DNA from: Aliiroseovarius halocynthiae
GTDB lineage: Bacteria; Pseudomonadota; Alphaproteobacteria; Rhodobacterales; Rhodobacteraceae
Direction of reading: 5' to 3'
Length of the DNA stretch: 64,000 nt
NCBI RefSeq assembly: GCF_007004645.1
Contig: NZ_ML660021.1
Span: 124,001-188,000 of the forward strand
Below, in pieces: positions 1 through 64,000 of the stretch. Position 1 is the first letter of the stretch. Each line of letters starts with the position of its first letter. Below the pieces are notes generated by a model. It worked only from the letters and a program-made list of their open reading frames with translations, had not been told where the DNA came from and ran no database searches. The position numbers and the translations under genes are program-made.

Positions 1-629
1 ACAGCATTCGCGCCCAACTGGACGCTGGGCGCGTGGATTTGATCTTGCTGGATGTCATGCTGGGGGACGAAAACGGCGTCGAGATCTGTGAACGTCTGCG
101 GCGCGAACAGGATGTGCCGGTCATTCTTGTGTCAGCCCTGTCGGCAGATCATCACCGGATGGCGGGCTATCAGGTCGGCGCGGATGACTATATCGCCAAG
201 CCTTTTAACCCAGAGCTTTTGCTGGCCCGCGTGCGCGCAGTGCTGCATCGTGCCCAGCGAAGCGCATCGCTTGTTTATCGCCGCAGCGTCTCGACCTTTC
301 GGTTCGCAGGCTGGTCCTATGACGCCAAGCTGGATGAGGTGACGTCGCCCCAAGGCTATCAAGTCGCGCTGTCGCGCAAGGAAACCGCGCTGTTGAAAGT
401 GCTGCTGGCCAATCCGCATATCCCGCTAACGCGCGAAGAAATCGCGACCTCGCTGGACGTGACTGGCGAAGGACAAGGGGCCGAGGCCTCGGGGCGGGCC
501 ATCGACGTGCTGGTGGGGCGTCTGCGCGGTAAGATCGAAAACGATCCCAAACATCCCGAGATGCTGCGCACCGAACGCGGAACCGGTTATGTGTTTACCG
601 CCGATGTGCAGACCGAAGAGGCATCATGA
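1..629 (+). CDS. OmpR/PhoB-family response regulator (5' end outside window)
   Basis: The frame is already open at base 3, so the N-terminus, with the first acidic pocket residues, lies outside the window. What is left is the end of a receiver domain: LILLDVML holds the phospho-acceptor Asp, VSALSADH follows, and DDYIAKPF carries the conserved Lys. A winged-helix DNA-binding domain follows, with the typical ending RTERGTGYVF. The product is a DNA-binding regulator activated by phosphorylation. Its last four bases overlap the start of the histidine kinase at 626, so the two are translationally coupled and almost certainly cognate. No target can be named from the sequence; the nearest candidate is the divergent cobalamin-controlled gene downstream, but nothing links them. 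Confidence 0.93.
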   Translation, partial: SIRAQLDAGRVDLILLDVMLGDENGVEICERLRREQDVPVILVSALSADHHRMAGYQVGADDYIAKPFNPELLLARVRAVLHRAQRSASLVYRRSVSTFRFAGWSYDAKLDEVTSPQGYQVALSRKETALLKVLLANPHIPLTREEIATSLDVTGEGQGAEASGRAIDVLVGRLRGKIENDPKHPEMLRTERGTGYVFTADVQTEEAS

Positions 630-2074
630 GCCGAGGTCTGTCGATCCGGTCACTTGGGTTTCTTCTGATCCTTGGGTGCTTCACTGCCGCATTTGCGGCA
701 GGGTGGATGTGGTTTTCTTCGGCCAAAGCCTGGCAGGATCGCCTGACCCGCAGCTATGTCACGGGCATTGCGCTGTATGAAGCGCTGCGGGTTGGGGGTG
801 AGCCGCCTGCCGGCATCCACATCGCGCCGTTGGATCAGGACCAGTCCGATTTGGCCACGCAAGGTGCGTTTTCGCAGCTGACCCGTATTCCCATGCCTGC
901 GCTGGTTACGAATATCTCGATCATCGGACCGGGGCGCGATCCGCTGTCAGGCTCGTCCTTGAGTGTGGGGATTGTGTCCAACAAGCTGCAATATTCCGTA
1001 TCCGAGCTTGTGTCTGATGAGGGGCAGGCGACCGCGCAGAAGTTCGGTAACGTCACACGTCTTTTGGCCACGTATTGCGGTGATCCGGTGCTGTTTGCAC
1101 GGATGGGCGGGCAGCCATGGTTGCGGATTGACGGGCAAGATATCTGGGGCTGTGCCACCGCCCCCACAGATCTGCGGCTGGCCGCTGTGCTGCTGGCATT
1201 GGTGGCGGCTGCGATCCTGTCGACGCTGGTTCTGGATACCTCGTCCTATTTCGATCGTTTCGCCAGCGCGCTGCGTGATCGCGGGCGTTTGGGCGGGCCG
1301 GAAAGCTATGCGGTGCAAGGCCCGGCGGAATTGCGCGAGACGGTTCTGGCGGTAAACGCCTATCTGGAACAGGAACGCGCGCAGATTTCCCAACGGGCGA
1401 TGGTGCTGTCAGGGGTCAGTCATGACCTTGGCACACCTGCCACACGCCTGCGCCTGCGCACCGCGCTGATCAAGGAAAAGGACCTGCGCCAGAAGCTTGA
1501 GGCGGATATCGACAGCATGACCGAGATGATCGAAAGCGTGCTGACCTATACCCGTGCCGAATTGAATGAGGAAACGCCGCGCAAACTGTCGCTGACCTCG
1601 CTGGTGGATGCATTGGTGGCGGATTATCAGGATATGGAGCGCCCGGTTTCTCTGATCGCGCAGGAACGTCCCAGTGTGGAAGCGGGGCGGTCGGTCTTCG
1701 CCACAACCTCGGGTCTTGGATCTTTGCCCGACCAGCAGCGCATCCTGATTACAGCGCGTCCGATCTCGCTGAAACGCGCGATTTCGAACCTGATCGACAA
1801 TGCGCTGAAATATGGGCGGCGGGCGTCGGTGCAACTGACGGCCACACCGGGTCACGCCACCATCGTGGTCGAGGATGAAGGGTCCGGCATGTCATCTGCG
1901 GATGTCGAGGCCGTCGTCGCCCCTTTCAAACGCGGTGACAACACGCGCGCGATTGATGGTTTCGGGCTTGGCCTGACCATTGTGGCGACAGTGGCCGAGC
2001 AGCACGGCGGGCGGCTATATTTTGAAACCGGCCAACACGGCCTGCGTGCCTGTCTGGAAATCTGCCGCCGATAA
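626..2074 (+). CDS. Sensor histidine kinase
   Basis: Inner-membrane sensor kinase of 482 residues that should phosphorylate the regulator just upstream. One membrane helix lies near residues 8-30 and a second near 182-203; the roughly 150-residue stretch between them is the periplasmic sensor domain and resembles nothing I recognise. The H-box SHDLGTPATR puts the phospho-accepting His near residue 266. The ATPase domain has the N-box NLIDNALKYG near 388, the G1 box DEGSGM near 417 and the G2 box GFGLGLT near 446. The usual Pro of the H-box (HDLRTPL) is kept but the Arg is Gly. The ATG at 626 overlaps the regulator stop. Signal unknown. Confidence 0.93.
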   Translation: MSRGLSIRSLGFLLILGCFTAAFAAGWMWFSSAKAWQDRLTRSYVTGIALYEALRVGGEPPAGIHIAPLDQDQSDLATQGAFSQLTRIPMPALVTNISIIGPGRDPLSGSSLSVGIVSNKLQYSVSELVSDEGQATAQKFGNVTRLLATYCGDPVLFARMGGQPWLRIDGQDIWGCATAPTDLRLAAVLLALVAAAILSTLVLDTSSYFDRFASALRDRGRLGGPESYAVQGPAELRETVLAVNAYLEQERAQISQRAMVLSGVSHDLGTPATRLRLRTALIKEKDLRQKLEADIDSMTEMIESVLTYTRAELNEETPRKLSLTSLVDALVADYQDMERPVSLIAQERPSVEAGRSVFATTSGLGSLPDQQRILITARPISLKRAISNLIDNALKYGRRASVQLTATPGHATIVVEDEGSGMSSADVEAVVAPFKRGDNTRAIDGFGLGLTIVATVAEQHGGRLYFETGQHGLRACLEICRR

Positions 2075-2092
2075 GCCGACCGCGCCCTGCGC

Positions 2093-2488
2093 CTAAGACA
2101 ATGCCACCGCGCCTGCTTCGACGGCCAACATCATCGATGGCTCATGCGCAAGTTGGTGCTGCGATGCGTCACACTGATGTCCCGGCCAGTGATCCCCCGC
2201 CTGCGCACAGCTTTGTGCGAACTCCACTAGCTGGTAAATGTCATCGTCTGCCGTGACGCCTGCAAACAGATACGACGCATCGCGCGTGCTGTGATAGGTG
2301 AGGGTGCAGGGTCGCACACAGTCTTCCATGCAGGCCGTGCCTGAGATCTCGAACGCGTCGGTGATCGTGTCGCCGGCCGCCTCGATTGCGCTGCGTAGGC
2401 GTTTGATCAGGTCATAGCCAACACGGCAAGTGTCGCCCGTATGTGGACAGGTCGTGCAAAGTGTAATGTGATGATGTGGTGTGCCCAT
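2093..2488 (-). CDS. DUF1636 (CxxC metal-binding-like) protein, cobalamin-riboswitch controlled
   Basis: A 131-residue soluble protein with the DUF1636 Cys pattern: CTTC at residues 11-14, a following GDTC, and CMEDCVRPC in the centre. Such Cys clusters suggest a metal or Fe-S site. Members of this family are often found beside cobalamin biosynthesis or cobalt uptake genes, and here a cobalamin riboswitch lies about 110 bases upstream on the same strand, so the protein is probably made when B12 is scarce. Its biochemical role is unknown. The start at 2488 has GGAGGG about 5 bases upstream. The roughly 30 residues at the C-terminus, after the VEFAQ segment, are probably outside the conserved domain. 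No other B12 gene is nearby. Confidence 0.85.
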   Translation of the reverse strand: MGTPHHHITLCTTCPHTGDTCRVGYDLIKRLRSAIEAAGDTITDAFEISGTACMEDCVRPCTLTYHSTRDASYLFAGVTADDDIYQLVEFAQSCAQAGDHWPGHQCDASQHQLAHEPSMMLAVEAGAVALS

Positions 2489-2558
2489 GTCGCCCTCCGC
2501 GATGAAGCGGGGCGCAAGCAGACATGTTTTCAGACGGTATAAGCCGTATCGCCATCAT
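2412..2558 (-). CDS. Candidate 48-codon upstream ORF in the riboswitch leader
   Basis: Just below the riboswitch, a perfect AGGAGG (2561-2566, read on the minus strand) is followed by tandem ATGATG. The frame opened there runs 48 codons, crosses the start of the DUF1636 gene in another frame and ends at 2412. The peptide resembles nothing I know. It may be a leader that couples riboswitch state to DUF1636 translation, a relic of an older start, or chance. The strong Shine-Dalgarno sequence is the only positive evidence. Confidence 0.3.
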   Translation of the reverse strand: MMAIRLIPSENMSACAPLHRGGRHGHTTSSHYTLHDLSTYGRHLPCWL

Positions 2559-2568
2559 GACCTCCTGT

Positions 2569-2585
2569 CCGGACGCCCCGTCCGG
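2569..2585 (-). promoter_or_regulatory. Hairpin between riboswitch and Shine-Dalgarno sequence
   Basis: A six-pair stem, CCGGAC with GTCCGG around a five-base loop, lies between the end of the cobalamin aptamer and the AGGAGG. No U-run follows, so control of translation seems likelier than termination. The AGGTC that overlaps the Shine-Dalgarno region could also pair with GACCT in the 3' strand of the aptamer. The role in the switch is inferred. Confidence 0.4.
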
Positions 2586-2601
2586 GTTGAGTTTCAGTTA
2601 C

Positions 2602-2780
2602 GATGGCAGGTCTCCTGACTTGCGGGTCGTTGCGAAGCTGGCCTTCCCGGAGTGTCCCAGTGGCATATCAGCGTTGCTCGCCGCTTACAGTTGCGGGGGC
2701 AGTCACGGACTTGGCACCAACAAGCGGCACCGCACCGTATTCCCTTTTATTCCGGGCCCAATTGGTACCCGAAAACCATC
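2602..2780 (-). ncRNA. Cobalamin (AdoCbl-type) riboswitch
   Basis: Read on the minus strand, the conserved landmarks come in order: GGGAATACGGTGC, then ACTGCCCCCGCAACTGTAAG, CCACTG, GGGAAGGC, GACCCGCAAGTCAGGAGACC and TGCC. The outer P1 helix closes with GATGG (2776-2780) against CCATC (2602-2606). The RNA binds cobalamin and normally represses the gene below it when B12 is plentiful; the target here is DUF1636 at 2093-2488. The match is close enough that the aptamer should be intact. A plus-strand open frame over this stretch is an artefact of the structured RNA. Confidence 0.95.
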
Positions 2781-3044
2781 ACAGGCCATTTCAACGAAAT
2801 TCCGCAATGGGTCAAGGGGAGTCAGCACCGGCGGTCATGACGTCGAGTGATGTGAGAGGGGCTGCAGGCCGCCCGGCGCTTCTTCAGGGTGCTCGCATCC
2901 CTTTCGGCGGCGCGTCCGATTTTCTGGGCCAGTTTGCGGACGTAGCCTTGTAATACTGCCACAACCGGACCTGCTCAGCGATGAGGTGTCGGGCCTTTGC
3001 CGCTATTTGTGTCTTCAACGCGAACGGCGGCAATTTGTTGGATC

Positions 3045-3809
3045 CTATTTGTGTCTTTCTGCCCACAGGGTCATTGCTTGTGCCAGCCATTGGCTAAACC
3101 CCTCTGAAAGCGTTTCATAACGGGCGATAAAGTCAGGATGAGCCAGATAAAGTTCGGCCAACTTGGCATAGGCAGCAGCGGTGCAGGGGTATCCCCACAT
3201 CTCGGCTACCCAATTCTGATGGGCGGCCAGATTTGCCAATTTAGGGTCGCATCCCGCTTCGTAAGAGGTAACAAGCTCCGCCTCGATCCCTTTCAGTTGT
3301 TCATTCTGGGAGTTCAGAATGTCGCCCTTGCCGGCGCTTAGGTTTTCGCGTGATCTGGCGATCTCTGCGGCCATATCCTGACCGTATGTCGCAACCAGCC
3401 AGGCTTCGTAATCTGCCTGCTTTTCCTTGGGAAAAGGTTTGTAAAGGTCTTCGATTGTCATGGGGTCGTCTCCGTTCAGTTTTGCAATGGTCCGATCGAG
3501 CGTGGCAATGATCGCCGCTTGCTCGGACAAAGCCTTCGCAACCTTTTCGCGGTGCGAGGTCAGCCTTTCGACACGATTGCCAGTGCCCAAAAGTTCAGCG
3601 ATCTCGTTCAGAGGCATGTTTGCCGCGCGGTAGAATAGGATTTCCTGCAACCTGAGAAGTTCAGGCTGCCGATAAATCCGATACCCTTTGGCGGTCACAA
3701 AGGCCGGTTTGAGCAGTTCAAGCGAGTCATAGTGGTGCAGCATGCGAACAGTTACTCCCGCAGCCTGTGCCAACTCGCCAACGGTATATTCTTCGATTCG
3801 GTTTTCCAT
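3045..3809 (-). CDS. MerR-family transcriptional regulator with TipAS-like ligand domain
   Basis: A 254-residue regulator. Residues 7-75 form a MerR winged helix (YTVGELAQAAGVTVRMLHHY, then GYRIYRQPEL), followed by a dimerisation coiled coil near 75-110. The C-terminal ~140 residues have the helical TipAS character, rich in Trp, Tyr and Glu (NWVAEMWGYP near 200), which in TipA-type regulators binds thiopeptides and other hydrophobic ligands. GAGGGG just before ATG 3809 supports the start. A dyad TGAC-N11-GTCA at 3827-3845 lies just upstream and could be an autoregulatory operator. It is not clear which genes it controls; the adenylation/reductase operon next to it on the same strand is one option. 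Confidence 0.88.
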   Translation of the reverse strand: MENRIEEYTVGELAQAAGVTVRMLHHYDSLELLKPAFVTAKGYRIYRQPELLRLQEILFYRAANMPLNEIAELLGTGNRVERLTSHREKVAKALSEQAAIIATLDRTIAKLNGDDPMTIEDLYKPFPKEKQADYEAWLVATYGQDMAAEIARSRENLSAGKGDILNSQNEQLKGIEAELVTSYEAGCDPKLANLAAHQNWVAEMWGYPCTAAAYAKLAELYLAHPDFIARYETLSEGFSQWLAQAMTLWAERHK

Positions 3810-3865
3810 GACCCCTCGATGGGGCCTGACCCAACGTGAGAGTCAACAGCGCAAACAAAGGGCTA

Positions 3866-3958
3866 GCCCTCGATCACCATCACGTTCAAATTACCCGACC
3901 GGTCGAAGCGGATCGTTGTGACCCGCTTCAGAACCTTGGTTTCGATGGCTTTTGCGCG
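3866..3958 (-). other. In-frame coding-like tail after the stop of the membrane reductase gene
   Basis: Directly after the TGA of the gene at 3959-5275, the same frame stays open for 31 codons to a TAG. It reads as a plausible protein end (KVLKRVTTIRFDRSGN, then LNVMVIEG), with about three quarters of third positions G or C. There is no usual start codon in it. It may be the remnant of a lost downstream gene, a readthrough extension, or chance. Confidence 0.25.
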
Positions 3959-5275
3959 TCAGCTGTCCCAGATCGCGCCATAGGCGGGGATGCCAAGGCT
4001 TTCCATGTCATGCACAACCCTGCGCGTCAGTTTCTGGTTCGAGATCACGATCACCGCCTCGGCCCCGCTGTCACGCACCGCCTGCAGGGCAAGGGCAGAC
4101 AGGTTCGGTTTTCCGTCCGTATCCGTATCCCAGATCACCGGATTTTCGGTGCTGGCCTCAATCTCGTCCACGATTGCATCGCCATAGGTTGCCCGGGGGC
4201 TGCGTGTGGACCAGATCAGACGGTTTGGCACCATACCTTTCAGAAGGTGTGGCAGGATGGGGCCGATGCCAGACCCAGTACCCACATAGACGACGCTGGT
4301 GAACAGCTTTTCTATCCGAGCAACGCCCGATGTGGTGATCCCCTTCACCCACACATGGCTTGGCGGGTTGTCGATGAAATCTCCGGTCCAGTCGCCTGCA
4401 CGGCTGATTGCCAGACGGTATCCGGGCTTGCCGGGCGTAGGGATGTTGGCGAAGGAATGATACTGACCAAAGGGCGTATGTGACAGCGCGTTTGAACTGC
4501 CCGCGAAGGGCGTATCGCCATAATCAAATCCAGCAATCACCACGTGGTTCGAGGGTTTGTCGATCTCGACCTTCACGCGCTTCAGGGTCAGCCAAGGCGA
4601 CAGGATCGACAGGGTAATCAGCAGCAGCATCCAGAAGGCGGGGGTCTGTGTCAGCGTCCCCCCCATGTCATGGGTGATCGAGACTGTCTGTGCCCAAAAC
4701 AGCCCCAGCACAGTCCAACCGACAAAACGGTGTATGCCCTCAAACGTGTTGTGGAATTTCGCGCGGATCGGACCAATGGCAGAGATGATCATCAGAAACA
4801 TCAGACCAACCATAGTGGCGCTTAGCCCCAGCGTCAGATCAGACGGAAGCGCTGCGCCGCTAACGCGGTTCGCCACCATCGCGAACAACAGGAAGCCAAA
4901 CCAGATCGTGCCGGTCACGGTGCCGCCGGAATGTAGTCCACCAAAGTGAAAGACCTTGCCCGCGCCCCAGCGAATCCAAAGGGGCCAGCTGGTGGGAATG
5001 CGGGTCGCCAGCCAGAACAACGCATTCACCACGCGCTGCTGGCGGATCAGGATGCCAAGTGACAGGTTGATCAGCGCCATGTCGGCAATCGGGCCAAGCG
5101 TATAAGCCGTGCCGTCATGCCAGTATCCATCGCGCAGACCGATGCCAAAGACGGTCAGGTTGACCACTGCCACCAGAAAGGCCAATCGGCGATATTCCAT
5201 CAGGGCCGGGTGACGTGTGATGCGCCGCCAGCGTGGGGCGGCTGTTTCGATATTTACTGATTCAGTAGCCATCAT
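3959..5275 (-). CDS. Polytopic membrane oxidoreductase with ferredoxin-reductase-like C-terminal domain
   Basis: A 438-residue protein. The N-terminal ~240 residues hold about six hydrophobic helices with His residues inside or near them (for example VFHFGGLHSGG near 110 and NTFEGIHRFVG near 185), a layout like the membrane domain of ferric-reductase-type proteins. The soluble C-terminal ~190 residues resemble an NAD(P)-binding flavoprotein reductase module: VYVGTGSGIGP near 330, and a C-terminal end with an aromatic residue (AIWDS). Electron transfer across or at the membrane is the likely activity; the substrate is unknown. Its ATG overlaps the TGA of the adenylation gene, so the two are made together. 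Fungal membrane flavoproteins of the TmpA type may be relatives; that is recollection, not a search. Confidence 0.7.
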   Translation of the reverse strand: MMATESVNIETAAPRWRRITRHPALMEYRRLAFLVAVVNLTVFGIGLRDGYWHDGTAYTLGPIADMALINLSLGILIRQQRVVNALFWLATRIPTSWPLWIRWGAGKVFHFGGLHSGGTVTGTIWFGFLLFAMVANRVSGAALPSDLTLGLSATMVGLMFLMIISAIGPIRAKFHNTFEGIHRFVGWTVLGLFWAQTVSITHDMGGTLTQTPAFWMLLLITLSILSPWLTLKRVKVEIDKPSNHVVIAGFDYGDTPFAGSSNALSHTPFGQYHSFANIPTPGKPGYRLAISRAGDWTGDFIDNPPSHVWVKGITTSGVARIEKLFTSVVYVGTGSGIGPILPHLLKGMVPNRLIWSTRSPRATYGDAIVDEIEASTENPVIWDTDTDGKPNLSALALQAVRDSGAEAVIVISNQKLTRRVVHDMESLGIPAYGAIWDS

Positions 5276-6900
5276 TTCAGCTCCACACCACGGGTTTCAA
5301 CCTCGGCCTTGGCCATGTCCAAGAGCAGACGCTTGTCGATCTTGCCGCGTGCGGTGCGGGGCAGTTCGTCCAACGCCATCACAAGGGCGGGTTTGTTGTA
5401 ATAGGGCAGCCGATCCACGACCGATTGGGTCGCCAGTTCGGGATCGGCCGTCGCGGGCGCGATGAAGCTGACCAGATTGCGGTCGTCATATTTCAACGTC
5501 ACCGCCTGTTCGCAGCCCTCGGACATTTCCAGCGCTGAGGATACGCCGTCCAGCTCGACCCGGAAGCCGCAGATCTTGACCAGATCGTCGACGCGGCCGT
5601 GATGCAGAAGCTCTCCGTCATCGGTCCACGATCCCAGATCGCGGGTGTTGAACATTATGTGGCCGGGGCGGAACGGATCGGGGCGATAGCGTTCATCCGT
5701 CAGGTTCGGGTTCGCCAGATAGCCTGCGGTCACGCAGTCACCGCCCGCCCACATCGTGCCTTTCTCGCCAATTGGCAGCGGGGACAGATCTTCGTCCAGC
5801 ACATAAACGGTGTTGTTGGGGGTAGGGCGGCCGATGGACAGCTCGGCTTTGTGGGCGCTGTGCGGCTCGGCAGTGTTGATGATCGTCGTTTCGGTCGGCC
5901 CGCACGAGTTATAGAAGGTGCAGAATTGCGACCATGCATCGGCCAAGGGGCGCGGGCAGGGTTCACCCGCGACGGCGGCAGCCTTGATGTGCTGGCAGCC
6001 TTCGACGTCCAACGTGTTCAGGATCGAGGGCGTGCCAATCAGGATGTCCACCTTGGCCGCGGTTTCGGCAATCGATTTGCCACGGATAACCAAAGTGGCG
6101 CCGTTAGACAGGGCACCCAAAGTCTCCCACGCGGCCATATCAAAGGCGATGGACAGGATCTGCCCCACACGCAGACCCGGGCGCATGCCCAGATTGCCGG
6201 GGCGGGTTTGAAGGATGTTGCACAGGTTTCTGTGCGTCACCTGTACACCGTTCGGCACCCCGGTCGTGCCCGAAGTGAACAGCACCATGGCGCGGTCATC
6301 GGGTTGCAGCAGATAGTCCTTTCCTTGGGGCGCGATAGCCGGGCGGGATGTGTCGCTCATCACCTCGTCAATCGCAATCAGCACCTGATGATCCCGGTCA
6401 ACAGGCACGTCATCCGCCAGACGCGACAGGGTCAGCAGAACCTTAGCTTCGGTTTGTTTGGCGATGTATTTCAGACCCTCGATCGGCGCGACGCCCACAT
6501 GCTGCGGAGCATAGGCTGCGCCCACTTTCATGACCGCCAGTATACCGACGACCATCTCGATCGAGCGTTGCAGATACAGGCCGACCACTTGGCCACGCTT
6601 CACGCCCTGTTGGGCCAATAGGTTCGCCAACCGATCTGACGCCTGATCCAGCGCGCCATAGGTGATCGACGCGCCCTGATGTTCGGCAGCGGTCACGTCG
6701 GGTTGTAGGGCCGCATAATAGCTGAAGCCCTCTAATATGGTTGCGAAGCGGGGGGTGACGGATGGGCCCCATCCAAAGCGAAAGAAACGGTCGCGGTCAA
6801 AGGCCGAAAGCGCCTGCAAATCGAGTTGATTCGCAGCGCTTGGCGCAATGGAGTTCTGGCGAGGGGTATGGAGCTGGGTCTCGGATGCAAGGTCTTGCAT
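5272..6900 (-). CDS. Stand-alone NRPS-type adenylation (AMP-forming) enzyme
   Basis: A 542-residue member of the ANL superfamily without a carrier domain. Core motifs are visible: A3 LFTSGTTGVPNGV near 203 (the usual Lys is Asn), A4 AFDMAAWE, A5 NSCGPTETT, A7 TRDLG, A8 GRVDDLVKICGFRVEL and A10 ARGKIDK with its catalytic Lys near 518. The Asp in FDxxxWE is the residue that binds the alpha-amino group in NRPS adenylation domains, so an amino acid is a likelier substrate than a fatty acid. AAGGAGA lies 8 bases before ATG 6900. It overlaps the membrane reductase by four bases. An activated aminoacyl product handed to a membrane redox partner is an inference; an amino-acid-modifying or signal-making pathway is possible. 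Confidence 0.8.
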   Translation of the reverse strand: MQDLASETQLHTPRQNSIAPSAANQLDLQALSAFDRDRFFRFGWGPSVTPRFATILEGFSYYAALQPDVTAAEHQGASITYGALDQASDRLANLLAQQGVKRGQVVGLYLQRSIEMVVGILAVMKVGAAYAPQHVGVAPIEGLKYIAKQTEAKVLLTLSRLADDVPVDRDHQVLIAIDEVMSDTSRPAIAPQGKDYLLQPDDRAMVLFTSGTTGVPNGVQVTHRNLCNILQTRPGNLGMRPGLRVGQILSIAFDMAAWETLGALSNGATLVIRGKSIAETAAKVDILIGTPSILNTLDVEGCQHIKAAAVAGEPCPRPLADAWSQFCTFYNSCGPTETTIINTAEPHSAHKAELSIGRPTPNNTVYVLDEDLSPLPIGEKGTMWAGGDCVTAGYLANPNLTDERYRPDPFRPGHIMFNTRDLGSWTDDGELLHHGRVDDLVKICGFRVELDGVSSALEMSEGCEQAVTLKYDDRNLVSFIAPATADPELATQSVVDRLPYYNKPALVMALDELPRTARGKIDKRLLLDMAKAEVETRGVELK

Positions 6901-7057
6901 GGCTAAATCTCCTTATTGGTGTGTCTGCTATTGTAGTAATGGGAAAAAAACCCATTTACACATCACAAAGGCTGACGTCGCCTCACGTCCATGTGTGAAA
7001 CTGATACAAATCCTGCTGAATTCGTCGTAAGTTCCTTGAGGGGAAAGGGAATCTGTA

Positions 7058-7873
7058 TTGAGCGAAAAAACGCCTGACATGTTTTCGGACGCGTTGTCTG
7101 ATCTGCTCGCACCACTTGCGCGGGCGATGGTTGCCCATGGTGTAACCGTTGGGGCGGTGACAGAATCAATGAAAGTGGCGCTTTTGAATGCGGCGATTGA
7201 GGCGCAGGGGGAAGACGTGTCGGACAGTCGGGTAAGTGTCATGACCGGATTGCATCGCAAGGATGTGCGCCGTCTGCGCTCGGACGCGCCGATGACGGAT
7301 GGACGCAAAACCGCAAACCGGCTGGCACTGCTGATTGGGCACTGGGCCACAGCGCCGGATTTTCTGGGGGAAAACGACCGCCCCCGCGCATTGCCGCGCG
7401 ATATATCTTCTGAAGGGCCGGGGTTTGACGATCTGGTGCGGCACGTGCGGTTGGATGCGGCCCCGGGAACGATGCGGCGGGCGCTGCTGGATCACGGTGC
7501 GGTTACAGAAGACGACGATGGCCGGCTGCACCTTGTCACCAATGCTTTGGTGCCCGGCGCCGGTTCGAAAGAGCTGGTCGCCGCATACCGTGCGACATTG
7601 ACGACCCATATGACGGCTGCAACTCAGAACCTTCTGGCCGCACCCACCGAAACCCGCCATTTCGACCGTGTCGTGAAATATTCTCACCTCAGCGATGGCT
7701 CGGTCGCCGAGCTTGAGGCATTGGCGCGTGCGGAATCGCAAGCATTGCTAGAACGCCTGAATGCCCGCGCGCGTGAGCTGCAAGATCGTGACGCGGATCA
7801 GGGGGTACATGGCCGTTTCGCTGCCGGGGCGTATGTGCTGCCTGAACAAGACACCAAGAAGGACACGGAATGA
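7058..7873 (+). CDS. DUF6502 family protein
   Basis: A 271-residue soluble protein of the DUF6502 type, function unknown. The N-terminal ~90 residues look like a helix-turn-helix region (VSVMTGLHRKDVRRLRS near 60-76), so a DNA-binding role is possible. The start is a TTG at 7058, chosen because GAGGGGAAAGGGA sits 8 bases upstream; the first internal ATG lacks such a site. Its last four bases overlap the DUF5666 gene, so the two are translationally coupled. It diverges from the adenylation operon across about 155 bases that must hold promoters for both. Confidence 0.82.
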   Translation: MSEKTPDMFSDALSDLLAPLARAMVAHGVTVGAVTESMKVALLNAAIEAQGEDVSDSRVSVMTGLHRKDVRRLRSDAPMTDGRKTANRLALLIGHWATAPDFLGENDRPRALPRDISSEGPGFDDLVRHVRLDAAPGTMRRALLDHGAVTEDDDGRLHLVTNALVPGAGSKELVAAYRATLTTHMTAATQNLLAAPTETRHFDRVVKYSHLSDGSVAELEALARAESQALLERLNARARELQDRDADQGVHGRFAAGAYVLPEQDTKKDTE

Positions 7874-8760
7874 GCTGGCTTCGAACATTTCTGTCTGCTG
7901 TCCTGATGCTGGCCGTGTCGACCGCGGCGATGGCGACGGAAGAGGACGAGCGTGAGGGTGGCATCCTTGGCACCGGCATTCTGGGCACGATTACCGCGCT
8001 GGGCTCAATCTATGTGAATGGTCAGCATATTCGCTTCGCGCCAGAGTTCGAGGTGACGGATGGCGTCACCGTCAGCACAGCGGCCCAATTGTTGCCCGGT
8101 CATACGGTCGCCGTGGTTGCTGCGCCTGACGGTGCGGGCTGGCAAGCATCTTATATTCGTCAGATCACCCCGCTTGTTGGCCCGGTACAGAGCATTTCGG
8201 ATGGTCAATTCGACGTGTTGGGCACAACGATCCAGGCCGAGCCCAAGCTGATCGCAGGGTTGGGGCAGGGTGATATGGTTGCCATCAGCGGGTTGTGGCA
8301 GGAAGGGCAGGTCATAGCCTCGCGCATTGATCGGGTTGCCAATGACAGTCCCGCCCGGATCGAGGGCAGCGTCTTTGACGTCACGCCCGGTCAGCCACTG
8401 ACCATTGGCGGGACAGAGATCACAGGGCTGTGGCCCACCCATATTCAGGATGGTCATGTTGTGCGGGTGGTTGGTTCGGCGAACGAAACGGGCATTCAGG
8501 TACAAAGCCTCGAGACCGGCGTGTTCGCTGCGACACCTCAGGTCATTCTGTCCGAGGGGTATTTCTCGGTCCCCACGGTGTCTGGGCTGTATACGCTGTT
8601 GGGGTCGGACCTTTTGTCCTATACGGATCAGCCGGGCATGATTGACCCCGTGGTGCGTCAACTGGTGTGCAGCCGTGATGGACAAATGTATCCGGTTCAG
8701 ATCGATGACAGTACGCTGCCATCTGACATGTCCGCATGTTTTGCCCCGCCCACACAATAG
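7870..8760 (+). CDS. Exported DUF5666 domain protein
   Basis: A 296-residue protein with an N-terminal signal peptide (LSAVLMLAVSTAAMA, cleavage near residue 24), so it acts in the periplasm. The rest is repeated short beta-rich modules of the DUF5666 kind, each with a G-x-I-x-x-I/V pattern (LGTITALGSIYVNG, GPVQSISDGQFDVLG, RIEGSVFDVTPG). DUF5666 modules look like small OB-fold units; the function is unknown. The stop overlap with DUF6502 suggests one transcript and a shared process. No metal or catalytic motif was seen; the single Cys pair near the C-terminus could form a disulfide. Confidence 0.8.
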   Translation: MSWLRTFLSAVLMLAVSTAAMATEEDEREGGILGTGILGTITALGSIYVNGQHIRFAPEFEVTDGVTVSTAAQLLPGHTVAVVAAPDGAGWQASYIRQITPLVGPVQSISDGQFDVLGTTIQAEPKLIAGLGQGDMVAISGLWQEGQVIASRIDRVANDSPARIEGSVFDVTPGQPLTIGGTEITGLWPTHIQDGHVVRVVGSANETGIQVQSLETGVFAATPQVILSEGYFSVPTVSGLYTLLGSDLLSYTDQPGMIDPVVRQLVCSRDGQMYPVQIDDSTLPSDMSACFAPPTQ

Positions 8761-8881
8761 ACGACACAATAGATGCTGCGCGACTGACTGATGCTTGAAA
8801 TCGGCGAAAAATGACGCTCTTTGACAATCTGCGTGGCCCCGGCGCTGCTATGGCGGGGCGTGGTCAGATAAGGAAGTAGTT

Positions 8882-10885
8882 ATGGCGTTGTCTTTGGGTG
8901 TAGATACGGGTGGAACCTATACCGACGCGGTGTTGATCCGTGACGAGACCGACGTCATTGCCAGCGCCAAATCCCTGACCACACGCACGGATCTTGCCAT
9001 TGGCATGGGCAAGGCCATTCAGGCGGTGCTGGAAAGTGCCGATGTTGCGCCTGCCGAGATTTCGATGGCGTCCCTCTCCACCACGCTTGCCACGAACGCC
9101 TTGGTCGAAGGTCAGGGCGGGCGTGTCGCGCTTATATATATTGGCTTTCGCGAAAGTGACCTTGAAAAACACGGGCTGCGGGACGCTTTGAAGGGCGACC
9201 CTGCCTTGGTGATTGCTGGCGGGCATAGCCATTCAGGCACTGAAGCGGCCAAGCTGGATCTTGACGCGCTTCATGCGTTTCTTACCGAGCATCACGGCAT
9301 TTCAGGTTTTGCGGTCGCCGCGCAATTCGCCACCCGCAACCCGGCGCATGAACTGGCTGTGGCGCAGGCCATTGCCGATGTGACGGGCGCGCCGGTCACT
9401 TGCTCGCACCAACTGTCGTCCAAGCTGAACGGGCCAAAACGGGCTGTGACGGCGGTTTTGAATGCACGTCTGATCGGAATGATTGACCGGTTGATTGGTC
9501 GCGCGCAGGATACGCTTCGGAATATCGGGATCGAGGCGCCGATGATGGTTGTGCGGGGGGATGGCGCATTGATGAGCGCCGAGCAAGCGCGCGACCGCCC
9601 GATTGAAACCATTCTCAGTGGCCCAGCTGCCTCGATCGTTGGTGCGCGCTGGTTGACCAATGCCGAGAACGCGCTGGTCTCGGATATTGGCGGGACCACG
9701 ACCGATATCGCTTTGATCCGTGATGGAAAGCCGATGATTGACCCCGCCGGGGCGCAGGTTGGCGGCTTTCGTACCATGGTCGAGGCCGTCGCCATGCGCA
9801 CCCACGGTCTGGGTGGCGATAGTCAGGTGCATCCCGTTGCAGAAGGTTTGCAAGGTGGCGTCTTTCTGGGGCCGCGCCGGGTGCTTCCGGTGTCACTGAT
9901 CGCGGCCGAGGCCCCAGATGCGGTGCATGCTGCGCTGGACGAGCAATTGCGGGCCAGTGCTCCGGGCGAGCATGACGCGCGGTTTGCGCGCCGGGTTCTG
10001 GGCGTCCCAACCGAAGGGGTTGATGCACGGGCCGAAACCATTCTTGAACGTCTTGGCGACGACATTATGCCCTTGAACATGTTGCTCAGAACCCGGTTAG
10101 AGGGCAGCGCGCTGACACGGTTGGTTGATCGTGGCATCGTGCAGGTGTCGGGCGTGACGCCTTCGGATGCCAGCCATGTTCTGGGCCGTCTGGATGCGTG
10201 GGATGCCGAGGCTGCCCGCAAAGGGCTGACGCTGTTTTCGCGTAAGCGTGTCGGCAGCGGCGACCGACTGGCGACCTCGCCTGAAGACATGGCGCAGAAA
10301 ATCATTGACCAGATGACCGAACAAACGGCGCTGACCCTGTTGGAAACCGCTTTCGCCGAAGAGCAGGAGGATTTCGGCCTGCCGCCCGAGGTGCTGGCGC
10401 GCCATGTTCTAACCCGTTGCGGACTGGCGGGTCACCGTGGGTTGTTGGCATTGGATGCAGCGCTGAATGTTCAGATTGTCGGACTGGGCGCTTCGGCACC
10501 ATCTTACTATCCGGCGGTCGGTGAACGGCTGCACTGCAAGATGCAGCTGCCCGAACATGCTGGCGTTGCGAACGCTGTCGGGGCTGTCGTCGGACGCGTC
10601 ACCTTCCGCCGTTCGGGTACCGTCACCACCCCTGCCGAGGGAAAATACCGCGTTCACATGACGACCGGCCCGCAGGATTTCATGGACGCAGAGCAGGCCA
10701 TGGTCGCAATGGAGGACTATCTGCGCGCGGATGCTCAAACTGCTGCAAAGGATGCTGGTGCAGAAGATATCCGTGTGATCGTCAATCGCGATATCCGCTC
10801 GGCTCAGATCGAGGGCCAGAACGTGTTTGTCGAGTGCACCGTAATGGTCGAAGCCAGCGGCAGACCCCGCGTCGCTTTGGGGTAA
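8882..10885 (+). CDS. Hydantoinase/oxoprolinase family protein (HyuA-like), solitary
   Basis: A 667-residue cytoplasmic protein of the HyuA/oxoprolinase family, ATP-dependent amidohydrolases acting on cyclic amides such as hydantoins or 5-oxoproline. The ASKHA-type phosphate-binding motifs are present: GVDTGGTYTDAVL at residues 5-17 and SDIGGTTTDIALI near 264-276. HyuA normally works with a HyuB subunit; none is next to it here, so it may pair with a protein coded elsewhere or have another role. GGAAG precedes ATG 8882. A TTGACA at 8820 and a GC-rich dyad near 8835-8860 lie in the upstream gap; either could be part of its promoter. Confidence 0.85.
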   Translation: MALSLGVDTGGTYTDAVLIRDETDVIASAKSLTTRTDLAIGMGKAIQAVLESADVAPAEISMASLSTTLATNALVEGQGGRVALIYIGFRESDLEKHGLRDALKGDPALVIAGGHSHSGTEAAKLDLDALHAFLTEHHGISGFAVAAQFATRNPAHELAVAQAIADVTGAPVTCSHQLSSKLNGPKRAVTAVLNARLIGMIDRLIGRAQDTLRNIGIEAPMMVVRGDGALMSAEQARDRPIETILSGPAASIVGARWLTNAENALVSDIGGTTTDIALIRDGKPMIDPAGAQVGGFRTMVEAVAMRTHGLGGDSQVHPVAEGLQGGVFLGPRRVLPVSLIAAEAPDAVHAALDEQLRASAPGEHDARFARRVLGVPTEGVDARAETILERLGDDIMPLNMLLRTRLEGSALTRLVDRGIVQVSGVTPSDASHVLGRLDAWDAEAARKGLTLFSRKRVGSGDRLATSPEDMAQKIIDQMTEQTALTLLETAFAEEQEDFGLPPEVLARHVLTRCGLAGHRGLLALDAALNVQIVGLGASAPSYYPAVGERLHCKMQLPEHAGVANAVGAVVGRVTFRRSGTVTTPAEGKYRVHMTTGPQDFMDAEQAMVAMEDYLRADAQTAAKDAGAEDIRVIVNRDIRSAQIEGQNVFVECTVMVEASGRPRVALG

Positions 10886-10928
10886 GTGCTCTACATGCTG
10901 AGTTTGCGTCCGGAGATGGCGCACCTAG

Positions 10929-11222
10929 CTATGTGGGGTCAGCAAAGCTGTCTTCCCAGTGTTCGCCCATCGCGACGATACACGATGTACCGTTGGCGTA
11001 GTTCTGAATAATCAACCAGTCTCCGCTGTGCAACGTTACCCAGACTTCCAGCGTGGTATCCGGGTCGCGCAATCCAATACCTCGGCGTTCGGCTCCAAGT
11101 GCATTTTTCAACGTGTCGGTAATTCTGGCGCGGTCATCGCACCTGATATCCGCTATTGAGGCTTGGGCCGTTAAAGGCGCCGTCAGACCGATCAGAGCTA
11201 AAAACACATGGCGAAAGAACAT
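10929..11222 (-). CDS. Small exported protein of unknown function
   Basis: About 97 residues from the ATG at 11222, which starts a normal signal peptide (MFFRHVFLALIGL, cleavage after QAS/ASA near residue 20). An ATG-like start 27 bases further up would put nine polar residues in front of it and is less likely. The mature part has two Cys that could bridge, and the segment EVWVTLHSGDWLIIQNY. I do not recognise the family. It converges on the HyuA-like gene and lies upstream of, and divergent to, the phosphonate locus. Confidence 0.65.
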   Translation of the reverse strand: MFFRHVFLALIGLTAPLTAQASIADIRCDDRARITDTLKNALGAERRGIGLRDPDTTLEVWVTLHSGDWLIIQNYANGTSCIVAMGEHWEDSFADPT

Positions 11223-11325
11223 ACGAGTAGGATAACCCGAGATGGCCAATAAAGTAACGGTTCTGTGGCGATGGGTGGATAGCCCTTCAATAACTAAGCT
11301 GCGTAGTCGTGCGGGTCGTCGGGGG

Positions 11326-11391
11326 TTGTCACATTACTGTTGCGCAACTGTTGCGTTATTGAATCATAAGCGTCACGAGTTTGTCGTCTAA
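11326..11391 (+). promoter_or_regulatory. Pho-box array (PhoB operator) in front of phnC
   Basis: Six consecutive 11-base units can be lined up here: TTGTCACATTA, CTGTTGCGCAA, CTGTTGCGTTA, TTGAATCATAA, GCGTCACGAGT and TTGTCGTCTAA. The first three fit the PhoB half-site CTGTCAT-N4 best. Phased 11-base direct repeats are the hallmark of PhoB binding, and phosphonate uptake is a classical Pho-regulon function. The array ends 35 bases before ATG 11427, a good place for an activator-dependent promoter. Confidence 0.7.
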
Positions 11392-11426
11392 TCGCCCTAT
11401 CCACCTCGGAAAAATACGAGGGCGAT

Positions 11427-12242
11427 ATGCTGCAGATTGACACGTTAACCAAGCGCTTCGGAGATAAGACCGCTGTAGATGCGGCCAATATCTTGGTCGA
11501 GAAGCCGACGATGATCGGGATCATCGGGCGTTCGGGTGCCGGGAAATCCACGCTGCTGCGCATGCTCAACCGCCTCAGCGATGCGACCGAGGGCAGCATT
11601 ACCTTCGAAGGCGAGGATGTCACCTTGATGAAGGGTGCCGCCAAACGGGACTGGCAGTCGCGCTGCGCCATGATCTTCCAGCAGTTCAACCTTGTGCCGC
11701 GCATGGATGTGGTCTCGAACGTGTTGCATGGGACACTGAACAAGCGCTCGACCCTTGCGACGATATTCAACTTATATCCGCAGGCCGACATTCACAAAGC
11801 GATCGAGATCCTTGATCGACTGGGCATTGCCGAACAGGCTCCTAAACGCGCCGAGGCACTGTCAGGCGGACAGCAACAGCGTGTCGCCATTGCACGTGCC
11901 TTGATGCAGGACCCCAAGATTATTTTGGCGGACGAACCGATTGCGTCGCTTGACCCGATGAACGCACAGGTGGTGATGCAGTCGCTGCGTACCATCCACG
12001 AAGAAGATGGCCGCATGGTCATCGCCAATCTGCACACGCTGGATACTGCACGTCGTTATTGCGATCGCGTGATTGGAATGCGGGACGGGCGGATCGTTTT
12101 TGACGGTACGCCCGCGCAGCTGACCACCGGTGTGGCGCGCGATATCTATGGCGCTGGCGACGATTTTTCCGAAGCCGCCACATCCACTGAAATCGAAACT
12201 CTGGACAGACCCGAGGTCCGCGAGGCGGAAGCCTGGATCTGA
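11427..12242 (+). CDS. phnC: Phosphonate ABC transporter ATP-binding protein
   Basis: A 271-residue ABC ATPase that powers phosphonate import at the cytoplasmic face of the inner membrane. Walker A is GRSGAGKST near residues 33-41, the signature is [14 protein letters not shown] near 148, and Walker B is IILADEP near 170. It begins the uptake operon phnC-phnD-phnE-phnE2. ATG 11427 follows GAGGG by four bases. The Pho-box array upstream predicts induction by phosphate starvation. Confidence 0.95.
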
Positions 12243-12299
12243 GCCAGTTCACCCCGCGTGATTTGCGCGGGCCACCTTCATCAATCAATGGAGAACCTG

Positions 12300-13211
12300 A
12301 TGAAAAAGACCCTCGCACTGGCACTTGCTGCCACGACTGCCATGAGCTCGGGCGCATTTGCCGAAGAGATCACCGAATTCCGCATCGGCCTGCTGGGTGG
12401 CGAAAACGCCCAAGACCGTGTGAACAGCTATCAGTGTCTGGCGGACTATGCCACCGAAGCGCTGGGCGTCCCGGTCAAGATCTTCACTCCTGCTGACTAT
12501 AACGGCGTGATCCAGGGCCTGCTGGGCGGTTCGCTGGATATGTCGTGGTTGGGTGCTTCGTCCTATGCCGCCACCTATCTGCAGGACCCCGAAGCGGTCG
12601 AGCCAGTGCTGGTTAAGGTCAATCTGGATGGTTCGATCGGCTATCATTCGATCGGTTTCGCCCGTAAGGACAGCGGCATCACCTCGCTGGACGACATGGA
12701 AGGCAAAGTGTTTGGCTTCGGCGATCCGAACTCGACCTCTGGCTATCTGATCCCCTCGATCGAGATCCCGACATACAAAGACGGCATCACGATGGAATCG
12801 GGCGAGTATTTCGGCGAAGTAAAGTTCACCGGCGGTCACGAGCAGACCATTGTTGCTGTGAACAATGGCGACATCGACGGTGGCGTCACTTGGGCTGACG
12901 GTCAGGGTAACTGGGAAGACGGCTATAACTCGGGCGCGCTGCGCAAAGCCGTAGACGCAGGCCTGATCGACATGAACGATCTGGTTCAGATCTGGAAATC
13001 GGCCGTGATCCCTGAAGGTCCGGTTGTTCTGCGTAAAGCCCTGCCGGCTGACGTGAAAGCCAAAATGGTCGACCTGATCGACAACCTGTATGAGAACGAT
13101 CCCGAGTGCTCGTACGGCGTGTTTGCTGGAGACAACCTAGGCGCTAAGCCGGTTACTCACGAGACCTACATCTCGATCGTTGAAGCGCGCAAAGCGAAGA
13201 TCGGTAGCTAA
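12300..13211 (+). CDS. phnD: Phosphonate ABC transporter periplasmic binding protein
   Basis: A 303-residue PhnD-type solute-binding protein. The start is ATG 12300 (MKKTLALALAA), with GGAGA six bases upstream and a signal peptide cleaved near SGAFA at 22-23; the longer frame from 12258 adds residues ahead of the signal. Family landmarks include the phosphonate-pocket segments SWLGASSYA near 95 and GDPNSTSGYLIP near 145, whose Ser/Thr residues hold the phosphonate group in characterised PhnD. It captures phosphonates in the periplasm and hands them to the two PhnE permeases. The stem-loop after it probably protects or uncouples this high-demand part of the mRNA. Confidence 0.95.
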   Translation: MKKTLALALAATTAMSSGAFAEEITEFRIGLLGGENAQDRVNSYQCLADYATEALGVPVKIFTPADYNGVIQGLLGGSLDMSWLGASSYAATYLQDPEAVEPVLVKVNLDGSIGYHSIGFARKDSGITSLDDMEGKVFGFGDPNSTSGYLIPSIEIPTYKDGITMESGEYFGEVKFTGGHEQTIVAVNNGDIDGGVTWADGQGNWEDGYNSGALRKAVDAGLIDMNDLVQIWKSAVIPEGPVVLRKALPADVKAKMVDLIDNLYENDPECSYGVFAGDNLGAKPVTHETYISIVEARKAKIGS

Positions 13212-13230
13212 GTCATTTTTATGGCGACAT

Positions 13231-13252
13231 CGGTGGCCCTTCGGGGCTGCCG
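13231..13252 (+). terminator. Intercistronic stem-loop after phnD
   Basis: CGGTGGCCC and GGGCTGCCG enclose a TTCG tetraloop; the stem has some non-Watson-Crick pairs and only a short T-rich tail (ATATTTCTTT). Its place between the binding-protein gene and the permease genes is the usual one for a partial terminator or mRNA-stabilising loop that keeps PhnD in excess. Confidence 0.6.
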
Positions 13253-13273
13253 ATATTTCTTTGCGGGGACGGA

Positions 13274-14149
13274 ATGACAGATACAACAATCGGCACGGCG
13301 CCGCACAGCTTGGACAGCATCCAGTCCAGCTATATGGCTCAGGTACAAAAACGCAGGCTCTATGGTGGGCTGGCGCTTATGATCTTTGTCATCCTGATGG
13401 TGGCGGGCTTCAATGTTGCAGATCAACGCAATGCGGGCGGGTTCTGGGACGGGTTGCATCGTATCTTTGATTATCCCGCAGATGTGCTGTCAGAGGCATG
13501 GGAAAAACGCGCGGATCTTCCGGCGCTGATTGTCAAATACTTCCCCGCATTGATTGAGACAATCAACATCGCCGCCGTGTCGACCCTTTTCGGTGCCTTT
13601 GGAGGCTTGTTCTTGTCGTTGCTGGGTACACGAGGGCTGGCCAAGTGGCCGCGCCTGATCCCGGTGTTTCGCCGTATCTCGGACATCATGCGCGCCGTGC
13701 CGGAAATCGTCATTGCGCTGGTGTTGATCTTTGTGATGGGCGGTGGCCCGGTGCCTGCGATGATTGCGATCGCGATCCATACCGCTGGCGCGCTGGGCAA
13801 GATGTTTTCCGAAGTGGCCGAGAATGCCGATTTGAAACCTGTCGAGGGTTTGGCCTCGACCGGGGCGACATGGTCCCAGCGTATGCTCTTGGGAATCCTG
13901 CCGCAGGTTGCCCCGAATTACATCAGCTATGCCCTGCTGCGGTTCGAGATCAACATCCGCGCATCTGCCATCCTTGGTTTTGTTGGCGCAGGTGGTCTTG
14001 GCTACGAGTTGCGCAATGCAATGGCATGGGGCCCAGGTCGCTTTGACGAAGCGGGCGCGATCTTCGTTCTGCTGTTTGGCACCATCGTGTTCTTCGATCA
14101 GTTGTCCAGCCGCTTCCGTAACCGTCTGACCGAAGGACAGGGCCAATGA
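13274..14149 (+). CDS. phnE: Phosphonate ABC transporter permease (first PhnE)
   Basis: A 291-residue inner-membrane permease with about six helices. The EAA loop that docks PhnC is visible near residues 190-215 (EVAENADLKPVEGLASTGAT). It forms the transmembrane channel, most likely as a heterodimer with the second PhnE coded right behind it. ATG 13274 follows GCGGGGACGGA; the last four bases overlap the second permease. Confidence 0.93.
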   Translation: MTDTTIGTAPHSLDSIQSSYMAQVQKRRLYGGLALMIFVILMVAGFNVADQRNAGGFWDGLHRIFDYPADVLSEAWEKRADLPALIVKYFPALIETINIAAVSTLFGAFGGLFLSLLGTRGLAKWPRLIPVFRRISDIMRAVPEIVIALVLIFVMGGGPVPAMIAIAIHTAGALGKMFSEVAENADLKPVEGLASTGATWSQRMLLGILPQVAPNYISYALLRFEINIRASAILGFVGAGGLGYELRNAMAWGPGRFDEAGAIFVLLFGTIVFFDQLSSRFRNRLTEGQGQ

Positions 14150-15459
14150 GTGCTATCGATCTTGATTTCGCAAAGCACAGCGCCGACTCGCTGTTTCAGC
14201 GCAAACGCCTGTTTGCCTTCAGCATTCCCGTCGCCATCGTGCTGTACTTCGTCTATATCTTTTTCGCCTTCGATATTGCGGGGCTTGCCGGGCGGATCAA
14301 TCTGAACAATGCGGTCACGCTGGCCTCGGACAGTTGGTCCCACAAGGTGCACGTGACCCGCGACAATCGAAGCGGAGACGTCGTTTATTCCGTTGAGGGT
14401 GAGCGCAAGGGAACCTATCCAGATGGCCAGCGTCCCGATTGGGTCAGTGGGTCCGAAGTTACCACCATCGATCTGGGCCGCGACCATATTGTGCGCTATC
14501 TGCCTGAGAACCGGACCGAAGTTGAAATTCCCGGCTTCCCGCTGATCGAGGTGCAGGCCGAAGGGCGCACTCTGATCAGCAACTTGCCGCAGGAATTGCC
14601 CGACTGGATCTCGGCGTCGAACCGGCGGATTGCCATCACCACGCCCGAGGGTCGTATCACGCTGACGGGCGCGCGGTCGGAGGTTTTCAACTATTTCACC
14701 GGGTGGGAGCTGTTCTGGTTCACCCTCGACAGCCCATACTACGGGCAAGGGATTACGACGATCCTGTTTGGCGACCGTCTGGACCCCACGCGTTCGAATA
14801 TCGCAGGGGCGCTGTCGGATTGGTGGAACAACCCGATGTGGCGGCACAAAGATGTCGCTTGGGCGATTGGCGAGACGATCCTGATGGCCTTTCTTGGCAC
14901 GATGGGCGGGGCCATGATCGCGTTGCCTCTGGCCTTTCTGGCAGCCAAGCGGTTCTCACCGGTAATGGTGCTGCGCGCCGCAACCCGTCGTCTGTTTGAC
15001 TTCGTGCGCGGTGTTGATGCGCTGATCTGGACGGTTGTGCTGGCGCGCGCCTTTGGCCCCGGCCCGCTGACGGGCGCATTGGCGATCCTGATCACGGATA
15101 CGGGCACCTTCGGCAAAATCTTCTCGGAAGCGTTGGAAAATGTGGACCAGAAACAGATCGAGGGCATTAGCTCGACCGGGGCAAAGCCACTGCAACGCTA
15201 TCGCTTCGGTGTGATCCCACAGGTGGTGCCGGTGCTGCTGGCGCAGATCCTGTATTTCCTGGAATCCAACACCCGTTCGGCGACCATCATCGGCGCGATC
15301 ACCGGGGGCGGCATCGGTCTGATGCTGACCCAAGCCATCCAGACCCAGAAAGACTGGGAAGAAGTCGCCTATTATATCGTCCTGATCGTCATTATGGTGA
15401 TGTTCATGGACTGGTTCTCGGGCTGGTTGCGCGGCAAACTGATCGGGCGCAAAGACTGA
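14146..15459 (+). CDS. phnE: Phosphonate ABC transporter permease with large periplasmic insert (second PhnE)
   Basis: A 437-residue PhnE. One helix at residues 24-45 is followed by about 190 polar, beta-rich residues that should lie in the periplasm, and then by the usual permease core with its EAA loop ([20 protein letters not shown] near 327). The core matches the first PhnE, so the two probably form a heterodimer. The insert is the main difference from a minimal PhnE of about 260-290 residues and could touch PhnD. It is coupled to both neighbours by overlapping stop and start codons. Confidence 0.92.
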
Positions 15460-16073
15460 TGGCGCGCTTGTCTGACACCCCGTTCATTCACCCGGAATGC
15501 GAGATCGTGGACAGCACTTTTGGTGCCTATGTCGAGATCGGGAAAGGCAGTCGTGTGACGGGCTCGGTGCTGGGTGACTACAGCTATTGCGACCGATATG
15601 CGGACATTGCCAATGCGCGGGTTGGGAAATTCTCGAACATCGCGGCGTTCTCGCGGATTGGGGCGACGGATCATCCGCTGGACACGGCCTCGTGCCATCA
15701 TTTTCTGTATCGGTCGGATGACTATTGGGATGATGCGGGACGGGATCAGGAGTTCTTTGCACATCGTAAATCCCGCGTGGCCCATATCGGGCATGACACA
15801 TGGATCGGTGCGGGGGCGATGATTAAGCCTGAGGTAACAGTAGGCCACGGGGCGGTTGTCGCCGCGGGTGCTGTGGTGACCAAGGATGTGGATCCTTACA
15901 CCATCGTGGCCGGGACGCCCGCAAAGCCTTTGCGCCTGCGCCAGTCCCGCGACGTCGCGGATCGTTTGATTGCGCTGGCGTGGTGGGATTGGTCGCATGA
16001 TGCGATCCGCGCTGCGCTTCAGGATTTCCGCACGCTGCCCGCCGAGGTATTCTTGGAGCGCTACGAAGACTAG
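15459..16073 (+). CDS. Hexapeptide-repeat acetyltransferase of the phosphonate locus
   Basis: A 204-residue left-handed beta-helix transferase of the trimeric XAT type. Hexad repeats run through both halves ([18 protein letters not shown] near 28, and [20 protein letters not shown] near 110), and [16 protein letters not shown] is the acetyl-CoA-binding coil. It matches the phosphonate-operon hexapeptide family known beside C-P lyase genes. No PhnO (GNAT N-acetyltransferase) is present, so this enzyme may do the corresponding acetylation of aminophosphonates; that is inference. Its ATG overlaps the permease stop by one base, which places it in the uptake operon. It converges on phnF with two bases between stops. 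Confidence 0.82.
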
Positions 16074-16075
16074 CG

Positions 16076-16798
16076 TTACTCCTCTAACGTCAGCGTCACC
16101 CGATCCCCGGCGAACCATGTCCGCCCGTATTCCACCGGCTGGCCCGCGTCATCCACATTGACGCCCGAGGATTTCAGCAGCGGATCGCCTTCGTTCACGT
16201 TCAGATGCAAGGCCTGTGTGGCCGACGCGCGCACCGCTGTCAGCCGTGTCGTGGCACGGGTGTAGTCGGCAATGCCCTGTGACTGCAGGGCTTTGGTCAC
16301 ACTGCTGTTGTCTTGGAACGCGGCACTGATGCCGGGCAGGCGGGTGAGCGGGAACAGGCTTTCAAAGACGGCAATCGGCTGACCATCCGACAGCGACAGG
16401 CCGTGATAGGTGCAGATCATATCGCCGGGCGCGATATGCAGGGCTGCTGCCTCGCCCTCGGTTGCGGCACGTTCTTCGATATCCAGCACACGTTTGTCCG
16501 GTCTGCGCCCCGCAGCAATCAGGTTCTCGTGAAACCGGACGCGTTTGCCAATTGGATAGTCTGTGGGCGTTGCGGCGACGAACGCGCCGGATCCGCGCCG
16601 GGTTCGGATCAGCCCCTCATCCACCAAGGCCGAGATGCCGTGTCGCACCGTGTGACGGTTGACGCCGAACCGTTCCGCCAGCGCGCTTTCGGTTGGCAGC
16701 TTGTCTCCGGGCTTGTATCGCCCTTCGGCCAGATCACCGCGCAACGCGCTGGCGATGGCCTGCCAGATCGGGGTCTTCGAAGGGGCAGTGTCACGCAA
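16076..16798 (-). CDS. phnF: GntR/HutC-family regulator of phosphonate metabolism
   Basis: A 240-residue GntR-type repressor. The winged helix is at residues 8-75 (YKPGDKLPTESALAERFGVNRHTVRHGISALVDEGLIRTRRG pattern), and the C-terminal ~150 residues are a UTRA ligand-sensing domain. It is divergent from phnG with about 80 bases between, so it probably controls the lyase operon and itself. PhnF proteins normally repress C-P lyase genes until substrate or a catabolite is bound. It adds local control to the Pho control seen in front of phnC. Confidence 0.88.
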   Translation of the reverse strand: MRDTAPSKTPIWQAIASALRGDLAEGRYKPGDKLPTESALAERFGVNRHTVRHGISALVDEGLIRTRRGSGAFVAATPTDYPIGKRVRFHENLIAAGRRPDKRVLDIEERAATEGEAAALHIAPGDMICTYHGLSLSDGQPIAVFESLFPLTRLPGISAAFQDNSSVTKALQSQGIADYTRATTRLTAVRASATQALHLNVNEGDPLLKSSGVNVDDAGQPVEYGRTWFAGDRVTLTLEE

Positions 16799-16837
16799 TC
16801 TTCACAAATCTCCGCTGTCTTCATAGGCCGTTTGTGG

Positions 16838-16860
16838 TAATATGTGTATAGTTGTATAGG
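16838..16860. promoter_or_regulatory. Possible PhnF operator between phnF and phnG
   Basis: The phnF-phnG gap holds the near-direct repeat GTGTATAG TTGTATAG (about 16844-16859). Its TATA-core elements resemble sites used by HutC-type GntR regulators, and its place between divergent promoters fits autoregulation. The assignment rests on position and the repeat only. Confidence 0.35.
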
Positions 16861-16879
16861 AATGGGAAAAGTTGTCGAG

Positions 16880-17335
16880 ATGAAAGACGCTTTTGATGGA
16901 AATAATCCTCGTAAGGATTGGATGAGCCTTCTGGCTAAGGCCCCCGAAGGGCGGATTTCGGCGCTGTTGGATACGGCGCAGGCGCGTCCTGGCTTCACTT
17001 GGCTGCGTGCGCCCGAGATCGGTAGTACGATGGTACGTGGCCGTGCGGGTGCCACCGGCGCGCCCTTTAATCTGGGCGAGGTGACGGTTACGCGCTGCGC
17101 GCTGACCCTGCCCAGCGGCGAGGTCGGGCATGCCTATATCCAAGGCCGCCGCAAGTCGGATGCCGAGGCCGCAGCGCTGGTGGATGCCTTGATGCAAACA
17201 GATGCCGCGGACGCCCTGCGCGCTTCGGTTCTGGACCCGCTGATGCAAGAGCTGACCGCCGCAAAAGCGGCCCGTGCGGCCAAGGCGGCAGCAACGAAAG
17301 TTGAATTCTTCACATTGGCACGAGGAGAGGACTGA
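16880..17335 (+). CDS. phnG: C-P lyase core subunit PhnG
   Basis: A protein of about 151 residues forming part of the PhnGHIJ core that converts alkylphosphonates to ribose-linked intermediates. The family landmarks RKDWMSLLAKAPE and the later GEVTVTRCALTLPSGEVGHAYIQGR are present. I take ATG 16880, which keeps the usual dozen residues before DWM; ATG 16862 and GTG 16844 are in frame further up, and ATG 16922, with AAGGA ahead, would cut into the domain. The stop overlaps phnH by one base. Confidence 0.92.
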   Translation: MKDAFDGNNPRKDWMSLLAKAPEGRISALLDTAQARPGFTWLRAPEIGSTMVRGRAGATGAPFNLGEVTVTRCALTLPSGEVGHAYIQGRRKSDAEAAALVDALMQTDAADALRASVLDPLMQELTAAKAARAAKAAATKVEFFTLARGED

Positions 17336-17898
17336 TGCAGGCAGACACTCTATCTGGCGGTTTCGCCGACCCGGCAATCCAGTCAGCCCACGCCTTTCGC
17401 AGCGTGATGGAGGCGATGGCCCGCCCCGGCACGCTGCAGGATATCGCCGGGGCCACGCCGCCCGCGCCACTGTCGAACGCGGCGGGGGCGGTGTTGTTGA
17501 CACTTTGCGACACGGAAACGCCAATCTATTTGGCCGGGGATGTGGATTGCGACGCGGTGCGGGCGTGGATCGCTTTTCATACTGGCGCGCCGATCACCGG
17601 TCCCGCGACCTGCATGTTTGCGCTGGGAACCTGGCAGGCGTTGATGCCCCTGTCCGTCTATCCGATCGGGACGGCGCAATATCCCGACCGCTCTGCTACG
17701 CTGGTTGTCGAGACGCCCGACCTGACCCAGACGGGCGCGACCCTGACTGGCCCGGGCATCAAGACCAGCGCGTCCTTGTCCTTGCCTGATGATGCGGCTT
17801 TCCAAGCCAATCATGTGCATTTCCCGCTGGGACTTGATTTCATCTTCACCAGTGGTGACCGCCTTGCCGCGCTGCCACGAACGACCGAGGTGCAATAA
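17335..17898 (+). CDS. phnH: C-P lyase core subunit PhnH
   Basis: A 187-residue subunit of the C-P lyase core complex, where it sits with PhnG, PhnI and PhnJ. Typical segments are GFADPAIQSAHAFRSVMEAM at the N-terminus and a C-terminal PLGLDFIF. PhnH has no catalytic motif of its own; it resembles a PLP-transferase fold without the active site. It is coupled to phnG and phnI by one-base stop/start overlaps. Confidence 0.93.
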   Translation: MQADTLSGGFADPAIQSAHAFRSVMEAMARPGTLQDIAGATPPAPLSNAAGAVLLTLCDTETPIYLAGDVDCDAVRAWIAFHTGAPITGPATCMFALGTWQALMPLSVYPIGTAQYPDRSATLVVETPDLTQTGATLTGPGIKTSASLSLPDDAAFQANHVHFPLGLDFIFTSGDRLAALPRTTEVQ

Positions 17899-18986
17899 TG
17901 TATGTTGCTGTAAAAGGAGGCGAGCGCGCGATTGAAAGCGCCCATGCCTGGCTGGCCGAGGAACGCCGGGGCGACACCTCGGTTGCGGAACTGAGCATCG
18001 CACAAATTCGCGAACAGCTTAGCCTTGCCGTCAATCGCGTCATGGCCGAAGGCTCGCTGTATGATCCTGACCTTGCGGCGCTGGCGATCAAGCAGGCGCG
18101 CGGCGATCTGATCGAGGCAATCTTCCTGATCCGCGCGTACCGCACGACGTTGCCCCGGTTTGGGGCGTCTAACCCCGTCGATACGGGCGCGATGGCCTGT
18201 GATCGTCGTATCTCGGCCACGTTCAAGGATCTGCCGGGCGGGCAGGTTCTGGGTCCGACCTTCGACTATACTCACCGCCTGCTGGACTTCACGTTGGCGG
18301 CCAATGGCGAGGTGCCCGAGGCCCCGACCCGCAGCGCAGCCCCTGCTGACGTTCCCCATGTGACCGAGTTTCTGAACCAAGAGGGCCTGATCGAAGAGGC
18401 GCCGCTGGACGACACCACCCCGCCCGATCTGACGCGCGAGCCGTTAGAGATGCCCGCCGAACGCGCCCTGCGCTTGCAGGCCCTGACCCGTGCGGATGAG
18501 GGCTTTACGCTGGGAATGGCTTATTCCACGCAACGCGGCTATGGCCGGAACCATGCCTTCGTGGGCGAGCTGCGGATCGGCGCGGTGCCCGTCGAGATGG
18601 AGATCCCCGAGCTGGGCTTTGCTGTCGAGATTGGCGAGGTGACGCTGACCGAATGCGAGACGGTGAACCAGTTCAAAGGTTCAAAAACCGAGCCACCGCA
18701 ATTCACACGAGGTTACGGGCTGGTCTTTGGGCAGACCGAGCGCAAGGCAATCTCGATGGCGCTTGTGGACCGCGCATTGCGTTGGGAAGAGCTGGGCGAG
18801 GACAATGAAGGCGCGCCTGCACAGGACGCGGAATTCGTCCTGTATCACGCGGATAATATTCAGGCGACGGGCTTTCTGGAGCACATCAAACTGCCCCACT
18901 ATGTCGATTTCCAGTCCGAGCTTGAGCTGGTGCGCAAGCTGCGCCGCGAGGCCGGGGCAGACCAGATGCAGGAGGCCGCGGAATGA
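17898..18986 (+). CDS. phnI: C-P lyase core subunit PhnI (nucleosidase component)
   Basis: A 362-residue PhnI. With PhnG, PhnH and PhnL it replaces the adenine of ATP by the phosphonate to give the ribose 1-phosphonate 5-triphosphate. The N-terminal MYVAVKGGERAIESAHAWL and the central TRGYGLVFGQTERKAISMALVDRAL are typical. The spacing to phnH (one-base overlap) and to the HAD gene (four-base overlap) shows one tightly coupled operon. Full length. Confidence 0.95.
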   Translation: MYVAVKGGERAIESAHAWLAEERRGDTSVAELSIAQIREQLSLAVNRVMAEGSLYDPDLAALAIKQARGDLIEAIFLIRAYRTTLPRFGASNPVDTGAMACDRRISATFKDLPGGQVLGPTFDYTHRLLDFTLAANGEVPEAPTRSAAPADVPHVTEFLNQEGLIEEAPLDDTTPPDLTREPLEMPAERALRLQALTRADEGFTLGMAYSTQRGYGRNHAFVGELRIGAVPVEMEIPELGFAVEIGEVTLTECETVNQFKGSKTEPPQFTRGYGLVFGQTERKAISMALVDRALRWEELGEDNEGAPAQDAEFVLYHADNIQATGFLEHIKLPHYVDFQSELELVRKLRREAGADQMQEAAE

Positions 18987-19576
18987 AGCATGTTGTCTTC
19001 GATATCGGTGCGGTTTTGATTGACTGGAATCCGGCTTTGGCGTGGAGCGACGAGCTGGGCGAGGCTGAAGCCCGCGCATTCCTTGACCGGGCCCATTTCG
19101 ACAAGCTGAACTATGCCTGCGATGCAGGCGCGACCTTTGCTGAAGCCGCTGGGCTTCTGCCGGATGCCGATGATGCGGCGCGGCTGGCGCAATATGTGGA
19201 ACGTTACGGGCGCACGGTTCCGGCGAAAATCGCGGGCACGTGGGATATCCTTTATGCGTTGAAAGACGCAGGTGTAAGGGTCTTCGCCATCACCAATTGG
19301 TCCGCCGAGACATGGCCCGAGGGCTGCAAAGTGCATCCCGAACTGGCCGAGGTCTTCGAAACCACGATCGTCTCGGGTCAGGTCGGCATGGTGAAGCCCA
19401 GCGTCGCGATCTATCAGCACTTCTGCGCCAAGGCCGGGGTGAAGCCCGCGGACTGCATTTTCACAGATGACGGATTGCATAACTGTCTGGGCGCGAAGGC
19501 CGCCGGCATGGATGCGATCCATTTCACAGGCCCTGATGCGCTTGCGGCAGGCCTGAAAACACGGGGGATTCTATGA
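18983..19576 (+). CDS. HAD-family phosphatase between phnI and phnJ
   Basis: A 197-residue HAD-like hydrolase of the YihX/haloacid dehalogenase type. Motif I is FDIGAVLIDWNP with the nucleophilic Asp at residue 6; motif II is AITNWS near 110; the conserved Lys is in VKPSVAIY near 137, and motif IV is FTDDG near 159. It overlaps phnI and phnJ by four bases each, so it is certainly made with the lyase. It may remove phosphate from a ribose-phosphate intermediate or a damaged by-product; E. coli phn has no counterpart at this place. Substrate unknown. Confidence 0.85.
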   Translation: MKHVVFDIGAVLIDWNPALAWSDELGEAEARAFLDRAHFDKLNYACDAGATFAEAAGLLPDADDAARLAQYVERYGRTVPAKIAGTWDILYALKDAGVRVFAITNWSAETWPEGCKVHPELAEVFETTIVSGQVGMVKPSVAIYQHFCAKAGVKPADCIFTDDGLHNCLGAKAAGMDAIHFTGPDALAAGLKTRGIL

Positions 19577-20430
19577 CGGAAAGCGCTTACAACTTCGCCT
19601 ATCTGGACGAACAAACGAAACGTATGATCCGGCGCGCCATTCTGAAAGGTCTGGCTATTCCCGGCTATCAGGTGCCTTTCGCCAGCCGCGAGATGCCGAT
19701 GCCCTATGGTTGGGGCACAGGGGGCGTGCAGGTCTCGGCCGCGGTGTTGACGCCCGAGGACCGTTTCAAGGTGATCGACCAAGGCGCCGACGACACGACC
19801 AATGCCGTGTCGATCCGCACCTTCTTTGAACGCACGGCGCAGGTGGCCACGACCACCAAGACCGCGCAGGCTAGCGTTATCCAGACCCGTCACCGGATCC
19901 CGGAAGAGAAGCTGAGCGAAGGTCAGATTCTTGTCTATCAGGTGCCGATCCCGGAACCCTTGCGCTTTCTTGAACCGCGTGAAAGCGAGACCCGTAAGAT
20001 GCATGCGCTTGAGGAATATGGGCTGATGCATGTGAAGCTTTACGAAGACATCAGCCGCCACGGCCATATCGCCACCTCTTATGCCTACCCGGTGAAGGTC
20101 GAGGGGCGTTATGTGATGGACCCGTCTCCGATCCCGAAATTCGACAACCCCAAGCTTGGCGACATGGCCGCGATCCAGTTGTTTGGCGCGGGGCGCGAAC
20201 AACGCATCTATGCGCTGCCGCCCTATACGGATGTCGTCAGTCTGGATTTCGAGGATCACCCGTTTGAAGCCTCGAAAGCGGATCACCCTTGCGCGCTTTG
20301 CGGGGCCGAGCACAGCTATCTTGACGAGGTGATTACCGACGATGCGGGCGGGCGTATGTTCGTCTGCTCGGACACTGATTTTTGCGAGGCCCGGCAGGCC
20401 GCCGGTCACACAGGAAAGGACGCGGCATGA
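19573..20430 (+). CDS. phnJ: C-P lyase catalytic subunit PhnJ (radical SAM)
   Basis: A 285-residue radical SAM enzyme that breaks the carbon-phosphorus bond, releasing the alkane and leaving 5-phosphoribosyl 1,2-cyclic phosphate. The Cys cluster that holds the 4Fe-4S centre and the thiyl-radical residue is intact near residues 240-271: CALCGA followed by CSDTDFC. The Gly-rich segment GWGTGGVQ near 47-54 is also present. With methylphosphonate as substrate the product would be methane. Full length and in the expected order before phnK. Confidence 0.96.
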   Translation: MTESAYNFAYLDEQTKRMIRRAILKGLAIPGYQVPFASREMPMPYGWGTGGVQVSAAVLTPEDRFKVIDQGADDTTNAVSIRTFFERTAQVATTTKTAQASVIQTRHRIPEEKLSEGQILVYQVPIPEPLRFLEPRESETRKMHALEEYGLMHVKLYEDISRHGHIATSYAYPVKVEGRYVMDPSPIPKFDNPKLGDMAAIQLFGAGREQRIYALPPYTDVVSLDFEDHPFEASKADHPCALCGAEHSYLDEVITDDAGGRMFVCSDTDFCEARQAAGHTGKDAA

Positions 20431-21197
20431 CACCTTTGTTGTCCGTTCAGGGAATTACCAAACTTTACGGCAGTCACATTGGCTGCGCTGATGTCTCGTT
20501 CGAACTGTATCCCGGCGAGGTGATGGGCATTGTCGGCGAAAGTGGCTCGGGCAAGTCGACGCTTCTGAATTGCATGGCGGGGCATTTGAAGCCTGACGCG
20601 GGCGCGGTGGTATTTGACACCCGTGCCGATGGCCCGCGTGATACGGTAACCATGTCCGAGCCCGAACGCCGGATGCTGAGCCGCACCGATTGGGCATTCG
20701 TCCACCAGCACGCCCGTGATGGGCTGCGCATGGGCGTTAGTGCTGGCGGCAATGTTGGTGAGCGCCTGATGGCTGTGGGTGATCGCCACTATGGCAATAT
20801 CCGCGATAAGGCCACCGACTGGCTGGAACGGGTCGAGATCGACGCATCCCGAGTGGATGATCGCCCGACGACCTTCTCGGGTGGCATGCAGCAGCGTTTG
20901 CAGATCGCACGCAATTTGGTCACCGGGCCGCGTCTGGTTTTCATGGATGAACCGACCGGAGGGCTGGATGTCTCGGTCCAGGCGCGTCTTCTGGACCTGC
21001 TGCGCGGTCTTGTTCGCGACATGGGATTGTCTGCGATCATCGTGACCCATGACCTTGCCGTGGTGCGCCTTTTGGCGGACCGGTTGATGGTCATGAAGTC
21101 GGGCCGCGTGGTCGAGGCGGGTCTCACCGACCAGGTGCTGGATGATCCGCAGCACGCCTATAGCCAACTTCTTGTTAGCTCTGTTTTGCAGGTATGA
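20427..21197 (+). CDS. phnK: C-P lyase accessory ABC protein PhnK
   Basis: A 256-residue ABC-type ATPase that acts on the C-P lyase core and not in transport. Walker A is GESGSGKST near 38-46, the signature is FSGGMQQRLQIARN near 150, and Walker B is LVFMDEPTGGLD near 170. The start at ATG 20427 overlaps the phnJ stop; a longer frame from 20382 lies inside phnJ and is not needed. PhnK binds PhnJ in the E. coli complex and is needed for turnover. Confidence 0.94.
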   Translation: MTPLLSVQGITKLYGSHIGCADVSFELYPGEVMGIVGESGSGKSTLLNCMAGHLKPDAGAVVFDTRADGPRDTVTMSEPERRMLSRTDWAFVHQHARDGLRMGVSAGGNVGERLMAVGDRHYGNIRDKATDWLERVEIDASRVDDRPTTFSGGMQQRLQIARNLVTGPRLVFMDEPTGGLDVSVQARLLDLLRGLVRDMGLSAIIVTHDLAVVRLLADRLMVMKSGRVVEAGLTDQVLDDPQHAYSQLLVSSVLQV

Positions 21198-21200
21198 GCC

Positions 21201-21884
21201 ATGATTGAACTTAAAGACGTCTCAAAAACCTTTACGCTGCACAATCAAGGCAGCGCGGTGATCGAAGTGATCAACGATGTCAGTTTTGCCGTTGCCTCAG
21301 GTGAATGCATTGCACTGACCGGGAATTCGGGTGCCGGGAAATCCACTCTGATGCGGATGATCTATGGCAACTATCTGACCCAGTCCGGCGAAATTCGGAT
21401 TGGTGATGTGGATCTGGTGCAGGCCCAGCCGCGCGAGGTGATCGCCCTGCGACGCGACGTTCTGGGCTATGTCAGCCAGTTTTTGCGTGTGGTGCCGCGT
21501 GTGCCGACTCTTGACGTGGTGGCCGAGCCATTGCGCGCCGTTGGGGTCTCAGCCGAAGACGCGCAGGTCCGCGCCAAGGAACTGTTGTCTCAGCTTAATA
21601 TCCCCGAACGGTTGTGGTCTTTGTCGCCCACGACCTTCTCGGGCGGGGAGCAACAGCGTGTGAACATTGCGCGCGGCTTTGCCCATACCTATCCCGCGAT
21701 GCTTTTGGATGAGCCCACTGCCAGTCTGGATGCCGCCAACCGCGAGGTTGTATTGTCCTTGATCGAAGATGCGAAAGCGCGCGGGGCTGCCATCATCGGT
21801 ATCTTCCATGACGAAGCCGCCCGCGATCGCGTCTGCGACCGCGAGATCGATGTCAGCCGTTTCACGCGGGGCCTAGCCGCATGA
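21201..21884 (+). CDS. phnL: C-P lyase accessory ABC protein PhnL
   Basis: A 227-residue ABC-type ATPase that is needed with PhnGHI for formation of the ribose phosphonate. Walker A is GNSGAGKST near 41-49, the signature is FSGGEQQRVNIARG near 148, and Walker B is AMLLDEPTASLD near 168. It follows phnK by three bases and overlaps phnN by four, so it is part of the same operon. Full length. Confidence 0.94.
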   Translation: MIELKDVSKTFTLHNQGSAVIEVINDVSFAVASGECIALTGNSGAGKSTLMRMIYGNYLTQSGEIRIGDVDLVQAQPREVIALRRDVLGYVSQFLRVVPRVPTLDVVAEPLRAVGVSAEDAQVRAKELLSQLNIPERLWSLSPTTFSGGEQQRVNIARGFAHTYPAMLLDEPTASLDAANREVVLSLIEDAKARGAAIIGIFHDEAARDRVCDREIDVSRFTRGLAA

Positions 21885-22426
21885 GTCAGGGCCGCCTTAT
21901 CGCAGTTGTTGGCCCGTCCGGCGTTGGGAAGGACAGCGTGATGGCTGGGCTGCACGCCGCCATGCCCGCCATGCATCTGGTGCGGCGCGTAATAACCCGC
22001 GCGCCGGAACTGGGGGGCGAGGATTATGATGCCGTGTCCGTCCCCACATTCGATGCGATGGTCGGGCGCGACGCATTTGCGGTGCATTGGGGCGCGCATG
22101 GGTTGTTCTATGGGATCCCCCACGCGATCACTGATCAGCTTGCGGCAGGTACGGATTGCCTTGCCAATTTCTCGCGCAAGGCATTGGGCGAGGCTGCGCA
22201 GATCTTTCCGCGCTTCCTGGTGCTGAACATCACCGCAAAGCCCGAAACCTTGGCGATACGTCTGGCAGCACGCGGACGCGAGACACAAGACGAGATCGCC
22301 AAGAGGTTAGCACAGGCGGATAAGCCTTTACCATCGGGGCTAGACGTCATCCATTTGTCCAATGATGGCGCGCTGCACGACACGATCGCGCGCGGCGTGG
22401 CGTTGCTTCAGCCGGAAAGCGTGTAA
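21881..22426 (+). CDS. phnN: Ribose 1,5-bisphosphate phosphokinase PhnN
   Basis: A 181-residue guanylate-kinase-like enzyme that makes PRPP from ribose 1,5-bisphosphate and ATP, returning the sugar of the C-P lyase pathway to metabolism. The P-loop is GPSGVGKDS at residues 11-19; RRVITR near 38 and a C-terminal ISLS-type segment fit the family. It needs ribose 1,5-bisphosphate, which in E. coli comes from PhnP; no phnP is in this window. Its 3' end overlaps the convergent DUF1045 gene by 19 bases. Confidence 0.92.
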   Translation: MSQGRLIAVVGPSGVGKDSVMAGLHAAMPAMHLVRRVITRAPELGGEDYDAVSVPTFDAMVGRDAFAVHWGAHGLFYGIPHAITDQLAAGTDCLANFSRKALGEAAQIFPRFLVLNITAKPETLAIRLAARGRETQDEIAKRLAQADKPLPSGLDVIHLSNDGALHDTIARGVALLQPESV

Positions 22427-23079
22427 CGATGCAGAAGCTCGAACCGCCCATCTTCCCGCTCACCGCACAGGGCAATCTGGTCGATGGCGAAGGGTGTGGG
22501 CAATGCGGGCAGATGCTGGCGCACCGCGTCGGACCAGTGGGCTATGCTGTCCTCGGGCAGTTTGCCAGTCAGGGTCAGGTGAAACTTGAACTCGTCCATT
22601 ACATAGGGATAGCCCCATTGCAGCAGATAGGCCTCTTGCGCCGATGTAAGGCCAGCCGCGCGGCGACGTGCCAGCTCGCCCGCTGGGGCAGGGGCGCGAA
22701 ACGGGTCCAGCGCGCGGACACAGCCTGCTGCAACATCCCGCAGCCCGGCCAGATCACCGCGTGGCGTCAACGCCAGAAAGCGGCCAATCGTCGTCAGTTC
22801 CAACCCATCACAATGGGCCGGGCGCAGCGTGGCCGACAGATTTGCGGTCGCCTGTATCAGCCCCTCGACCGAGGCACCTTCGGCCAGCCGAAACGGCGGT
22901 TTCAGGGTGCCGTGGAAACCATATTTCTGGGGTGTCATGGTTATGTCATGCAAACCGGGCACATCGGGCTGGGCCACGTCGCATCCCAAGATCACATCCC
23001 AACCCAACCAGGTCGCGCCGAACGTCGCCAGCGGCCCATCGGGCGGAACGAAATAAATAGCAAAGCGAGAGTATGACAT
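22408..23079 (-). CDS. DUF1045 phosphonate-operon protein, 2H phosphoesterase-like
   Basis: A protein of about 223 residues from ATG 23079, chosen for the AAGGGG six bases upstream and the typical opening SRFAIYFVPP. Two His-x-Thr motifs, FHGTLKPPF near 67 and FHLTLTG near 175, are the catalytic signature of 2H phosphoesterases, which open cyclic phosphates. In this setting it could hydrolyse 5-phosphoribosyl 1,2-cyclic phosphate, the job of the missing PhnP; that is inference. It is the only gene on the opposite strand inside the locus, and overlaps phnN tail-to-tail. Confidence 0.85.
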   Translation of the reverse strand: MSYSRFAIYFVPPDGPLATFGATWLGWDVILGCDVAQPDVPGLHDITMTPQKYGFHGTLKPPFRLAEGASVEGLIQATANLSATLRPAHCDGLELTTIGRFLALTPRGDLAGLRDVAAGCVRALDPFRAPAPAGELARRRAAGLTSAQEAYLLQWGYPYVMDEFKFHLTLTGKLPEDSIAHWSDAVRQHLPALPTPFAIDQIALCGEREDGRFELLHRYTLSG

Positions 23080-23128
23080 GAATTCCCCTTTCTCTGCGGC
23101 CTCTTTTACAGACGCATGTGACATTCAT

Positions 23129-24271
23129 ATGTCAGGTGACCTTTGCCTTGCCAATGCACAACTGGTGCTAACCGATCAGGTGGTCACCGGGGCCGTCACC
23201 ATCGAACAGGGTGTAATCACTGAAATTGCCGAAGGCGGTGACGTGCCAGTCGGTGCTGTGGATTGCGCTGGCGATTTTGTATTGCCCGGTCTGATCGAGT
23301 TGCACACCGACAATGTTGAACGCCATATGGAGCCCCGCCCCGAGGTCGATTGGCCCCATTTCCCGGCGCTTGTTGCCCATGATGCCGAGCTTGCATCCAC
23401 CGGTATCACAACGGTTTTCGATGCGATGCGTGTGGGTTCAATTCATAGCGGCAAAGGGCGCTATATCGATTATGCCCGCCAACTGGCCAATGAGCTTCTG
23501 GAAGCCCGCGCCAAAGGCTTGTTCAAGATCAGCCACTTCCTCCATCTACGCGCCGAGATCTGCTCGGAAACGCTGTTGGAAGAGCTGGCCAATTTCGGGC
23601 CCGAAGACAGAATCGGAATCGTCAGCCTGATGGACCACACGCCGGGCCAACGCCAGTTCCGCGACCTTGGTGCGCTGAAAGCCTATGTAGCGAAGAAACG
23701 TGGCATGAGCGATGCCGAGTTCATTGATCATGTCGAAAACCTAAAAGACCTGCAAAGCCGTTTTGGTGTCAAACACGAAGAGGGCGCCGTGGTCGAAGCA
23801 AAACGCCTTGGCGCAGTGCTGGCCAGCCATGATGACACAACCGCCGATCACGTGGTGAAATCTGCGGCGAACGGCGTGGGCTTTGCCGAATTCCCCACCA
23901 CGCTTGAAGCGGCCGAGGCCTGCCACGCCCATGGCATCGCAGTGATGATGGGCGGCCCGAACCTGATCCGGGGCGGTTCGCACTCCGGCAATGTTGCCGC
24001 GAAAGAGCTGGCCGAGGCAAACCTGCTGGACATCGTGTCGTCGGACTATGTGCCGTCCTCGCTTCTGATGTCGGCCTTCTATCTGGCGCGTCTCTGGGAC
24101 GACTTGCCCCGCGCCATCGCGACCGTCACGCGCAATCCCGCGCAGGCGACGGATCTGACTGATCGCGGCGTTCTGCAAGCCGGGTATCGCGGCGATGTCC
24201 TGCGCGTGCGACTATGCGGAGACACGCCGTTGCTGCGTGGTGTCTGGAGTCAGGGCAATAAGGTCGGCTAA
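23129..24271 (+). CDS. phnM: Alpha-D-ribose 1-methylphosphonate 5-triphosphate diphosphatase PhnM
   Basis: A 380-residue amidohydrolase-superfamily enzyme that removes pyrophosphate from the ribose phosphonate triphosphate before PhnJ acts. Metal-ligand motifs are visible: LIELHTDNVERHMEPRP near 55-71 and ASHDDTTADHV near 230. I prefer ATG 23129 (MSGDLCLANAQLVL), the usual family opening. ATG 23078 has a weak GAGAG ahead and would add 17 unusual residues while overlapping the divergent DUF1045 start. A perfect dyad TGACAT-TCAT-ATGTCA lies over ATG 23129. Unlike E. coli, phnM here is outside the GHIJKL run. Confidence 0.93.
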   Translation: MSGDLCLANAQLVLTDQVVTGAVTIEQGVITEIAEGGDVPVGAVDCAGDFVLPGLIELHTDNVERHMEPRPEVDWPHFPALVAHDAELASTGITTVFDAMRVGSIHSGKGRYIDYARQLANELLEARAKGLFKISHFLHLRAEICSETLLEELANFGPEDRIGIVSLMDHTPGQRQFRDLGALKAYVAKKRGMSDAEFIDHVENLKDLQSRFGVKHEEGAVVEAKRLGAVLASHDDTTADHVVKSAANGVGFAEFPTTLEAAEACHAHGIAVMMGGPNLIRGGSHSGNVAAKELAEANLLDIVSSDYVPSSLLMSAFYLARLWDDLPRAIATVTRNPAQATDLTDRGVLQAGYRGDVLRVRLCGDTPLLRGVWSQGNKVG

Positions 24272-24280
24272 CGACTGTTA

Positions 24281-24306
24281 GCGGTGGGGGTGGATGACCC
24301 CGCCGC
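24281..24306 (+). terminator. GC-rich stem-loop after phnM
   Basis: GCGGTGGGG pairs with CCCCGCCGC around an eight-base loop, ten bases after the phnM stop. No U-run follows, so it would be a weak or factor-assisted terminator. It marks the end of the phosphonate locus. Confidence 0.45.
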
Positions 24307-24442
24307 CGATAGGGTGAGTTTGCTTATCCGGCGTAGCGGGATCTTACGATTTCGATACGTTCTGGGCGCAAAATCAGGCCACCTGTGCGTTTTCATTGCC
24401 ATTGACGTGATGATAGGAACTGAACCTAAAAACACCGTATTT

Positions 24443-25786
24443 TCACGGCTGAAACTCTGATGTGTCCGGGAAGCTCAGAGTGACTTTCAACCCCTTCTGA
24501 TCTGGACCTTCCGACAATGTCAGCACTGCGCCGTGAAGCTCGCTAATGGCGCGCACAAGCGACAGGCCCAGTCCGAAACCTTCACCCTGCCGGCTGTCGT
24601 GAAGTTGATATAAAGGCTCAAGCACCTTCTCTTGTTCGGCAACTGGAATACCCGGCCCCTGATCCGAGACCGATACTTCATTTCCAAGAATGGCGAGCGT
24701 TATGGTCTGGCCTTCGGGCCCGTATCGCAGTGCATTCTGGAGCAAGTTCGCAAACAGTTGCAAAAGCAAATCCCGGTCGCCGGATATCTGGGCAGGTTCG
24801 GATACTGACACAGATAGTTTATTCCCAGCGTCCTCAACGACCGGACCAAAGGTTTCCTCGACAGACTGGATCACTTTGGCGAGGTCCAGATCTGCAAACG
24901 CCTCTCGTCTCGTACCGCTTTCGATCCGAGAAATACGTAGCAAAGCATCAAAGGTCCCGACAATGCGGTCGATCTGTTCCAAAGCAGCTTCAATTGCATT
25001 GGGACTGACAACATCATTCTTTTCGGTCAGGGCGATATATTGAGTTTCGATCAACGCTCTCAATCGCGCAAGAGGAGTACGTAGATCGTGGGCAATATTT
25101 GAGGATTGCACGCGTATCTGTTCGATTGTTCGTTCCAGCCGTTGGGACGTAATGTCAATCCGATTTGCCAGCAGGCTGAGGTCATCTTGCTGATCAGGAA
25201 GATTGATGCGGGCGCCTAGATTTCCACGCGCAACTTCGGCCAATCCATCACTGATCGCATCAAGTCGTAATTGATTGCGTCGCCCGATAAGAAGTCCTGT
25301 CAAGAGCGCTGCGATGAGCGAGCCCAGCAGTGCAACCTGCAAGCCAGCCAGCAATACATCTAGCAGCTCGTCCTGTCGCTCGACATTCTCAGAAATTATG
25401 ATGCGACCATGGTCCGTTGTTTGTAGAAGGTGTCGATAGTCAGGCGCGAACGGGCTACCCGCATGGCGCTCGAAGAAGCCATCTGGCCGGGCCTTCACAT
25501 CGATGTCGAAAGGGAGACTTCCGTATCTTATCTGGCTATCGATCATAACTGCGATGGACTGGCCAATTCCCGGAGAGGGCAGAGTGCTATTGCTTTCCAG
25601 AGTCTCAATGGTTGCGGTCATCTGGGCGGCAAGCCTAGCATCCACCATGCGGTAGATTTCGCGCATCACCAGAAAATAGGTCGCCGCCCATGTGACCGTG
25701 GAAATTAACGCGAATACAGCCAGAAGGCCAAGCGCCTGACGGATAGCGGATTGCCGAAGGAAGCCCTTACGCTGACTCAAAAACAT
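24443..25786 (-). CDS. Sensor histidine kinase of a second two-component system
   Basis: An inner-membrane kinase of about 447 residues. I choose ATG 25786 (MFLSQRKGFLRQSAIRQ), which puts the first helix near residues 20-40; a start at 25873 would run deep into the regulator gene. A ~110-residue periplasmic sensor follows, then a second helix, a HAMP linker near 170-220, the H-box SNIAHDLRTPLARLR with the His near 235, N-box NLLQNALRYG near 355, DQGPGIP and GFGLGLSLV. It overlaps the response-regulator gene by about 20 bases on the same strand. The architecture is QseC/CopS-like; the signal is unknown. Confidence 0.9.
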   Translation of the reverse strand: MFLSQRKGFLRQSAIRQALGLLAVFALISTVTWAATYFLVMREIYRMVDARLAAQMTATIETLESNSTLPSPGIGQSIAVMIDSQIRYGSLPFDIDVKARPDGFFERHAGSPFAPDYRHLLQTTDHGRIIISENVERQDELLDVLLAGLQVALLGSLIAALLTGLLIGRRNQLRLDAISDGLAEVARGNLGARINLPDQQDDLSLLANRIDITSQRLERTIEQIRVQSSNIAHDLRTPLARLRALIETQYIALTEKNDVVSPNAIEAALEQIDRIVGTFDALLRISRIESGTRREAFADLDLAKVIQSVEETFGPVVEDAGNKLSVSVSEPAQISGDRDLLLQLFANLLQNALRYGPEGQTITLAILGNEVSVSDQGPGIPVAEQEKVLEPLYQLHDSRQGEGFGLGLSLVRAISELHGAVLTLSEGPDQKGLKVTLSFPDTSEFQP

Positions 25787-26444
25787 AGCCCGAGCCTCGG
25801 ATGGTGCGAATAACGGTATCCCCAAAGGGCTTTTCGATCTTTGCGCGCAGACGGCTGATATGGGTCTCAACAACGCTGCTTGTTGGGTCGAAATTCATAC
25901 TCCAAACGCGCTCTAACAGCATCGTACGAGTCTGCACCCGGCCTTTCGAACGGACGAACACTTCCAGCAACAGAAACTCTTTGGGATTCAAGTCAACGGC
26001 TTGCCCCTGGCGCGTGCAGATGCGTTTGTGAAGGTCAATTGTAATATCCCCGGCTTCCAGAAGTGCACTTTCCTTTTCTGAACTGCTGCGGCGTCTGGTG
26101 ACTGCTTCAATCCGCGCACTGAGTTCACTAAAAGCAAAGGGCTTTACCAGATAGTCGTCTCCGCCAGCCTGAAGCCCTTCAACGCGGTTTTCGATCTCCC
26201 CCAGTGCTGTTAGAAAAATCGCTGGGGCTGTCACCTTGGCCTGCCGTAGGGCTTTCAGTACCGACAGGCCATCGAGGCCGGGAACCATACGGTCAAGGAT
26301 CAGTGCGTCATAGGGCTGGGTGGTCGCGGCGATCAGTGCATCCTTGCCATCAGCAAAAAGGTCTACCACGTGGCCTGCTTCGTTTAGCCCCTGTTCGATC
26401 CAAGGACCGAGCGTTGTATCATCTTCAAGAACCAACAAGCGCAT
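25767..26444 (-). CDS. OmpR-family response regulator
   Basis: A 225-residue regulator with a complete receiver domain (acidic pair at residues 8-9, phospho-acceptor Asp51 in LILDRMVPG, Lys in YLVKPFA) and a winged-helix domain ending RTIRGSGYVFESA. It is the first gene of the two-component operon; its 3' end runs into the kinase start. The gap upstream (26445-26725) should hold its promoter. Targets are unknown; the pectinacetylesterase operon next door is a candidate only by position. Confidence 0.93.
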   Translation of the reverse strand: MRLLVLEDDTTLGPWIEQGLNEAGHVVDLFADGKDALIAATTQPYDALILDRMVPGLDGLSVLKALRQAKVTAPAIFLTALGEIENRVEGLQAGGDDYLVKPFAFSELSARIEAVTRRRSSSEKESALLEAGDITIDLHKRICTRQGQAVDLNPKEFLLLEVFVRSKGRVQTRTMLLERVWSMNFDPTSSVVETHISRLRAKIEKPFGDTVIRTIRGSGYVFESA

Positions 26445-26647
26445 TTGTTTGCCCTTCCTGCCTGGTTACCAGCTGCTGGGTGGCATTTCGAACTGGTTTG
26501 CCGATCTTAAGCAGTTTGGTCAATCCATATGTCTGAAAGCCAGTATGCCCGTTGTGAACATGTTTCTGCATGCTGGTGTTTTGCACACGAAAATCACACT
26601 GCGTTAGAAGTATCGCTTATGCCCGAGACGATACTATTGATTTGAAT

Positions 26648-26714
26648 GCCGCGCCAAGCGCCGCAAAAAAGGTGATCTCCCAGCCTTTTTGCGAGCATTT
26701 GGCGCGGCTTTTTT
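26648..26714 (+). terminator. Long hairpin with T-run, oriented for plus-strand transcripts
   Basis: GCCGCGCCAAGCGCCGCAAA (26648 on) pairs with an almost perfect reverse copy ending at 26708, and six T follow at 26709-26714. The stem is about 25 bases. As written, the T-run suits plus-strand transcription, although the flanking genes are both on the minus strand; inner A/T runs (AAAAAAGG and CCTTTTT) could also serve the minus-strand gene that ends at 26726. Confidence 0.6.
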
Positions 26715-26725
26715 CATTTCTGACC

Positions 26726-27895
26726 TCAGTCTTCGTCTTCGAACGTTACGGTATAGCTCGGCTCACCACAGTTTTCGCAAAGCACATTCTTTACGTTTTC
26801 ATGTGCGACGACGGAATTGATCCATTCAAGAACTGGTGTGCCATCTGACTGGTAGGTGTACAGGCGATCCAGCACATATGGCTTACCATTGTTTTGCAGC
26901 GAGTGATTCAGGATGCCGTCGTAGAACCCTCCGATAATGTTCTCGGCCTCACCGCCTGCGGTGTATGTGCGGAAGTTGCTGACGTTGTCGTTAATGTATG
27001 TCTGAGCCGTTTTGATCCGTGCAAACACATTCGGTTCATCTACTCCCAAAGCCTGTAGGAAATATGCTTGGGTATAGTCATGTGCGATGTTGAGTTGGTG
27101 GAAGTTGATGTCAGGATTGAGTTGTGCTGCTCGAACATAGATATCTTCAAATGACAGTTTCCCATCCGCCAGGCTTTCGAAGCCTTTTACCTGCTTGAAC
27201 ACGTTTCTGGTTCCCCAGTTTTCGAAGGCTAGATCAAGCTCGTCGTCAACCCTGTACCCGCCGGCACCGTCGGCAACGTGAGATACTTTGGCGTTCTCAT
27301 ATCGTTGGGCAATAATGTGTGTATAGAGCGGCGAAGGAATAGCTCCAGCACTCCATCCCATAATTGTGATATCCTTGGCATCTGGGAATGTGCTTTGTGC
27401 CCATTCAATTCCCGCCATCGCGTTCCCAAAGCCCTTGTGCAGAACCTGGTATTCTTTGGAAGAACCGTCTTCGACTTGGGTCTGGTATGTAATGGTGTTG
27501 TCACCCAAGGAAACATCACCATTACATGTTGGCAGGACAATGAAACTATAGTCTGACAGCGGGTTTTGCGGGTTGTTCAGGTCAAAAATGCCGCCATCTT
27601 CAGTAGGATCCCCCTCCAAAGTGGAGTTCGCTTCATAGTTGGAATATTCGTTTTCTTGGTCACAACTACCTCCGCTCCAACACGCGCCGCCACCGGGAAA
27701 GATCACAGCAAGTTTGCTGGGGTTGGCTGCGCGAGCCCAGAACGAATAGTCCGATCCGTCAGCGCAACCCGGTGCGTTTGTAGGAATGATGTTGCGCCAT
27801 TCGCTTGATTGCGCCCATACCGCTGACGTGCTGGTAAGCATTACCGTAAGTGCAATAGCGGTTGTGCGAGCTGGAGTTTGAGAAATGTTTATCAC
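26726..27895 (-). CDS. Exported pectinacetylesterase/Notum-family serine esterase
   Basis: A 389-residue secreted protein with a signal peptide (cleavage after VWAQ near residue 29). The oxyanion-hole segment FPGGGACWSGGSC near 65-77 and the nucleophile motif MGWSAGA near residue 180 are those of the PAE/Notum family of carboxylester hydrolases, which remove acyl or acetyl groups from polysaccharides or lipidated proteins. Paired Cys suggest disulfides. Possible substrates are acetylated algal or plant polymers; this is inference. The gene is the last of a minus-strand run that includes the VTT/LssY and GT2 genes, separated from them by ~330 bases, and its GC is lower than that of the phosphonate locus. 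Confidence 0.82.
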   Translation of the reverse strand: MINISQTPARTTAIALTVMLTSTSAVWAQSSEWRNIIPTNAPGCADGSDYSFWARAANPSKLAVIFPGGGACWSGGSCDQENEYSNYEANSTLEGDPTEDGGIFDLNNPQNPLSDYSFIVLPTCNGDVSLGDNTITYQTQVEDGSSKEYQVLHKGFGNAMAGIEWAQSTFPDAKDITIMGWSAGAIPSPLYTHIIAQRYENAKVSHVADGAGGYRVDDELDLAFENWGTRNVFKQVKGFESLADGKLSFEDIYVRAAQLNPDINFHQLNIAHDYTQAYFLQALGVDEPNVFARIKTAQTYINDNVSNFRTYTAGGEAENIIGGFYDGILNHSLQNNGKPYVLDRLYTYQSDGTPVLEWINSVVAHENVKNVLCENCGEPSYTVTFEDED

Positions 27896-27984
27896 TGCTG
27901 TGTCCTTTCGGGGGGGTGGTTATTGGGGGATGGAGCCGCAGGTCTTAGTCCCAGAGACATAACGAAGAGGTGTGGTGTCGCACG

Positions 27985-28182
27985 TCACGCATGCACAGCC
28001 CCATCGCCAGTCTGGGACGCGCCAAGCGGTGCGGACAGAACGCCCGCATCTGGGGGCAAGGGGACGACCCGTGCGAGATGCAGTGGCGAAAAGCCCGCGT
28101 TGGTAAGTAAGAACTTGACTTGCATGGAAGATACCCGCGGCTCCTGAGTGGTGATGAGCACTATATCGGGACCAATTCTCAC
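27985..28182 (-). CDS. Possible small protein of 65 residues
   Basis: A GTG start at 28182 has AGGAAG a few bases upstream, and the frame runs 65 codons with about two thirds G/C at third positions. It begins 40 bases below the VTT/LssY gene on the same strand. The peptide reads like a folded fragment (GPDIVLITTQEPR, then VKFLLTNAGF), but I do not recognise a family. It fills the only part of the 27896-28222 gap with coding character. Confidence 0.35.
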   Translation of the reverse strand: MRIGPDIVLITTQEPRVSSMQVKFLLTNAGFSPLHLARVVPLPPDAGVLSAPLGASQTGDGAVHA

Positions 28183-28222
28183 ATCTTCCTGTGGTCTGGC
28201 TTACATTTTTGTAAGCTTGCAT

Positions 28223-29551
28223 TCAGGAGGCGGTGGCAGGCGTGATGTTCAGACATTCAATCGCTTCAGGCGAAATGGTAGCCCAACGGTCAGCCACTAT
28301 CAGGATGCGCCCATCTGTCTGAAAGTCAGCGAGCACACCGTCAGAAACAGCATCGCCCAACCCAGCGTATCCAACAACTTCGAACCGGTTGCTGTTTTCG
28401 ATCTGCGGCGCCAGCAAATCCCGCGACAGATCCACACGCGGATCGATGTCATGCAAAAGCACGGGCAGCTGGCGATAATACTTGATAGCGAGTTCGTCAT
28501 CCCGGCTGATTGCGCCAAATGAAACATCGTTACCAAAATCCCACCACCGGATGTGCTCACGTGTCTTGAGCGTTCCGGGCATCTGGAAGGCGCTGTTGGC
28601 TGGCTGACCGGATAGAAGCAGTTCGGACACGGGTGGAGTTTTATGGGCGAGCAACCTGACGAAGCTAACGATTGTAATTCTACTTCTTGAAAATGTGAGA
28701 TTTTGGTGCCAGCCGAGATCGTCCATCAACTCGGCTCCGGAGGCCTTGGAAATCAGAATCACATTAACAGGCTGGGGTAAATGCAAACTGGTTTCACCGG
28801 GGTGCACAAGCAGGGGGTGATTGGGAATGTCACAGACCGACCGGATCACCGGGGCCGGGTGGATCGCTCTGCCGTGGGTATTAAGCACAAAGAAGTAGGC
28901 CACATTGCTAGCCAGAAACAATGCGATCGCCGCTCCAGCCGCCTTGAGTGCACGCATGAAATAGCCGGCTTCACTGCGCCGCCAAACATAGACGCTGCTG
29001 CCCAGCAACAGAATTAGAAGCACTATGGTTCCAATATGATCGGTCACGAATGGTGCAATTTGGGAAAAGCCCTGAAGACCCACCGCCCCAAGAAGGATAA
29101 ACTGCCCAACGCCTATCAGCACACCGATTGCGGCGGCGGGTGCAAAGTGCGAGGCCTTCATAGACATGGAGCCAGCGAGGAATGGCGTCACCCATGCGGT
29201 CGGCCCAAGCAATCTGGATAAGATTACAAACGCTGCTCCACGCCGCTTCAGCGCGTCTTTGGCGCGACGCCAGGCACGACGACGTTTGAGCCGGTTCAGA
29301 TAGCGCAAGGAAAGACGCGCCCCATAATGCCTTCCGATCGCATAGCTGGAAATGTCACCAGCCCATGCGCAGAACAGCACAATGAACGCGGGCCAGATCT
29401 GTCCATTTGCCGCCCAAACTGCACCCGCTGTCAGGAATGCTGCCTCGCCAAACACGAAAAAGCCTACTCCGATCAGTGTGTCGCAAAATGCCACAACCCC
29501 AAGCAGAAGATAGCCAGGAAAACTGGTTGCAAAGCCTAGAAGCTCGCCCAT
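28223..29551 (-). CDS. DedA/VTT membrane protein with LssY-like C-terminal domain
   Basis: A 442-residue fusion. Residues 1-200 are a VTT (DedA/SNARE-associated) domain with its hallmark motifs FGEAAFLTAG and SRLLGPTAWVTPFLAG; a further helix near 195-225 follows. The C-terminal ~200 residues lie outside the membrane and resemble the LssY C-terminal domain (DDLGWHQN, REHIRWWDFG). VTT domains act in lipid scrambling or carrier-lipid recycling; LssY-type domains accompany lipid phosphatases. It follows a GT2 gene by 11 bases, so a role in an envelope glycan or lipid is likely, though not specified. Confidence 0.82.
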   Translation of the reverse strand: MGELLGFATSFPGYLLLGVVAFCDTLIGVGFFVFGEAAFLTAGAVWAANGQIWPAFIVLFCAWAGDISSYAIGRHYGARLSLRYLNRLKRRRAWRRAKDALKRRGAAFVILSRLLGPTAWVTPFLAGSMSMKASHFAPAAAIGVLIGVGQFILLGAVGLQGFSQIAPFVTDHIGTIVLLILLLGSSVYVWRRSEAGYFMRALKAAGAAIALFLASNVAYFFVLNTHGRAIHPAPVIRSVCDIPNHPLLVHPGETSLHLPQPVNVILISKASGAELMDDLGWHQNLTFSRSRITIVSFVRLLAHKTPPVSELLLSGQPANSAFQMPGTLKTREHIRWWDFGNDVSFGAISRDDELAIKYYRQLPVLLHDIDPRVDLSRDLLAPQIENSNRFEVVGYAGLGDAVSDGVLADFQTDGRILIVADRWATISPEAIECLNITPATAS

Positions 29552-29561
29552 TGTTCAATTC

Positions 29562-30296
29562 TCAGCGGTAATGCCCAAAAGCGTAGGGAATTTCCTGATT
29601 GCGCAACTCACCGACGAAAAACCGCCGCACGTTTGCCCGCAAATATACCAACCCGGTGGTAAAGAAGCCATCCTGCTGTAACCGGCGAGGATCAAAACGG
29701 AATTTTGGCTCCAGAACCGCGACTTTTCGCTTCTCGATGTGGTGCGCTTTAAGCACGTAGTTGCAGTCCTCACAAAGATTCAACTGCTCGTCAAAGCCTC
29801 CGATCTGTCGGTGCATACTTGGCGTGGAAAACAGGCAAGCGCCAATCGCAGTTGGAAAGAAGCGCGAAGTTGCGCGTATCCCTGCATTGAATAATGCGAA
29901 GCCGATCCGATAATGCAAACCCAAACCTTCTGCTGACATGCAGACCACGCCAACTTCGGCAGCACTCTGATCCAGACTTTGGACGGCCCGTTCAAGGAAC
30001 TCGGGCGAGAGGCGCGTGTCGGCATCCAAGAAAAGCAGTCGTTTGCCTCGTGCAAGGTTGGCTCCCACATTGCGCCCTAGGCTGACGCCCCGCTTCTTCA
30101 TTTCGACAATCCGATAGTTAGCGAAGAAGGCTGAAGCTTCTCGGGATCGTGCAAGGGTCTCGTCGTCACTGTTGCTATCCACATGGATGACTTCGAAATT
30201 CACCCAAGATTGAGCAGCAAGATCCTCCAGTAGAAACGGCAAACGCTGTTGCTCGTTCAACGTAATGATGATGATAGAAAGGGCTGGTTCCGTCAT
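29562..30296 (-). CDS. Glycosyltransferase family 2
   Basis: A GT-A fold transferase of about 244 residues. The start is ATG 30296 (TEPALSIIIITLNEQ), with AGGAAA seven bases upstream; the frame begins earlier but lacks a site. The nucleotide-sugar DxD motif is FLDADTRL near 95, and HVDSNSDDET near 37 is the first acidic pair. It should move a sugar from a nucleotide donor to a membrane or polymer acceptor. It begins an operon with the VTT/LssY protein and perhaps the esterase. Acceptor unknown. Confidence 0.87.
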   Translation of the reverse strand: MTEPALSIIIITLNEQQRLPFLLEDLAAQSWVNFEVIHVDSNSDDETLARSREASAFFANYRIVEMKKRGVSLGRNVGANLARGKRLLFLDADTRLSPEFLERAVQSLDQSAAEVGVVCMSAEGLGLHYRIGFALFNAGIRATSRFFPTAIGACLFSTPSMHRQIGGFDEQLNLCEDCNYVLKAHHIEKRKVAVLEPKFRFDPRRLQQDGFFTTGLVYLRANVRRFFVGELRNQEIPYAFGHYR

Positions 30297-30487
30297 GATG
30301 GTTTCCTGTGCGTTTCGAGAGAACCCAACGGTCTCTCCAGTCAAGAACCAACAAATGAGATCAACCTCAAAACTGCATTACCTCTGTATTACAGTTTTGT
30401 ATGATTTCCCTGACAGAGGGGGTTGATAGCCGAGTATAGTGGTGATCATTTTTCTTGTTTTGCAGACTGAGGCGAGGTCCAGTGCTA

Positions 30488-31231
30488 TCAGTCCTGATCA
30501 ACCCGCGGCTGCAACTTCATGAAGCGGATCAACGCTTCCTCCTTCGTGGCGGCACCTAGCTTTAACCGGGCATTTTTGACGTATAATCGGATGCTTGCTT
30601 CGCTTAGGCCAAGTTGGCCCGCGATCGCCTTGGGGCGCAGCCCTTTGGCGATCAATTCAAGCACCTGGTACTCGCGCGCACTTAGTCGTCGACGGGGTGC
30701 TTTCCATGCGTCGGCACGACGCAGACTTTCGATCTTGCGATGGGCAATCTGGCAGAAGGCTTGCAACTGGTCCGCAAGCGGCATCACGCTGCGCTCGAAA
30801 TCATGCCGTTTCATGTCATTGCCAAACAAAAAACCGCCATGCTGTCCTGACCCTACCAGACAGCACGGTATGCCCAGCCCGATGGTCCAGTTATATCGTG
30901 CCATCTCGGCAACATAGGTGCGGGTATAGTCATCGATGAAATCCCGATGTTGTTCCAAAAACTCGATGCCCAGCTTGGTGGGTTCAAACGTGGCACAGCA
31001 ATATGACACAAAGGGTTCGCGAAAGGCGGGATTTTGAACCTCATCCTTGGGCCAATCTTCGGGCAAGTTGGACAGGATAAACCAGTTGGGAACAGGGCCG
31101 TCATCGCGAATGATGTAAAGGGCGTGCTGGATGCCGTGACGGGACATCGCGTCAACAATGATGTGCCACAGCTTGTCCAGCGACCCTGTGATCTCAAGCT
31201 TATAGGCGGCTTCCAGTAAATCTCGGTTCAT
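30488..31231 (-). CDS. Solo LuxR-family regulator with autoinducer-binding-like domain
   Basis: A 247-residue protein. Residues ~15-165 have the LuxR acyl-homoserine-lactone pocket fold, and residues 180-245 the GerE HTH (RLSAREYQVLELIAKGLRPKA). Compared with the classical pocket, the first Trp is kept (PEDW), but Tyr, Asp and the second Trp are replaced: the DP pair is EP in FREPFV, and EPTKL stands where PxxW is expected. No luxI-type synthase is in the window. It probably senses another ligand or a partner's signal. It diverges from the vWA gene, with a palindrome between. Shine-Dalgarno is weak. Confidence 0.82.
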   Translation of the reverse strand: MNRDLLEAAYKLEITGSLDKLWHIIVDAMSRHGIQHALYIIRDDGPVPNWFILSNLPEDWPKDEVQNPAFREPFVSYCCATFEPTKLGIEFLEQHRDFIDDYTRTYVAEMARYNWTIGLGIPCCLVGSGQHGGFLFGNDMKRHDFERSVMPLADQLQAFCQIAHRKIESLRRADAWKAPRRRLSAREYQVLELIAKGLRPKAIAGQLGLSEASIRLYVKNARLKLGAATKEEALIRFMKLQPRVDQD

Positions 31232-31237
31232 TCATTT

Positions 31238-31249
31238 TTGATATATCAA
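31238..31249. promoter_or_regulatory. Palindrome TTGATATATCAA between luxR-type and vWA genes
   Basis: A perfect 12-base inverted repeat, with a second TTGAT half-site in direct continuation (31252-31256), lies 7 bases upstream of the LuxR-type start and about 70 bases ahead of the vWA start. It may be the operator of the LuxR-type protein acting on both divergent promoters. The spacing does not fit an FNR box. Confidence 0.4.
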
Positions 31250-31319
31250 TTTTGATAAATTGCCAATCGGGGCGGTGATCCTGATCATTTCGGGAAAATT
31301 CTTGAGGAGTCATATAGGT

Positions 31320-33671
31320 ATGGCATTTGTGACGAGTGCGCGCCGCTGGGGCGCGGGGGCAATGCTCGGCGCTTTGGTGGCGTCTGCCGGGACGGTGCAG
31401 GCGCAGGACGATCTGATGGTGGTTTTCGATGCGTCCGGGTCCATGTGGGGACAGGTCGGCGGACAAGCCAAGATCGAAATTGCACGGTCTGTTTTCGCGG
31501 ACATCTCTGGGGATTGGCTGGGCTCGGGCCAGTCGGTTGGCTTGATCGCTTATGGCCATCGTCGCAAAGGGGATTGTTCGGACATCGAAATGCTCAGCCC
31601 GCCGTCCACCGGCGCCACCGCTGGCTTGGCCGGGATCGTGCAGGGGCTTTCCCCGCGCGGCAAGACGCCGTTGACGCAGGCCGTGCGCATGGCGGCGGAA
31701 GAGCTGAAATACACAGAAAACGCGGCGACCGTCGTTTTGCTGACGGATGGGAAAGAGACCTGCAATCTGGACCCTTGTGCCGTAGGTGCCGAGTTGGAGC
31801 AGTTGGGCGTTAACTTCACCGCTCATGTCGTCGGGTTCGATATTCGCGAACAGGCAGAGAAGGCGCAGCTTCAATGTCTGGCGCAGGCGACGGGTGGGCG
31901 CTACGTCGATGCGCGCGACGCCAAATCTTTGGCGGACGCTCTGAGCAGTGTTTCAGGTGCGCCAGACGAGCCCACGGGAACTTTACCTGTTCGGCTCACA
32001 CTTACCATGGCTGCTGGCACTGTACGGCCAGCCTCTGTGACACTTGGCGCCCGGAACGCAGAAACTGGCGAAATGATCGAGCTGGCAAAGCTTGACGGTG
32101 CAGATCAGGTGATCTCGGGCGTGAATGTCAACCTTCCTGCCGGTGTCTGGGCGTTCACCGCTAATGGCGACGGCGGCAACGGCGAGATCAAGGTCGCGCT
32201 GTCCGAGGCCACTGAAGAAATCGCCATTCCCTTCAAGGCAAACAACGGGTTATTCGAACTGCAAGCTGAAGGGCCGTTCCTGACAGATGGCACGATTTCG
32301 GTACAGGTACGCAGTTTGACGACATTGCAACAGAATGCGACCTATAATGTGATGCTCTTCATTGGTGGCGCGACGGAGTTTGACCAACACATCACCTACA
32401 GCTATCGCTTCGGATTTGATGACGAAACGACCGAGCATAACTTCTTCCCGTGGGAATACGGTCTGCCTGCAGGTGAGTACGAAATCCTTGTGTTGCAAGA
32501 CGGCACCTATGATTTGAGTGAGAACCTTGGACGGATTTCGGTGGAGCTGTTTGAAACGGGGGCCGATCTCCAGCCAAGCGAAGACGCTGCGGATGCTGCG
32601 TCGAGTGCGCAGTCTCAGCCTTCGATTGCACAACTTGTGGACCCCGTAAGGGCCGGTATGAGCGGTGCGTTGCTGGTCAGTGGCCCATTCTGGGCGAATG
32701 ACGAGGTGCTGTTCATCGGCCTGGACGGTCAAGAGACACAGTCATCTTTGATTACAGATGATGGATCTGTTCTGGTCCCGCCGGGGCTTGAGGGCGGCGT
32801 CTATCGGTTGGAGCTTTACCGCGAAGACGGCAGCAGGCACCATCTTGAAGTGGTCGACATCCTGCCCCAAGATCCGCAATCTACGGTTTCTGCCGAGGAC
32901 CAATTCGAAGACACCGGCGCGATGTTGAGTCCCGAGGAACTGGCCGCCGAAAATGGCGGGCAAGAGATCCCGTTTTCCGTCTGGAAAGCTTGTGACGGCG
33001 ATATCCCGTGTCGTGTGCTGGACAAGCGCGTTGGCTTGGAATGGGCGCTGCCTTTGGATTGGATCAGCGAAGAGCCGTTTTACTATGTCACTGCCGCCGG
33101 TGCACAAGCAGAGTACCCCACCGTACACATGGCACGCGCTCGCAACGGCGCCATGTTGGTTGCCTTGAACCCGCGCCAGTGGGATACGCAAACAGGCCCA
33201 TGCGAGGACGTTCCACAAGGGATGCTGTGCCGAGATGAAACCGAAGTGGTGCGCGATCTTGCAGATTATGCGCTGATTAGGGACAGCCTGCTGGGTGTAT
33301 TCCCTTCTGCATTGGGCGATCTTCCTTTGGGGCGCAGCTGGACCATCGAGGACAAGGCGCTGGGGCAGCAGATCGGCCTGCTGAAGTTCGAGCAACCCGA
33401 GGAACGTGCAGCCAACGTGAAGGCGCTTTTAAAGCTTTCGGATTCCGTGCTGTTGGGGATCAGCGACAGTCCGATTGTCGAAGCCGAGCTTGCGCTGAAT
33501 TGGGGAGACGACGCAAAAATCGGATACATCGATGGGACATTCGATGTGAACGGCGTAAGCATTGCGCTGTCGCTTTCGCGGCCCAGCGGCTGGGATGGGA
33601 CGTCCAACCAATGGTCAGGACAGATCCTCAACATGAAAAGCAACCGTGGCGCGATTGTCAGGTATTACTAA
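31320..33671 (+). CDS. Exported von Willebrand factor A domain protein
   Basis: A 783-residue periplasmic protein with a signal peptide (cleavage after VQAQ near 30). The vWA domain covers residues ~32-210 and has a full MIDAS site: FDASGSMWG, KTPLTQAV and LLTDGKETC. Beyond it come several beta-rich Ig-like segments (for example LPVRLTLTMAAGTVRPASV near 225) and a C-terminal region of ~230 residues with paired Cys (WKACDGDIPCRV). It should hold a protein partner through a metal ion. GAGGAG precedes ATG 31320. The next gene starts 10 bases after the stop. I group it with the kinase/phosphatase/FHA genes downstream. Confidence 0.85.
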   Translation: MAFVTSARRWGAGAMLGALVASAGTVQAQDDLMVVFDASGSMWGQVGGQAKIEIARSVFADISGDWLGSGQSVGLIAYGHRRKGDCSDIEMLSPPSTGATAGLAGIVQGLSPRGKTPLTQAVRMAAEELKYTENAATVVLLTDGKETCNLDPCAVGAELEQLGVNFTAHVVGFDIREQAEKAQLQCLAQATGGRYVDARDAKSLADALSSVSGAPDEPTGTLPVRLTLTMAAGTVRPASVTLGARNAETGEMIELAKLDGADQVISGVNVNLPAGVWAFTANGDGGNGEIKVALSEATEEIAIPFKANNGLFELQAEGPFLTDGTISVQVRSLTTLQQNATYNVMLFIGGATEFDQHITYSYRFGFDDETTEHNFFPWEYGLPAGEYEILVLQDGTYDLSENLGRISVELFETGADLQPSEDAADAASSAQSQPSIAQLVDPVRAGMSGALLVSGPFWANDEVLFIGLDGQETQSSLITDDGSVLVPPGLEGGVYRLELYREDGSRHHLEVVDILPQDPQSTVSAEDQFEDTGAMLSPEELAAENGGQEIPFSVWKACDGDIPCRVLDKRVGLEWALPLDWISEEPFYYVTAAGAQAEYPTVHMARARNGAMLVALNPRQWDTQTGPCEDVPQGMLCRDETEVVRDLADYALIRDSLLGVFPSALGDLPLGRSWTIEDKALGQQIGLLKFEQPEERAANVKALLKLSDSVLLGISDSPIVEAELALNWGDDAKIGYIDGTFDVNGVSIALSLSRPSGWDGTSNQWSGQILNMKSNRGAIVRYY

Positions 33672-33681
33672 GGGGATGGAT

Positions 33682-34608
33682 ATGAAGACGTTTCGAACCG
33701 GTATTATATGCGTTTTCGTGCTCCCGGGCTTGGCGCAGTCTGAAGAGCTGCCGCTATACGTCAACCAAGATGGAGAGTTGAGCTTTACGGGCGATATGCT
33801 GTCCGAAGCGCAGATTGCCGACTTGCTTGGGGGGCAGGACGTGGTGGATGCCTTTGGTCAGCCAGTCATGATTGTAAAGGACGCGAAAAGCGGCGCGACG
33901 TCTGCCTCGTACATTTCTCCGGAAATTTACGAACTTGCGCAGACCCCCATGGGAGACGGCGTGATCGAGAACAAACATGATGGCCTGATCTTTGAGGAAC
34001 ACGAAGGCACAGATTTGCGCGAGGATCTCGAGTTCTCGGAAGACGAAGGGACGGATGTGCGCCATGACTTGGACGTCTCAGAGGATGAGGGAGCCGACGC
34101 CGGTGACGATCTGACATTCATCCAAGCCGAGGCATTGGTGGTGTCGAAGGGCTTCGAAGGCCCGGCCGATTTCTATGCGCAAGCAGGTCTTAAGGCCCAC
34201 GTTCCGCAAGACGGCACGTGGGTAATCCACATTGATAGCTCAAACGCTGTCGGTTGCCCGCCCGGTATCGCCGAGGTGGCCGCGTCGCAAGTGGTGCATT
34301 CCGGCGTGACACAGATCCGTTTTAGCGCCCCGCACTGGCGCCCGGCGGATATCAACAGCGATTACGCCCGTTTCGTGTGGACCCCTGTCGGGCGCAATGG
34401 ATATTTCGCCGAGCCGTTCTCAACCGGTGTCGATGCCGCCGGGTCTGGCTTGGCGCTTAGCGTAACCATGGCGCTGTCTGCTTCCTCTGACATGCAAATC
34501 AACATCTGGTCGCGGGTGCTGCTTAAGTTGGCTCCGGCCATGGCTGCCATTGCTGGAGGGTCGGAAACCTGCACCGCCACAATAACCGGACGGTACGTCA
34601 GAAGCTAA
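33682..34608 (+). CDS. Exported protein with acidic tandem repeats, partner of vWA gene
   Basis: A 308-residue protein of unknown family with a signal peptide (cleavage near LAQS/EE). ATG 33682 has AGGGG six bases ahead. After an N-terminal ~100-residue domain come three acidic repeats of about 14 residues with the pattern EGtDlReDLefsED (33991-34119), then a ~150-residue C-terminal domain with Cys and beta-strand character. The repeats could bind Ca2+ or serve as a flexible negatively charged linker near the vWA metal site. It is almost certainly co-transcribed with the vWA gene. Confidence 0.7.
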   Translation: MKTFRTGIICVFVLPGLAQSEELPLYVNQDGELSFTGDMLSEAQIADLLGGQDVVDAFGQPVMIVKDAKSGATSASYISPEIYELAQTPMGDGVIENKHDGLIFEEHEGTDLREDLEFSEDEGTDVRHDLDVSEDEGADAGDDLTFIQAEALVVSKGFEGPADFYAQAGLKAHVPQDGTWVIHIDSSNAVGCPPGIAEVAASQVVHSGVTQIRFSAPHWRPADINSDYARFVWTPVGRNGYFAEPFSTGVDAAGSGLALSVTMALSASSDMQINIWSRVLLKLAPAMAAIAGGSETCTATITGRYVRS

Positions 34609-34948
34609 GGTGTGACAATGGCGGCATGGACGATGGACTTGGCGCTGTCGCAGGTGCTGTTGCTGTTACCTGAAACGAAGAATGGAACGTTGGTCTGACG
34701 GTCAGAAAAGAGCCTTTGGCTCGGATCCTGACGATTGGTCGGGGCGCATGAGCAGGCGTTGTCGCGCAGATCATCAATGGGCCGTGGGCACTTGGAGTAG
34801 ATCGTGCGGGTTCAAGGTTGGTCGCTGTGATCAGACAAGGGTTTCTGGCTTGGCGGGGTATGGAATGGCGGTTTTGCGGAGTGCGCGTCATAGTGTGCTG
34901 GCTGGTACTTTCCCAGACCCGCGCTGGGGTCGCGGTGGAGGCCCGGCG
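34609..34948. other. Intergenic region between the acidic-repeat gene and the LacI-type gene
   Basis: About 340 bases. Both strands have open frames but none with a convincing start and family match. A minus-strand stretch at about 34620-34790 reads with some protein character in one frame (Cys-rich, no start codon) and may be a gene remnant. Nothing else could be assigned; the LacI-type promoter should lie in the right part. Confidence 0.4.
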
Positions 34949-35927
34949 ATGGCGAAAGACAAATCCCCTGATACTTGTAACTGCGGACGATGTGGCCGAT
35001 CTGGCCGGTGTGTCGCGTTGGACCGTCAATCGCGCGTTCAAGAAAGAGGCCTCGATTTCCGATAAGGCGCGCGACAAGATCATGCGGGCGGCCAGTTTAG
35101 CGTCTGATCGGTCAAACCTCGTTGCGCTTTCGGTCGATGATTTCGCCAATCCACATAAGTTGGTGATGCTGGAACGCCTGACGCGTATTTTGCGCAGGCA
35201 TGGCTGGGACACTCTCCTTGTGAACACTTTGAACAGCGAAGATGTTTCGGCCGCATTGCTGAATGCCAGTCAACGGCGCTTAGATGTTGCTGTGCTGATT
35301 GGCAGTGGATGTGACGACAAAGCGCTGAAGACGGCGCTGGGCTCGCGTCGTTTGAGAAAGCTGATTGTCTTTGCACGGATGTCCGAGAACGCGAATACGA
35401 TCTCGATTCGTTGTGACGATCATTTGGCAATGACCGAAATGACGGATCATGTGATTGCCAAGGGATATAAGAGGCCGCTGTTCGTCGCGGGACCTCAGAC
35501 GCGGTCCGCACATCTGCTGCGCAAAGAGGCGTTCCTAGAACGGTGGCATCAGGTCAAGGGGGTCGAGCCTGCTTTTATATCGGCCAACAGTTACGATCCC
35601 GAAAAGGCCTATGCGCTGATCAACGAGCATTTCACCAAGATTGGCCCAGATGATCGACCGGACATTTTGGTTTGCGAGAATGATGCCATCGCAATGGGGG
35701 CTTATGACGCGCTGCGTCATGGTTTGGGGTTGCGGGTTCCCGAGGACGTTACTCTGACTGGTTTCGATGACACGCCACAGGCCGCCAGTCCGCAATATCA
35801 GTTGACGACCTATCACCAGCCGATCTCGGAAATGGTAGAGGGGTTGGTGCAAACCCTGAAAGGCGAGACCAAGCTACGAGGTTTGCAAAAACTTTCTGGC
35901 CAGCTGGTTGTACGGGATAGCGCCTAG
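34949..35927 (+). pseudogene. LacI-family regulator with an apparent +1 frameshift near the start
   Basis: From about 34977 on, the frame encodes a LacI regulator: HTH VTADDVADLAGVSRWTVNRA, then a periplasmic-binding-fold effector domain (HVIAKGYKRPLFVAGP, VTLTGFDDTP). The HTH frame has no proper start. Instead, ATG 34949, with GGAGG eight bases upstream, opens MAKDKSPDT in another frame and reaches the HTH exactly if one T at 34975-34976 is dropped, giving MAKDKSPDTVTADDV, a textbook LacI opening. So there is either a base-insertion error or a real lesion. A GTG at 34935 would give an in-frame, less typical N-terminus. It separates the vWA pair from the FHA gene and may be a sugar regulator unrelated to them. 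Confidence 0.75.
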
Positions 35928-36450
35928 AGTAGGTTGGGCGCGTCGCAAACGACGACCGTTATTCACCTTTGGGTGAGCGTTTTATGTCAGTAGAGCGCTA
36001 GACTTGGCGGGCCAATAGGTCTGTCAGAACATGCCAAGTGCGTGTTCAGGGATTTCGGTGCACACGCAGCACGTGTGGAGGGCGCTGCTGGCGCGTGCAA
36101 TATCATCGAAAGTTCAGGCTGAGTTTGCGTAAGGGCACCTGATAGAATCACCCTAGCATGAGTTCAAAGCGCGCAGGGCGAGTGTTTTGGTTAACAATCC
36201 ATCAGAAAACTAAGTAAAATAGATGCGATGTTGCGCATACAACCTTGGGTTGGCGTTGGCATGACAATATTGCTTGGATTACGCTTGTTCGCTCAAATTA
36301 GCCTCAATTTTGTCCAGATTCGATGTTCCTAAAAATCATTGAGCGTCGTGGCAGCGTCATAATACCTGCCAAATGCGACATTGATCAGATGCTTGATGCT
36401 GATTGCAGACGTGACGGGGTGGGTCACGACAAAAGTGGATGAAGAGTAAG
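35928..36450. other. Long intergenic region upstream of the FHA gene
   Basis: Roughly 520 AT-richer bases without a credible gene on either strand. It should carry the promoter of the FHA-phosphatase operon. A sequence at 36257-36274 resembles a sigma-54 promoter, but the spacing is two bases too long. No repeats or strong terminators were seen. Confidence 0.5.
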
Positions 36451-37236
36451 ATGTTCAAATACAAAAGCCCGCTACAGCGGATCTTGAATGAAGACGTAGA
36501 CTATGCGGATGCGCAAGAAGAAGCGCCTGTTACCAACTTGGCCGCGCTACGTTCTGTACTGTCTGGGGAGACAGCCAAAGCCGAACAGGCAGATGTCGAG
36601 TTTGAGAAAGTTCTAGAGCTTGCCGCAGACGATATGGTCGAGGAAGAAAGAGAGGCCGATGTGCCGTCCGAATTTGCCGCTGATGTGCAGCCGGAAGAAG
36701 AAACCGCGCCAGCCGCTGAAGCTATCGACGCAAAGCCTGCGTCCGTAGAAGAAGTACCCGAGGCCGCAATGTCGCGTCGTCGCCGAAAGCCGCGCGTCAA
36801 GACAACCTTCCTAGGGTATGAGCGATCTGACAACGGTGTTCAGTCGCTGTTGGAAAGCGAACCTGCGGCCGCACCTAGTTCGAGCCAAGCAAGTTTCCCG
36901 GTTGGATGGCTTGTAGTGACCCAAGGACCAGGCCGTGGTGCAAGCATCACTTTGGTGGAAGGGCTGATGCAGATGGGACGCAACGACGACCAAGCCATTC
37001 AGTTGGATTTCGGGGATCACGGCATTTCGCGCGAGAACCACGCGGTAATCGCTTATGATGCTGAGACGCGCAAATGCTATCTGGGCCATGGCGGCAAAGC
37101 CAATCTGGTCCGTCTGAATGGCAGCCCGGTTCTAAGCACCGTTCCGCTGTCGGCAGGCGATACGATCCGCATCAGCGATACCACGATGCAGTTCATGCCG
37201 TTCTGCGACGAGGCGTTCGACTGGCGGACTGAGTGA
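36451..37236 (+). CDS. FHA domain phosphothreonine-binding protein
   Basis: A cytoplasmic protein of about 261 residues. The N-terminal ~150 residues are acidic and low in complexity (runs of Glu, Ala and Asp), with a short basic patch SRRRRKPRVK near 110. The C-terminal ~110 residues are an FHA domain: MGRNDD near 170 and GISRENHAVI near 190 provide the Arg, Ser and His/Asn residues that hold phosphothreonine. It should bind proteins phosphorylated by the Ser/Thr kinase downstream. ATG 36451 has GAAGAG just ahead; ATG 36439 is possible too. The phosphatase gene starts three bases after its stop. Confidence 0.9.
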   Translation: MFKYKSPLQRILNEDVDYADAQEEAPVTNLAALRSVLSGETAKAEQADVEFEKVLELAADDMVEEEREADVPSEFAADVQPEEETAPAAEAIDAKPASVEEVPEAAMSRRRRKPRVKTTFLGYERSDNGVQSLLESEPAAAPSSSQASFPVGWLVVTQGPGRGASITLVEGLMQMGRNDDQAIQLDFGDHGISRENHAVIAYDAETRKCYLGHGGKANLVRLNGSPVLSTVPLSAGDTIRISDTTMQFMPFCDEAFDWRTE

Positions 37237-37239
37237 TTG

Positions 37240-38034
37240 ATGTTGAACATGCCCAACTTTGACATTGCGGTTTTGGCCGACCTGGGTCAGCGGGACGCGC
37301 AAGAAGACTCGGTTGCTGCGCGGTACGTCGAGACCGCCGGCGCCGGGTATGCCATCGTGGCCGATGGAATGGGTGGGCATGATGCGGGTGACATTGCATC
37401 GGGTTTGGTAATGTCGTCATGGCGCGGGATGCTGGACAATTTGCTTGAAACCTCGCCGCAGGACGAGACCGCGCTGATCGATGCGCTGCCTATGGCGGCG
37501 ATGCGGGCGAATGCCAGTATATCGGATCATGTCGAGAGCCATGAAGATGACATCCAGATGGGATCGACCATGCTGGGTGCGCTGATGCTGGACAGTCGGT
37601 TGTTCTGGATTTCAATCGGGGACTCGCCGTTGTATTTGGTCCGGGATGATCAGCTTCATCAGCTGAATGATGATCACTCGATGGCGCCGATCATTGATGC
37701 ACAGGCAGAAAGCGGCGAGATCTCGCGTCATGATGCCAGAACGCATCCGGATCGGAATCTATTGCGGTCGGTCATCATGGGTGCGGCCATCCCGAAAGTG
37801 GATTGCCCGGAAACCCCCTTCGAGCTGTTGCAAGATGATGTGCTGGTGGTGGCAAGTGACGGGCTTCAATACCTCGATGACGATCAGATCGAGGCCATTG
37901 TCCTGCGTCATAAATCCGAACCGGCACAAAGTGTCGCAAACGAACTGATGAGCGCTGTGCGCGCACTGAACCATCCCGATCAGGACAATGTCTCGGTCGT
38001 GGTGGTGAAGCCGTCGATTCCTTGCACCGCTTAG
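37240..38034 (+). CDS. PP2C-family Ser/Thr protein phosphatase
   Basis: A 264-residue metal-dependent phosphatase. All main PP2C motifs are visible: RDAQED near 19 (first metal-binding Asp), VADGMGGHDAG near 43, GSTMLGA near 108, GDSPLYLV near 125, VASDGLQ near 205 and the DNVSVVVV ending. It should reverse the phosphorylation made by the kinase at 42.9 kb. ATG 37240 is the best start; ATG 37249 is possible. It is coupled to the FHA gene, as in other FHA-PP2C-kinase sets. Confidence 0.93.
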   Translation: MLNMPNFDIAVLADLGQRDAQEDSVAARYVETAGAGYAIVADGMGGHDAGDIASGLVMSSWRGMLDNLLETSPQDETALIDALPMAAMRANASISDHVESHEDDIQMGSTMLGALMLDSRLFWISIGDSPLYLVRDDQLHQLNDDHSMAPIIDAQAESGEISRHDARTHPDRNLLRSVIMGAAIPKVDCPETPFELLQDDVLVVASDGLQYLDDDQIEAIVLRHKSEPAQSVANELMSAVRALNHPDQDNVSVVVVKPSIPCTA

Positions 38035-38199
38035 GAAAAGAGTAACGAAAGAAAGAGAACATAGAGCCGCCATGGTGGACTGAGTTTTCAATAAAACGAT
38101 GTTCGCAAGCACTAGGTTGGCCGCTTTGAATTTTCACATTGGCCGCTTCGCAAACGCCGGCGCAGCGTGCCACGACTGAAGAAAGAATGGGTTAATAGT

Positions 38200-39099
38200 A
38201 TGAAGATAAATCGAAGACTTTTCATCTCCACCGCGTCGGGCGCTGCCATGGCAGCCTTGATTCCAGGTGGAAGTTACGCGCTGGCAATGGCGGCGGGTCA
38301 GGTGGCCCATCGTATCTTGGCAGCAGATAAGCTGAGCTTTCTGACCGAGAAAGTCGCGAAGTCTGTTTTGCTGATCCAGATGGACGCCAATGTCGCGCGG
38401 AATCTGGAAGAGATGATGCACGCGCATGACGAGTTCGACAACATCCTGCTGGGCTTCCGCGAAGGCAAAGGCACCTCGGGTGTGGATCGTGAACGTTTCG
38501 TTTCAGTCAACAACGCACTGAAGCATGTTGAAGAACTTTGGGCGCCGTATCGCGTGGCCATTGAAGAGATCGTCGAGGCAGGATCGGTGGATGACGCACA
38601 TTCGCATATGATCCTGGACAATGATGAAGCGCTTGAGCATGCCTGCCACGAAGTGGTCCGCAAGCTTGAAGAAGCCTATGGTGACGTGGATATCGATCTG
38701 GCCTTGGCTTTGGCACTTGATTTCGCTGGCCGCCAGCGGATGTACACCCAGAAGATCTGTAAAGAAATCGCCTTTACCGCTTTGGGTAAGGATGCTGATG
38801 AGCACCACAAGAAATTTAAGAAGAACGCGACCAAGTTCGGCAAGATCATTGACGCTTTGATTAACGGCGGCAATGGCATGATCACGATGGCTAAACCGCC
38901 AAGCAGTGAAGCCATGAGTGCGCTGGTCAAGCTGCAAGAGCAGTGGGTCGCGATCGAGCCAACCGTCACAAAGCTGGACAGCGAGGCCATCCCCGCCGTC
39001 GCTGATATAGTGACTTTCTGCTCCGAGATGGACGCCATCGAACTGACCGCCGAGGACGTCGCGCTTCAGTACGAAAACGCAATCAAGGCAACGTCGTAA
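38200..39099 (+). CDS. Exported PilJ-type sensor domain protein
   Basis: A 299-residue protein. The N-terminus MKINRRLFISTASGAA has a twin-Arg before a hydrophobic stretch, so Tat export is likely. The body is a helical bundle with the signature GRQRMYTQKICKEI near 190, the marker of the PilJ/type IV pili methyl-accepting N-terminal domain (GRQRMLxQR pattern). Usually this domain is fused to a methyl-accepting or kinase module; here it stands alone. It may sense a ligand in the periplasm and work with the kinase. It starts ~165 bases after the phosphatase on the same strand. Confidence 0.8.
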   Translation: MKINRRLFISTASGAAMAALIPGGSYALAMAAGQVAHRILAADKLSFLTEKVAKSVLLIQMDANVARNLEEMMHAHDEFDNILLGFREGKGTSGVDRERFVSVNNALKHVEELWAPYRVAIEEIVEAGSVDDAHSHMILDNDEALEHACHEVVRKLEEAYGDVDIDLALALALDFAGRQRMYTQKICKEIAFTALGKDADEHHKKFKKNATKFGKIIDALINGGNGMITMAKPPSSEAMSALVKLQEQWVAIEPTVTKLDSEAIPAVADIVTFCSEMDAIELTAEDVALQYENAIKATS

Positions 39100-39493
39100 C
39101 CACAATCGGGGCGTGTGCAGATGTACATGCCTCACGTCGAGCTTGAGAGAGCTTGGCGGCTGAAACCAACTATCCTTCAAGGTAAACATCATCAGGGCAG
39201 AATGTCTGAATTTTGTATGTACTCGACGAACTTAAGTAAGACTAAAGACGAATCGGATACGGAAAACCTTGGTGGAAATCGACCGGAAACCTGGCTGATC
39301 TAACACTTGCCGTTAGGGAAGTATCAGCGGGTGAAATCGAGAAGCTCAACCGCCAATGGGCGGAAGGCTATTTTAGGTGGAATGTTAAGGTTTCTAGCAA
39401 AGTTTGGACGACGATCTGTCACAATCACGCCCTTTTTGCGCAGCCAAATCAGGGCAACACACAACGTACGCACGTAGTAATTAAGGAGTTTAC
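39100..39493. other. Intergenic region before the PBP-OmpA tandem
   Basis: About 390 bases of lower GC. No gene is supported; one short frame (39115-39303) lacks a ribosome site and family character. An AAGGAG at 39482-39487 serves the next gene. A promoter for the OmpA-kinase group is expected here. Confidence 0.5.
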
Positions 39494-41110
39494 ATGTTGG
39501 GTTTCAGATCTTCTCATCTGTTTGCATCCGCGACAATTCTCGCTGGATGCATGGCCACATCGGCCTTCGCGCAAGAGGTGCGGCTGATCGGTAAAGACAG
39601 CAACATCAACGTCACCGGCAACCTGTTGTCGTCAAGTGATGGTAAATATCTGGTCGAGACTGACATTGGTGAGTTCGTCATCAATCAGGATCTGGTCACC
39701 TGTGAAGGCGACGCTTGCCCCCAAGCAAAAGACTATACCTATAGCTTGGAAATCACGGCTCCGGACGAACTGGCAGAAGTTCTGGTTCCGATCCTGGCCG
39801 AAGGTTATGCCGCCGAAGCACTGGAAGCGGAAGCACAGCTGTTTGATTCAAACGGCGAACCGGTAGATACAGAATCCACTGACGTGGGCGACCACAAATA
39901 CGGCCATGAGCTGGACTTCGCTTTGCAGCTGACCGATCTGGAAGGCGAAGATGTTGCGACCTTCGGGATCCACACCGCTGCAGGTTCGCGCCTGTTCGAA
40001 CGTCTGGCGAAGAACGAAGCCTCGATCATTTTCTCGCAATCCGCAGCCCGCAAAGCCGACCGCGCAATCGTGTCGGAAGGGCAGGGCGGCAACCTGCGTG
40101 ACTTCGATCAGGAACGCGTTATCGCGGTGGATGGTTATGCGATGATCGTGAACCCACTGAACCAGATTTCGCACCTGACGGTGAAGCAAGCACGTGACAT
40201 CATGTCTGGCGACGTCACCAACTGGTCGGAAGTCGGCGGTTCGGATGCGCCGATCCACGTTTATTCGTTTGACCCGGATACCGAAGCGTTCCACCACATC
40301 GAAAAGCTGCTGTTCAAAAAGTCGGACAAGACACTGACCGACCAGTCCAGCATCGTGCACAACCGCACCGAGCTGACAACCGCGATCATGGAAGACGTGG
40401 CCGGTTTCGGCATCGTGAACTACTCGGCCAAGCGGTCGTCGCGTGCGGTGCCGCTGCGCACCACGTGTGGGATTATCCAAGACCCCAGCACCTTCAATCT
40501 GAAGACCGAGGAATACTATCTGCAGGAACGCGTTGTGGCCTATAACCGTTCGGACGTAGACGGCTATGCCCGCGAGCTGGTGGACTTCATGGACTCGGAA
40601 AGCCTGGACGGTCTGGTCGCGAAAGCCGGTTATATTGACCTGTCGATCACGTCGGACAGCCAGGAACGTGCGGCTGAACGTCTGTTGGCCGAGCTGGAAG
40701 AGGGTGAGAACGAGTACGAAGCAGAACTGGTTGAAGATCTGCTGAAGAACATGAACACCCATTCGCGCCTGTCGACGACCTTCCGCTTTGCACCGGGTTC
40801 GAAGCGCTTCGACAACAAAGCCGAACGCGACTTGGCGCGTATGATCAAGTATCTGGCCGACAAGAAGCCGAGCGAAGTTGTCATCGTGGGTTTCACCGAC
40901 AACAAGGGCCCGTTTGACTCGAACCTGCTAATCTCGCAGGAACGTGCGGAAGCTGCTTTGGAGCACCTGAAAGAGGTTGCCACCAACGGCGAGCTGGACG
41001 GCATTACCCTGAAGTCCTCGGGATATGGCGAGCTAGAGCCTGTTGCCTGTAACGACAGCCCACGTGGACGTGCGATCAACCGTCGCGTTGAAGTATGGAT
41101 TGTCGAATAA
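39494..41110 (+). CDS. PstS-like substrate-binding domain fused to OmpA domain (copy 1)
   Basis: A 538-residue exported protein with a signal peptide (cleavage after AFAQ near 26). A ~45-residue N-terminal strand region leads to a PstS-like periplasmic binding domain (~75-390; MSGDVTNWSEVGG is the typical F/S-G-x-I-TNW motif). The C-terminal ~120 residues form an OmpA peptidoglycan-binding domain: GFTDNKG with the meso-DAP-binding Asp, and GRAINRRVEVW with the Arg. So it senses a small, perhaps anionic, ligand while tied to the cell wall. The next gene is a paralogue. Confidence 0.87.
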   Translation: MLGFRSSHLFASATILAGCMATSAFAQEVRLIGKDSNINVTGNLLSSSDGKYLVETDIGEFVINQDLVTCEGDACPQAKDYTYSLEITAPDELAEVLVPILAEGYAAEALEAEAQLFDSNGEPVDTESTDVGDHKYGHELDFALQLTDLEGEDVATFGIHTAAGSRLFERLAKNEASIIFSQSAARKADRAIVSEGQGGNLRDFDQERVIAVDGYAMIVNPLNQISHLTVKQARDIMSGDVTNWSEVGGSDAPIHVYSFDPDTEAFHHIEKLLFKKSDKTLTDQSSIVHNRTELTTAIMEDVAGFGIVNYSAKRSSRAVPLRTTCGIIQDPSTFNLKTEEYYLQERVVAYNRSDVDGYARELVDFMDSESLDGLVAKAGYIDLSITSDSQERAAERLLAELEEGENEYEAELVEDLLKNMNTHSRLSTTFRFAPGSKRFDNKAERDLARMIKYLADKKPSEVVIVGFTDNKGPFDSNLLISQERAEAALEHLKEVATNGELDGITLKSSGYGELEPVACNDSPRGRAINRRVEVWIVE

Positions 41111-41120
41111 GATAAGTTTG

Positions 41121-41171
41121 GCCAGCCGGGGGAAACCTCGGCTGGCTGCTCTCTGCATCTAAAAAAGATGC
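41121..41171 (+). terminator. Two stem-loops between the PBP-OmpA copies
   Basis: GCCAGCCG (41121-41128) pairs with CGGCTGGC (41139-41146), and then GCATCT (41155-41160) pairs with AGATGC (41166-41171), with ATTATTAAAATA after it. The T-run is poor, so partial termination or mRNA protection is likelier than a full stop. It could set different levels for the two copies. Confidence 0.5.
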
Positions 41172-41206
41172 ATTATTAAAATACTAGGCGAATTGTTTCT
41201 TCGAGC

Positions 41207-42844
41207 ATGAAAAACTGGCAAAAATATACGCTTCTTGCATGTCTGCTGACCGTGGGATCGACCGCGGCGGGGCAAGAAGTTGAACTGACTGAAAAAAACG
41301 GCACCCGCACTGTTGTGGGCGAGCTGGTCTCGGCGCGTGGTGGGAAGTTTACCGTGCGCTCTAATGTGGGCGTCCTGACCTTTGACGCCAATCTGTACAC
41401 CTGCACCGGGGCCGCGTGCCCGCGTGATTTGCCGTCGGAAACCGATCTGGTTGTGGCCGGGGCAGGGGGCGTTGCGGACATTATCATGCCCTTGGTGGTT
41501 GATGGGTTTGCCGAAGAGCAGGAACTTTATTCAGGAATGTTTGATCTGAAGGGTCTGCCCCTTCCGGATCGCTTCCGTTTCGACGCCAACGCCGCGGACG
41601 CGGGCGAGAATGCGTTTGATATTCTGATCACGGATGAAGATTCGCTTCCCGTGAACAATGTGAAAGTACAAGAGGCCAGCGGCGATGCGCTGGCCGAGCT
41701 GCTGATCACCGGCGAAAGCGACGTGATCATCAGCGAGACGCCGATCTCGGACGCGAACCTTGCGCGCGCGCGCAGTAATGGTTTGGGTGATCTTGGGTCG
41801 ATCGATCAGGCACATGTGCTGGCGGTTGACGGCTATACGGCCGTTGTTAGCCCTAAGAACAAGCTGCCCGGCCTGACGGTCGGGCAGGTGTCGCAGATCA
41901 TGGCCGGCGAGATCACCAATTGGAGTGCGCTTGGCGGGCCAGACCGCAAGATCAACGTCTATACTCTGCCAGAAGCGACGGGAGCGTCGCAGCGCGTGGA
42001 AGAGCTTCTGCTGACGCCAACGCAGCGGACTTTGCAGGCAGGCGCCAAAAGCGTGCGGTCGGTGCGTGAACTGTCGCGTACCGTTGAAGACGATCCCTAT
42101 GGGTTCAGTGTTTTGCGGTTTTCAAGCATCCGCGACGCGCGTGCGGTGCCGCTTCTCAGCGAATGTGGTATTACCCATCTGCCGAACCGTTTCGGCATGA
42201 AAACCGAAGAATACGAGCTGCAAAACCGGGTCACCGCCTATAACGCGCAAAACGTGAGCGAACTGGGCGCGGCCTTTATCGACTATTTGGACAGCACCAA
42301 GATTGACGGTCTGATTGCGAAATCAGGCATGGTCAGCTTGTCGGTAATCGAACAGCGCGATGCCGAGAAGCTGTTTCATCTGAAGCAGTCAGTTGCGTCG
42401 ATGGATCCGTCCGCAACAGGTAAAGAAGTTGCCAGTTTTGTCGCGGATAAACTTGCAACCACGCGCCTGTCGACGACCTTCCGCTTTTCGCCGGGATCGT
42501 CGAACTTGGACAACAAGGCCCAGCGTGACATTGCGCGGATCGTGAACTATGTGCGTGACGTTAAGCCTGCGCGGCTAGTGTTGGCTGGGTTTGCCGATGC
42601 GGGCGGCGGTTTTTCGCAGAACCGGTATCTGTCAAGCGTGCGGGCCAGCAAGGTTCAGCAACGCCTTGTCTCAGCGCTGGGTGGCGATCTGGGGCAAACG
42701 GAAATTGAGGTGCGGGGCTATGGCGAGATGGCCCCCGTGGCTTGCAATTCATCCTTTTCGGGGCGGGCAAAAAACCGTCGCGTCGAGGTGTGGGTGGAAA
42801 CCAGAAGCCTGGGTGGTGCTTCTGCGGATTGGGCGCGCAAGTAA
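41207..42844 (+). CDS. PstS-like substrate-binding domain fused to OmpA domain (copy 2)
   Basis: A 545-residue paralogue of the preceding protein with the same order: signal peptide (cleavage near TAAGQ), N-terminal strand region with VRSNVGVLTFDANLYTC, PstS-like domain with MAGEITNWSALGG, the shared segment MKTEEYELQNRV, and an OmpA domain (GFADAGG, GRAKNRRVEVW). Long stretches align without gaps between the copies, so they came from a duplication, but most ligand-loop residues differ. They may bind different ligands or form a heterodimer. The kinase gene follows 90 bases later. Confidence 0.87.
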   Translation: MKNWQKYTLLACLLTVGSTAAGQEVELTEKNGTRTVVGELVSARGGKFTVRSNVGVLTFDANLYTCTGAACPRDLPSETDLVVAGAGGVADIIMPLVVDGFAEEQELYSGMFDLKGLPLPDRFRFDANAADAGENAFDILITDEDSLPVNNVKVQEASGDALAELLITGESDVIISETPISDANLARARSNGLGDLGSIDQAHVLAVDGYTAVVSPKNKLPGLTVGQVSQIMAGEITNWSALGGPDRKINVYTLPEATGASQRVEELLLTPTQRTLQAGAKSVRSVRELSRTVEDDPYGFSVLRFSSIRDARAVPLLSECGITHLPNRFGMKTEEYELQNRVTAYNAQNVSELGAAFIDYLDSTKIDGLIAKSGMVSLSVIEQRDAEKLFHLKQSVASMDPSATGKEVASFVADKLATTRLSTTFRFSPGSSNLDNKAQRDIARIVNYVRDVKPARLVLAGFADAGGGFSQNRYLSSVRASKVQQRLVSALGGDLGQTEIEVRGYGEMAPVACNSSFSGRAKNRRVEVWVETRSLGGASADWARK

Positions 42845-42933
42845 GTTCTGCGCGACCAGTATGTGTGAGTGAGCAAGAGTTTTGGTAAGTGACGCGGGCG
42901 AGGCGTCGATGAAAGACGAGGGTGGCTAGTAAA

Positions 42934-44835
42934 ATGGCACAGACCGAGATTGAAATGACCGATGAATTGGAACCGGGCACAAAGCTGCTGTCCGGCCAAT
43001 ACACGATCACCAGTTTTCTAAACAGCGGTGGTTTCGGGATCACCTATCTGGCGAAGGACAGCCTTGATCGCACGGTGGTGATCAAGGAATGCTTCCCCGA
43101 AGCGATCTGTCGCCGTACGGCCACCACGGTGCGCGCACGCTCGCAGGCGCATGTGACGTCGTTTGAAGCATTGGTGGAATCTTTCGTCGAAGAAGCGCGC
43201 AACCAGTCCAAACTGGAGCACCCGAATATCGCTGGCGTGCATCAGGTCTTTAAAGACAATGATACGGCCTATATGGCGATTGATTTCGTCGAGGGGAACG
43301 ACCTTCTGGATACGCTGGAAGAACGGGACGACATTCGCCCTGAAGAGGTCGACAAATGGTTGCGGCGGGTTCTTGAAGCTGTGGGGTTCATCCACGCACA
43401 AGGTATGCTGCATCGCGATATCTCGCCGGACAATATCCTGATCAACAAAGATGGCGAGCCGGTGATCATCGACTTCGGCGCCGCGCGTTCACATGCGGAT
43501 AAATCCGACCGGGTTGTAACGCTGTTGCGGGCCGTGAAAGAAGGATATTCGCCGCACGAACTGTATGTGCAGGGTGGTCGCCATAACAAATACAGCGATC
43601 TGTATTCTGTTGGGGCGACCTTCTATCACGTTATAACAGGCGCGGCCCCTATTAGCAGCCAAGAGCGCGTGTCGTGCGTTGCCGAAAACCAGCCGGATCC
43701 TTACGTTCCGCTGGCAGGTTCGTATCCAGAGTACCCCAAGGAACTGCTGGAATCGATCGACCGTGCGCTGAGCTTGGACCCAAGCAATCGGTTCGCGAAT
43801 GCCGAAGACTGGCGTGTCAGTCTTGGCTCGAGCTCGTCTTTTGCGGATATGATTTTGCAAAACCTCAGCAAAGAAACCGAGGCCCCGCTTGAGCAAATCA
43901 ATGACACGATCGTCGTTCGCGAGTCCGCGAAGGGCGGCGGTATAGGCCGTATCGCTCTGGCACTTGTGGTGCTGGCGGGACTGGTTGGCGGGGGATATTT
44001 TTTCCTTGCTGCTGGCTCGCCCACAGAAGATGCCGTGGTCGCCGAGACGCCCAGCGCTGCCGACCCTGCTCCAGAGCCGAAGGTCGAAGAAGCGCAGGTT
44101 CAGACCGAAGCCACCAAACCCGCGCCGAGAGACAGTGCTGACCGGGTTGACGACACGCCACCCGCTGCGGTCGAGGTTGCTGAAGTTGGCGCGGCCTCGG
44201 AACCCGCATCTGAGGCTCAGATCAGCCCAGCAGTTGTGGAAGTTGACTGGACCATCACATCAGTTAACAAACCACTCGTTCCTTTCGCTACATCATCCAG
44301 TGAACAGCCCGAGGGCACGTTCTCGATGGTGACGATGGTGCGCTCGAATATTGGCGATGCGACACAGGATTGGCTGAGTTCGGGCAGCATCATCTATGCG
44401 GTGAACGGAAACCTTGTTGTGGATGACAGCACCATTCAACAAGCGCTTGTGTCCGCAGCAGAAGGGCAGAGCGACGATCGCGTAACAGCACGGTTGAAGA
44501 TCAAAACGAGCGCCGAAGCCTCGATCACTGAACACGACCTGACGATCCTGTTAGCGCAGGTGGTCAAAATGAAGAGCGGCCTTCAGTTCACGGTTGCGCC
44601 AGGGTCATCGGGTCGGTTTGTGTCGCGTGTTACGGATGTACCTGAGGGGCTGGTCACTGATTTGCGCGCCGGAGATACTCTTGTGTCCGAAGCCGTAACC
44701 GGGGTGGAATTCGTTACCCGAGCAGGGCTTGTGACCATGTTTGAGAAACTGTCAGCGCAGAATGCCGAAACAGCACAGTTGACCATCGCCCGTGACGGGG
44801 CGCTAATGGGAGTCGAGTTGACACATACACCCTAA
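42934..44835 (+). CDS. Transmembrane Ser/Thr protein kinase with PDZ-like periplasmic region
   Basis: A 633-residue Hanks-type kinase. Cytoplasmic kinase domain at residues ~20-300: NSGGFGITYLAKD (P-loop), VVIKE (Lys near 50), HRDISPDNIL (catalytic Asp near 161), DFGAA near 181 and a GYSPHELY activation-loop end. A single helix near 338-360 (ALALVVLAGLVGGGYFFL) leads into a Pro/Glu/Ala linker and ~200 periplasmic residues with two PDZ-like stretches (LSSGSIIYAVNG; VTDLRAGDTLVS). ATG 42934 has GAGGGTGG ahead. It is the likely writer for the FHA reader and PP2C eraser upstream, and its outer part could feel the PBP-OmpA proteins. Confidence 0.9.
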   Translation: MAQTEIEMTDELEPGTKLLSGQYTITSFLNSGGFGITYLAKDSLDRTVVIKECFPEAICRRTATTVRARSQAHVTSFEALVESFVEEARNQSKLEHPNIAGVHQVFKDNDTAYMAIDFVEGNDLLDTLEERDDIRPEEVDKWLRRVLEAVGFIHAQGMLHRDISPDNILINKDGEPVIIDFGAARSHADKSDRVVTLLRAVKEGYSPHELYVQGGRHNKYSDLYSVGATFYHVITGAAPISSQERVSCVAENQPDPYVPLAGSYPEYPKELLESIDRALSLDPSNRFANAEDWRVSLGSSSSFADMILQNLSKETEAPLEQINDTIVVRESAKGGGIGRIALALVVLAGLVGGGYFFLAAGSPTEDAVVAETPSAADPAPEPKVEEAQVQTEATKPAPRDSADRVDDTPPAAVEVAEVGAASEPASEAQISPAVVEVDWTITSVNKPLVPFATSSSEQPEGTFSMVTMVRSNIGDATQDWLSSGSIIYAVNGNLVVDDSTIQQALVSAAEGQSDDRVTARLKIKTSAEASITEHDLTILLAQVVKMKSGLQFTVAPGSSGRFVSRVTDVPEGLVTDLRAGDTLVSEAVTGVEFVTRAGLVTMFEKLSAQNAETAQLTIARDGALMGVELTHTP

Positions 44836-44864
44836 GACGGTTTGTGACACGAAAAGTTTGTACC

Positions 44865-46004
44865 CTAACCTAGGTACTGCACGTGATCGAGGTCTTTCGC
44901 GATGCGGATGAGATCCGAGAGGTGGCAGTTTGCGTCGACTGGTGTCAGCACGGGCCGTTGAAGCAACTGCATTGGCGTGGTCGTTGCCGCGCCCAAGACC
45001 GCCTCAAGTGGCAGGCCGACCTGTTCAACCATCACCCGGATGGCCGTTGTCAGATCCAGATCTGCCCCGGCCAAGGTTCCATCGGCAAGCGTCAATTGAC
45101 CATTCCGGCGAAGGATCGTGCGGTCTTTCAACGTAAACTGCGTCTTGTCAGATCCCGCCACGGCCATGGCATCACTGACCAGAAAAATTCGCCCTGGCGC
45201 GGTTTTTGCCGCCCATGCAGCACGGATGGATTTCGGATGAACATGCACCGCGTCGGCGATCAGCCCAGTCGACACGTTGCCGCAAGACAGCGCCGCGCCG
45301 ACAAGCCCCGGTTCGCGATTGCCCAATTGGCTCATCGCATTGAACAGATGGGTCACGCAGCGTGCACCAGCAGCCATATAGCCAAGACACGTGTCAAAAT
45401 CTGCATCCGTATGACCCAGCGACACCAGAATGCCGGCCTGCGCCATTGCGGTGACTTGCGCCTCGGTTACGTTCTCCGGCGCTATGGTGACCTTCAGGCA
45501 GGGCAGCGCTGCGGCGGCGGCCAGCAACTCGGCCAGATCATTCTCTGTCATAGGGCGGATCAGCGCCGCGTCATGCGCGCCTTTACGGGCAACGGACAGG
45601 TGCGGCCCCTCAAGGTGCAGACCAGCGATTCCCGGTAGACCTTCACGGATGGCGTCAATCGTCGCCGCGATGGTCGCACGGGTGATTTCGGGCGTATCGG
45701 TGATCAGGGTGGGCAGCAGGTGCGTCACGCCAAGCGAGCGGTGGGCGCGGGCAATCCGCCTTAGGGTTTCGACCGACGGATCGTCCCCCAACATGATCCC
45801 GTCCCCGCCATTGACCTGCAAATCCACGTAGCCGGGGCCAAGGATATCACCGCCAAGGTCAACGACATCGCCCAGAGCAGGCACATCCGCATCGGGACCA
45901 TACGCCACGCGTTGGCCATCCTTGAAACTGACCGCGTGACCATCAATCAACCGCGTCCCGTCAAAGATCCGTCCACCGCGAAATGTCACCCTGCCCTGTG
46001 TCAT
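44865..46004 (-). CDS. nagA: N-acetylglucosamine-6-phosphate deacetylase
   Basis: A 379-residue amidohydrolase that removes acetate from N-acetylglucosamine 6-phosphate, giving glucosamine 6-phosphate. Family motifs: GYVDLQVNGGDG near 58, HLEGPHLS near 128 with the metal-binding Glu, SLGHTDA near 190, THLFNAMS near 215, and LVSDAMAVAG near 268 with the catalytic Asp. The start is ATG 46004, which overlaps the stop of the SIS gene (ATGA); the longer frame runs into that gene. It is the last gene of the leftward amino-sugar operon. Confidence 0.93.
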   Translation of the reverse strand: MTQGRVTFRGGRIFDGTRLIDGHAVSFKDGQRVAYGPDADVPALGDVVDLGGDILGPGYVDLQVNGGDGIMLGDDPSVETLRRIARAHRSLGVTHLLPTLITDTPEITRATIAATIDAIREGLPGIAGLHLEGPHLSVARKGAHDAALIRPMTENDLAELLAAAAALPCLKVTIAPENVTEAQVTAMAQAGILVSLGHTDADFDTCLGYMAAGARCVTHLFNAMSQLGNREPGLVGAALSCGNVSTGLIADAVHVHPKSIRAAWAAKTAPGRIFLVSDAMAVAGSDKTQFTLKDRTILRRNGQLTLADGTLAGADLDLTTAIRVMVEQVGLPLEAVLGAATTTPMQLLQRPVLTPVDANCHLSDLIRIAKDLDHVQYLG

Positions 46005-47044
46005 ACCGTTTCCGTCACTTTCTTCAGGTGGCGTGGCGTGTCCGGGTTGATCCCGCGCCGGGCGGCAACGGTTTCGACCATGCCATAGAACGATACGATC
46101 GAGGCGACCGGATCGGTGATCCAATGGTCCGTGCTGACATGGGGCAATTGCGTTGCCACCTTGGCTTTGTCCGTGGTCGTAAAGGCCAGCGCGCCTTTCT
46201 CGGCCAGGGCGTCGGCTACGCTGGCTACGCTGTCTTCGGCCGCATCACGGGCTGCGAAGGCAATCACAGGGAAACCCGGCTCGACGATGGACACGGGGCC
46301 GTGCAGCACCTCGGCAGACGAATAGCTTTCGGCGTGGATCTGGCAGGTTTCTTTGAACTTCAGCGCGGCCTCGTTCGAAATCGCCCAGCTTGGCCCGCGC
46401 CCAAGCGTGAACAACGATTGGCACTCGCCCGATCCAACGACCGCCTCGACAACCGGGGACCAGTCGCATTCGGTTGCCGCTTGCAAGTGCTTGGGCAGGG
46501 CGTTGATCGCCGCGATAAGATCATCGTCGTTTTTCCACTGTGCAAGCAGCCACAGACCCGCGACAAGAGATGTCACGAAGGTTTTGGTAGCCGCCACACT
46601 CAGCTCGGGTCCAGCATGGATCGGCAGGGTAGCCGAGGTTGCCTGCGACAGGGGCGATGAGGCGTCATTTGTGATTGCGACCGTATAGGCGCCGGTTTTG
46701 GAAAATGCTTCTGTCAGACGCACGATGTCGGGGCTTTGTCCCGATTGCGAGACCGAGATGCACAATGATCCCTCGCCCGCGACATCCACGCCGTAGATCG
46801 ATTTGATCGACGGCCCCACGGACGCCATGGGCAAGCCCAGCAACAGCTCGCTGGCGTATTTCAGATAGGTCGCCGCATGGTCGGATGATCCGCGCGCGAC
46901 AGATAAAAGGAAACGGGGATCGCGTTCACGAATTTCGTTGGCCGTGGCCAGAACGCCCGCGCGTCCTTCGGTCAAAAGCCGCTCGACGGCATCGGGAATT
47001 TCGTCGATCTCGCGTCGCATAAGCGTTGTCGTGTCTTGGGACAT
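46001..47044 (-). CDS. SIS-domain aldose-ketose isomerase/deaminase (GlmS-C/AgaS-like)
   Basis: A 347-residue protein made of two SIS domains, like the isomerase half of GlmS. Segments such as SVARGSSDHAATYLKY near 50, SQSGQSPDIVRL near 99 and ATKTFVTSLVAG near 152 bind the sugar phosphate. Following nagA in the path, it most likely turns glucosamine (or galactosamine) 6-phosphate into a ketose phosphate and ammonia, replacing NagB. No glutaminase domain is attached. It is coupled to nagA by a four-base overlap. Confidence 0.88.
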   Translation of the reverse strand: MSQDTTTLMRREIDEIPDAVERLLTEGRAGVLATANEIRERDPRFLLSVARGSSDHAATYLKYASELLLGLPMASVGPSIKSIYGVDVAGEGSLCISVSQSGQSPDIVRLTEAFSKTGAYTVAITNDASSPLSQATSATLPIHAGPELSVAATKTFVTSLVAGLWLLAQWKNDDDLIAAINALPKHLQAATECDWSPVVEAVVGSGECQSLFTLGRGPSWAISNEAALKFKETCQIHAESYSSAEVLHGPVSIVEPGFPVIAFAARDAAEDSVASVADALAEKGALAFTTTDKAKVATQLPHVSTDHWITDPVASIVSFYGMVETVAARRGINPDTPRHLKKVTETV

Positions 47045-47070
47045 GTCAGGCAGCCTTCATGTTTGTAAGG

Positions 47071-47826
47071 TCACGTGGAAAGGCGCAGTTCGGCCACAAA
47101 GTCATAGGCGTCGCCGCGATAGACGGATCTGGTCAGCTCGGCCACGCGGCCACTGTCCAGATAAGAAATACGTTGAATGCTCAGCCCCGCTGTGCCCTCG
47201 GCCACACCCAGCAGATCGGCATCTTCCGGGTTCAGATTGATCGCCGAGATCTTCTGGATCGCACGCACCGGACGATTGCCGGATTGTTCCAGCACTTCGT
47301 AAAGCGACCGCGACACCTCGATCGGGTTAGGCAGGATGTCTAGCGGAAGCGACGCACGCTCCAGCGCCATCGGCTGGCCGCCGGCTTCGCGCAGACGGTA
47401 AATACGGGCGACGGAATCTCCGGCGGCAAGGCCCAGTGTCAGGACTTCTTCCGGCGAGGGGATGAACACACCGCGTTCCAACCAGCGCGAGGTTGTTTCC
47501 AGCCCACGTCGCTTCATATCCTCGGTGAACGACGTCAGGTGTGACAGCGACTGTTCGACCCGCGCGACAGGCGCACGCACGAAAGAGCCCGAGCCCTGAC
47601 GCTGTTCAACGACACCCAGTTTCACAAGCTCTTGAATGGCTTTGCGGACGGTGACGCGCGACAGATCGGTGATCTCGGCAATCTCGCGTTCGGGCGGCAG
47701 CGAGCTGTCGGGTGACAGGATGCCCGTGTCGATTGCCTTTTCAATGCGGCGGCGCAGTTGCACATAGCGCGGGCCAGCGCTTTGTCCCAACCAGCCTTGC
47801 GGATCGAGGAAGTCAGAGATGTGCAT
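47071..47826 (-). CDS. GntR/HutC-family regulator of the amino-sugar locus
   Basis: A 251-residue regulator: N-terminal winged helix at ~20-90 (LPPEREIAEITDLSRVTVRKAIQELVKLGVVEQRQG pattern), C-terminal UTRA effector domain. ATG 47826 lies inside the end of the kinase gene (14-base overlap), which fits a polycistronic leftward message. NagR/DasR-type members respond to GlcN6P or GlcNAc6P. The two operator-like repeats between 48712 and 48840 are its probable sites, controlling both the leftward and the rightward operons. Confidence 0.88.
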   Translation of the reverse strand: MHISDFLDPQGWLGQSAGPRYVQLRRRIEKAIDTGILSPDSSLPPEREIAEITDLSRVTVRKAIQELVKLGVVEQRQGSGSFVRAPVARVEQSLSHLTSFTEDMKRRGLETTSRWLERGVFIPSPEEVLTLGLAAGDSVARIYRLREAGGQPMALERASLPLDILPNPIEVSRSLYEVLEQSGNRPVRAIQKISAINLNPEDADLLGVAEGTAGLSIQRISYLDSGRVAELTRSVYRGDAYDFVAELRLST

Positions 47827-48709
47827 GCGTGATCTCCCCAGCAAAGGATTGGGCCAGCAAAAGTGCGCCGGTCAGGGGTTCGCCTGCGGGCGGGATGATG
47901 CAGGCCTGCATGCGTGCGGGTAAATAGGGCGCATATTGGGGCGCGATGCCGCCGGTCAGGCACAGGGCCATGTCCGGGGTCCAGCCTAATACGGGCAGCA
48001 GGTCGGTAATGACTTTAACCGCGTCCTGCATGACCTGAAGGGCCAATGCGTCGCCCTGTTCGGCATAGGCCGTGATCGTCGGGGCCAGTGCGCCGAAATC
48101 GACGGGGCGGGCGGGCGCGGCGAAGGCCACGATCCCTGCGGATCCCTTAAAGGTCTCAAGGAAATGGCGGGACAGGTCGCTGTGCTCGCGGATCCCATCC
48201 ACCGCATCAAGGGTCAGGGTCAGCGCGCGTCGTCCGACCCATTGCGCCGATGCTGGATCGCCCAGAACCGGGCCCCAGCCGCCCGCAAATCTATGGTTGC
48301 CGTCGATCTGAGCGGCGATGAATGAACCGGTGCCGCAATGCGCGACAACGCCGTCTTGATTGCCCAAAGCGCCCGTCAGCGCCGATGGCCGATCATCCTG
48401 CACCCGCATGCGCGCGAAGGGCAAAGCCTGCGCAACCCGGTCAGCCATATCGGACCCCGCCACGCCAGCAAGTCCGGCATAGGCGGGCAATTGGCTCAGC
48501 GCATCCATATCCCATCCGCTCTGCGCGCTAAGCTGTGTCAGGCCGCGCGTCATCTCGGCAATCGCCGCGTCGAAATTGGTGGTGACATTCGCGGAACCCG
48601 TTTCGACAATCGTGTCGACGATGCCGTTGCGCAGGGCAAGACGGCAACGTGTTCCGCCGCCATCAATGGCCACAACAGGATTGGATATATGTGTGGAAGA
48701 TTGATTCAT
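47813..48709 (-). CDS. BadF/BadG-type kinase, probable N-acetylglucosamine kinase
   Basis: A 298-residue ASKHA-fold kinase. The phosphate-1 motif is VVAIDGGGTRCRLAL near residue 13, HCGTGSFIAAQ near 120 is the phosphate-2 region, and CLTGGIAPQY near 250 is the adenosine motif. Members of this family phosphorylate GlcNAc or glucosamine in the cytoplasm. As the first gene of the leftward operon, it would supply GlcNAc6P for nagA after uptake by the ABC system across the divide. Confidence 0.87.
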   Translation of the reverse strand: MNQSSTHISNPVVAIDGGGTRCRLALRNGIVDTIVETGSANVTTNFDAAIAEMTRGLTQLSAQSGWDMDALSQLPAYAGLAGVAGSDMADRVAQALPFARMRVQDDRPSALTGALGNQDGVVAHCGTGSFIAAQIDGNHRFAGGWGPVLGDPASAQWVGRRALTLTLDAVDGIREHSDLSRHFLETFKGSAGIVAFAAPARPVDFGALAPTITAYAEQGDALALQVMQDAVKVITDLLPVLGWTPDMALCLTGGIAPQYAPYLPARMQACIIPPAGEPLTGALLLAQSFAGEITHAHL

Positions 48710-48711
48710 GT

Positions 48712-48732
48712 GATACCTTTATAATACCTATT
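48712..48732. promoter_or_regulatory. Operator-like site 1, leftward amino-sugar operon
   Basis: GATACCTTTATAATACCTATT starts three bases ahead of the kinase start. It fits ATACCT-N5-AATACC, and the same pattern occurs in reverse orientation at 48821-48840. One copy next to each divergent start fits a GntR repressor of both operons. Confidence 0.55.
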
Positions 48733-48820
48733 TTCACATTAAAAGACCAAAAGTGGCCCAAATACCCAATTACCTGCCGAAAACGTGTTGCATTTCAAGG
48801 TCAAAACAAAATGGTAGACA

Positions 48821-48840
48821 AATGGTATTTAATAGGTATG
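48821..48840. promoter_or_regulatory. Operator-like site 2, rightward amino-sugar operon
   Basis: AATGGTATTTAATAGGTATG; its reverse complement matches site 1 at most positions (ATACCT-N5-AATACC). It ends 28 bases ahead of the murQ GTG, over the expected promoter. A partial third copy, ATGGTAG, starts at 48811. Confidence 0.55.
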
Positions 48841-48868
48841 TTTCTTGTCAATCCAAGGGGGGAATCGC

Positions 48869-49762
48869 GTGTCACAACGTGCCACAGAGCAATTGCACAA
48901 ACGAGCAGAGGGGCTTGATCGCCAACCTCTAACCAAGATCGCACTGCTTTTATCAAAAGGGCAAAGCAGCGCTGCGGCCGCAGTGGATGCGGCAGCGCGC
49001 CAGATCGCCGACGCCAGCCAAGCCATGGCCCAGAGCATCACTCAGAATGCTGTGCTTCATTATGTTGCCGCGGGATCTTCGGGCTTGATGGCCGCCGCCG
49101 ATGCGATGGAGCTGGGCGGCACCTTTTCGATCCCGCCCACTCAGATCCGCATTCATATGGCCGGGGGATTGCCGACGGGGGCAGAGATGCCCGGGGACAC
49201 CGAAGACGAGACAGCCCAAATTCGTGAGGCCATGATTGGAATCACGCCGTTAGACACGGTGATTGCTGTGTCGGCCAGCGGATCCACCCCCTACACAAGC
49301 GAAGCGGCCCGGATTGCAAAATCCGCCGGCGCCACGGTGATCGGGATCGCCAATAATGCCGGGGCCGAACTGCTGCGCCTTAGTGATTATCCCATCCTTC
49401 TTGCCACCCCACCCGAACTGCTGTCCGGCTCGACCCGGATGGGCGCGGGCACGTCGCAGAAGATTGCCCTGAACATGCTGTCGACACTGATGGCCGTTCA
49501 ACTGGGTCACGTCCACGATGGCATGATGGTCAATCTGACTGCGGACAACGCAAAGCTGCTTGGCCGTGCGCGCGGCATTGTGGCGACGATCGCGGACGTA
49601 GAAGACGCCGTCGCCGAAACCGCTCTTTCGCGGGCGGGCGGGGCTGTAAAGCCCGCCGTGTTGATTGCATCGGGCATCACAAGCTTGTCCGAGGCCAACG
49701 CGCTTTTGAATGCCAGCAATGGACATCTTCGCCCGGTGCTGGAGACACTCAAGAACCAATAA
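48869..49762 (+). CDS. murQ: N-acetylmuramic acid 6-phosphate etherase
   Basis: A 297-residue SIS-fold lyase that splits the lactyl ether of MurNAc 6-phosphate, giving GlcNAc 6-phosphate and lactate. Family motifs: AVSASGSTPYT near 132-142 and SGSTRMGAGTSQKIALNMLS near 186. The start is GTG 48869, with AGGGGGG seven bases upstream; a TTG at 48845 has none. Its catalytic Glu region (DTEDETAQ near 112) is a little different from the E. coli enzyme, so a related amino-sugar activity cannot be excluded. First gene of the rightward operon. Confidence 0.85.
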   Translation: MSQRATEQLHKRAEGLDRQPLTKIALLLSKGQSSAAAAVDAAARQIADASQAMAQSITQNAVLHYVAAGSSGLMAAADAMELGGTFSIPPTQIRIHMAGGLPTGAEMPGDTEDETAQIREAMIGITPLDTVIAVSASGSTPYTSEAARIAKSAGATVIGIANNAGAELLRLSDYPILLATPPELLSGSTRMGAGTSQKIALNMLSTLMAVQLGHVHDGMMVNLTADNAKLLGRARGIVATIADVEDAVAETALSRAGGAVKPAVLIASGITSLSEANALLNASNGHLRPVLETLKNQ

Positions 49763-49784
49763 ATCATATTTCTGGGAGGAAAAA

Positions 49785-51038
49785 ATGAAACGCAATATTA
49801 TCTCGCTGGCGCTTGCTGGCACCGCATTGGTCGCAACAAGCGCCTATGCAGAAGACGTGACGCTAACCATCGAAAGTTGGCGCAATGACGACCTGACCCT
49901 GTGGCAGGATAAGATCATCCCGGCGTTTGAAGCGGAACACCCCGGCATTAAGGTGAAGTTCACCCCGTCGGCTCCAGCGGAATACAACGCGGTGCTGAAC
50001 TCGAAACTGGACGCCGGGTCTGCCGGTGATCTGATCACCTGCCGCCCGTTCGACGCGTCGCTGGCCCTTTATGATGCCGGTCATCTGGCTGATCTGGGCG
50101 GCATGGAAGCCATGGGCAACTTCTCGGACGTGGCGAAATCTGCGTGGCAAACCGACGATGGCTCGGCCAGTTTCTGTGTGCCGATGGCATCCGTGATCCA
50201 CGGCTTCATTTACAATAAAGACGCCTTTGCCGAGCTGGGCATCGAGGTTCCGAACACCGAAGCCGAGTTCTTTGCAGCCCTCGACAAGATCAAGGAAGAT
50301 GGCAGCTATATTCCGATGGCGATGGGCACCAACGACCAGTGGGAAGCCGCCACGATGGGTTACAACAACATCGGTCCGAACTATTGGAAAGGTGAAGAGG
50401 GTCGTCTGGCACTGATCAAAGGCGAACAGAAATTGACTGACCCGCAGTGGGTTGCACCTTACGCGACGCTGGCCAAATGGGGTGGTTATCTGGGTGACGG
50501 CTATGAAGCCCAGACATATCCAGACAGCCAAAACCTGTTCACGCTGGGTCGTGCTGCTGTGTATCCGGCCGGTTCTTGGGAAATCTCGGGCTTCAACGCT
50601 TTGGTTGATTTCGAAATGGGTGCGTTCAAGCCGCCCGTCCAGAACGCAGGCGACACCTGCTATATTTCGGACCACACCGATATCGGCATCGGCATGAACG
50701 CCAAGACTGCCAATCCGGACGCGGCCAAGACCTTCCTGTCATGGGTCGCAAGCCCAGAGTTCGCGTCGATCTTTGGCAATGCTCTGCCGGGCTTCTTCCC
50801 GCTATCCAGCACACCTGTTGAACTGGAAGATCCACTGGCGAAAGAGATCGTCGGCTGGCGCGGCGAGTGCGAAAGCACGATCCGTTCGACATATCAGATT
50901 CTGTCGCGCGGCACGCCAAACCTTGAGAACGACACCTGGGGTGCCTCGGTTGCCGCCATCAAAGGAACCTCTTCGCCTGAAGAGCTGAGCCAAGAACTGC
51001 AAGACGGTCTGGCCAGCTGGTACGCACCGCAACAGTAA
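49785..51038 (+). CDS. Sugar ABC transporter substrate-binding protein
   Basis: A 417-residue family 1 extracellular binding protein. ATG 49785 (MKRNIISLALAGTALVATSAYA) follows GGGAGG and starts a signal peptide cleaved near 22. The sequence VTLTIESWRNDDLTLWQDKIIPAFEAEHPG pattern and the C-terminal helix region are typical of carbohydrate-binding members. By its setting next to murQ and opposite nagA, the likely ligand is an amino sugar such as GlcNAc, chitobiose or a muropeptide sugar. Followed by a strong stem-loop before the permease. Confidence 0.92.
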   Translation: MKRNIISLALAGTALVATSAYAEDVTLTIESWRNDDLTLWQDKIIPAFEAEHPGIKVKFTPSAPAEYNAVLNSKLDAGSAGDLITCRPFDASLALYDAGHLADLGGMEAMGNFSDVAKSAWQTDDGSASFCVPMASVIHGFIYNKDAFAELGIEVPNTEAEFFAALDKIKEDGSYIPMAMGTNDQWEAATMGYNNIGPNYWKGEEGRLALIKGEQKLTDPQWVAPYATLAKWGGYLGDGYEAQTYPDSQNLFTLGRAAVYPAGSWEISGFNALVDFEMGAFKPPVQNAGDTCYISDHTDIGIGMNAKTANPDAAKTFLSWVASPEFASIFGNALPGFFPLSSTPVELEDPLAKEIVGWRGECESTIRSTYQILSRGTPNLENDTWGASVAAIKGTSSPEELSQELQDGLASWYAPQQ

Positions 51039-51059
51039 CATCCAACCTGTTGCACTTGC

Positions 51060-51084
51060 CCCGGGCGCCATCTCCGCGCCCGGG
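51060..51084 (+). terminator. Intercistronic stem-loop after the binding-protein gene
   Basis: CCCGGGCGC (51060-51068) pairs perfectly with GCGCCCGGG (51076-51084) around seven bases; no U-run follows. It should stabilise the upstream mRNA and keep the binding protein in excess over the permeases. Confidence 0.7.
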
Positions 51085-51103
51085 CGCTTGATCGGAGTTC
51101 CCC

Positions 51104-52018
51104 ATGCAAAAGCCCCGAATTCGATGGCATATCGCTGTGTTCCTTGCCCCTGCGGTGCTTGTCTATACGGCAGTGATGATCTTCCCGCTATTTAATACGC
51201 TTCGCCTTTCGCTGTTCAGCAAAGTAGATCAAGAACGCGTCTATGTCGGGCTACAGAATTTCCAGACCCTGTTTGGTGACCCCGTGTGGTCCGAACAGTT
51301 CTGGAATGCCTTAGGCAACAACTTCTGGTTTTTCCTGATCCACATGCTGGTCCAGAACCCGATCGGCATCGCGCTGGCGGCTATCCTTAGCCATCCGCGT
51401 TTGCGGTTCGCTGCGCTGTACCGGTCGGCCATCTTCATCCCTACAATCCTCAGCTTTGTGATTGTTGGCTTCGCGTGGAAACTGATCCTGTCCCCCATCT
51501 GGGGCATTGCGCCCGGGATGTTGGATGCGGTTGGGCTGAAATCCCTGTTTGCGCCGTGGCTTGGCAAAGAAGAATACGCGCTGACGACGCTTGCGCTGAT
51601 CTCGGTCTGGCAATTCGTGGGCATCCCGATGATGCTGATCTATGCCGCCCTTCTGTCGATCCCCGAAGAGGTTCTGGAAGCGGGCGAGATTGATGGAATA
51701 ACCGGCATGTCGGCTTTCTGGAAAATCAAGCTTCCGCTGATCCTACCGTCGATTGGCATCATCTCGATCCTGACGTTTGTGGGCAACTTCAACGCGTTTG
51801 ACCTGATCTATGCCGCGCAGGGTGCGCTGGCAGGGCCGGATTTCTCGACCGATATTCTGGGCACGTTCATGTATCGCACCTTCTTTGGCTTCCAGCTTCA
51901 GCTTGGCGACCCGCATATGGGATCGGCAATCGCAGGCGCCATGTTCGCGATCATTCTTGTGGGCGTTTGTATCTATCTGTTCGGCATCCAGACCCGGATG
52001 CGCCGGTATCAGCTGTAA
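51104..52018 (+). CDS. Sugar ABC transporter permease (MalF/UgpA-like)
   Basis: A 304-residue inner-membrane permease with six predicted helices; the EAA loop EAGEIDGITGMSAFWKIKLP near 195-215 contacts the ATPase. It pairs with the permease coded 12 bases further on. ATG 51104 follows a GGAG. Substrate as for the binding protein. Confidence 0.93.
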   Translation: MQKPRIRWHIAVFLAPAVLVYTAVMIFPLFNTLRLSLFSKVDQERVYVGLQNFQTLFGDPVWSEQFWNALGNNFWFFLIHMLVQNPIGIALAAILSHPRLRFAALYRSAIFIPTILSFVIVGFAWKLILSPIWGIAPGMLDAVGLKSLFAPWLGKEEYALTTLALISVWQFVGIPMMLIYAALLSIPEEVLEAGEIDGITGMSAFWKIKLPLILPSIGIISILTFVGNFNAFDLIYAAQGALAGPDFSTDILGTFMYRTFFGFQLQLGDPHMGSAIAGAMFAIILVGVCIYLFGIQTRMRRYQL

Positions 52019-52030
52019 GGGGATCAAATT

Positions 52031-52870
52031 ATGAACAAAGCCCGCACAAATCCGCTGAATACGGCCGCGATGCACGGGGCGCTGATCCTCTATACGCTGA
52101 TCGCGCTGTTCCCGGTTTTCGTCATCCTGATTAACAGCTTCAAGACGCGCAAAGCCATCTTCCGCGAGCCCTTGGCCATGCCGGATGCGGACAGTTTTTC
52201 GCTGATCGGCTATCAAACGGTGATGAAGCAGGGGGACTTCTTCCTCTATTTCCAGAACTCGATGATTGTGACTGTGGCGTCGCTGTTCTTTGTGCTGCTG
52301 TTCGGCGCGATGGCGGCCTTCGCGCTGAGTGAATATCGCTTCAAGGGCAATATGTTGATGGGGCTGTATCTGGCGCTTGGCATTATGATCCCCATCCGCA
52401 TCGGCACCGTCGCGATCCTTGAGATGATGGTGGCGACCGGGTTGGTCAATTCGCTTTGGGCGCTGATCCTTGTTTACACCGCTCAAGGCCTTCCGCTGGC
52501 CGTCTTCATCTTGTCCGAGTTCATGCGGCAAGTGTCCGATGACCTGAAAAATGCAGGGCGTATTGACGGGCTGTCGGAATATACGATCTTCTTCAAGCTG
52601 GTGCTGCCACTGGTGCGCCCAGCCATGGCGACCGTCGCTGTCTTCAACATGATCCCGATCTGGAACGACCTGTGGTTCCCGCTGATCCTTGCCCCCTCGG
52701 AAGAGGTGAAAACGCTGACGCTGGGCAGCCAAGTCTTCATCGGCCAGTTCGTAACCGACTGGAATGCCGTTCTGTCGGCCCTGTCGATGGCGATCCTTCC
52801 GGTGCTGGCCCTTTATGTCATCTTCTCGCGCCAGCTGATCCGCGGCATCACATCGGGAGCGGTAAAATGA
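52031..52870 (+). CDS. Sugar ABC transporter permease (MalG/UgpE-like)
   Basis: A 279-residue permease with six helices and an EAA loop (KNAGRIDGLSEYTIFFKLVLP near 180). It forms the channel with the preceding permease. AGGGG precedes ATG 52031; its stop overlaps the oxidoreductase start (ATGA), so the five genes from murQ share a message. Confidence 0.93.
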   Translation: MNKARTNPLNTAAMHGALILYTLIALFPVFVILINSFKTRKAIFREPLAMPDADSFSLIGYQTVMKQGDFFLYFQNSMIVTVASLFFVLLFGAMAAFALSEYRFKGNMLMGLYLALGIMIPIRIGTVAILEMMVATGLVNSLWALILVYTAQGLPLAVFILSEFMRQVSDDLKNAGRIDGLSEYTIFFKLVLPLVRPAMATVAVFNMIPIWNDLWFPLILAPSEEVKTLTLGSQVFIGQFVTDWNAVLSALSMAILPVLALYVIFSRQLIRGITSGAVK

Positions 52871-53901
52871 CCCGTGTTTTGATTGCAGGGCTCGGCAATA
52901 TGGGGCTTAGCCACGCGCTGGCGCACCACCATCACCCAGACGCCCAGATTGTGGGGCTGGTTAATCGCTCAGGTCAGACAGATCAGCCTGAACTGGCCAC
53001 CTATCCAATTTACACTGATTTCCACGAGGCTCTTGCCGCTACTCACCCCGACCTCGTGGTTATCGCCACCTATTCAGACAGCCATGCAGATTTCGCGGTG
53101 GCTGCGATGGAACAAGGCGCGCATGTCTTTGTCGAAAAGCCGCTTGCAACGACAGTGGCAGATGCGCGCCGGGTGGTCGATACAGCGACCCGGCTGGGAC
53201 GGAAACTGGTTGTGGGATATATCCTGCGCCACCATCCCAGCTGGGTTCGCCTGATCGAAGAAGCACGCACCCTGGGCGGGCCATACGTGTTTCGGATGAA
53301 CCTGAACCAGCAATCCAAAGGAGCCGAGTGGGAAACGCATAAGGCCCTGATGCAGACCACAGCGCCGATCGTCGATTGCGGTGTGCACTATGTCGACGTC
53401 TGGTGTCAGATCACCGATGCCAAGCCGGTGCGGGTAAACGCGATGGGCCTGCGCCTGTCGGACGAAATCGCGCCAGACATGTACAATTATGGCCAGTTTC
53501 AGGTGGTCTTTGATGACGGATCCGTCGGTTGGTACGAGGCTGGCTGGGGCCCCATGATGTCCGAGACTGCGTTTTTCGTGAAAGACGTAATCTCGCCCGC
53601 TGGGTCGGTGTCGATCACCGAAGCCGACAAAGCCGGATCATCAGATGTGGACGGCCATACGAAAGTGGGTGGGCTGCTGGTTCACCGTGTGGACGGCGAC
53701 ACGCTGATCGACCTGCCGGACGAGCCCGGCCATCAAGAATTATGCGACGCTGAGCAAGCTTTTGTGCTGCGTGCGATCCGCGACGATATCGACCTGACCC
53801 GACACATGCAGGACGCGGTGCAGTCTTTGGCGATCTGCCTTGCTGCCGATGAAAGTGTACGGACCGGGACCCCTGTAGATTTGAAGGAGGAAACGCCATG
53901 A
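52867..53901 (+). CDS. Gfo/Idh/MocA-family oxidoreductase
   Basis: A 344-residue NAD(P)-dependent dehydrogenase. The Rossmann motif is VLIAGLGNMGLSHA near the N-terminus, and VEKPLATTVADAR near 97 is the conserved EKP motif; GVHYVDVW near 171-178 supplies the His of the active site. It begins at ATG 52867, overlapping the permease. In this locus it may oxidise or epimerise an incoming amino sugar or its deacetylated or anhydro form. Substrate not defined. Confidence 0.88.
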   Translation: MTRVLIAGLGNMGLSHALAHHHHPDAQIVGLVNRSGQTDQPELATYPIYTDFHEALAATHPDLVVIATYSDSHADFAVAAMEQGAHVFVEKPLATTVADARRVVDTATRLGRKLVVGYILRHHPSWVRLIEEARTLGGPYVFRMNLNQQSKGAEWETHKALMQTTAPIVDCGVHYVDVWCQITDAKPVRVNAMGLRLSDEIAPDMYNYGQFQVVFDDGSVGWYEAGWGPMMSETAFFVKDVISPAGSVSITEADKAGSSDVDGHTKVGGLLVHRVDGDTLIDLPDEPGHQELCDAEQAFVLRAIRDDIDLTRHMQDAVQSLAICLAADESVRTGTPVDLKEETP

Positions 53902-54893
53902 CGGCGCTGACCCTGACCAATGTGAACAAGTCCTTCGGCAAGATTCATGTGCTGAAAGACATCAATATCCAGATCGAAGAGGGCGAGTTTGCCGTCTTCG
54001 TTGGCCCGTCGGGCTGTGGTAAGTCCACGCTTTTGCGTGTGATCGCGGGGCTTGAGGATGCAAGCTCGGGCGAGATCCAGATTGGCGAAGATGTAGTGAA
54101 CCTGACGCCCCCGTCAAAGCGGGGCATTGCGATGGTGTTCCAATCCTATGCGCTTTATCCACATCTGAATGTCCGCAAGAACATGTCGCTTGCGCTGAAG
54201 CAGGAGAAGCAGCCCAAGGACGTGATCGAACAACGGGTGGCCGAGGCCAGTCGGATGCTGGATCTTGAAGACTATCTGGATCGCTATCCATCCGAGCTGT
54301 CTGGCGGGCAGCGTCAGCGGGTGGCGATTGGCCGTGCCATCGTGCGCCACCCCAAGATCTTCCTGTTTGACGAACCTTTGTCGAACCTTGATGCAGCCTT
54401 GCGCATGAACACGCGGATCGAGATTGCAGGGCTGCACAGCCAGCTTGCGGCCTCGATGATCTATGTGACCCATGACCAGACCGAGGCGATGACGTTGGCC
54501 GACAAGATCGTTGTTCTGCGCGACGGGCGGGTCGAACAGGTCGGCAGCCCGATGGAGCTTTACAACAATCCGGCAAACCAGTTCGTGGCGGGGTTCCTTG
54601 GCTCGCCTGCGATGAATTTTTTCCCGGCTGGCGTGGTGGGCGAAGGCGGCAATTTGACCATTGGCGTGCGCCCCGAGGATTTGCGACTGGCCGATGATGG
54701 CGCGTTGTCCGTGACCGTTAACCATGTCGAGAAACTGGGCGGGGACACCAACGTCATTGCCCATGCGGGCGATCAACGGATCACGGCACGGCTTTTCGGG
54801 CAGCATGACATCGCCGCAGGGCAGCAGCTACAATTCGGCTATGACAGCGCGCGGGCCTATCGCTTCGACGATGCAGGACATCGCGTGCGCTGA
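53898..54893 (+). CDS. Sugar ABC transporter ATP-binding protein (MalK/UgpC-like)
   Basis: A 331-residue ATPase of the CUT1 type. Walker A GPSGCGKST near 36-44, signature LSGGQRQRVAIGRA near 134, Walker B IFLFDEPLSNLD near 155, followed by a C-terminal TOBE-type regulatory domain (TIGVRPEDLRLA near 254). It drives the two permeases above. It ends the rightward operon, 17 bases before a strong terminator. Confidence 0.94.
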   Translation: MTALTLTNVNKSFGKIHVLKDINIQIEEGEFAVFVGPSGCGKSTLLRVIAGLEDASSGEIQIGEDVVNLTPPSKRGIAMVFQSYALYPHLNVRKNMSLALKQEKQPKDVIEQRVAEASRMLDLEDYLDRYPSELSGGQRQRVAIGRAIVRHPKIFLFDEPLSNLDAALRMNTRIEIAGLHSQLAASMIYVTHDQTEAMTLADKIVVLRDGRVEQVGSPMELYNNPANQFVAGFLGSPAMNFFPAGVVGEGGNLTIGVRPEDLRLADDGALSVTVNHVEKLGGDTNVIAHAGDQRITARLFGQHDIAAGQQLQFGYDSARAYRFDDAGHRVR

Positions 54894-54910
54894 AGGGCGT
54901 TGAGTCTAAT

Positions 54911-54941
54911 AAAAAGAGCCCCTCCTGTTGGGGCTCTTTTT
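54911..54941. terminator. Strong bidirectional intrinsic terminator
   Basis: AAAAAGAGCCCC (54911-54922) pairs perfectly with GGGGCTCTTTTT (54930-54941) around a seven-base loop. A on one side and T on the other give a U-run in both directions, so it serves both the ABC operon and the convergent ThDP-enzyme gene. Confidence 0.93.
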
Positions 54942-54959
54942 GTTCAAATGGTGCGCAAT

Positions 54960-56585
54960 TCAGATCCGCATCCGCGGCACGTCGTTTGGATCCAGTCGCA
55001 GTTCAATCAGCAGAGGTTTGGTGCGTGTGTCGATTGCAGTGATTGCGGTTTCCAGTGTTTCGACGCTGTCGACATAGATGCCTTGCCCGCCAAGTGCTGT
55101 GCCGATTTCAGCGAAGGACGGCCAGTCGAACATGGACAGGCCCGGATCCATTTTGCGGTCCAGAAACTGGATATGCTCGGCCCCATAGGCACTGTCATTG
55201 GCGACGATCACGATCAGGTCTTGATTCATACGCACTGCGGTGTTGAATTCGTTAATCCCGCCCATCATGAAACCGCCATCGCCCGTGAACAGAACCACGG
55301 GGCGGCCCTTCACGGCGAAGCCCGCGCCGATGGCCACCTGAAGACCCAGCCCGATCGACCCGAAATTGGTCGTGGCGATGAAGCTTTCTGCATCGGGGGC
55401 GGCGACGCGGCACCAGACCTCGGTCATGAAGCGGCCGCCATCAGTGGTCAGGAAGCGGTCCTTGGGTAGGGCAGCATCCAGACGGTCCAGCGCGTATTCG
55501 AAATTGATGAAGCCCGGTGCAGCTTTGTCGGGATTACCTTTGGGGTGGGCGGTCAGAACCTCCATGTCCAGTTCGGCGGTGAAGCCGCTGGGGGGAATTT
55601 CGGCCTCGTCCAGCCACCAGACAATGTTGTCGGCGGTCAGACCCGCATCGGCGACCAGCGCGGCATCAGGGTGATAGTTTTTCGAGACCTCGGTCACGGT
55701 ATCATTCACCTGCACCACGCGCTTGCCCTTCATCAGCGCGCCTTTGTCAGTGGTGAAGTGGTGTAGCGACGTCCCAAAGGCCACAACGCAATCGGCTTTG
55801 GCAATCGCGTCATACGCGGCGGGTGTCGACAACGTGCCGAAGATGTCGATGTTGAACGGGTGGTCGTTAAACATCCCCTTCGCTTTCAGCGTGGTCGCCA
55901 GCGGGGCCTGAAGACGATCAGCCAGCTTGGTGATCTGCTGCACCGCGTCCTTTGCGCCGATCCCCGCCAGTATGATCGGACGCTTGGCGCTGGCGATCAT
56001 GCCGATGGCTTCGTCCAGATCATCGCCCTCCGGCACATAAGCCGGGGCTGTGAAACCGGGGAAGACATGCTTTTTGTGAGGAGCTTCTTCCCACATGAAA
56101 TCCGCAGGCATGTTCAGAACAATGGGCCGCTTTTCGACTTCGGCGCGGTAAATCGCATGTGCCACATCATAGGACGCCGTTTCAGGCGAGCGCATCTGTT
56201 CGAACCCGGCACCGGTGATCTTCACCGTCTCGCGCTGGTCAATATTTTGCAGGTTCTGAGGGTTGGACACAGCGGTATCGCCGGCCAGAAGAACCATCGG
56301 CACACGCCCACGGACGCCTTCGGTCAGGGCCGTCACACAGTTGGTCAGGGCGGGCCCATGGGTGACGGTGGCAATGCCGACGCTGCCGGACACGCGACCA
56401 TAGGCCAGTGCCATCAGGACCGCGCTACCCTCATAGGCGACCGGAACAAAGTTGCCGCCACAGCCGCGGACATAGTGGTCGACCATAAACAGGTTGGCGT
56501 CGCCCATCAGGCCGAACATTGTGGTGTGGTCGTGGTCCACCAGCGATTGGGCGATGGACTGATAGGTGTACAGAGCAGCGCTCAT
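54960..56585 (-). CDS. ThDP-dependent enzyme, acetolactate-synthase-like
   Basis: A 541-residue protein with the three domains of the pyruvate oxidase/acetolactate synthase family. The N-terminal domain carries the catalytic Glu in AYEGSAV near 50; the ThDP-binding motif is GDGGFMMGGINEFNTAVRMN near 435, ending in the NDS residues. GGGAG lies eight bases before ATG 56585. It could make acetolactate, or decarboxylate or ligate another 2-keto acid; the small subunit of biosynthetic acetolactate synthase is absent, so a catabolic role is likelier. It is monocistronic. Confidence 0.85.
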   Translation of the reverse strand: MSAALYTYQSIAQSLVDHDHTTMFGLMGDANLFMVDHYVRGCGGNFVPVAYEGSAVLMALAYGRVSGSVGIATVTHGPALTNCVTALTEGVRGRVPMVLLAGDTAVSNPQNLQNIDQRETVKITGAGFEQMRSPETASYDVAHAIYRAEVEKRPIVLNMPADFMWEEAPHKKHVFPGFTAPAYVPEGDDLDEAIGMIASAKRPIILAGIGAKDAVQQITKLADRLQAPLATTLKAKGMFNDHPFNIDIFGTLSTPAAYDAIAKADCVVAFGTSLHHFTTDKGALMKGKRVVQVNDTVTEVSKNYHPDAALVADAGLTADNIVWWLDEAEIPPSGFTAELDMEVLTAHPKGNPDKAAPGFINFEYALDRLDAALPKDRFLTTDGGRFMTEVWCRVAAPDAESFIATTNFGSIGLGLQVAIGAGFAVKGRPVVLFTGDGGFMMGGINEFNTAVRMNQDLIVIVANDSAYGAEHIQFLDRKMDPGLSMFDWPSFAEIGTALGGQGIYVDSVETLETAITAIDTRTKPLLIELRLDPNDVPRMRI

Positions 56586-56914
56586 ATGTAGACTCCCGTG
56601 TTGGACCGGGCATTATGTGTTGCCCTTGTCTCGTGTGGCGTTTTCTTTTCCCTTATTTGCGGCCTGATCATCGGCGGGTCCAGAGTTTTTTGCAAATGAA
56701 ACGATCTGGCCGCATTGTTGGAGAGCGGCTCTATTATTCTGACCGTTGCAAATTGATTAGGTCGAGGTGAGTGATGGGGTCGGGGGCAGACACCAGTGAT
56801 TGTTTTGTGCATCAGTGGTTTTTCATAGGCAGTGTTCAGTAATGTCTTGCAACAGTCTCTATGGGGTCCTAACTGTCGCACTGATTCAATGTTAAGTGCA
56901 AAGGATTAACGCAC
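56586..56914. other. Divergent intergenic region
   Basis: About 330 bases between the ThDP-enzyme start and the DUF2125 start. No gene is supported on either strand. The promoters of both genes should lie here; AAGGA just before 56915 is the DUF2125 ribosome site. Confidence 0.5.
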
Positions 56915-58462
56915 ATGCGAACTCTTACGACTCGGCTTGCCAGTGCTACCATTTTTGGTGTTTCTATCCTGTCTAGCCCGGCATATGCGGACCTCACCGC
57001 GGACGATGTCTGGCAGCATTTTCAGCAAAGCTCGTCGGTTTTTGGCGGCACGTTGAATGGTCAGAAATCAGAAAGCGACGACGGGCTCGCGCTTCAAAAA
57101 GTGGTCTTCGATCTGCCGTTGCCGTTTGATTTTGGTACCGTACAGATGGACCTTGGCGCGTTCGATCTGCGCAATATGGGCGACGGCCGGGTCGAGATGA
57201 TCGTGCCCGAAAGCGCGGTCTACAATCTGACCTATACGGATACAGATGGCGAGAGCTTCGACGGAAGCATGACCATGACGCAGCAGGGTCTGAGCAATAT
57301 TCTGTCCGGCACACCTGAAGAGATTACATTCGATCAAAAAGCTGATCGGCTGGATTTCAAATTTGACATTTCCGACCTTCCAGCTGACCTACAAAGGGTT
57401 ACGATGAATGGCTCAATTGTTGGCTTCGAAGGTCAATCTGTAACCTCTAGGGCGGACATGAACACGACCAACGTCATATATGCTTTCCAAGAGCAAAGCA
57501 TGACGATGACACAGACTATGGCCATTGAGGGCGAAGACCCCATAACGGTTGAGGCGATCACTACGTCTGGCCGCGTTGAAGGCGATACGCGTTTGGTGAC
57601 GCCGTCTGCCGGCATTAATCTGGCAAATCTCGCTAAGGCTTTGCGCGACGGTTTTGTTCTAGAGGGCACCAACAGCATTGCGGGCTATAGCTCGAAGCAG
57701 GTTAGCTCACAAAACGACACCGTCGTGATGGCGCAGACGTCATCGGCGGCTAGCTATGAAACGACAATGAAGGTTGATGCCTCGGGTGCCATGATCTCGG
57801 GTCCGGCAAGTGATGTTCAGATCCAGATGGAAATGCCGATGATGCCGGGTCTACCACTGGGCGGCAAGATCGCGTCGGTTTCGGCAACGGTGCAGGCGCC
57901 GCTTCTGAAGGATGACGGTTTTGGCCCGGCTGCTGTCAGTTTCGAGCTGACCGGTCTGGAGCTGGACGAAATGCTGTGGGCCATGGGTGACCCCGCCGGT
58001 GCCCTGCCACACGATCCAGTTGATCTGAAGATCGATCTGAGCGGTACGCTGAAGAACAATATCGAGTGGCTGGACTTCGCGAATGTCGAAACCAGCTTCG
58101 ATGCTCTTGGTGAGATGCTGCCGGTCGAGCCAGGTAGCGCAACCCTGAACGCTCTGCGTGTGTCGGCCGTTGGCGCCGAGATTACGGGTGAAGGTGCGTT
58201 TACCTTCGATTCGAGTGATCTGGAAACCTTCGAAGGCCTGCCGCGGCCGGAAGGTAAGCTGACCCTGCGCGCGAAAGGCCTTACAGTACTGTCGCAGAAG
58301 CTAGAGCAGCTGGGCATTCCCGCCGAGCAGATTTACGGCGCTATGATGATGCTCGAGATGTTCTCGGTCGAAGACACTGAGAACGGCGATGATGCACGTA
58401 TGACCGAGGTTGAAGTCAAAGCCGACGGTGGCGTTTTCGCAAACGGCGTTCAGCTTCAGTAA
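56915..58462 (+). CDS. Exported DUF2125 protein
   Basis: A 515-residue periplasmic or outer-membrane-facing protein with a signal peptide (cleavage after AYA near 25). The remainder is a long beta-rich sequence of the DUF2125 family (LTADDVWQHFQ at the mature N-terminus; GLTVLSQKLEQLGI near 450). Repeated amphipathic strands are typical of lipid-handling or AsmA-like folds, but the function is not known. It stands alone on the plus strand, with a stem-loop after it. Confidence 0.82.
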   Translation: MRTLTTRLASATIFGVSILSSPAYADLTADDVWQHFQQSSSVFGGTLNGQKSESDDGLALQKVVFDLPLPFDFGTVQMDLGAFDLRNMGDGRVEMIVPESAVYNLTYTDTDGESFDGSMTMTQQGLSNILSGTPEEITFDQKADRLDFKFDISDLPADLQRVTMNGSIVGFEGQSVTSRADMNTTNVIYAFQEQSMTMTQTMAIEGEDPITVEAITTSGRVEGDTRLVTPSAGINLANLAKALRDGFVLEGTNSIAGYSSKQVSSQNDTVVMAQTSSAASYETTMKVDASGAMISGPASDVQIQMEMPMMPGLPLGGKIASVSATVQAPLLKDDGFGPAAVSFELTGLELDEMLWAMGDPAGALPHDPVDLKIDLSGTLKNNIEWLDFANVETSFDALGEMLPVEPGSATLNALRVSAVGAEITGEGAFTFDSSDLETFEGLPRPEGKLTLRAKGLTVLSQKLEQLGIPAEQIYGAMMMLEMFSVEDTENGDDARMTEVEVKADGGVFANGVQLQ

Positions 58463-58486
58463 TTGACGCGCTTGAAAACAAAAGAT

Positions 58487-58512
58487 CCTGCCCCGGCATT
58501 GACCGGGGTAGG
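58487..58512 (+). terminator. Stem-loop after the DUF2125 gene
   Basis: CCTGCCCCGG (58487-58496) pairs with CCGGGGTAGG (58503-58512) with one G-T pair and a six-base loop. Only a short T-rich stretch follows, so termination is probable but not certain. Confidence 0.6.
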
Positions 58513-58572
58513 GATTTGGGGATTACACTTGGAAAAGCTTAGGCCGCGCCAGATCCAGAGGGGCATTCTCAA

Positions 58573-58857
58573 ATGGGTATAGACAGTTTCTCGGCCGGTG
58601 AAATTATAGGTCTGATCGGCGGGGCGGTGTTCTTTGGATCATGGGTGTTGCAAGCTTGGCAATCCCGTCAAGCTGAACAGGCCGTTGTGTCGAAGAGCTT
58701 TTTTGCACTGCGTGCCTTGGCATCAGGGCTTCTAACGTTCGAAGGTATACGTATTGGGTCGCTGTCGATCACGCTGGTGATGGGAGCGACGTTGTTGTTA
58801 ATGCTCTATAATATTTTTTTGATACGCCGCCGCGAGATGAAGGGTGATGTCGGCTAG
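58573..58857 (+). CDS. Small LAB_N-type membrane protein
   Basis: A 94-residue protein with three hydrophobic helices (near 8-28, 43-60 and 65-84). The pattern VVSKSFFALRALASG and the final LYNIFLIRR fit the lipid-A-biosynthesis N-terminal (LAB_N) domain, a PQ-loop-like module found beside dolichol-phosphate-mannose-synthase-like GT2 and ArnT-like genes, both present here. Its role, perhaps in carrier-lipid handling, is unproven. Its stop overlaps the convergent methyltransferase stop. Confidence 0.65.
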   Translation: MGIDSFSAGEIIGLIGGAVFFGSWVLQAWQSRQAEQAVVSKSFFALRALASGLLTFEGIRIGSLSITLVMGATLLLMLYNIFLIRRREMKGDVG

Positions 58858-59552
58858 TCCTTGCGAGAGAGAAGCGCTGTGCTGTCTGGGAGCGGAAGAC
58901 AGGCAGCCAAACCATCAAAAGATGTGACCTTTAGGTTTAGGTTCGAGGCTGCAATCTGATATCTTTTGCGCTTGAAGTCATCGAGCAGAATATGCCCGCC
59001 GGGCTTCAAGCGTCTGAATGCGACTTCAAGGCAGGCCTCACGGGCGCGCCCGTCAATTACGATCAGGTCAAAACCGCCAACCACAGTGTTGATTGCATCG
59101 ACATAATTGTCAAAGCACTGCCCTTCAAAGCCGTGTTTTCCAGACATAATCATGCCCTCGGCTTGAGCGGGAACTAGAATACTCTGAACGTGGTTATAGT
59201 CCTTCAACTTGGGCTCAACGATCTTTGCCCAGCTGACATCATGTTCAACCGAAATAACTTCAGATGCGCGTTTCGCCAGCCAAACCGTGCTCGCGCCTGA
59301 TCCCCATTCGAAAACGCGAGCCTGCGGGGTTTCTGAAAGCATTCTGTCCACTGCATCAATCGCATCGAAGCTCCACCAAGGAATATCCAGATGCACCATG
59401 TCGTCGATGTCATAAATCGCCATTAATGACCTTGCCCATTTAGCTAGGCGACCATCACGCCGTTCTAGCCAACGTGTTATTCCAACCGTAGACGTCAGAA
59501 AGCGGATACTCCGCATGATCTTTACATAGAGGGTGCGAATGGTGCTTTTCAC
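58854..59552 (-). CDS. Class I SAM-dependent methyltransferase-like protein
   Basis: A 232-residue protein with a Rossmann methyltransferase core: VFEWGSGASTVWLAKRA near 80 (SAM-binding Gly loop), VISVEHD near 100, FDLIVIDGRARE near 160 and LKPGGHILLDD near 182. An N-terminal ~45 residues may contact membrane or partners. Next to a GT2 and a GT39-like gene, methylation of an envelope sugar or lipid head is plausible. It follows the GT2 gene by 30 bases on the same strand. Confidence 0.75.
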   Translation of the reverse strand: MKSTIRTLYVKIMRSIRFLTSTVGITRWLERRDGRLAKWARSLMAIYDIDDMVHLDIPWWSFDAIDAVDRMLSETPQARVFEWGSGASTVWLAKRASEVISVEHDVSWAKIVEPKLKDYNHVQSILVPAQAEGMIMSGKHGFEGQCFDNYVDAINTVVGGFDLIVIDGRAREACLEVAFRRLKPGGHILLDDFKRKRYQIAASNLNLKVTSFDGLAACLPLPDSTALLSRKD

Positions 59553-59582
59553 GTAGAATACTCAGTTGGGTTAAGCGGCAAG

Positions 59583-60569
59583 CTAGACAATCTCGTCGAT
59601 CACATATTTGTCGCGTTCACGCAGGCCTGTGGCTTGCAGAAGTTCTGCGACCAAACCAACGCCTAGGATTTGTGTACCGGTGACGGTGAACAGGATTCCG
59701 ATGAACAAAAGCGGACGTGTTCCGATGGGACCCATACCCAGCAGCCACAGCACTGACAGATAGGCAATAAAGCTCAACCCGATCAGTAAAAGTGGAAGAC
59801 CGATCATTGCGAAGAAATGGAGCGGGCGGGACTGATAGCGCGTCAGCAGCTTCACGGTGCTGAGGTCCAGAAAGCCTTTGACCATCCGCATCACGCCGTA
59901 TTTTGATTGGCCATGCTCGCGGGCATGGTGTTGTACGACGATCTCGGTGCATTTAAAGCCGACGGCGTGCAGCAGGGCAGGGGTGAAACGGTGAAGCTCG
60001 CCATACAGGTTAAGGCGTTTCGCCGCGCGTCTTGTGTAGGCTTTGAAGCCGCAGTTGATGTCGTGGATGTCGATATCAAACATTTTGGCGGTCATGCGGT
60101 TGAACACGCGTGACGGCAGCGTTTTCCCTAACGGATCACGCCGTGTCTGTTTCCAGCCCGAGACGACGTCATACTTGTCCGCGATACTTTCCAAGAAGCG
60201 CGGAATCTCGTTTGGGTCGTCCTGAAGGTCCGCATCCATTGTGACGATGATATCGCCTGCGGCTTGCGCGATGCCTGCAGACAGGGCAGATGCTTTGCCA
60301 AAGTTTCGTGTGAAGCGGATAAGCTTCACGTTCGACTTTCGCCGCGCTAGATCAGCAGCGACGTCACCGCCGCCATCAGTGCTTCCATCATCAACGAAGA
60401 TCAGTTCCCACTCGCGATTCATGGGTCCCATCACGGTGTGCACGCGATCACTTAACGTCTCGATTGTCGAAACCTCGTCAAGAAATGGGACAACAACAGA
60501 TACGCTGGAATCACCCGAAGCAACCTGCGCTTGGGGATCTACATTTTCAGCCATTGACGTGCGATTCAT
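59583..60569 (-). CDS. Glycosyltransferase family 2, polyprenyl-phosphate sugar synthase-like
   Basis: A protein of about 328 residues (ATG 60569; ATG 60554 is an alternative). The GT-A domain VSVVVPFLDEVSTIETL, FVDDGSTDGGGD and the DxD of TMDADLQDDP are those of dolichol-phosphate-mannose-synthase/ArnC/GtrB enzymes. Two C-terminal helices (~230-305) anchor it. It would load a sugar onto undecaprenyl phosphate for use by a GT39-like enzyme, and such an enzyme is coded divergently 94 bases away. Confidence 0.88.
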   Translation of the reverse strand: MNRTSMAENVDPQAQVASGDSSVSVVVPFLDEVSTIETLSDRVHTVMGPMNREWELIFVDDGSTDGGGDVAADLARRKSNVKLIRFTRNFGKASALSAGIAQAAGDIIVTMDADLQDDPNEIPRFLESIADKYDVVSGWKQTRRDPLGKTLPSRVFNRMTAKMFDIDIHDINCGFKAYTRRAAKRLNLYGELHRFTPALLHAVGFKCTEIVVQHHAREHGQSKYGVMRMVKGFLDLSTVKLLTRYQSRPLHFFAMIGLPLLLIGLSFIAYLSVLWLLGMGPIGTRPLLFIGILFTVTGTQILGVGLVAELLQATGLRERDKYVIDEIV

Positions 60570-60663
60570 GTGAGAGCTTTCTGGCTGGTCTTGTTCAATC
60601 AATAGGCGCGGTTATAAGATCAAACGAACTAAAACAAAAAGCGTTTTCTCGACAGGACACCAT

Positions 60664-62241
60664 ATGCAATCACATCATGCGCGGCAGTCGGATTGGTGGG
60701 TCGTTCGAATTCTTGTCGCCGTCATCGTGCCCATTATTGGCATCTATACGCTTCTTGAACCTTTCGGTCGTGACCAGGGTATTCATGCGACCATCGCCTT
60801 CGCGCTGGATGAAGGGCTTGTGACTTACCGAGACGTCTACAACGTGAAGCCACCGCTAACGACTGTTATGCACTGGGTATCACAGGCACTGTTTGGACAT
60901 AGCATGATGGCAATCCGTGCGCTTGATCTGGGCGCCGCGACGCTTGCGGCGCTTGGACTGGTTGAGATCGGACGGCAGCTGCACCGAACGCCTGTCTTTG
61001 GAATCGCAGCCGCCATTGGATTCGCCACCCTGTATTACAGCTATGGCTATTGGGAGCACGCGCAGACAGACGGTTGGGCTGGGTTTCTGTTGATCCCTGC
61101 GGTAGTGCTAATGCTCAAGGCGTGGGCATGCCCGAATGGCAGATCGCGGTTTTTGGCTATGTTGGGTTCTGGGGCGATCCTTGGTGTGGCGTTTTGCTTC
61201 AAGTATACAATCGGCGGTGCAGGGGTGCTGGTCTTCACTCCATTAGCGGTCAATTTTCTGGGGAAAGATGAAGCCCGCTTCTATTTTACTGATTTCCTGG
61301 CGTGCTTCTTTGGGGGGGCGGTCGCCCTGTTTGTGGTGATGATGACGCTTGCCACATATGGTGCCTGGGATGATTTCATCGAGATCCAAAGGTACGTGAT
61401 GAGCTATGTTGGGTACAAAGGCTCGGATGCGAGAAGTCCTTTGATTGGGTTCCAGCTGCCCGGAATGATCTCGGTTTATCTGTTGGTGTGTGTGGGCGTA
61501 GGGCTAATGTTGATGGTCTTCGACTGGATTAGGAACAGGCGCGCCCTTGTATTGGTGGTTGCTGTTCTGTGGATATTTTCTGGATGGTTGTCCGGTGCAG
61601 CACAAGGCAAGGGGTTCGCCTATCATTTTCTACCACTTGTGCCAGCCTATGCCATTCTGATCGGATTTACGGTTGAGTACATTTGTCATCGAACCAGTGG
61701 CCGCGCTTTTTCCAATGCAGTTGCATTTTCCTTGCTGCTTGGGCTTTATTTTCCCAGCCAGGCAGCCACGGAAAATATGTCTGGAGTTCGGGCGTTACGT
61801 GCGGCAAATGGCGATGCTGTGTATGTTGGAAACTTGGTCCCATTTTCTGATTTCGATATCCTTGAAACGCTAGAGTTTGCGCAAACCCTAAAGAAGCATC
61901 ACGGGCCAGATGACACGCTCTTTGTTTGGGGGTTCGAGACGATGCTGTATTTTCTGGCGGAAACGCCTCCGCGCTATAAGTTTCCCTACGCATGGCCGTT
62001 TATGGTTGCCCACAATGATGGGCGTTATGATAGCGATCTTCTCAACCGGCTGAAGACCGTGCCGCCCACGCATTTTGTTGTTCAACTCCAAGACGCCACC
62101 CCTTGGGCTACGGGCAACCCCAGATCCTCCGAAGGACAGCTTCAGCATTTCCCCGAGCTGTTGGCGTTTTTGAATGAAAACTATTCCCAGATCGAAGAGC
62201 ATTCTCGTTTCAAGCTGTTTCAATTAAAGAGAGACAGATAG
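60664..62241 (+). CDS. GT39/ArnT-like integral membrane glycosyltransferase
   Basis: A 525-residue protein with about ten helices in the first ~390 residues and a soluble C-terminal end. The first outer loop carries EPFGRDQGIH, with the Asp that is catalytic in PMT/ArnT-type enzymes, and YNVKPPLTTVMHW, a typical family segment. AGGA precedes ATG 60664. It should transfer a sugar from a polyprenyl carrier onto a periplasmic acceptor such as lipid A, a polymer or a protein. Acceptor unknown. Confidence 0.85.
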   Translation: MQSHHARQSDWWVVRILVAVIVPIIGIYTLLEPFGRDQGIHATIAFALDEGLVTYRDVYNVKPPLTTVMHWVSQALFGHSMMAIRALDLGAATLAALGLVEIGRQLHRTPVFGIAAAIGFATLYYSYGYWEHAQTDGWAGFLLIPAVVLMLKAWACPNGRSRFLAMLGSGAILGVAFCFKYTIGGAGVLVFTPLAVNFLGKDEARFYFTDFLACFFGGAVALFVVMMTLATYGAWDDFIEIQRYVMSYVGYKGSDARSPLIGFQLPGMISVYLLVCVGVGLMLMVFDWIRNRRALVLVVAVLWIFSGWLSGAAQGKGFAYHFLPLVPAYAILIGFTVEYICHRTSGRAFSNAVAFSLLLGLYFPSQAATENMSGVRALRAANGDAVYVGNLVPFSDFDILETLEFAQTLKKHHGPDDTLFVWGFETMLYFLAETPPRYKFPYAWPFMVAHNDGRYDSDLLNRLKTVPPTHFVVQLQDATPWATGNPRSSEGQLQHFPELLAFLNENYSQIEEHSRFKLFQLKRDR

Positions 62242-62472
62242 TGCTTCAGGTCTGAGAGATGGGCGCGCCATGAGAAGCGCCGCCAGCGATGCGGCGGTGT
62301 AGTCGCTAGACACAAACTGCCGACGGTCGTAACTTGCAAACAAATTGACGCAAGGGTCTTGGCTCTGTTGGTATGGTGTCGTGCGGAAAATGGCTTTGGG
62401 AAAAGTGGGCGAGGTGGAATTGAACATGAGACCTGCTAACAAAAGGGCGCATAGGCCCGACAGCCCGATCAC
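62224..62472 (-). CDS. Weakly supported short exported-like ORF
   Basis: A GTG at 62472 opens 82 codons on the minus strand, with a hydrophobic N-terminus (IGLSGLCALLLAGLMF) that could be a signal or anchor, and it overlaps the end of the GT39-like gene by 18 bases. AAAGGCG lies some ten bases upstream. I recognise no family. It is the only candidate in the 62242-62556 gap, whose remainder shows nothing assignable. Confidence 0.28.
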   Translation of the reverse strand: MIGLSGLCALLLAGLMFNSTSPTFPKAIFRTTPYQQSQDPCVNLFASYDRRQFVSSDYTAASLAALLMARPSLRPEALSVSL

Positions 62473-62556
62473 ACAGTTTTGCGCCTTTAAGCAACCCTGC
62501 TTCCGACGCCAACAATTGCAGGCAAGATCACGCTTTCAGCATCGCTTGGTCAGCTT

Positions 62557-63534
62557 GTGAAAGTTCTTTGCATCACAACCATGCGAAATGAGGGGCCGCA
62601 CCTATTAGAGTGGATCGCCCATCATCGCGCGCTAGGTGTGGATGAATTTCTGATCTTTACCAATGATTGTGAAGATGGCACCGGCCAAATGTTGGATATT
62701 TTGGCGGGTGAAGGGTGGCTGCATCACATCCGCCATGACGTTCCGGCAAACAAATCCGTTCAATGGCAGGCTCTTAAGCAAGCCCGAACCCATCCTGCCT
62801 ATCAAGTCGCCGACTGGGTGATGGTGATTGATTGTGATGAATTCGTAAATCTTGCGGAACCCCTTTCCGACCTGCGCGAGCTGGTTGAGGCAATGCCGGA
62901 CAAGACAGATGCGATCATGCTGCCCTGGCGCCTTTTTGGTAACAACCGGCAACGTGTCATGGGTGGCGGTCTGACGTTAGAAGCATTCACACAGGCGGCT
63001 CCTTTGGCTTTGCGGGCCAACTGGCACTGTTTTTTCAAAACCCTCTACAGGCGTACCGCATTTGGGCGTCCTGGCGTGCACCGCCCCAAACCTCGCGCAC
63101 AGGGTCGCATGGCCAATTGGGTGACTGCCTCGGGTGAGTCTGTTCCGGAAGCCGACGAAGGTGCGGAACACATGATCTTGAAAGTCGGCGAACCTCACGC
63201 GGGGTCACTTGTACAACTGAACCACTATTCTCTGCGGTCGGTGGAGGATTTCCTGGTTAAAATCAATCGCGGGCTACCCAATCGGCGCAGCAAAGAGATT
63301 GGACTTGGCTATTGGGTCGAGCGGAATTTCAATACGCTGGAGGAGCGTAGTATTCAACGGTTTTTGCCTGGCTTAAAAACCTGCCGTGCTGGATTTGCAC
63401 GGGGCGATGAATTGCAGGATTTACATCGAATGGCCGTGCGGCATCACCGACAGGTTGCGCAAAACGCGATTCAGAAAGAAGATATGTTTCGCTTGGTGTG
63501 GCAGCTATCCCTTGCGGGGAATAGCGGAGAGTAA
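62557..63534 (+). CDS. Glycosyltransferase family 2 (PF13704-like)
   Basis: A 325-residue protein starting with GTG 62557 (KVLCITTMRNEGPHLLEW). The opening TMRNEGP and the acidic motif MVIDCDEFVNL near 88 are those of GT2 proteins of the Glyco_tranf_2_4 type, found in capsule and exopolysaccharide loci. It should move a sugar in the cytoplasm. A homologous gene lies convergently just after it (63600 on). The ribosome site is weak, so the start is the least sure part. Confidence 0.83.
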   Translation: MKVLCITTMRNEGPHLLEWIAHHRALGVDEFLIFTNDCEDGTGQMLDILAGEGWLHHIRHDVPANKSVQWQALKQARTHPAYQVADWVMVIDCDEFVNLAEPLSDLRELVEAMPDKTDAIMLPWRLFGNNRQRVMGGGLTLEAFTQAAPLALRANWHCFFKTLYRRTAFGRPGVHRPKPRAQGRMANWVTASGESVPEADEGAEHMILKVGEPHAGSLVQLNHYSLRSVEDFLVKINRGLPNRRSKEIGLGYWVERNFNTLEERSIQRFLPGLKTCRAGFARGDELQDLHRMAVRHHRQVAQNAIQKEDMFRLVWQLSLAGNSGE

Positions 63535-63599
63535 GCGCCTTCCAATTGAACTTTACTTGCAGATAATTAGGGATAAATCCTAACCAGATCTTAAGCCTA

Positions 63600-64000
63600 C
63601 TAGTGTTTTGTCTCGGTCTTTTCGACGGTGAAAAAGAAGTCATCTGGCAAGTCGCCATTCACGACGTCATCTGGAACAGATTCTGGTCCGGCAAGGAATA
63701 CATTCATGCCGAAGTAGCGGTGTAATCTAGATAAGCGGCGCATTCGGTCGCCACTTATCTCATTGAAGAATTCTCTGTTTTTGCTTGAGGTCAAAAGCTG
63801 ATCAATCTTAGCGCGGTGCTTGCGCACGGAGTACGCATGCGCGGCGGCAATTTCGGGATCAGATTTCAGGCGTTCAAGCTCGGCTTTTAGGGCGGGCAGC
63901 ATGCGGTGAATGCTGCGATCTTCTTCGGCGTTGTTGTTCATGCGAAACCAGTATGCCAGCCCTTGATCGCGATCTACGTGATTCACTCTTCCACGATCTC
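63600..64000 (-). CDS. GT2-family protein, C-terminal part only (5' end outside window)
   Basis: The minus-strand frame is open to the right edge; the ~130 residues inside the window match the C-terminal part of the GT2 at 62557-63534: GLAYWFRMNNNAEEDRSIHRMLPALK corresponds to GLGYWVERNFNTLEERSIQRFLPGLK there. So it is a second member of the same family. The N-terminal catalytic part must lie beyond 64000. The two genes face each other with about 65 bases between stops. Confidence 0.75.
   Translation of the reverse strand, partial: DRGRVNHVDRDQGLAYWFRMNNNAEEDRSIHRMLPALKAELERLKSDPEIAAAHAYSVRKHRAKIDQLLTSSKNREFFNEISGDRMRRLSRLHRYFGMNVFLAGPESVPDDVVNGDLPDDFFFTVEKTETKH

Follow-up and report, generated by a model that had tools for sequence, protein, structure and literature searches.

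A bacterial adenylation domain and membrane oxidoreductase gene pair as a candidate split form of the fungal TmpB/TmpL proteins

What does a stand-alone adenylation gene of the NRPS type do directly beside a membrane redox gene? The question is raised by two minus-strand genes of Aliiroseovarius halocynthiae, here termed A and M. They are located in the 64,000-nucleotide stretch that was analysed (the window; contig C3, NZ_ML660021.1, positions 124,001 to 188,000), and the features of the locus are compiled in Table 1. By analogy with published systems, and with moderate confidence, we favour the view that the pair represents a split, two-gene version of the ChNPS12-type proteins TmpB and TmpL and the remnant of a three-gene operon, A–M–hydratase.

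Table 1. Features of the A–M locus (positions within the window)
Feature	Position	Strand	Basis or remark
Decayed enoyl-CoA hydratase scrap, roughly 23 codons from the N-terminal region, remainder unrecognisable	3878..3946	(-)	place corresponds to the whole gene in relatives
Gene M, six-helix membrane protein with NADPH-oxidase/ferric-reductase fold, 438 aa, predicted flavoprotein	3959..5275	(-)	ORF, model
FAD/NAD(P)-binding part of M, residues 232-438, GTGSGIGP at 332-339	3962..4582	(-)	motifs, model
Membrane part of M, residues 27-229, conserved His110, His115, His175, His182	4589..5197	(-)	model, alignment
4-bp overlap, ATGA, shared by the A stop codon and the M start codon	5272..5275	(-)	ORF list
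Gene A, stand-alone NRPS-type adenylation domain without carrier domain, 542 aa	5272..6900	(-)	ORF list, Pfam
FDMAAWE, residues 253-259 of A	6124..6144	(-)	alignment with PheA
A3 motif FTSGTTGVPNGV, residues 208-219 of A	6244..6279	(-)	alignment
DUF6502 gene, divergent	7058..7873	(+)	neighbour kept in alphaproteobacterial copies
DUF5666 gene, downstream of DUF6502	7870..8760	(+)	neighbour kept in alphaproteobacterial copies

The M protein alone was used as the query to collect 59 loci. Gene M was adjoined by gene A in 58 of them, spread over six phyla; 57 carry separate adjoining genes and one (L051) a natural fusion. Since A played no part in the collection, this recurrence indicates that the pairing is not due to chance. 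The initial annotation had reported a four-base overlap of the adenylation gene with a polytopic membrane gene and had named missing linkage in other genomes as one result that would refute it; the overlap was found as described, and the linkage held. Some M relatives have no A close by, namely those of Kribbella (L055, searched genome-wide), a Pantoea plasmid (L062, searched record-wide), and cyanobacterial plasmids (L063-L065), which suggests that M is able to work with different partners. Plasmid carriage was considered as the cause of the patchy distribution and rejected. A tblastn search of PLSDB with M matched only five records, and no A-like ORF was found in the fetched stretches of four of these, the fifth being a second Pantoea plasmid. 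Thus, known plasmids do not explain the distribution.

The AlphaFold model of M combines a membrane region of six long helices with an FAD/NAD domain. The NADPH-oxidase fold spans the entire model, with Z scores of 22.5 against SpNOX and 22.2 against NOX2 at 13–14% identity in the structural alignments. An “FNR-like tail” had been ascribed to M; its FAD/NAD part is indeed present, but according to the model it belongs to a full-length NADPH-oxidase fold. The H-x-F motif of the FAD site aligns with NOX2 and DUOX1, and hhalign of the M profile against two ferric-reductase-family proteins gave an E value of 3.6e-5 and a probability of 71%. Against Pfam, M matched no family at E ≤ 0.01 (the superfamily set being PF01794, PF08022, and PF08030). 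The window M scored 10.2 bits (E 0.79) against Ferric_reduct, for which the cut-off is 28; 27 of 46 M members matched this family at E ≤ 1 (best E 0.0011). A single-sequence query of the PDB with M yielded no match, and a profile query retrieved only weak oxidase matches (E 0.06). Because Pfam misses M, calls of a “stand-alone A domain” in bacterial genome mining may conceal a membrane redox partner.

In the two-heme pattern of this superfamily, His pairs are spaced approximately 13–14 residues apart in TM3 and TM5, a spacing also seen in L080 and L100. The conserved His pairs of M are 5 and 7 residues apart and thus do not follow this pattern, and the window M has no His 13–14 residues beyond the inner-site His of TM3 or TM5. 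In the alignment of 46 rows, a His at position 196, 14 residues past His182, occurs in 10 rows; no His was seen among the residues listed 13–14 past His115, which cover 44 and 45 of the 46 rows. His182 is absent from L056 of the Bacteriovoracaceae. As the spacing is rare or absent, a second heme on the outer side, as is usual in the superfamily, is improbable. From sequence and model, we conclude that most M proteins have histidines that would suit no more than one heme, though there are exceptions. This pattern argues against M being chiefly an oxidase, or a metal or quinone reductase, that tunes the redox state while A just supplies or senses aminoacyl-AMP. The NADPH-oxidase fold would suit such a role, as would the raised ROS levels and peroxide sensitivity of TmpL mutants described in the available sections of PMC2766074. 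For tmpB mutants of A. nidulans, on the other hand, the available part of PMC4804170 reports no peroxide sensitivity, and an oxidase would leave the hydratase gene described below unexplained. We regard this alternative as unlikely.

Gene A matches PF00501 with an E value of 1.2e-67. Its top score was obtained with the amino acid adenylation model TIGR01733, above the acyl-CoA ligase models, at 309.7 bits and thus slightly below the curated cut-off of 317.4. In the alignment with PheA, the numbering of which was verified for this segment against 1AMU, Asp254 of A corresponds to D235 and Trp258 to W239; the stand-alone domain and the amino-acid-binding Asp in FDMAAWE had been recognised correctly before. 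The ten-residue code of the window A reads DMWIAASIIK and is near-constant among 55 rows, with the consensus DMWIAA[S/A/C]I[I/V]K. The residues D235, W239, I330, and K517 (PheA numbering), which are characteristic of α-amino-acid substrates, are kept in all 55 rows. Two further traits are an Asn at position 217 of the A3 motif, found in 55 of 55 rows and replaced by Lys in the second A domain of the gramicidin synthase LgrA, and a stretch between Asp235 and Gly324 that is nine residues shorter in the bacterial members than in PheA. The pocket residues argue for an amino acid as the substrate. As the pocket is nearly frozen, all members probably use the same single amino acid.

The carrier and condensation domains typical of an NRPS are missing from the A–M locus, as they are from TmpB/TmpL, which lack thiolation and condensation domains. 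The initial annotation had noted no carrier, condensation, or thioester reductase domain nearby, and PF00550, PF00668, and PF07993 are all absent from the window. Genome-wide, PF00550 matched three times, on contigs C1 and C2 and not on C3, PF00668 not at all, and PF07993 five times. Might A instead load a carrier from another locus, such as the fatty-acid ACP, with M tailoring the carrier-bound amino acid? Two of the carrier-domain ORFs in the genome are short (80 and 97 aa), and, according to the accessible portion of PMC2823734, A domains that stand alone are able to work in trans. Yet, no carrier domain was found on the contig of the cassette in seven of the eight genomes for which contig and place of the cassette are known, and the nearest one in the eighth (G350) is approximately 25 kb away. 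Moreover, no carrier domain is fused in L051, and TmpL is described without one in the available sections of PMC2766074. Loading in trans therefore appears quite unlikely.

Directly downstream of M, an enoyl-CoA hydratase gene was detected in 49 of 57 assessable loci, beginning 1–5 bp past M in 29 of these; it is also found downstream at L070 and L071. It is absent or decayed in 8 of the 57 loci and partial in some more, and both the window and its sister locus retain only a scrap. Given these losses, the hydratase is not always required. This third gene had gone unmentioned in the initial annotation. Among six hydratases tested for subfamily, four scored best on PRK05862, and those of L051 and L056 on PRK05809. 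The presence of two subfamilies suggests that the cassette seems to have recruited the activity more than once.

A ligase-type enzyme, a redox enzyme, and a hydratase in one operon also call to mind a catabolic, β-oxidation-like cassette, in which A would join an unusual acid to CoA, M would serve as the dehydrogenase, and the hydratase would act as in fatty-acid oxidation. The similarity of the hydratase to housekeeping short-chain hydratases and a short-chain dehydrogenase family that recurs near five loci point in this direction. We nevertheless assign this explanation a low probability, because of the α-amino-acid pocket and the best-scoring model of A, and because neither thiolase nor acyl-CoA dehydrogenase occurred among the Pfam matches of recurrent neighbours (clusters in at least five loci; 7 of 10 representatives matched).

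Upstream of A, the model of the DUF6502 protein contains short helices at residues 56-63 and 67-75, which could form a helix-turn-helix, and the protein is a possible regulator. A match to a known regulator was not obtained, since no hit of the fold search fell below E 0.001; HetR chains ranked first at E 0.025. A MerR-TipAS gene (3045-3809) was rejected as a cassette member, since among the loci fetched by then only L001, which is the window itself, carried it.

For the split TmpB/TmpL-type cassette, the following route is conceivable. A would adenylate one α-amino acid whose side chain is hydrophobic and of small to medium size, as its catalytic and pocket residues suggest, and the acyl group, in the absence of a carrier, would be passed to CoA or another thiol. 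In the cytoplasmic membrane, M would conduct electrons from NAD(P)H to FAD and on to a single heme, if any, close to the cytoplasmic face, and it would oxidise or reduce either the activated amino acid or a product derived from it. The hydratase would act on an α,β-unsaturated acyl thioester in the same route; in the window, a housekeeping hydratase may substitute, or the route may end earlier. The output would be a small amino-acid-derived compound, as in the TmpB proposal; the reduced or modified amino-acid signal suggested in the initial annotation is a guess. A wider idea, which we consider speculative and rather doubtful, is that activation, redox change, and hydration form an ancient three-step pathway shared by six bacterial phyla and the filamentous fungi. 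Both would make one and the same small signal from an amino acid, which in the fungi would control sporulation; the pathway would be encoded by an operon in bacteria and by a fusion with a linked hydratase gene in fungi.

In fungi, TmpB and TmpL affect sporulation, redox balance, and virulence; the chemistry of the family is little understood. With its separate A, near-frozen pocket, and conserved hydratase, the compact split bacterial form lends itself to in vitro tests of this chemistry and to simple knockouts, so that the fungal system could be approached in easily grown bacteria. The cassette also bears on a possible bacterial origin of the fungal family.

A relationship to fungal membrane flavoproteins had been suggested at the outset, and the literature on TmpB and TmpL, as far as the available sections of PMC4804170 and PMC2766074 go, bears it out. 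TmpB of Aspergillus nidulans (AN9129) consists of an A domain and a TmpA-like oxidoreductase in one chain of 989 aa, and an enoyl-CoA hydratase/isomerase gene, kept in several Aspergilli, is adjacent (PMC4804170). Its residues D238, W242, G309, I315, and K495 recur in A at equal spacing (D–W 4, G–I 6, G–K 186 residues), and its C307 occupies the pocket place held by S, A, or C in bacterial A (C in Streptomyces L054). The D-to-G stretch, in contrast, is 80 residues long in bacterial A and 71 in TmpB (by the published numbering; 18 shorter than PheA). The locus further differs from TmpB in comprising two genes (542 and 438 aa) and a decayed hydratase. TmpL of Alternaria brassicicola and Aspergillus fumigatus likewise has an AMP-binding A domain, six TM helices, and an FAD/NAD(P) domain with GSGIGP but no T or C domain, and its flavin binding has been demonstrated (PMC2766074); TmpL is fused, whereas A–M is split. 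The same source ties TmpL to redox homeostasis and virulence and calls it confined to filamentous fungi; as far as architecture goes, the A–M loci contradict the latter statement. Single A domains of Hahella and Salinispora, placed inside the ChNPS12 subfamily by Bushley and Turgeon (2010), are stand-alone and bacterial like A; the available part of that paper mentions neither a neighbouring membrane gene nor a hydratase. M shares its full-length fold with SpNOX, NOX2, and the ferric reductase superfamily but has fewer heme-site histidines and stays below every Pfam cut-off. In the TmpA–AfeA pair of A. nidulans, an M-type oxidoreductase gene is contiguous with a separate gene for an adenylate-forming enzyme, AfeA being, unlike A, a 4CL-like ligase. 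Thus, architecture, pocket residues, and the hydratase neighbour match the published features of TmpB and TmpL, the fungal side being known from descriptions, and A–M is most likely their split bacterial form. As it is not a single polypeptide, we class it as a split variant that would work like TmpB/TmpL rather than as a plain member.

Genes A (adenylation enzyme) and M (six-helix, FNR-type membrane reductase) share four bases on the same strand of the window. A matched PF00501 (E = 1.2e-67), scored 309.7 bits against TIGR01733 (cut-off, 317.4 bits), and has the gramicidin and tyrocidine synthetases as its closest solved structures. By these sequence matches, A is an amino-acid-type adenylation enzyme. 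M had no match in Pfam or NCBIfam at an E value of 0.01. A profile search of the genome revealed no carrier, condensation, or thioester-reductase domain in the window; the sole long carrier-domain frame of the genome (942 aa) is located on contig C2 and also bears the best PF07993 match.

Features of the window and of loci in which M occurs without A
Feature	Locus	Positions	Strand	Remark
MerR-type regulator gene with TipAS antibiotic-recognition domain	window	3045-3809	-	just downstream of hydratase scrap
Hydratase scrap	window	3878-3946	-	right after M
Gene M	window	3959-5275	-	438 aa, ORF call
Gene A	window	5272-6900	-	542 aa, ORF call
DUF6502 and DUF5666 genes	window	7058-8760	+	divergent, upstream of A
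Hydantoinase A-type protein gene	window	8882-10885	+	near DUF6502/DUF5666 pair, outside cassette
M directly after MFS transporter gene	Kribbella (L055)	4557-7296
M directly after MFS transporter gene	Pantoea piersonii plasmid (L062)	3814-7272		45% identity
Distant M, then second gene	cyanobacterial plasmid L063	6962-9713		27-28% identity (L063-L065)
Distant M, then second gene	cyanobacterial plasmid L064	6959-9674
Distant M, then second gene	cyanobacterial plasmid L065	6475-9078

We scanned a collection of species genomes with M alone. It matched 74 stretches, 59 of which encode an M relative, and in 58 of these loci A directly precedes M in the same orientation, the Kribbella locus being the single exception. 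By record title, 50 loci are from Pseudomonadota, five from Actinomycetota, and one each from Bacteroidota, Chloroflexota, Bdellovibrionota, and Calditrichota. Judged by alignment start, the four-base overlap recurs in 36 of the 58 pairs, and in a Saprospiraceae MAG (L051) both proteins form a single frame of 1027 aa. Pairwise distances of A and M correlated with r = 0.93 (53 loci, 1378 pairs; raw values, shared species ancestry included) and with r = 0.84 in a chosen 12-locus subset (66 pairs, shared ancestry likewise included). Five paired loci contain a split frame, affecting A in L026, L028, L045, and L052 and M in L037, and a contig end truncates A in L043. In the four loci with A in pieces, M is largely whole. 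One of them, L052 of Halomonas, has its M within the alphaproteobacterial group of the 42-row M tree, which, together with the split A, fits transfer and decay. M was present in 2/21 genomes of the genus and in 11/292 genomes sampled from the order; two of the latter copies contain an internal stop, one being a 45-residue remnant. The samples of the actinomycete phylum, the gammaproteobacterial class, and the Chloroflexota yielded 3/296, 1/369, and 2/201 genomes, respectively. The genus count includes the genome of the window, and the last three include the centre genome.

For A, we aligned 55 rows (the window, L002 as a copy of Aliiroseovarius sp. Z3 L003, and 53 of the 59 loci), excluding the four split copies, the cut one, and L055, which has no A. 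Pocket positions were assigned by mapping onto PheA, using a reference segment confirmed to be identical to 1AMU. The specificity code, D-M-W-I-A-A-S-I-I-K, is exact in 45 rows, and the other ten vary solely at positions 299, 322, or 331 (PheA numbering). Asp235 is established for NRPS as the mark of an alpha-amino acid substrate. PMC4804170 states this as well. The remaining pocket residues are mostly hydrophobic and of middling size. All 55 rows have Asn at the position of the A3 lysine, which is retained in LgrA's second A domain.

An AlphaFold2 model of M, based on 42 sequences (the window copy plus 41 drawn from the 59 loci), reached a mean pLDDT of 87 and a pTM of 0.83. The first Foldseek match was a pneumococcal NADPH oxidase (E = 7.5e-12). 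A second-look structural aligner gave Z = 22.5 for SpNOX (367 residues, 4.8 A, 14% identity) and Z = 22.2 for NOX2 (401 residues, 3.8 A, 13% identity). The M profile matched DUOX1 (E = 0.06) and NOX2 (E = 0.19) only weakly; its alignment with two ferric-reductase-family proteins gave E = 3.6e-5 and a probability of 71%. The latter alignment sets His115 and His182 on histidines of those proteins with another His 13-14 residues further along; from sequence, we take these aligned residues to be the inner heme site. His110, His115, and His175 are present in 59/59 M rows and His182 in 58 (window, L002, and 57 of the 59 loci). With the four plasmid relatives included, the counts are 43/46, 46/46, 46/46, and 45/46 for His110, His115, His175, and His182; the three cyanobacterial rows lack His110, and L056 (Bacteriovoracaceae) lacks His182. 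In the window protein, none of the four has another His at a distance of 13-14 residues downstream; this M would carry one heme at most, on the cytoplasmic side. Ten of the 46 rows (L040, L041, L043, L047, L052, L054, L058, and L063-L065) have a His at 196, 14 residues past His182. These relatives may hold a second heme, whose ligand could sit there.

Clustering of neighbouring ORFs revealed an enoyl-CoA hydratase gene immediately 3' of M. In a directed count among the 59 loci, it was found in 49 of 57; L038 and L050 were left out because their stretches end too early. It was not found in L003, L011, L022, L029 (just 757 nt available after M), L033, L045, L052, and L055. A contig end truncates it in L034 and L049, and L028 and L044 were matched partially in one frame. 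With extrapolated starts, the hydratase begins 1-5 bp past M in 29/49 loci, the largest gap being 419 bp (L051). Of the nine loci from phyla other than Pseudomonadota, eight carry it, as do two further loci of the actinomycete sample (L070, L071). The closest solved structure is EchA8. Among the matches listed for six operon hydratases, PRK05862 was the top-scoring model for four and PRK05809 for the two from L051 and L056, none reaching the curated cut-off. Because two subfamilies occupy the same place, the data suggest repeated recruitment to the site next to M, which is better evidence for a needed hydratase activity than synteny alone.

In the window, tblastn with the Shimia operon hydratase gave its best match right after M, comprising 23 residues with 57% identity (E = 0.009 against the 64-kb window, 1e-6 against the 153-nt stretch after M). 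The best other hydratase of this genome has just 48% identity to the Shimia copy. In L003, whose stretch is identical to that of L002 from the same genus, two short matches reveal a scrap in the corresponding position. Thus, the common ancestor of both copies most likely possessed a three-gene operon, in which the hydratase then decayed.

M also occurs apart from A. No A of this kind was found in the Kribbella genome at E = 1e-60, and no A-like ORF at E = 1e-3 in the L055 and L062-L065 stretches. Of the genes that follow the cyanobacterial M, the two scanned (L063, L064) encode membrane-fusion proteins of the HlyD type. As for the other neighbours in the window, 63 further loci were examined; 41 have a counterpart of DUF6502 and 41 have one of DUF5666, all alphaproteobacterial by title. 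A fold search with DUF6502 placed HetR first, non-significantly (E = 0.025), and a literature search found no paper on it. No counterpart of the MerR-TipAS gene turned up among the other loci compared.

The linkage, the modelled fold, the constant pocket, the hydratase neighbour, and its scrap in the window are the observations behind the following route. A would activate an amino acid, which would be handed over as a thioester; electrons would pass through M, and a hydratase step in the same route would lead to the product. No carrier gene was found on the same contig in seven of eight genomes with a known cassette place; in the eighth (G350), one lies ~25 kb from the cassette. Contrary facts are the hydratase-less loci (8/57), the occurrence of M apart from A, the rows with deviating histidines, and a layout that is split rather than fused.

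Fungi contain fused proteins with similar parts. According to PMC4804170, A. nidulans TmpB joins an NRPS-type A domain to a TmpA-like oxidoreductase, its key residues being D238, W242, G309, I315, and K495, with C307 oriented like PheA A322. In published numbering, the D-W, G-I, and G-K spacings equal those of D254, W258, G334, I340, and K520 in the A of the window; bacterial A proteins have S, A, or C at the C307 place, with C in Streptomyces (L054). That paper also describes an enoyl-CoA hydratase/isomerase gene adjoining tmpB, kept in several Aspergilli. In TmpL, the parts are arranged in the order of bacterial A-M; it has a GSGIGP motif and a FAD/NAD(P) part that binds flavin as recombinant protein, and its orthologues are stated to be confined to filamentous fungi (PMC2766074). 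ChNPS12 combines A with a ferric-reductase-like domain, and single bacterial A domains (Hahella, Salinispora) nest within its clade (PMC2823734); PMC4890743 and PMC5118889 make comparable remarks on fungal NPS12/TmpL-type proteins, whereas passages of PMC5561558 contained nothing relevant. In searches of the open literature, no listed title or opening abstract described a bacterial A-M or A-M-hydratase operon. M apart from A echoes fungal TmpA-AfeA, where the oxidoreductase is separate from its adenylating partner. Whereas TmpB and TmpL are fused, A and M of the window are two genes. On balance, judged by published fungal features, the cassette represents a new form of the TmpB/TmpL type, split into separate genes and carried in an operon.
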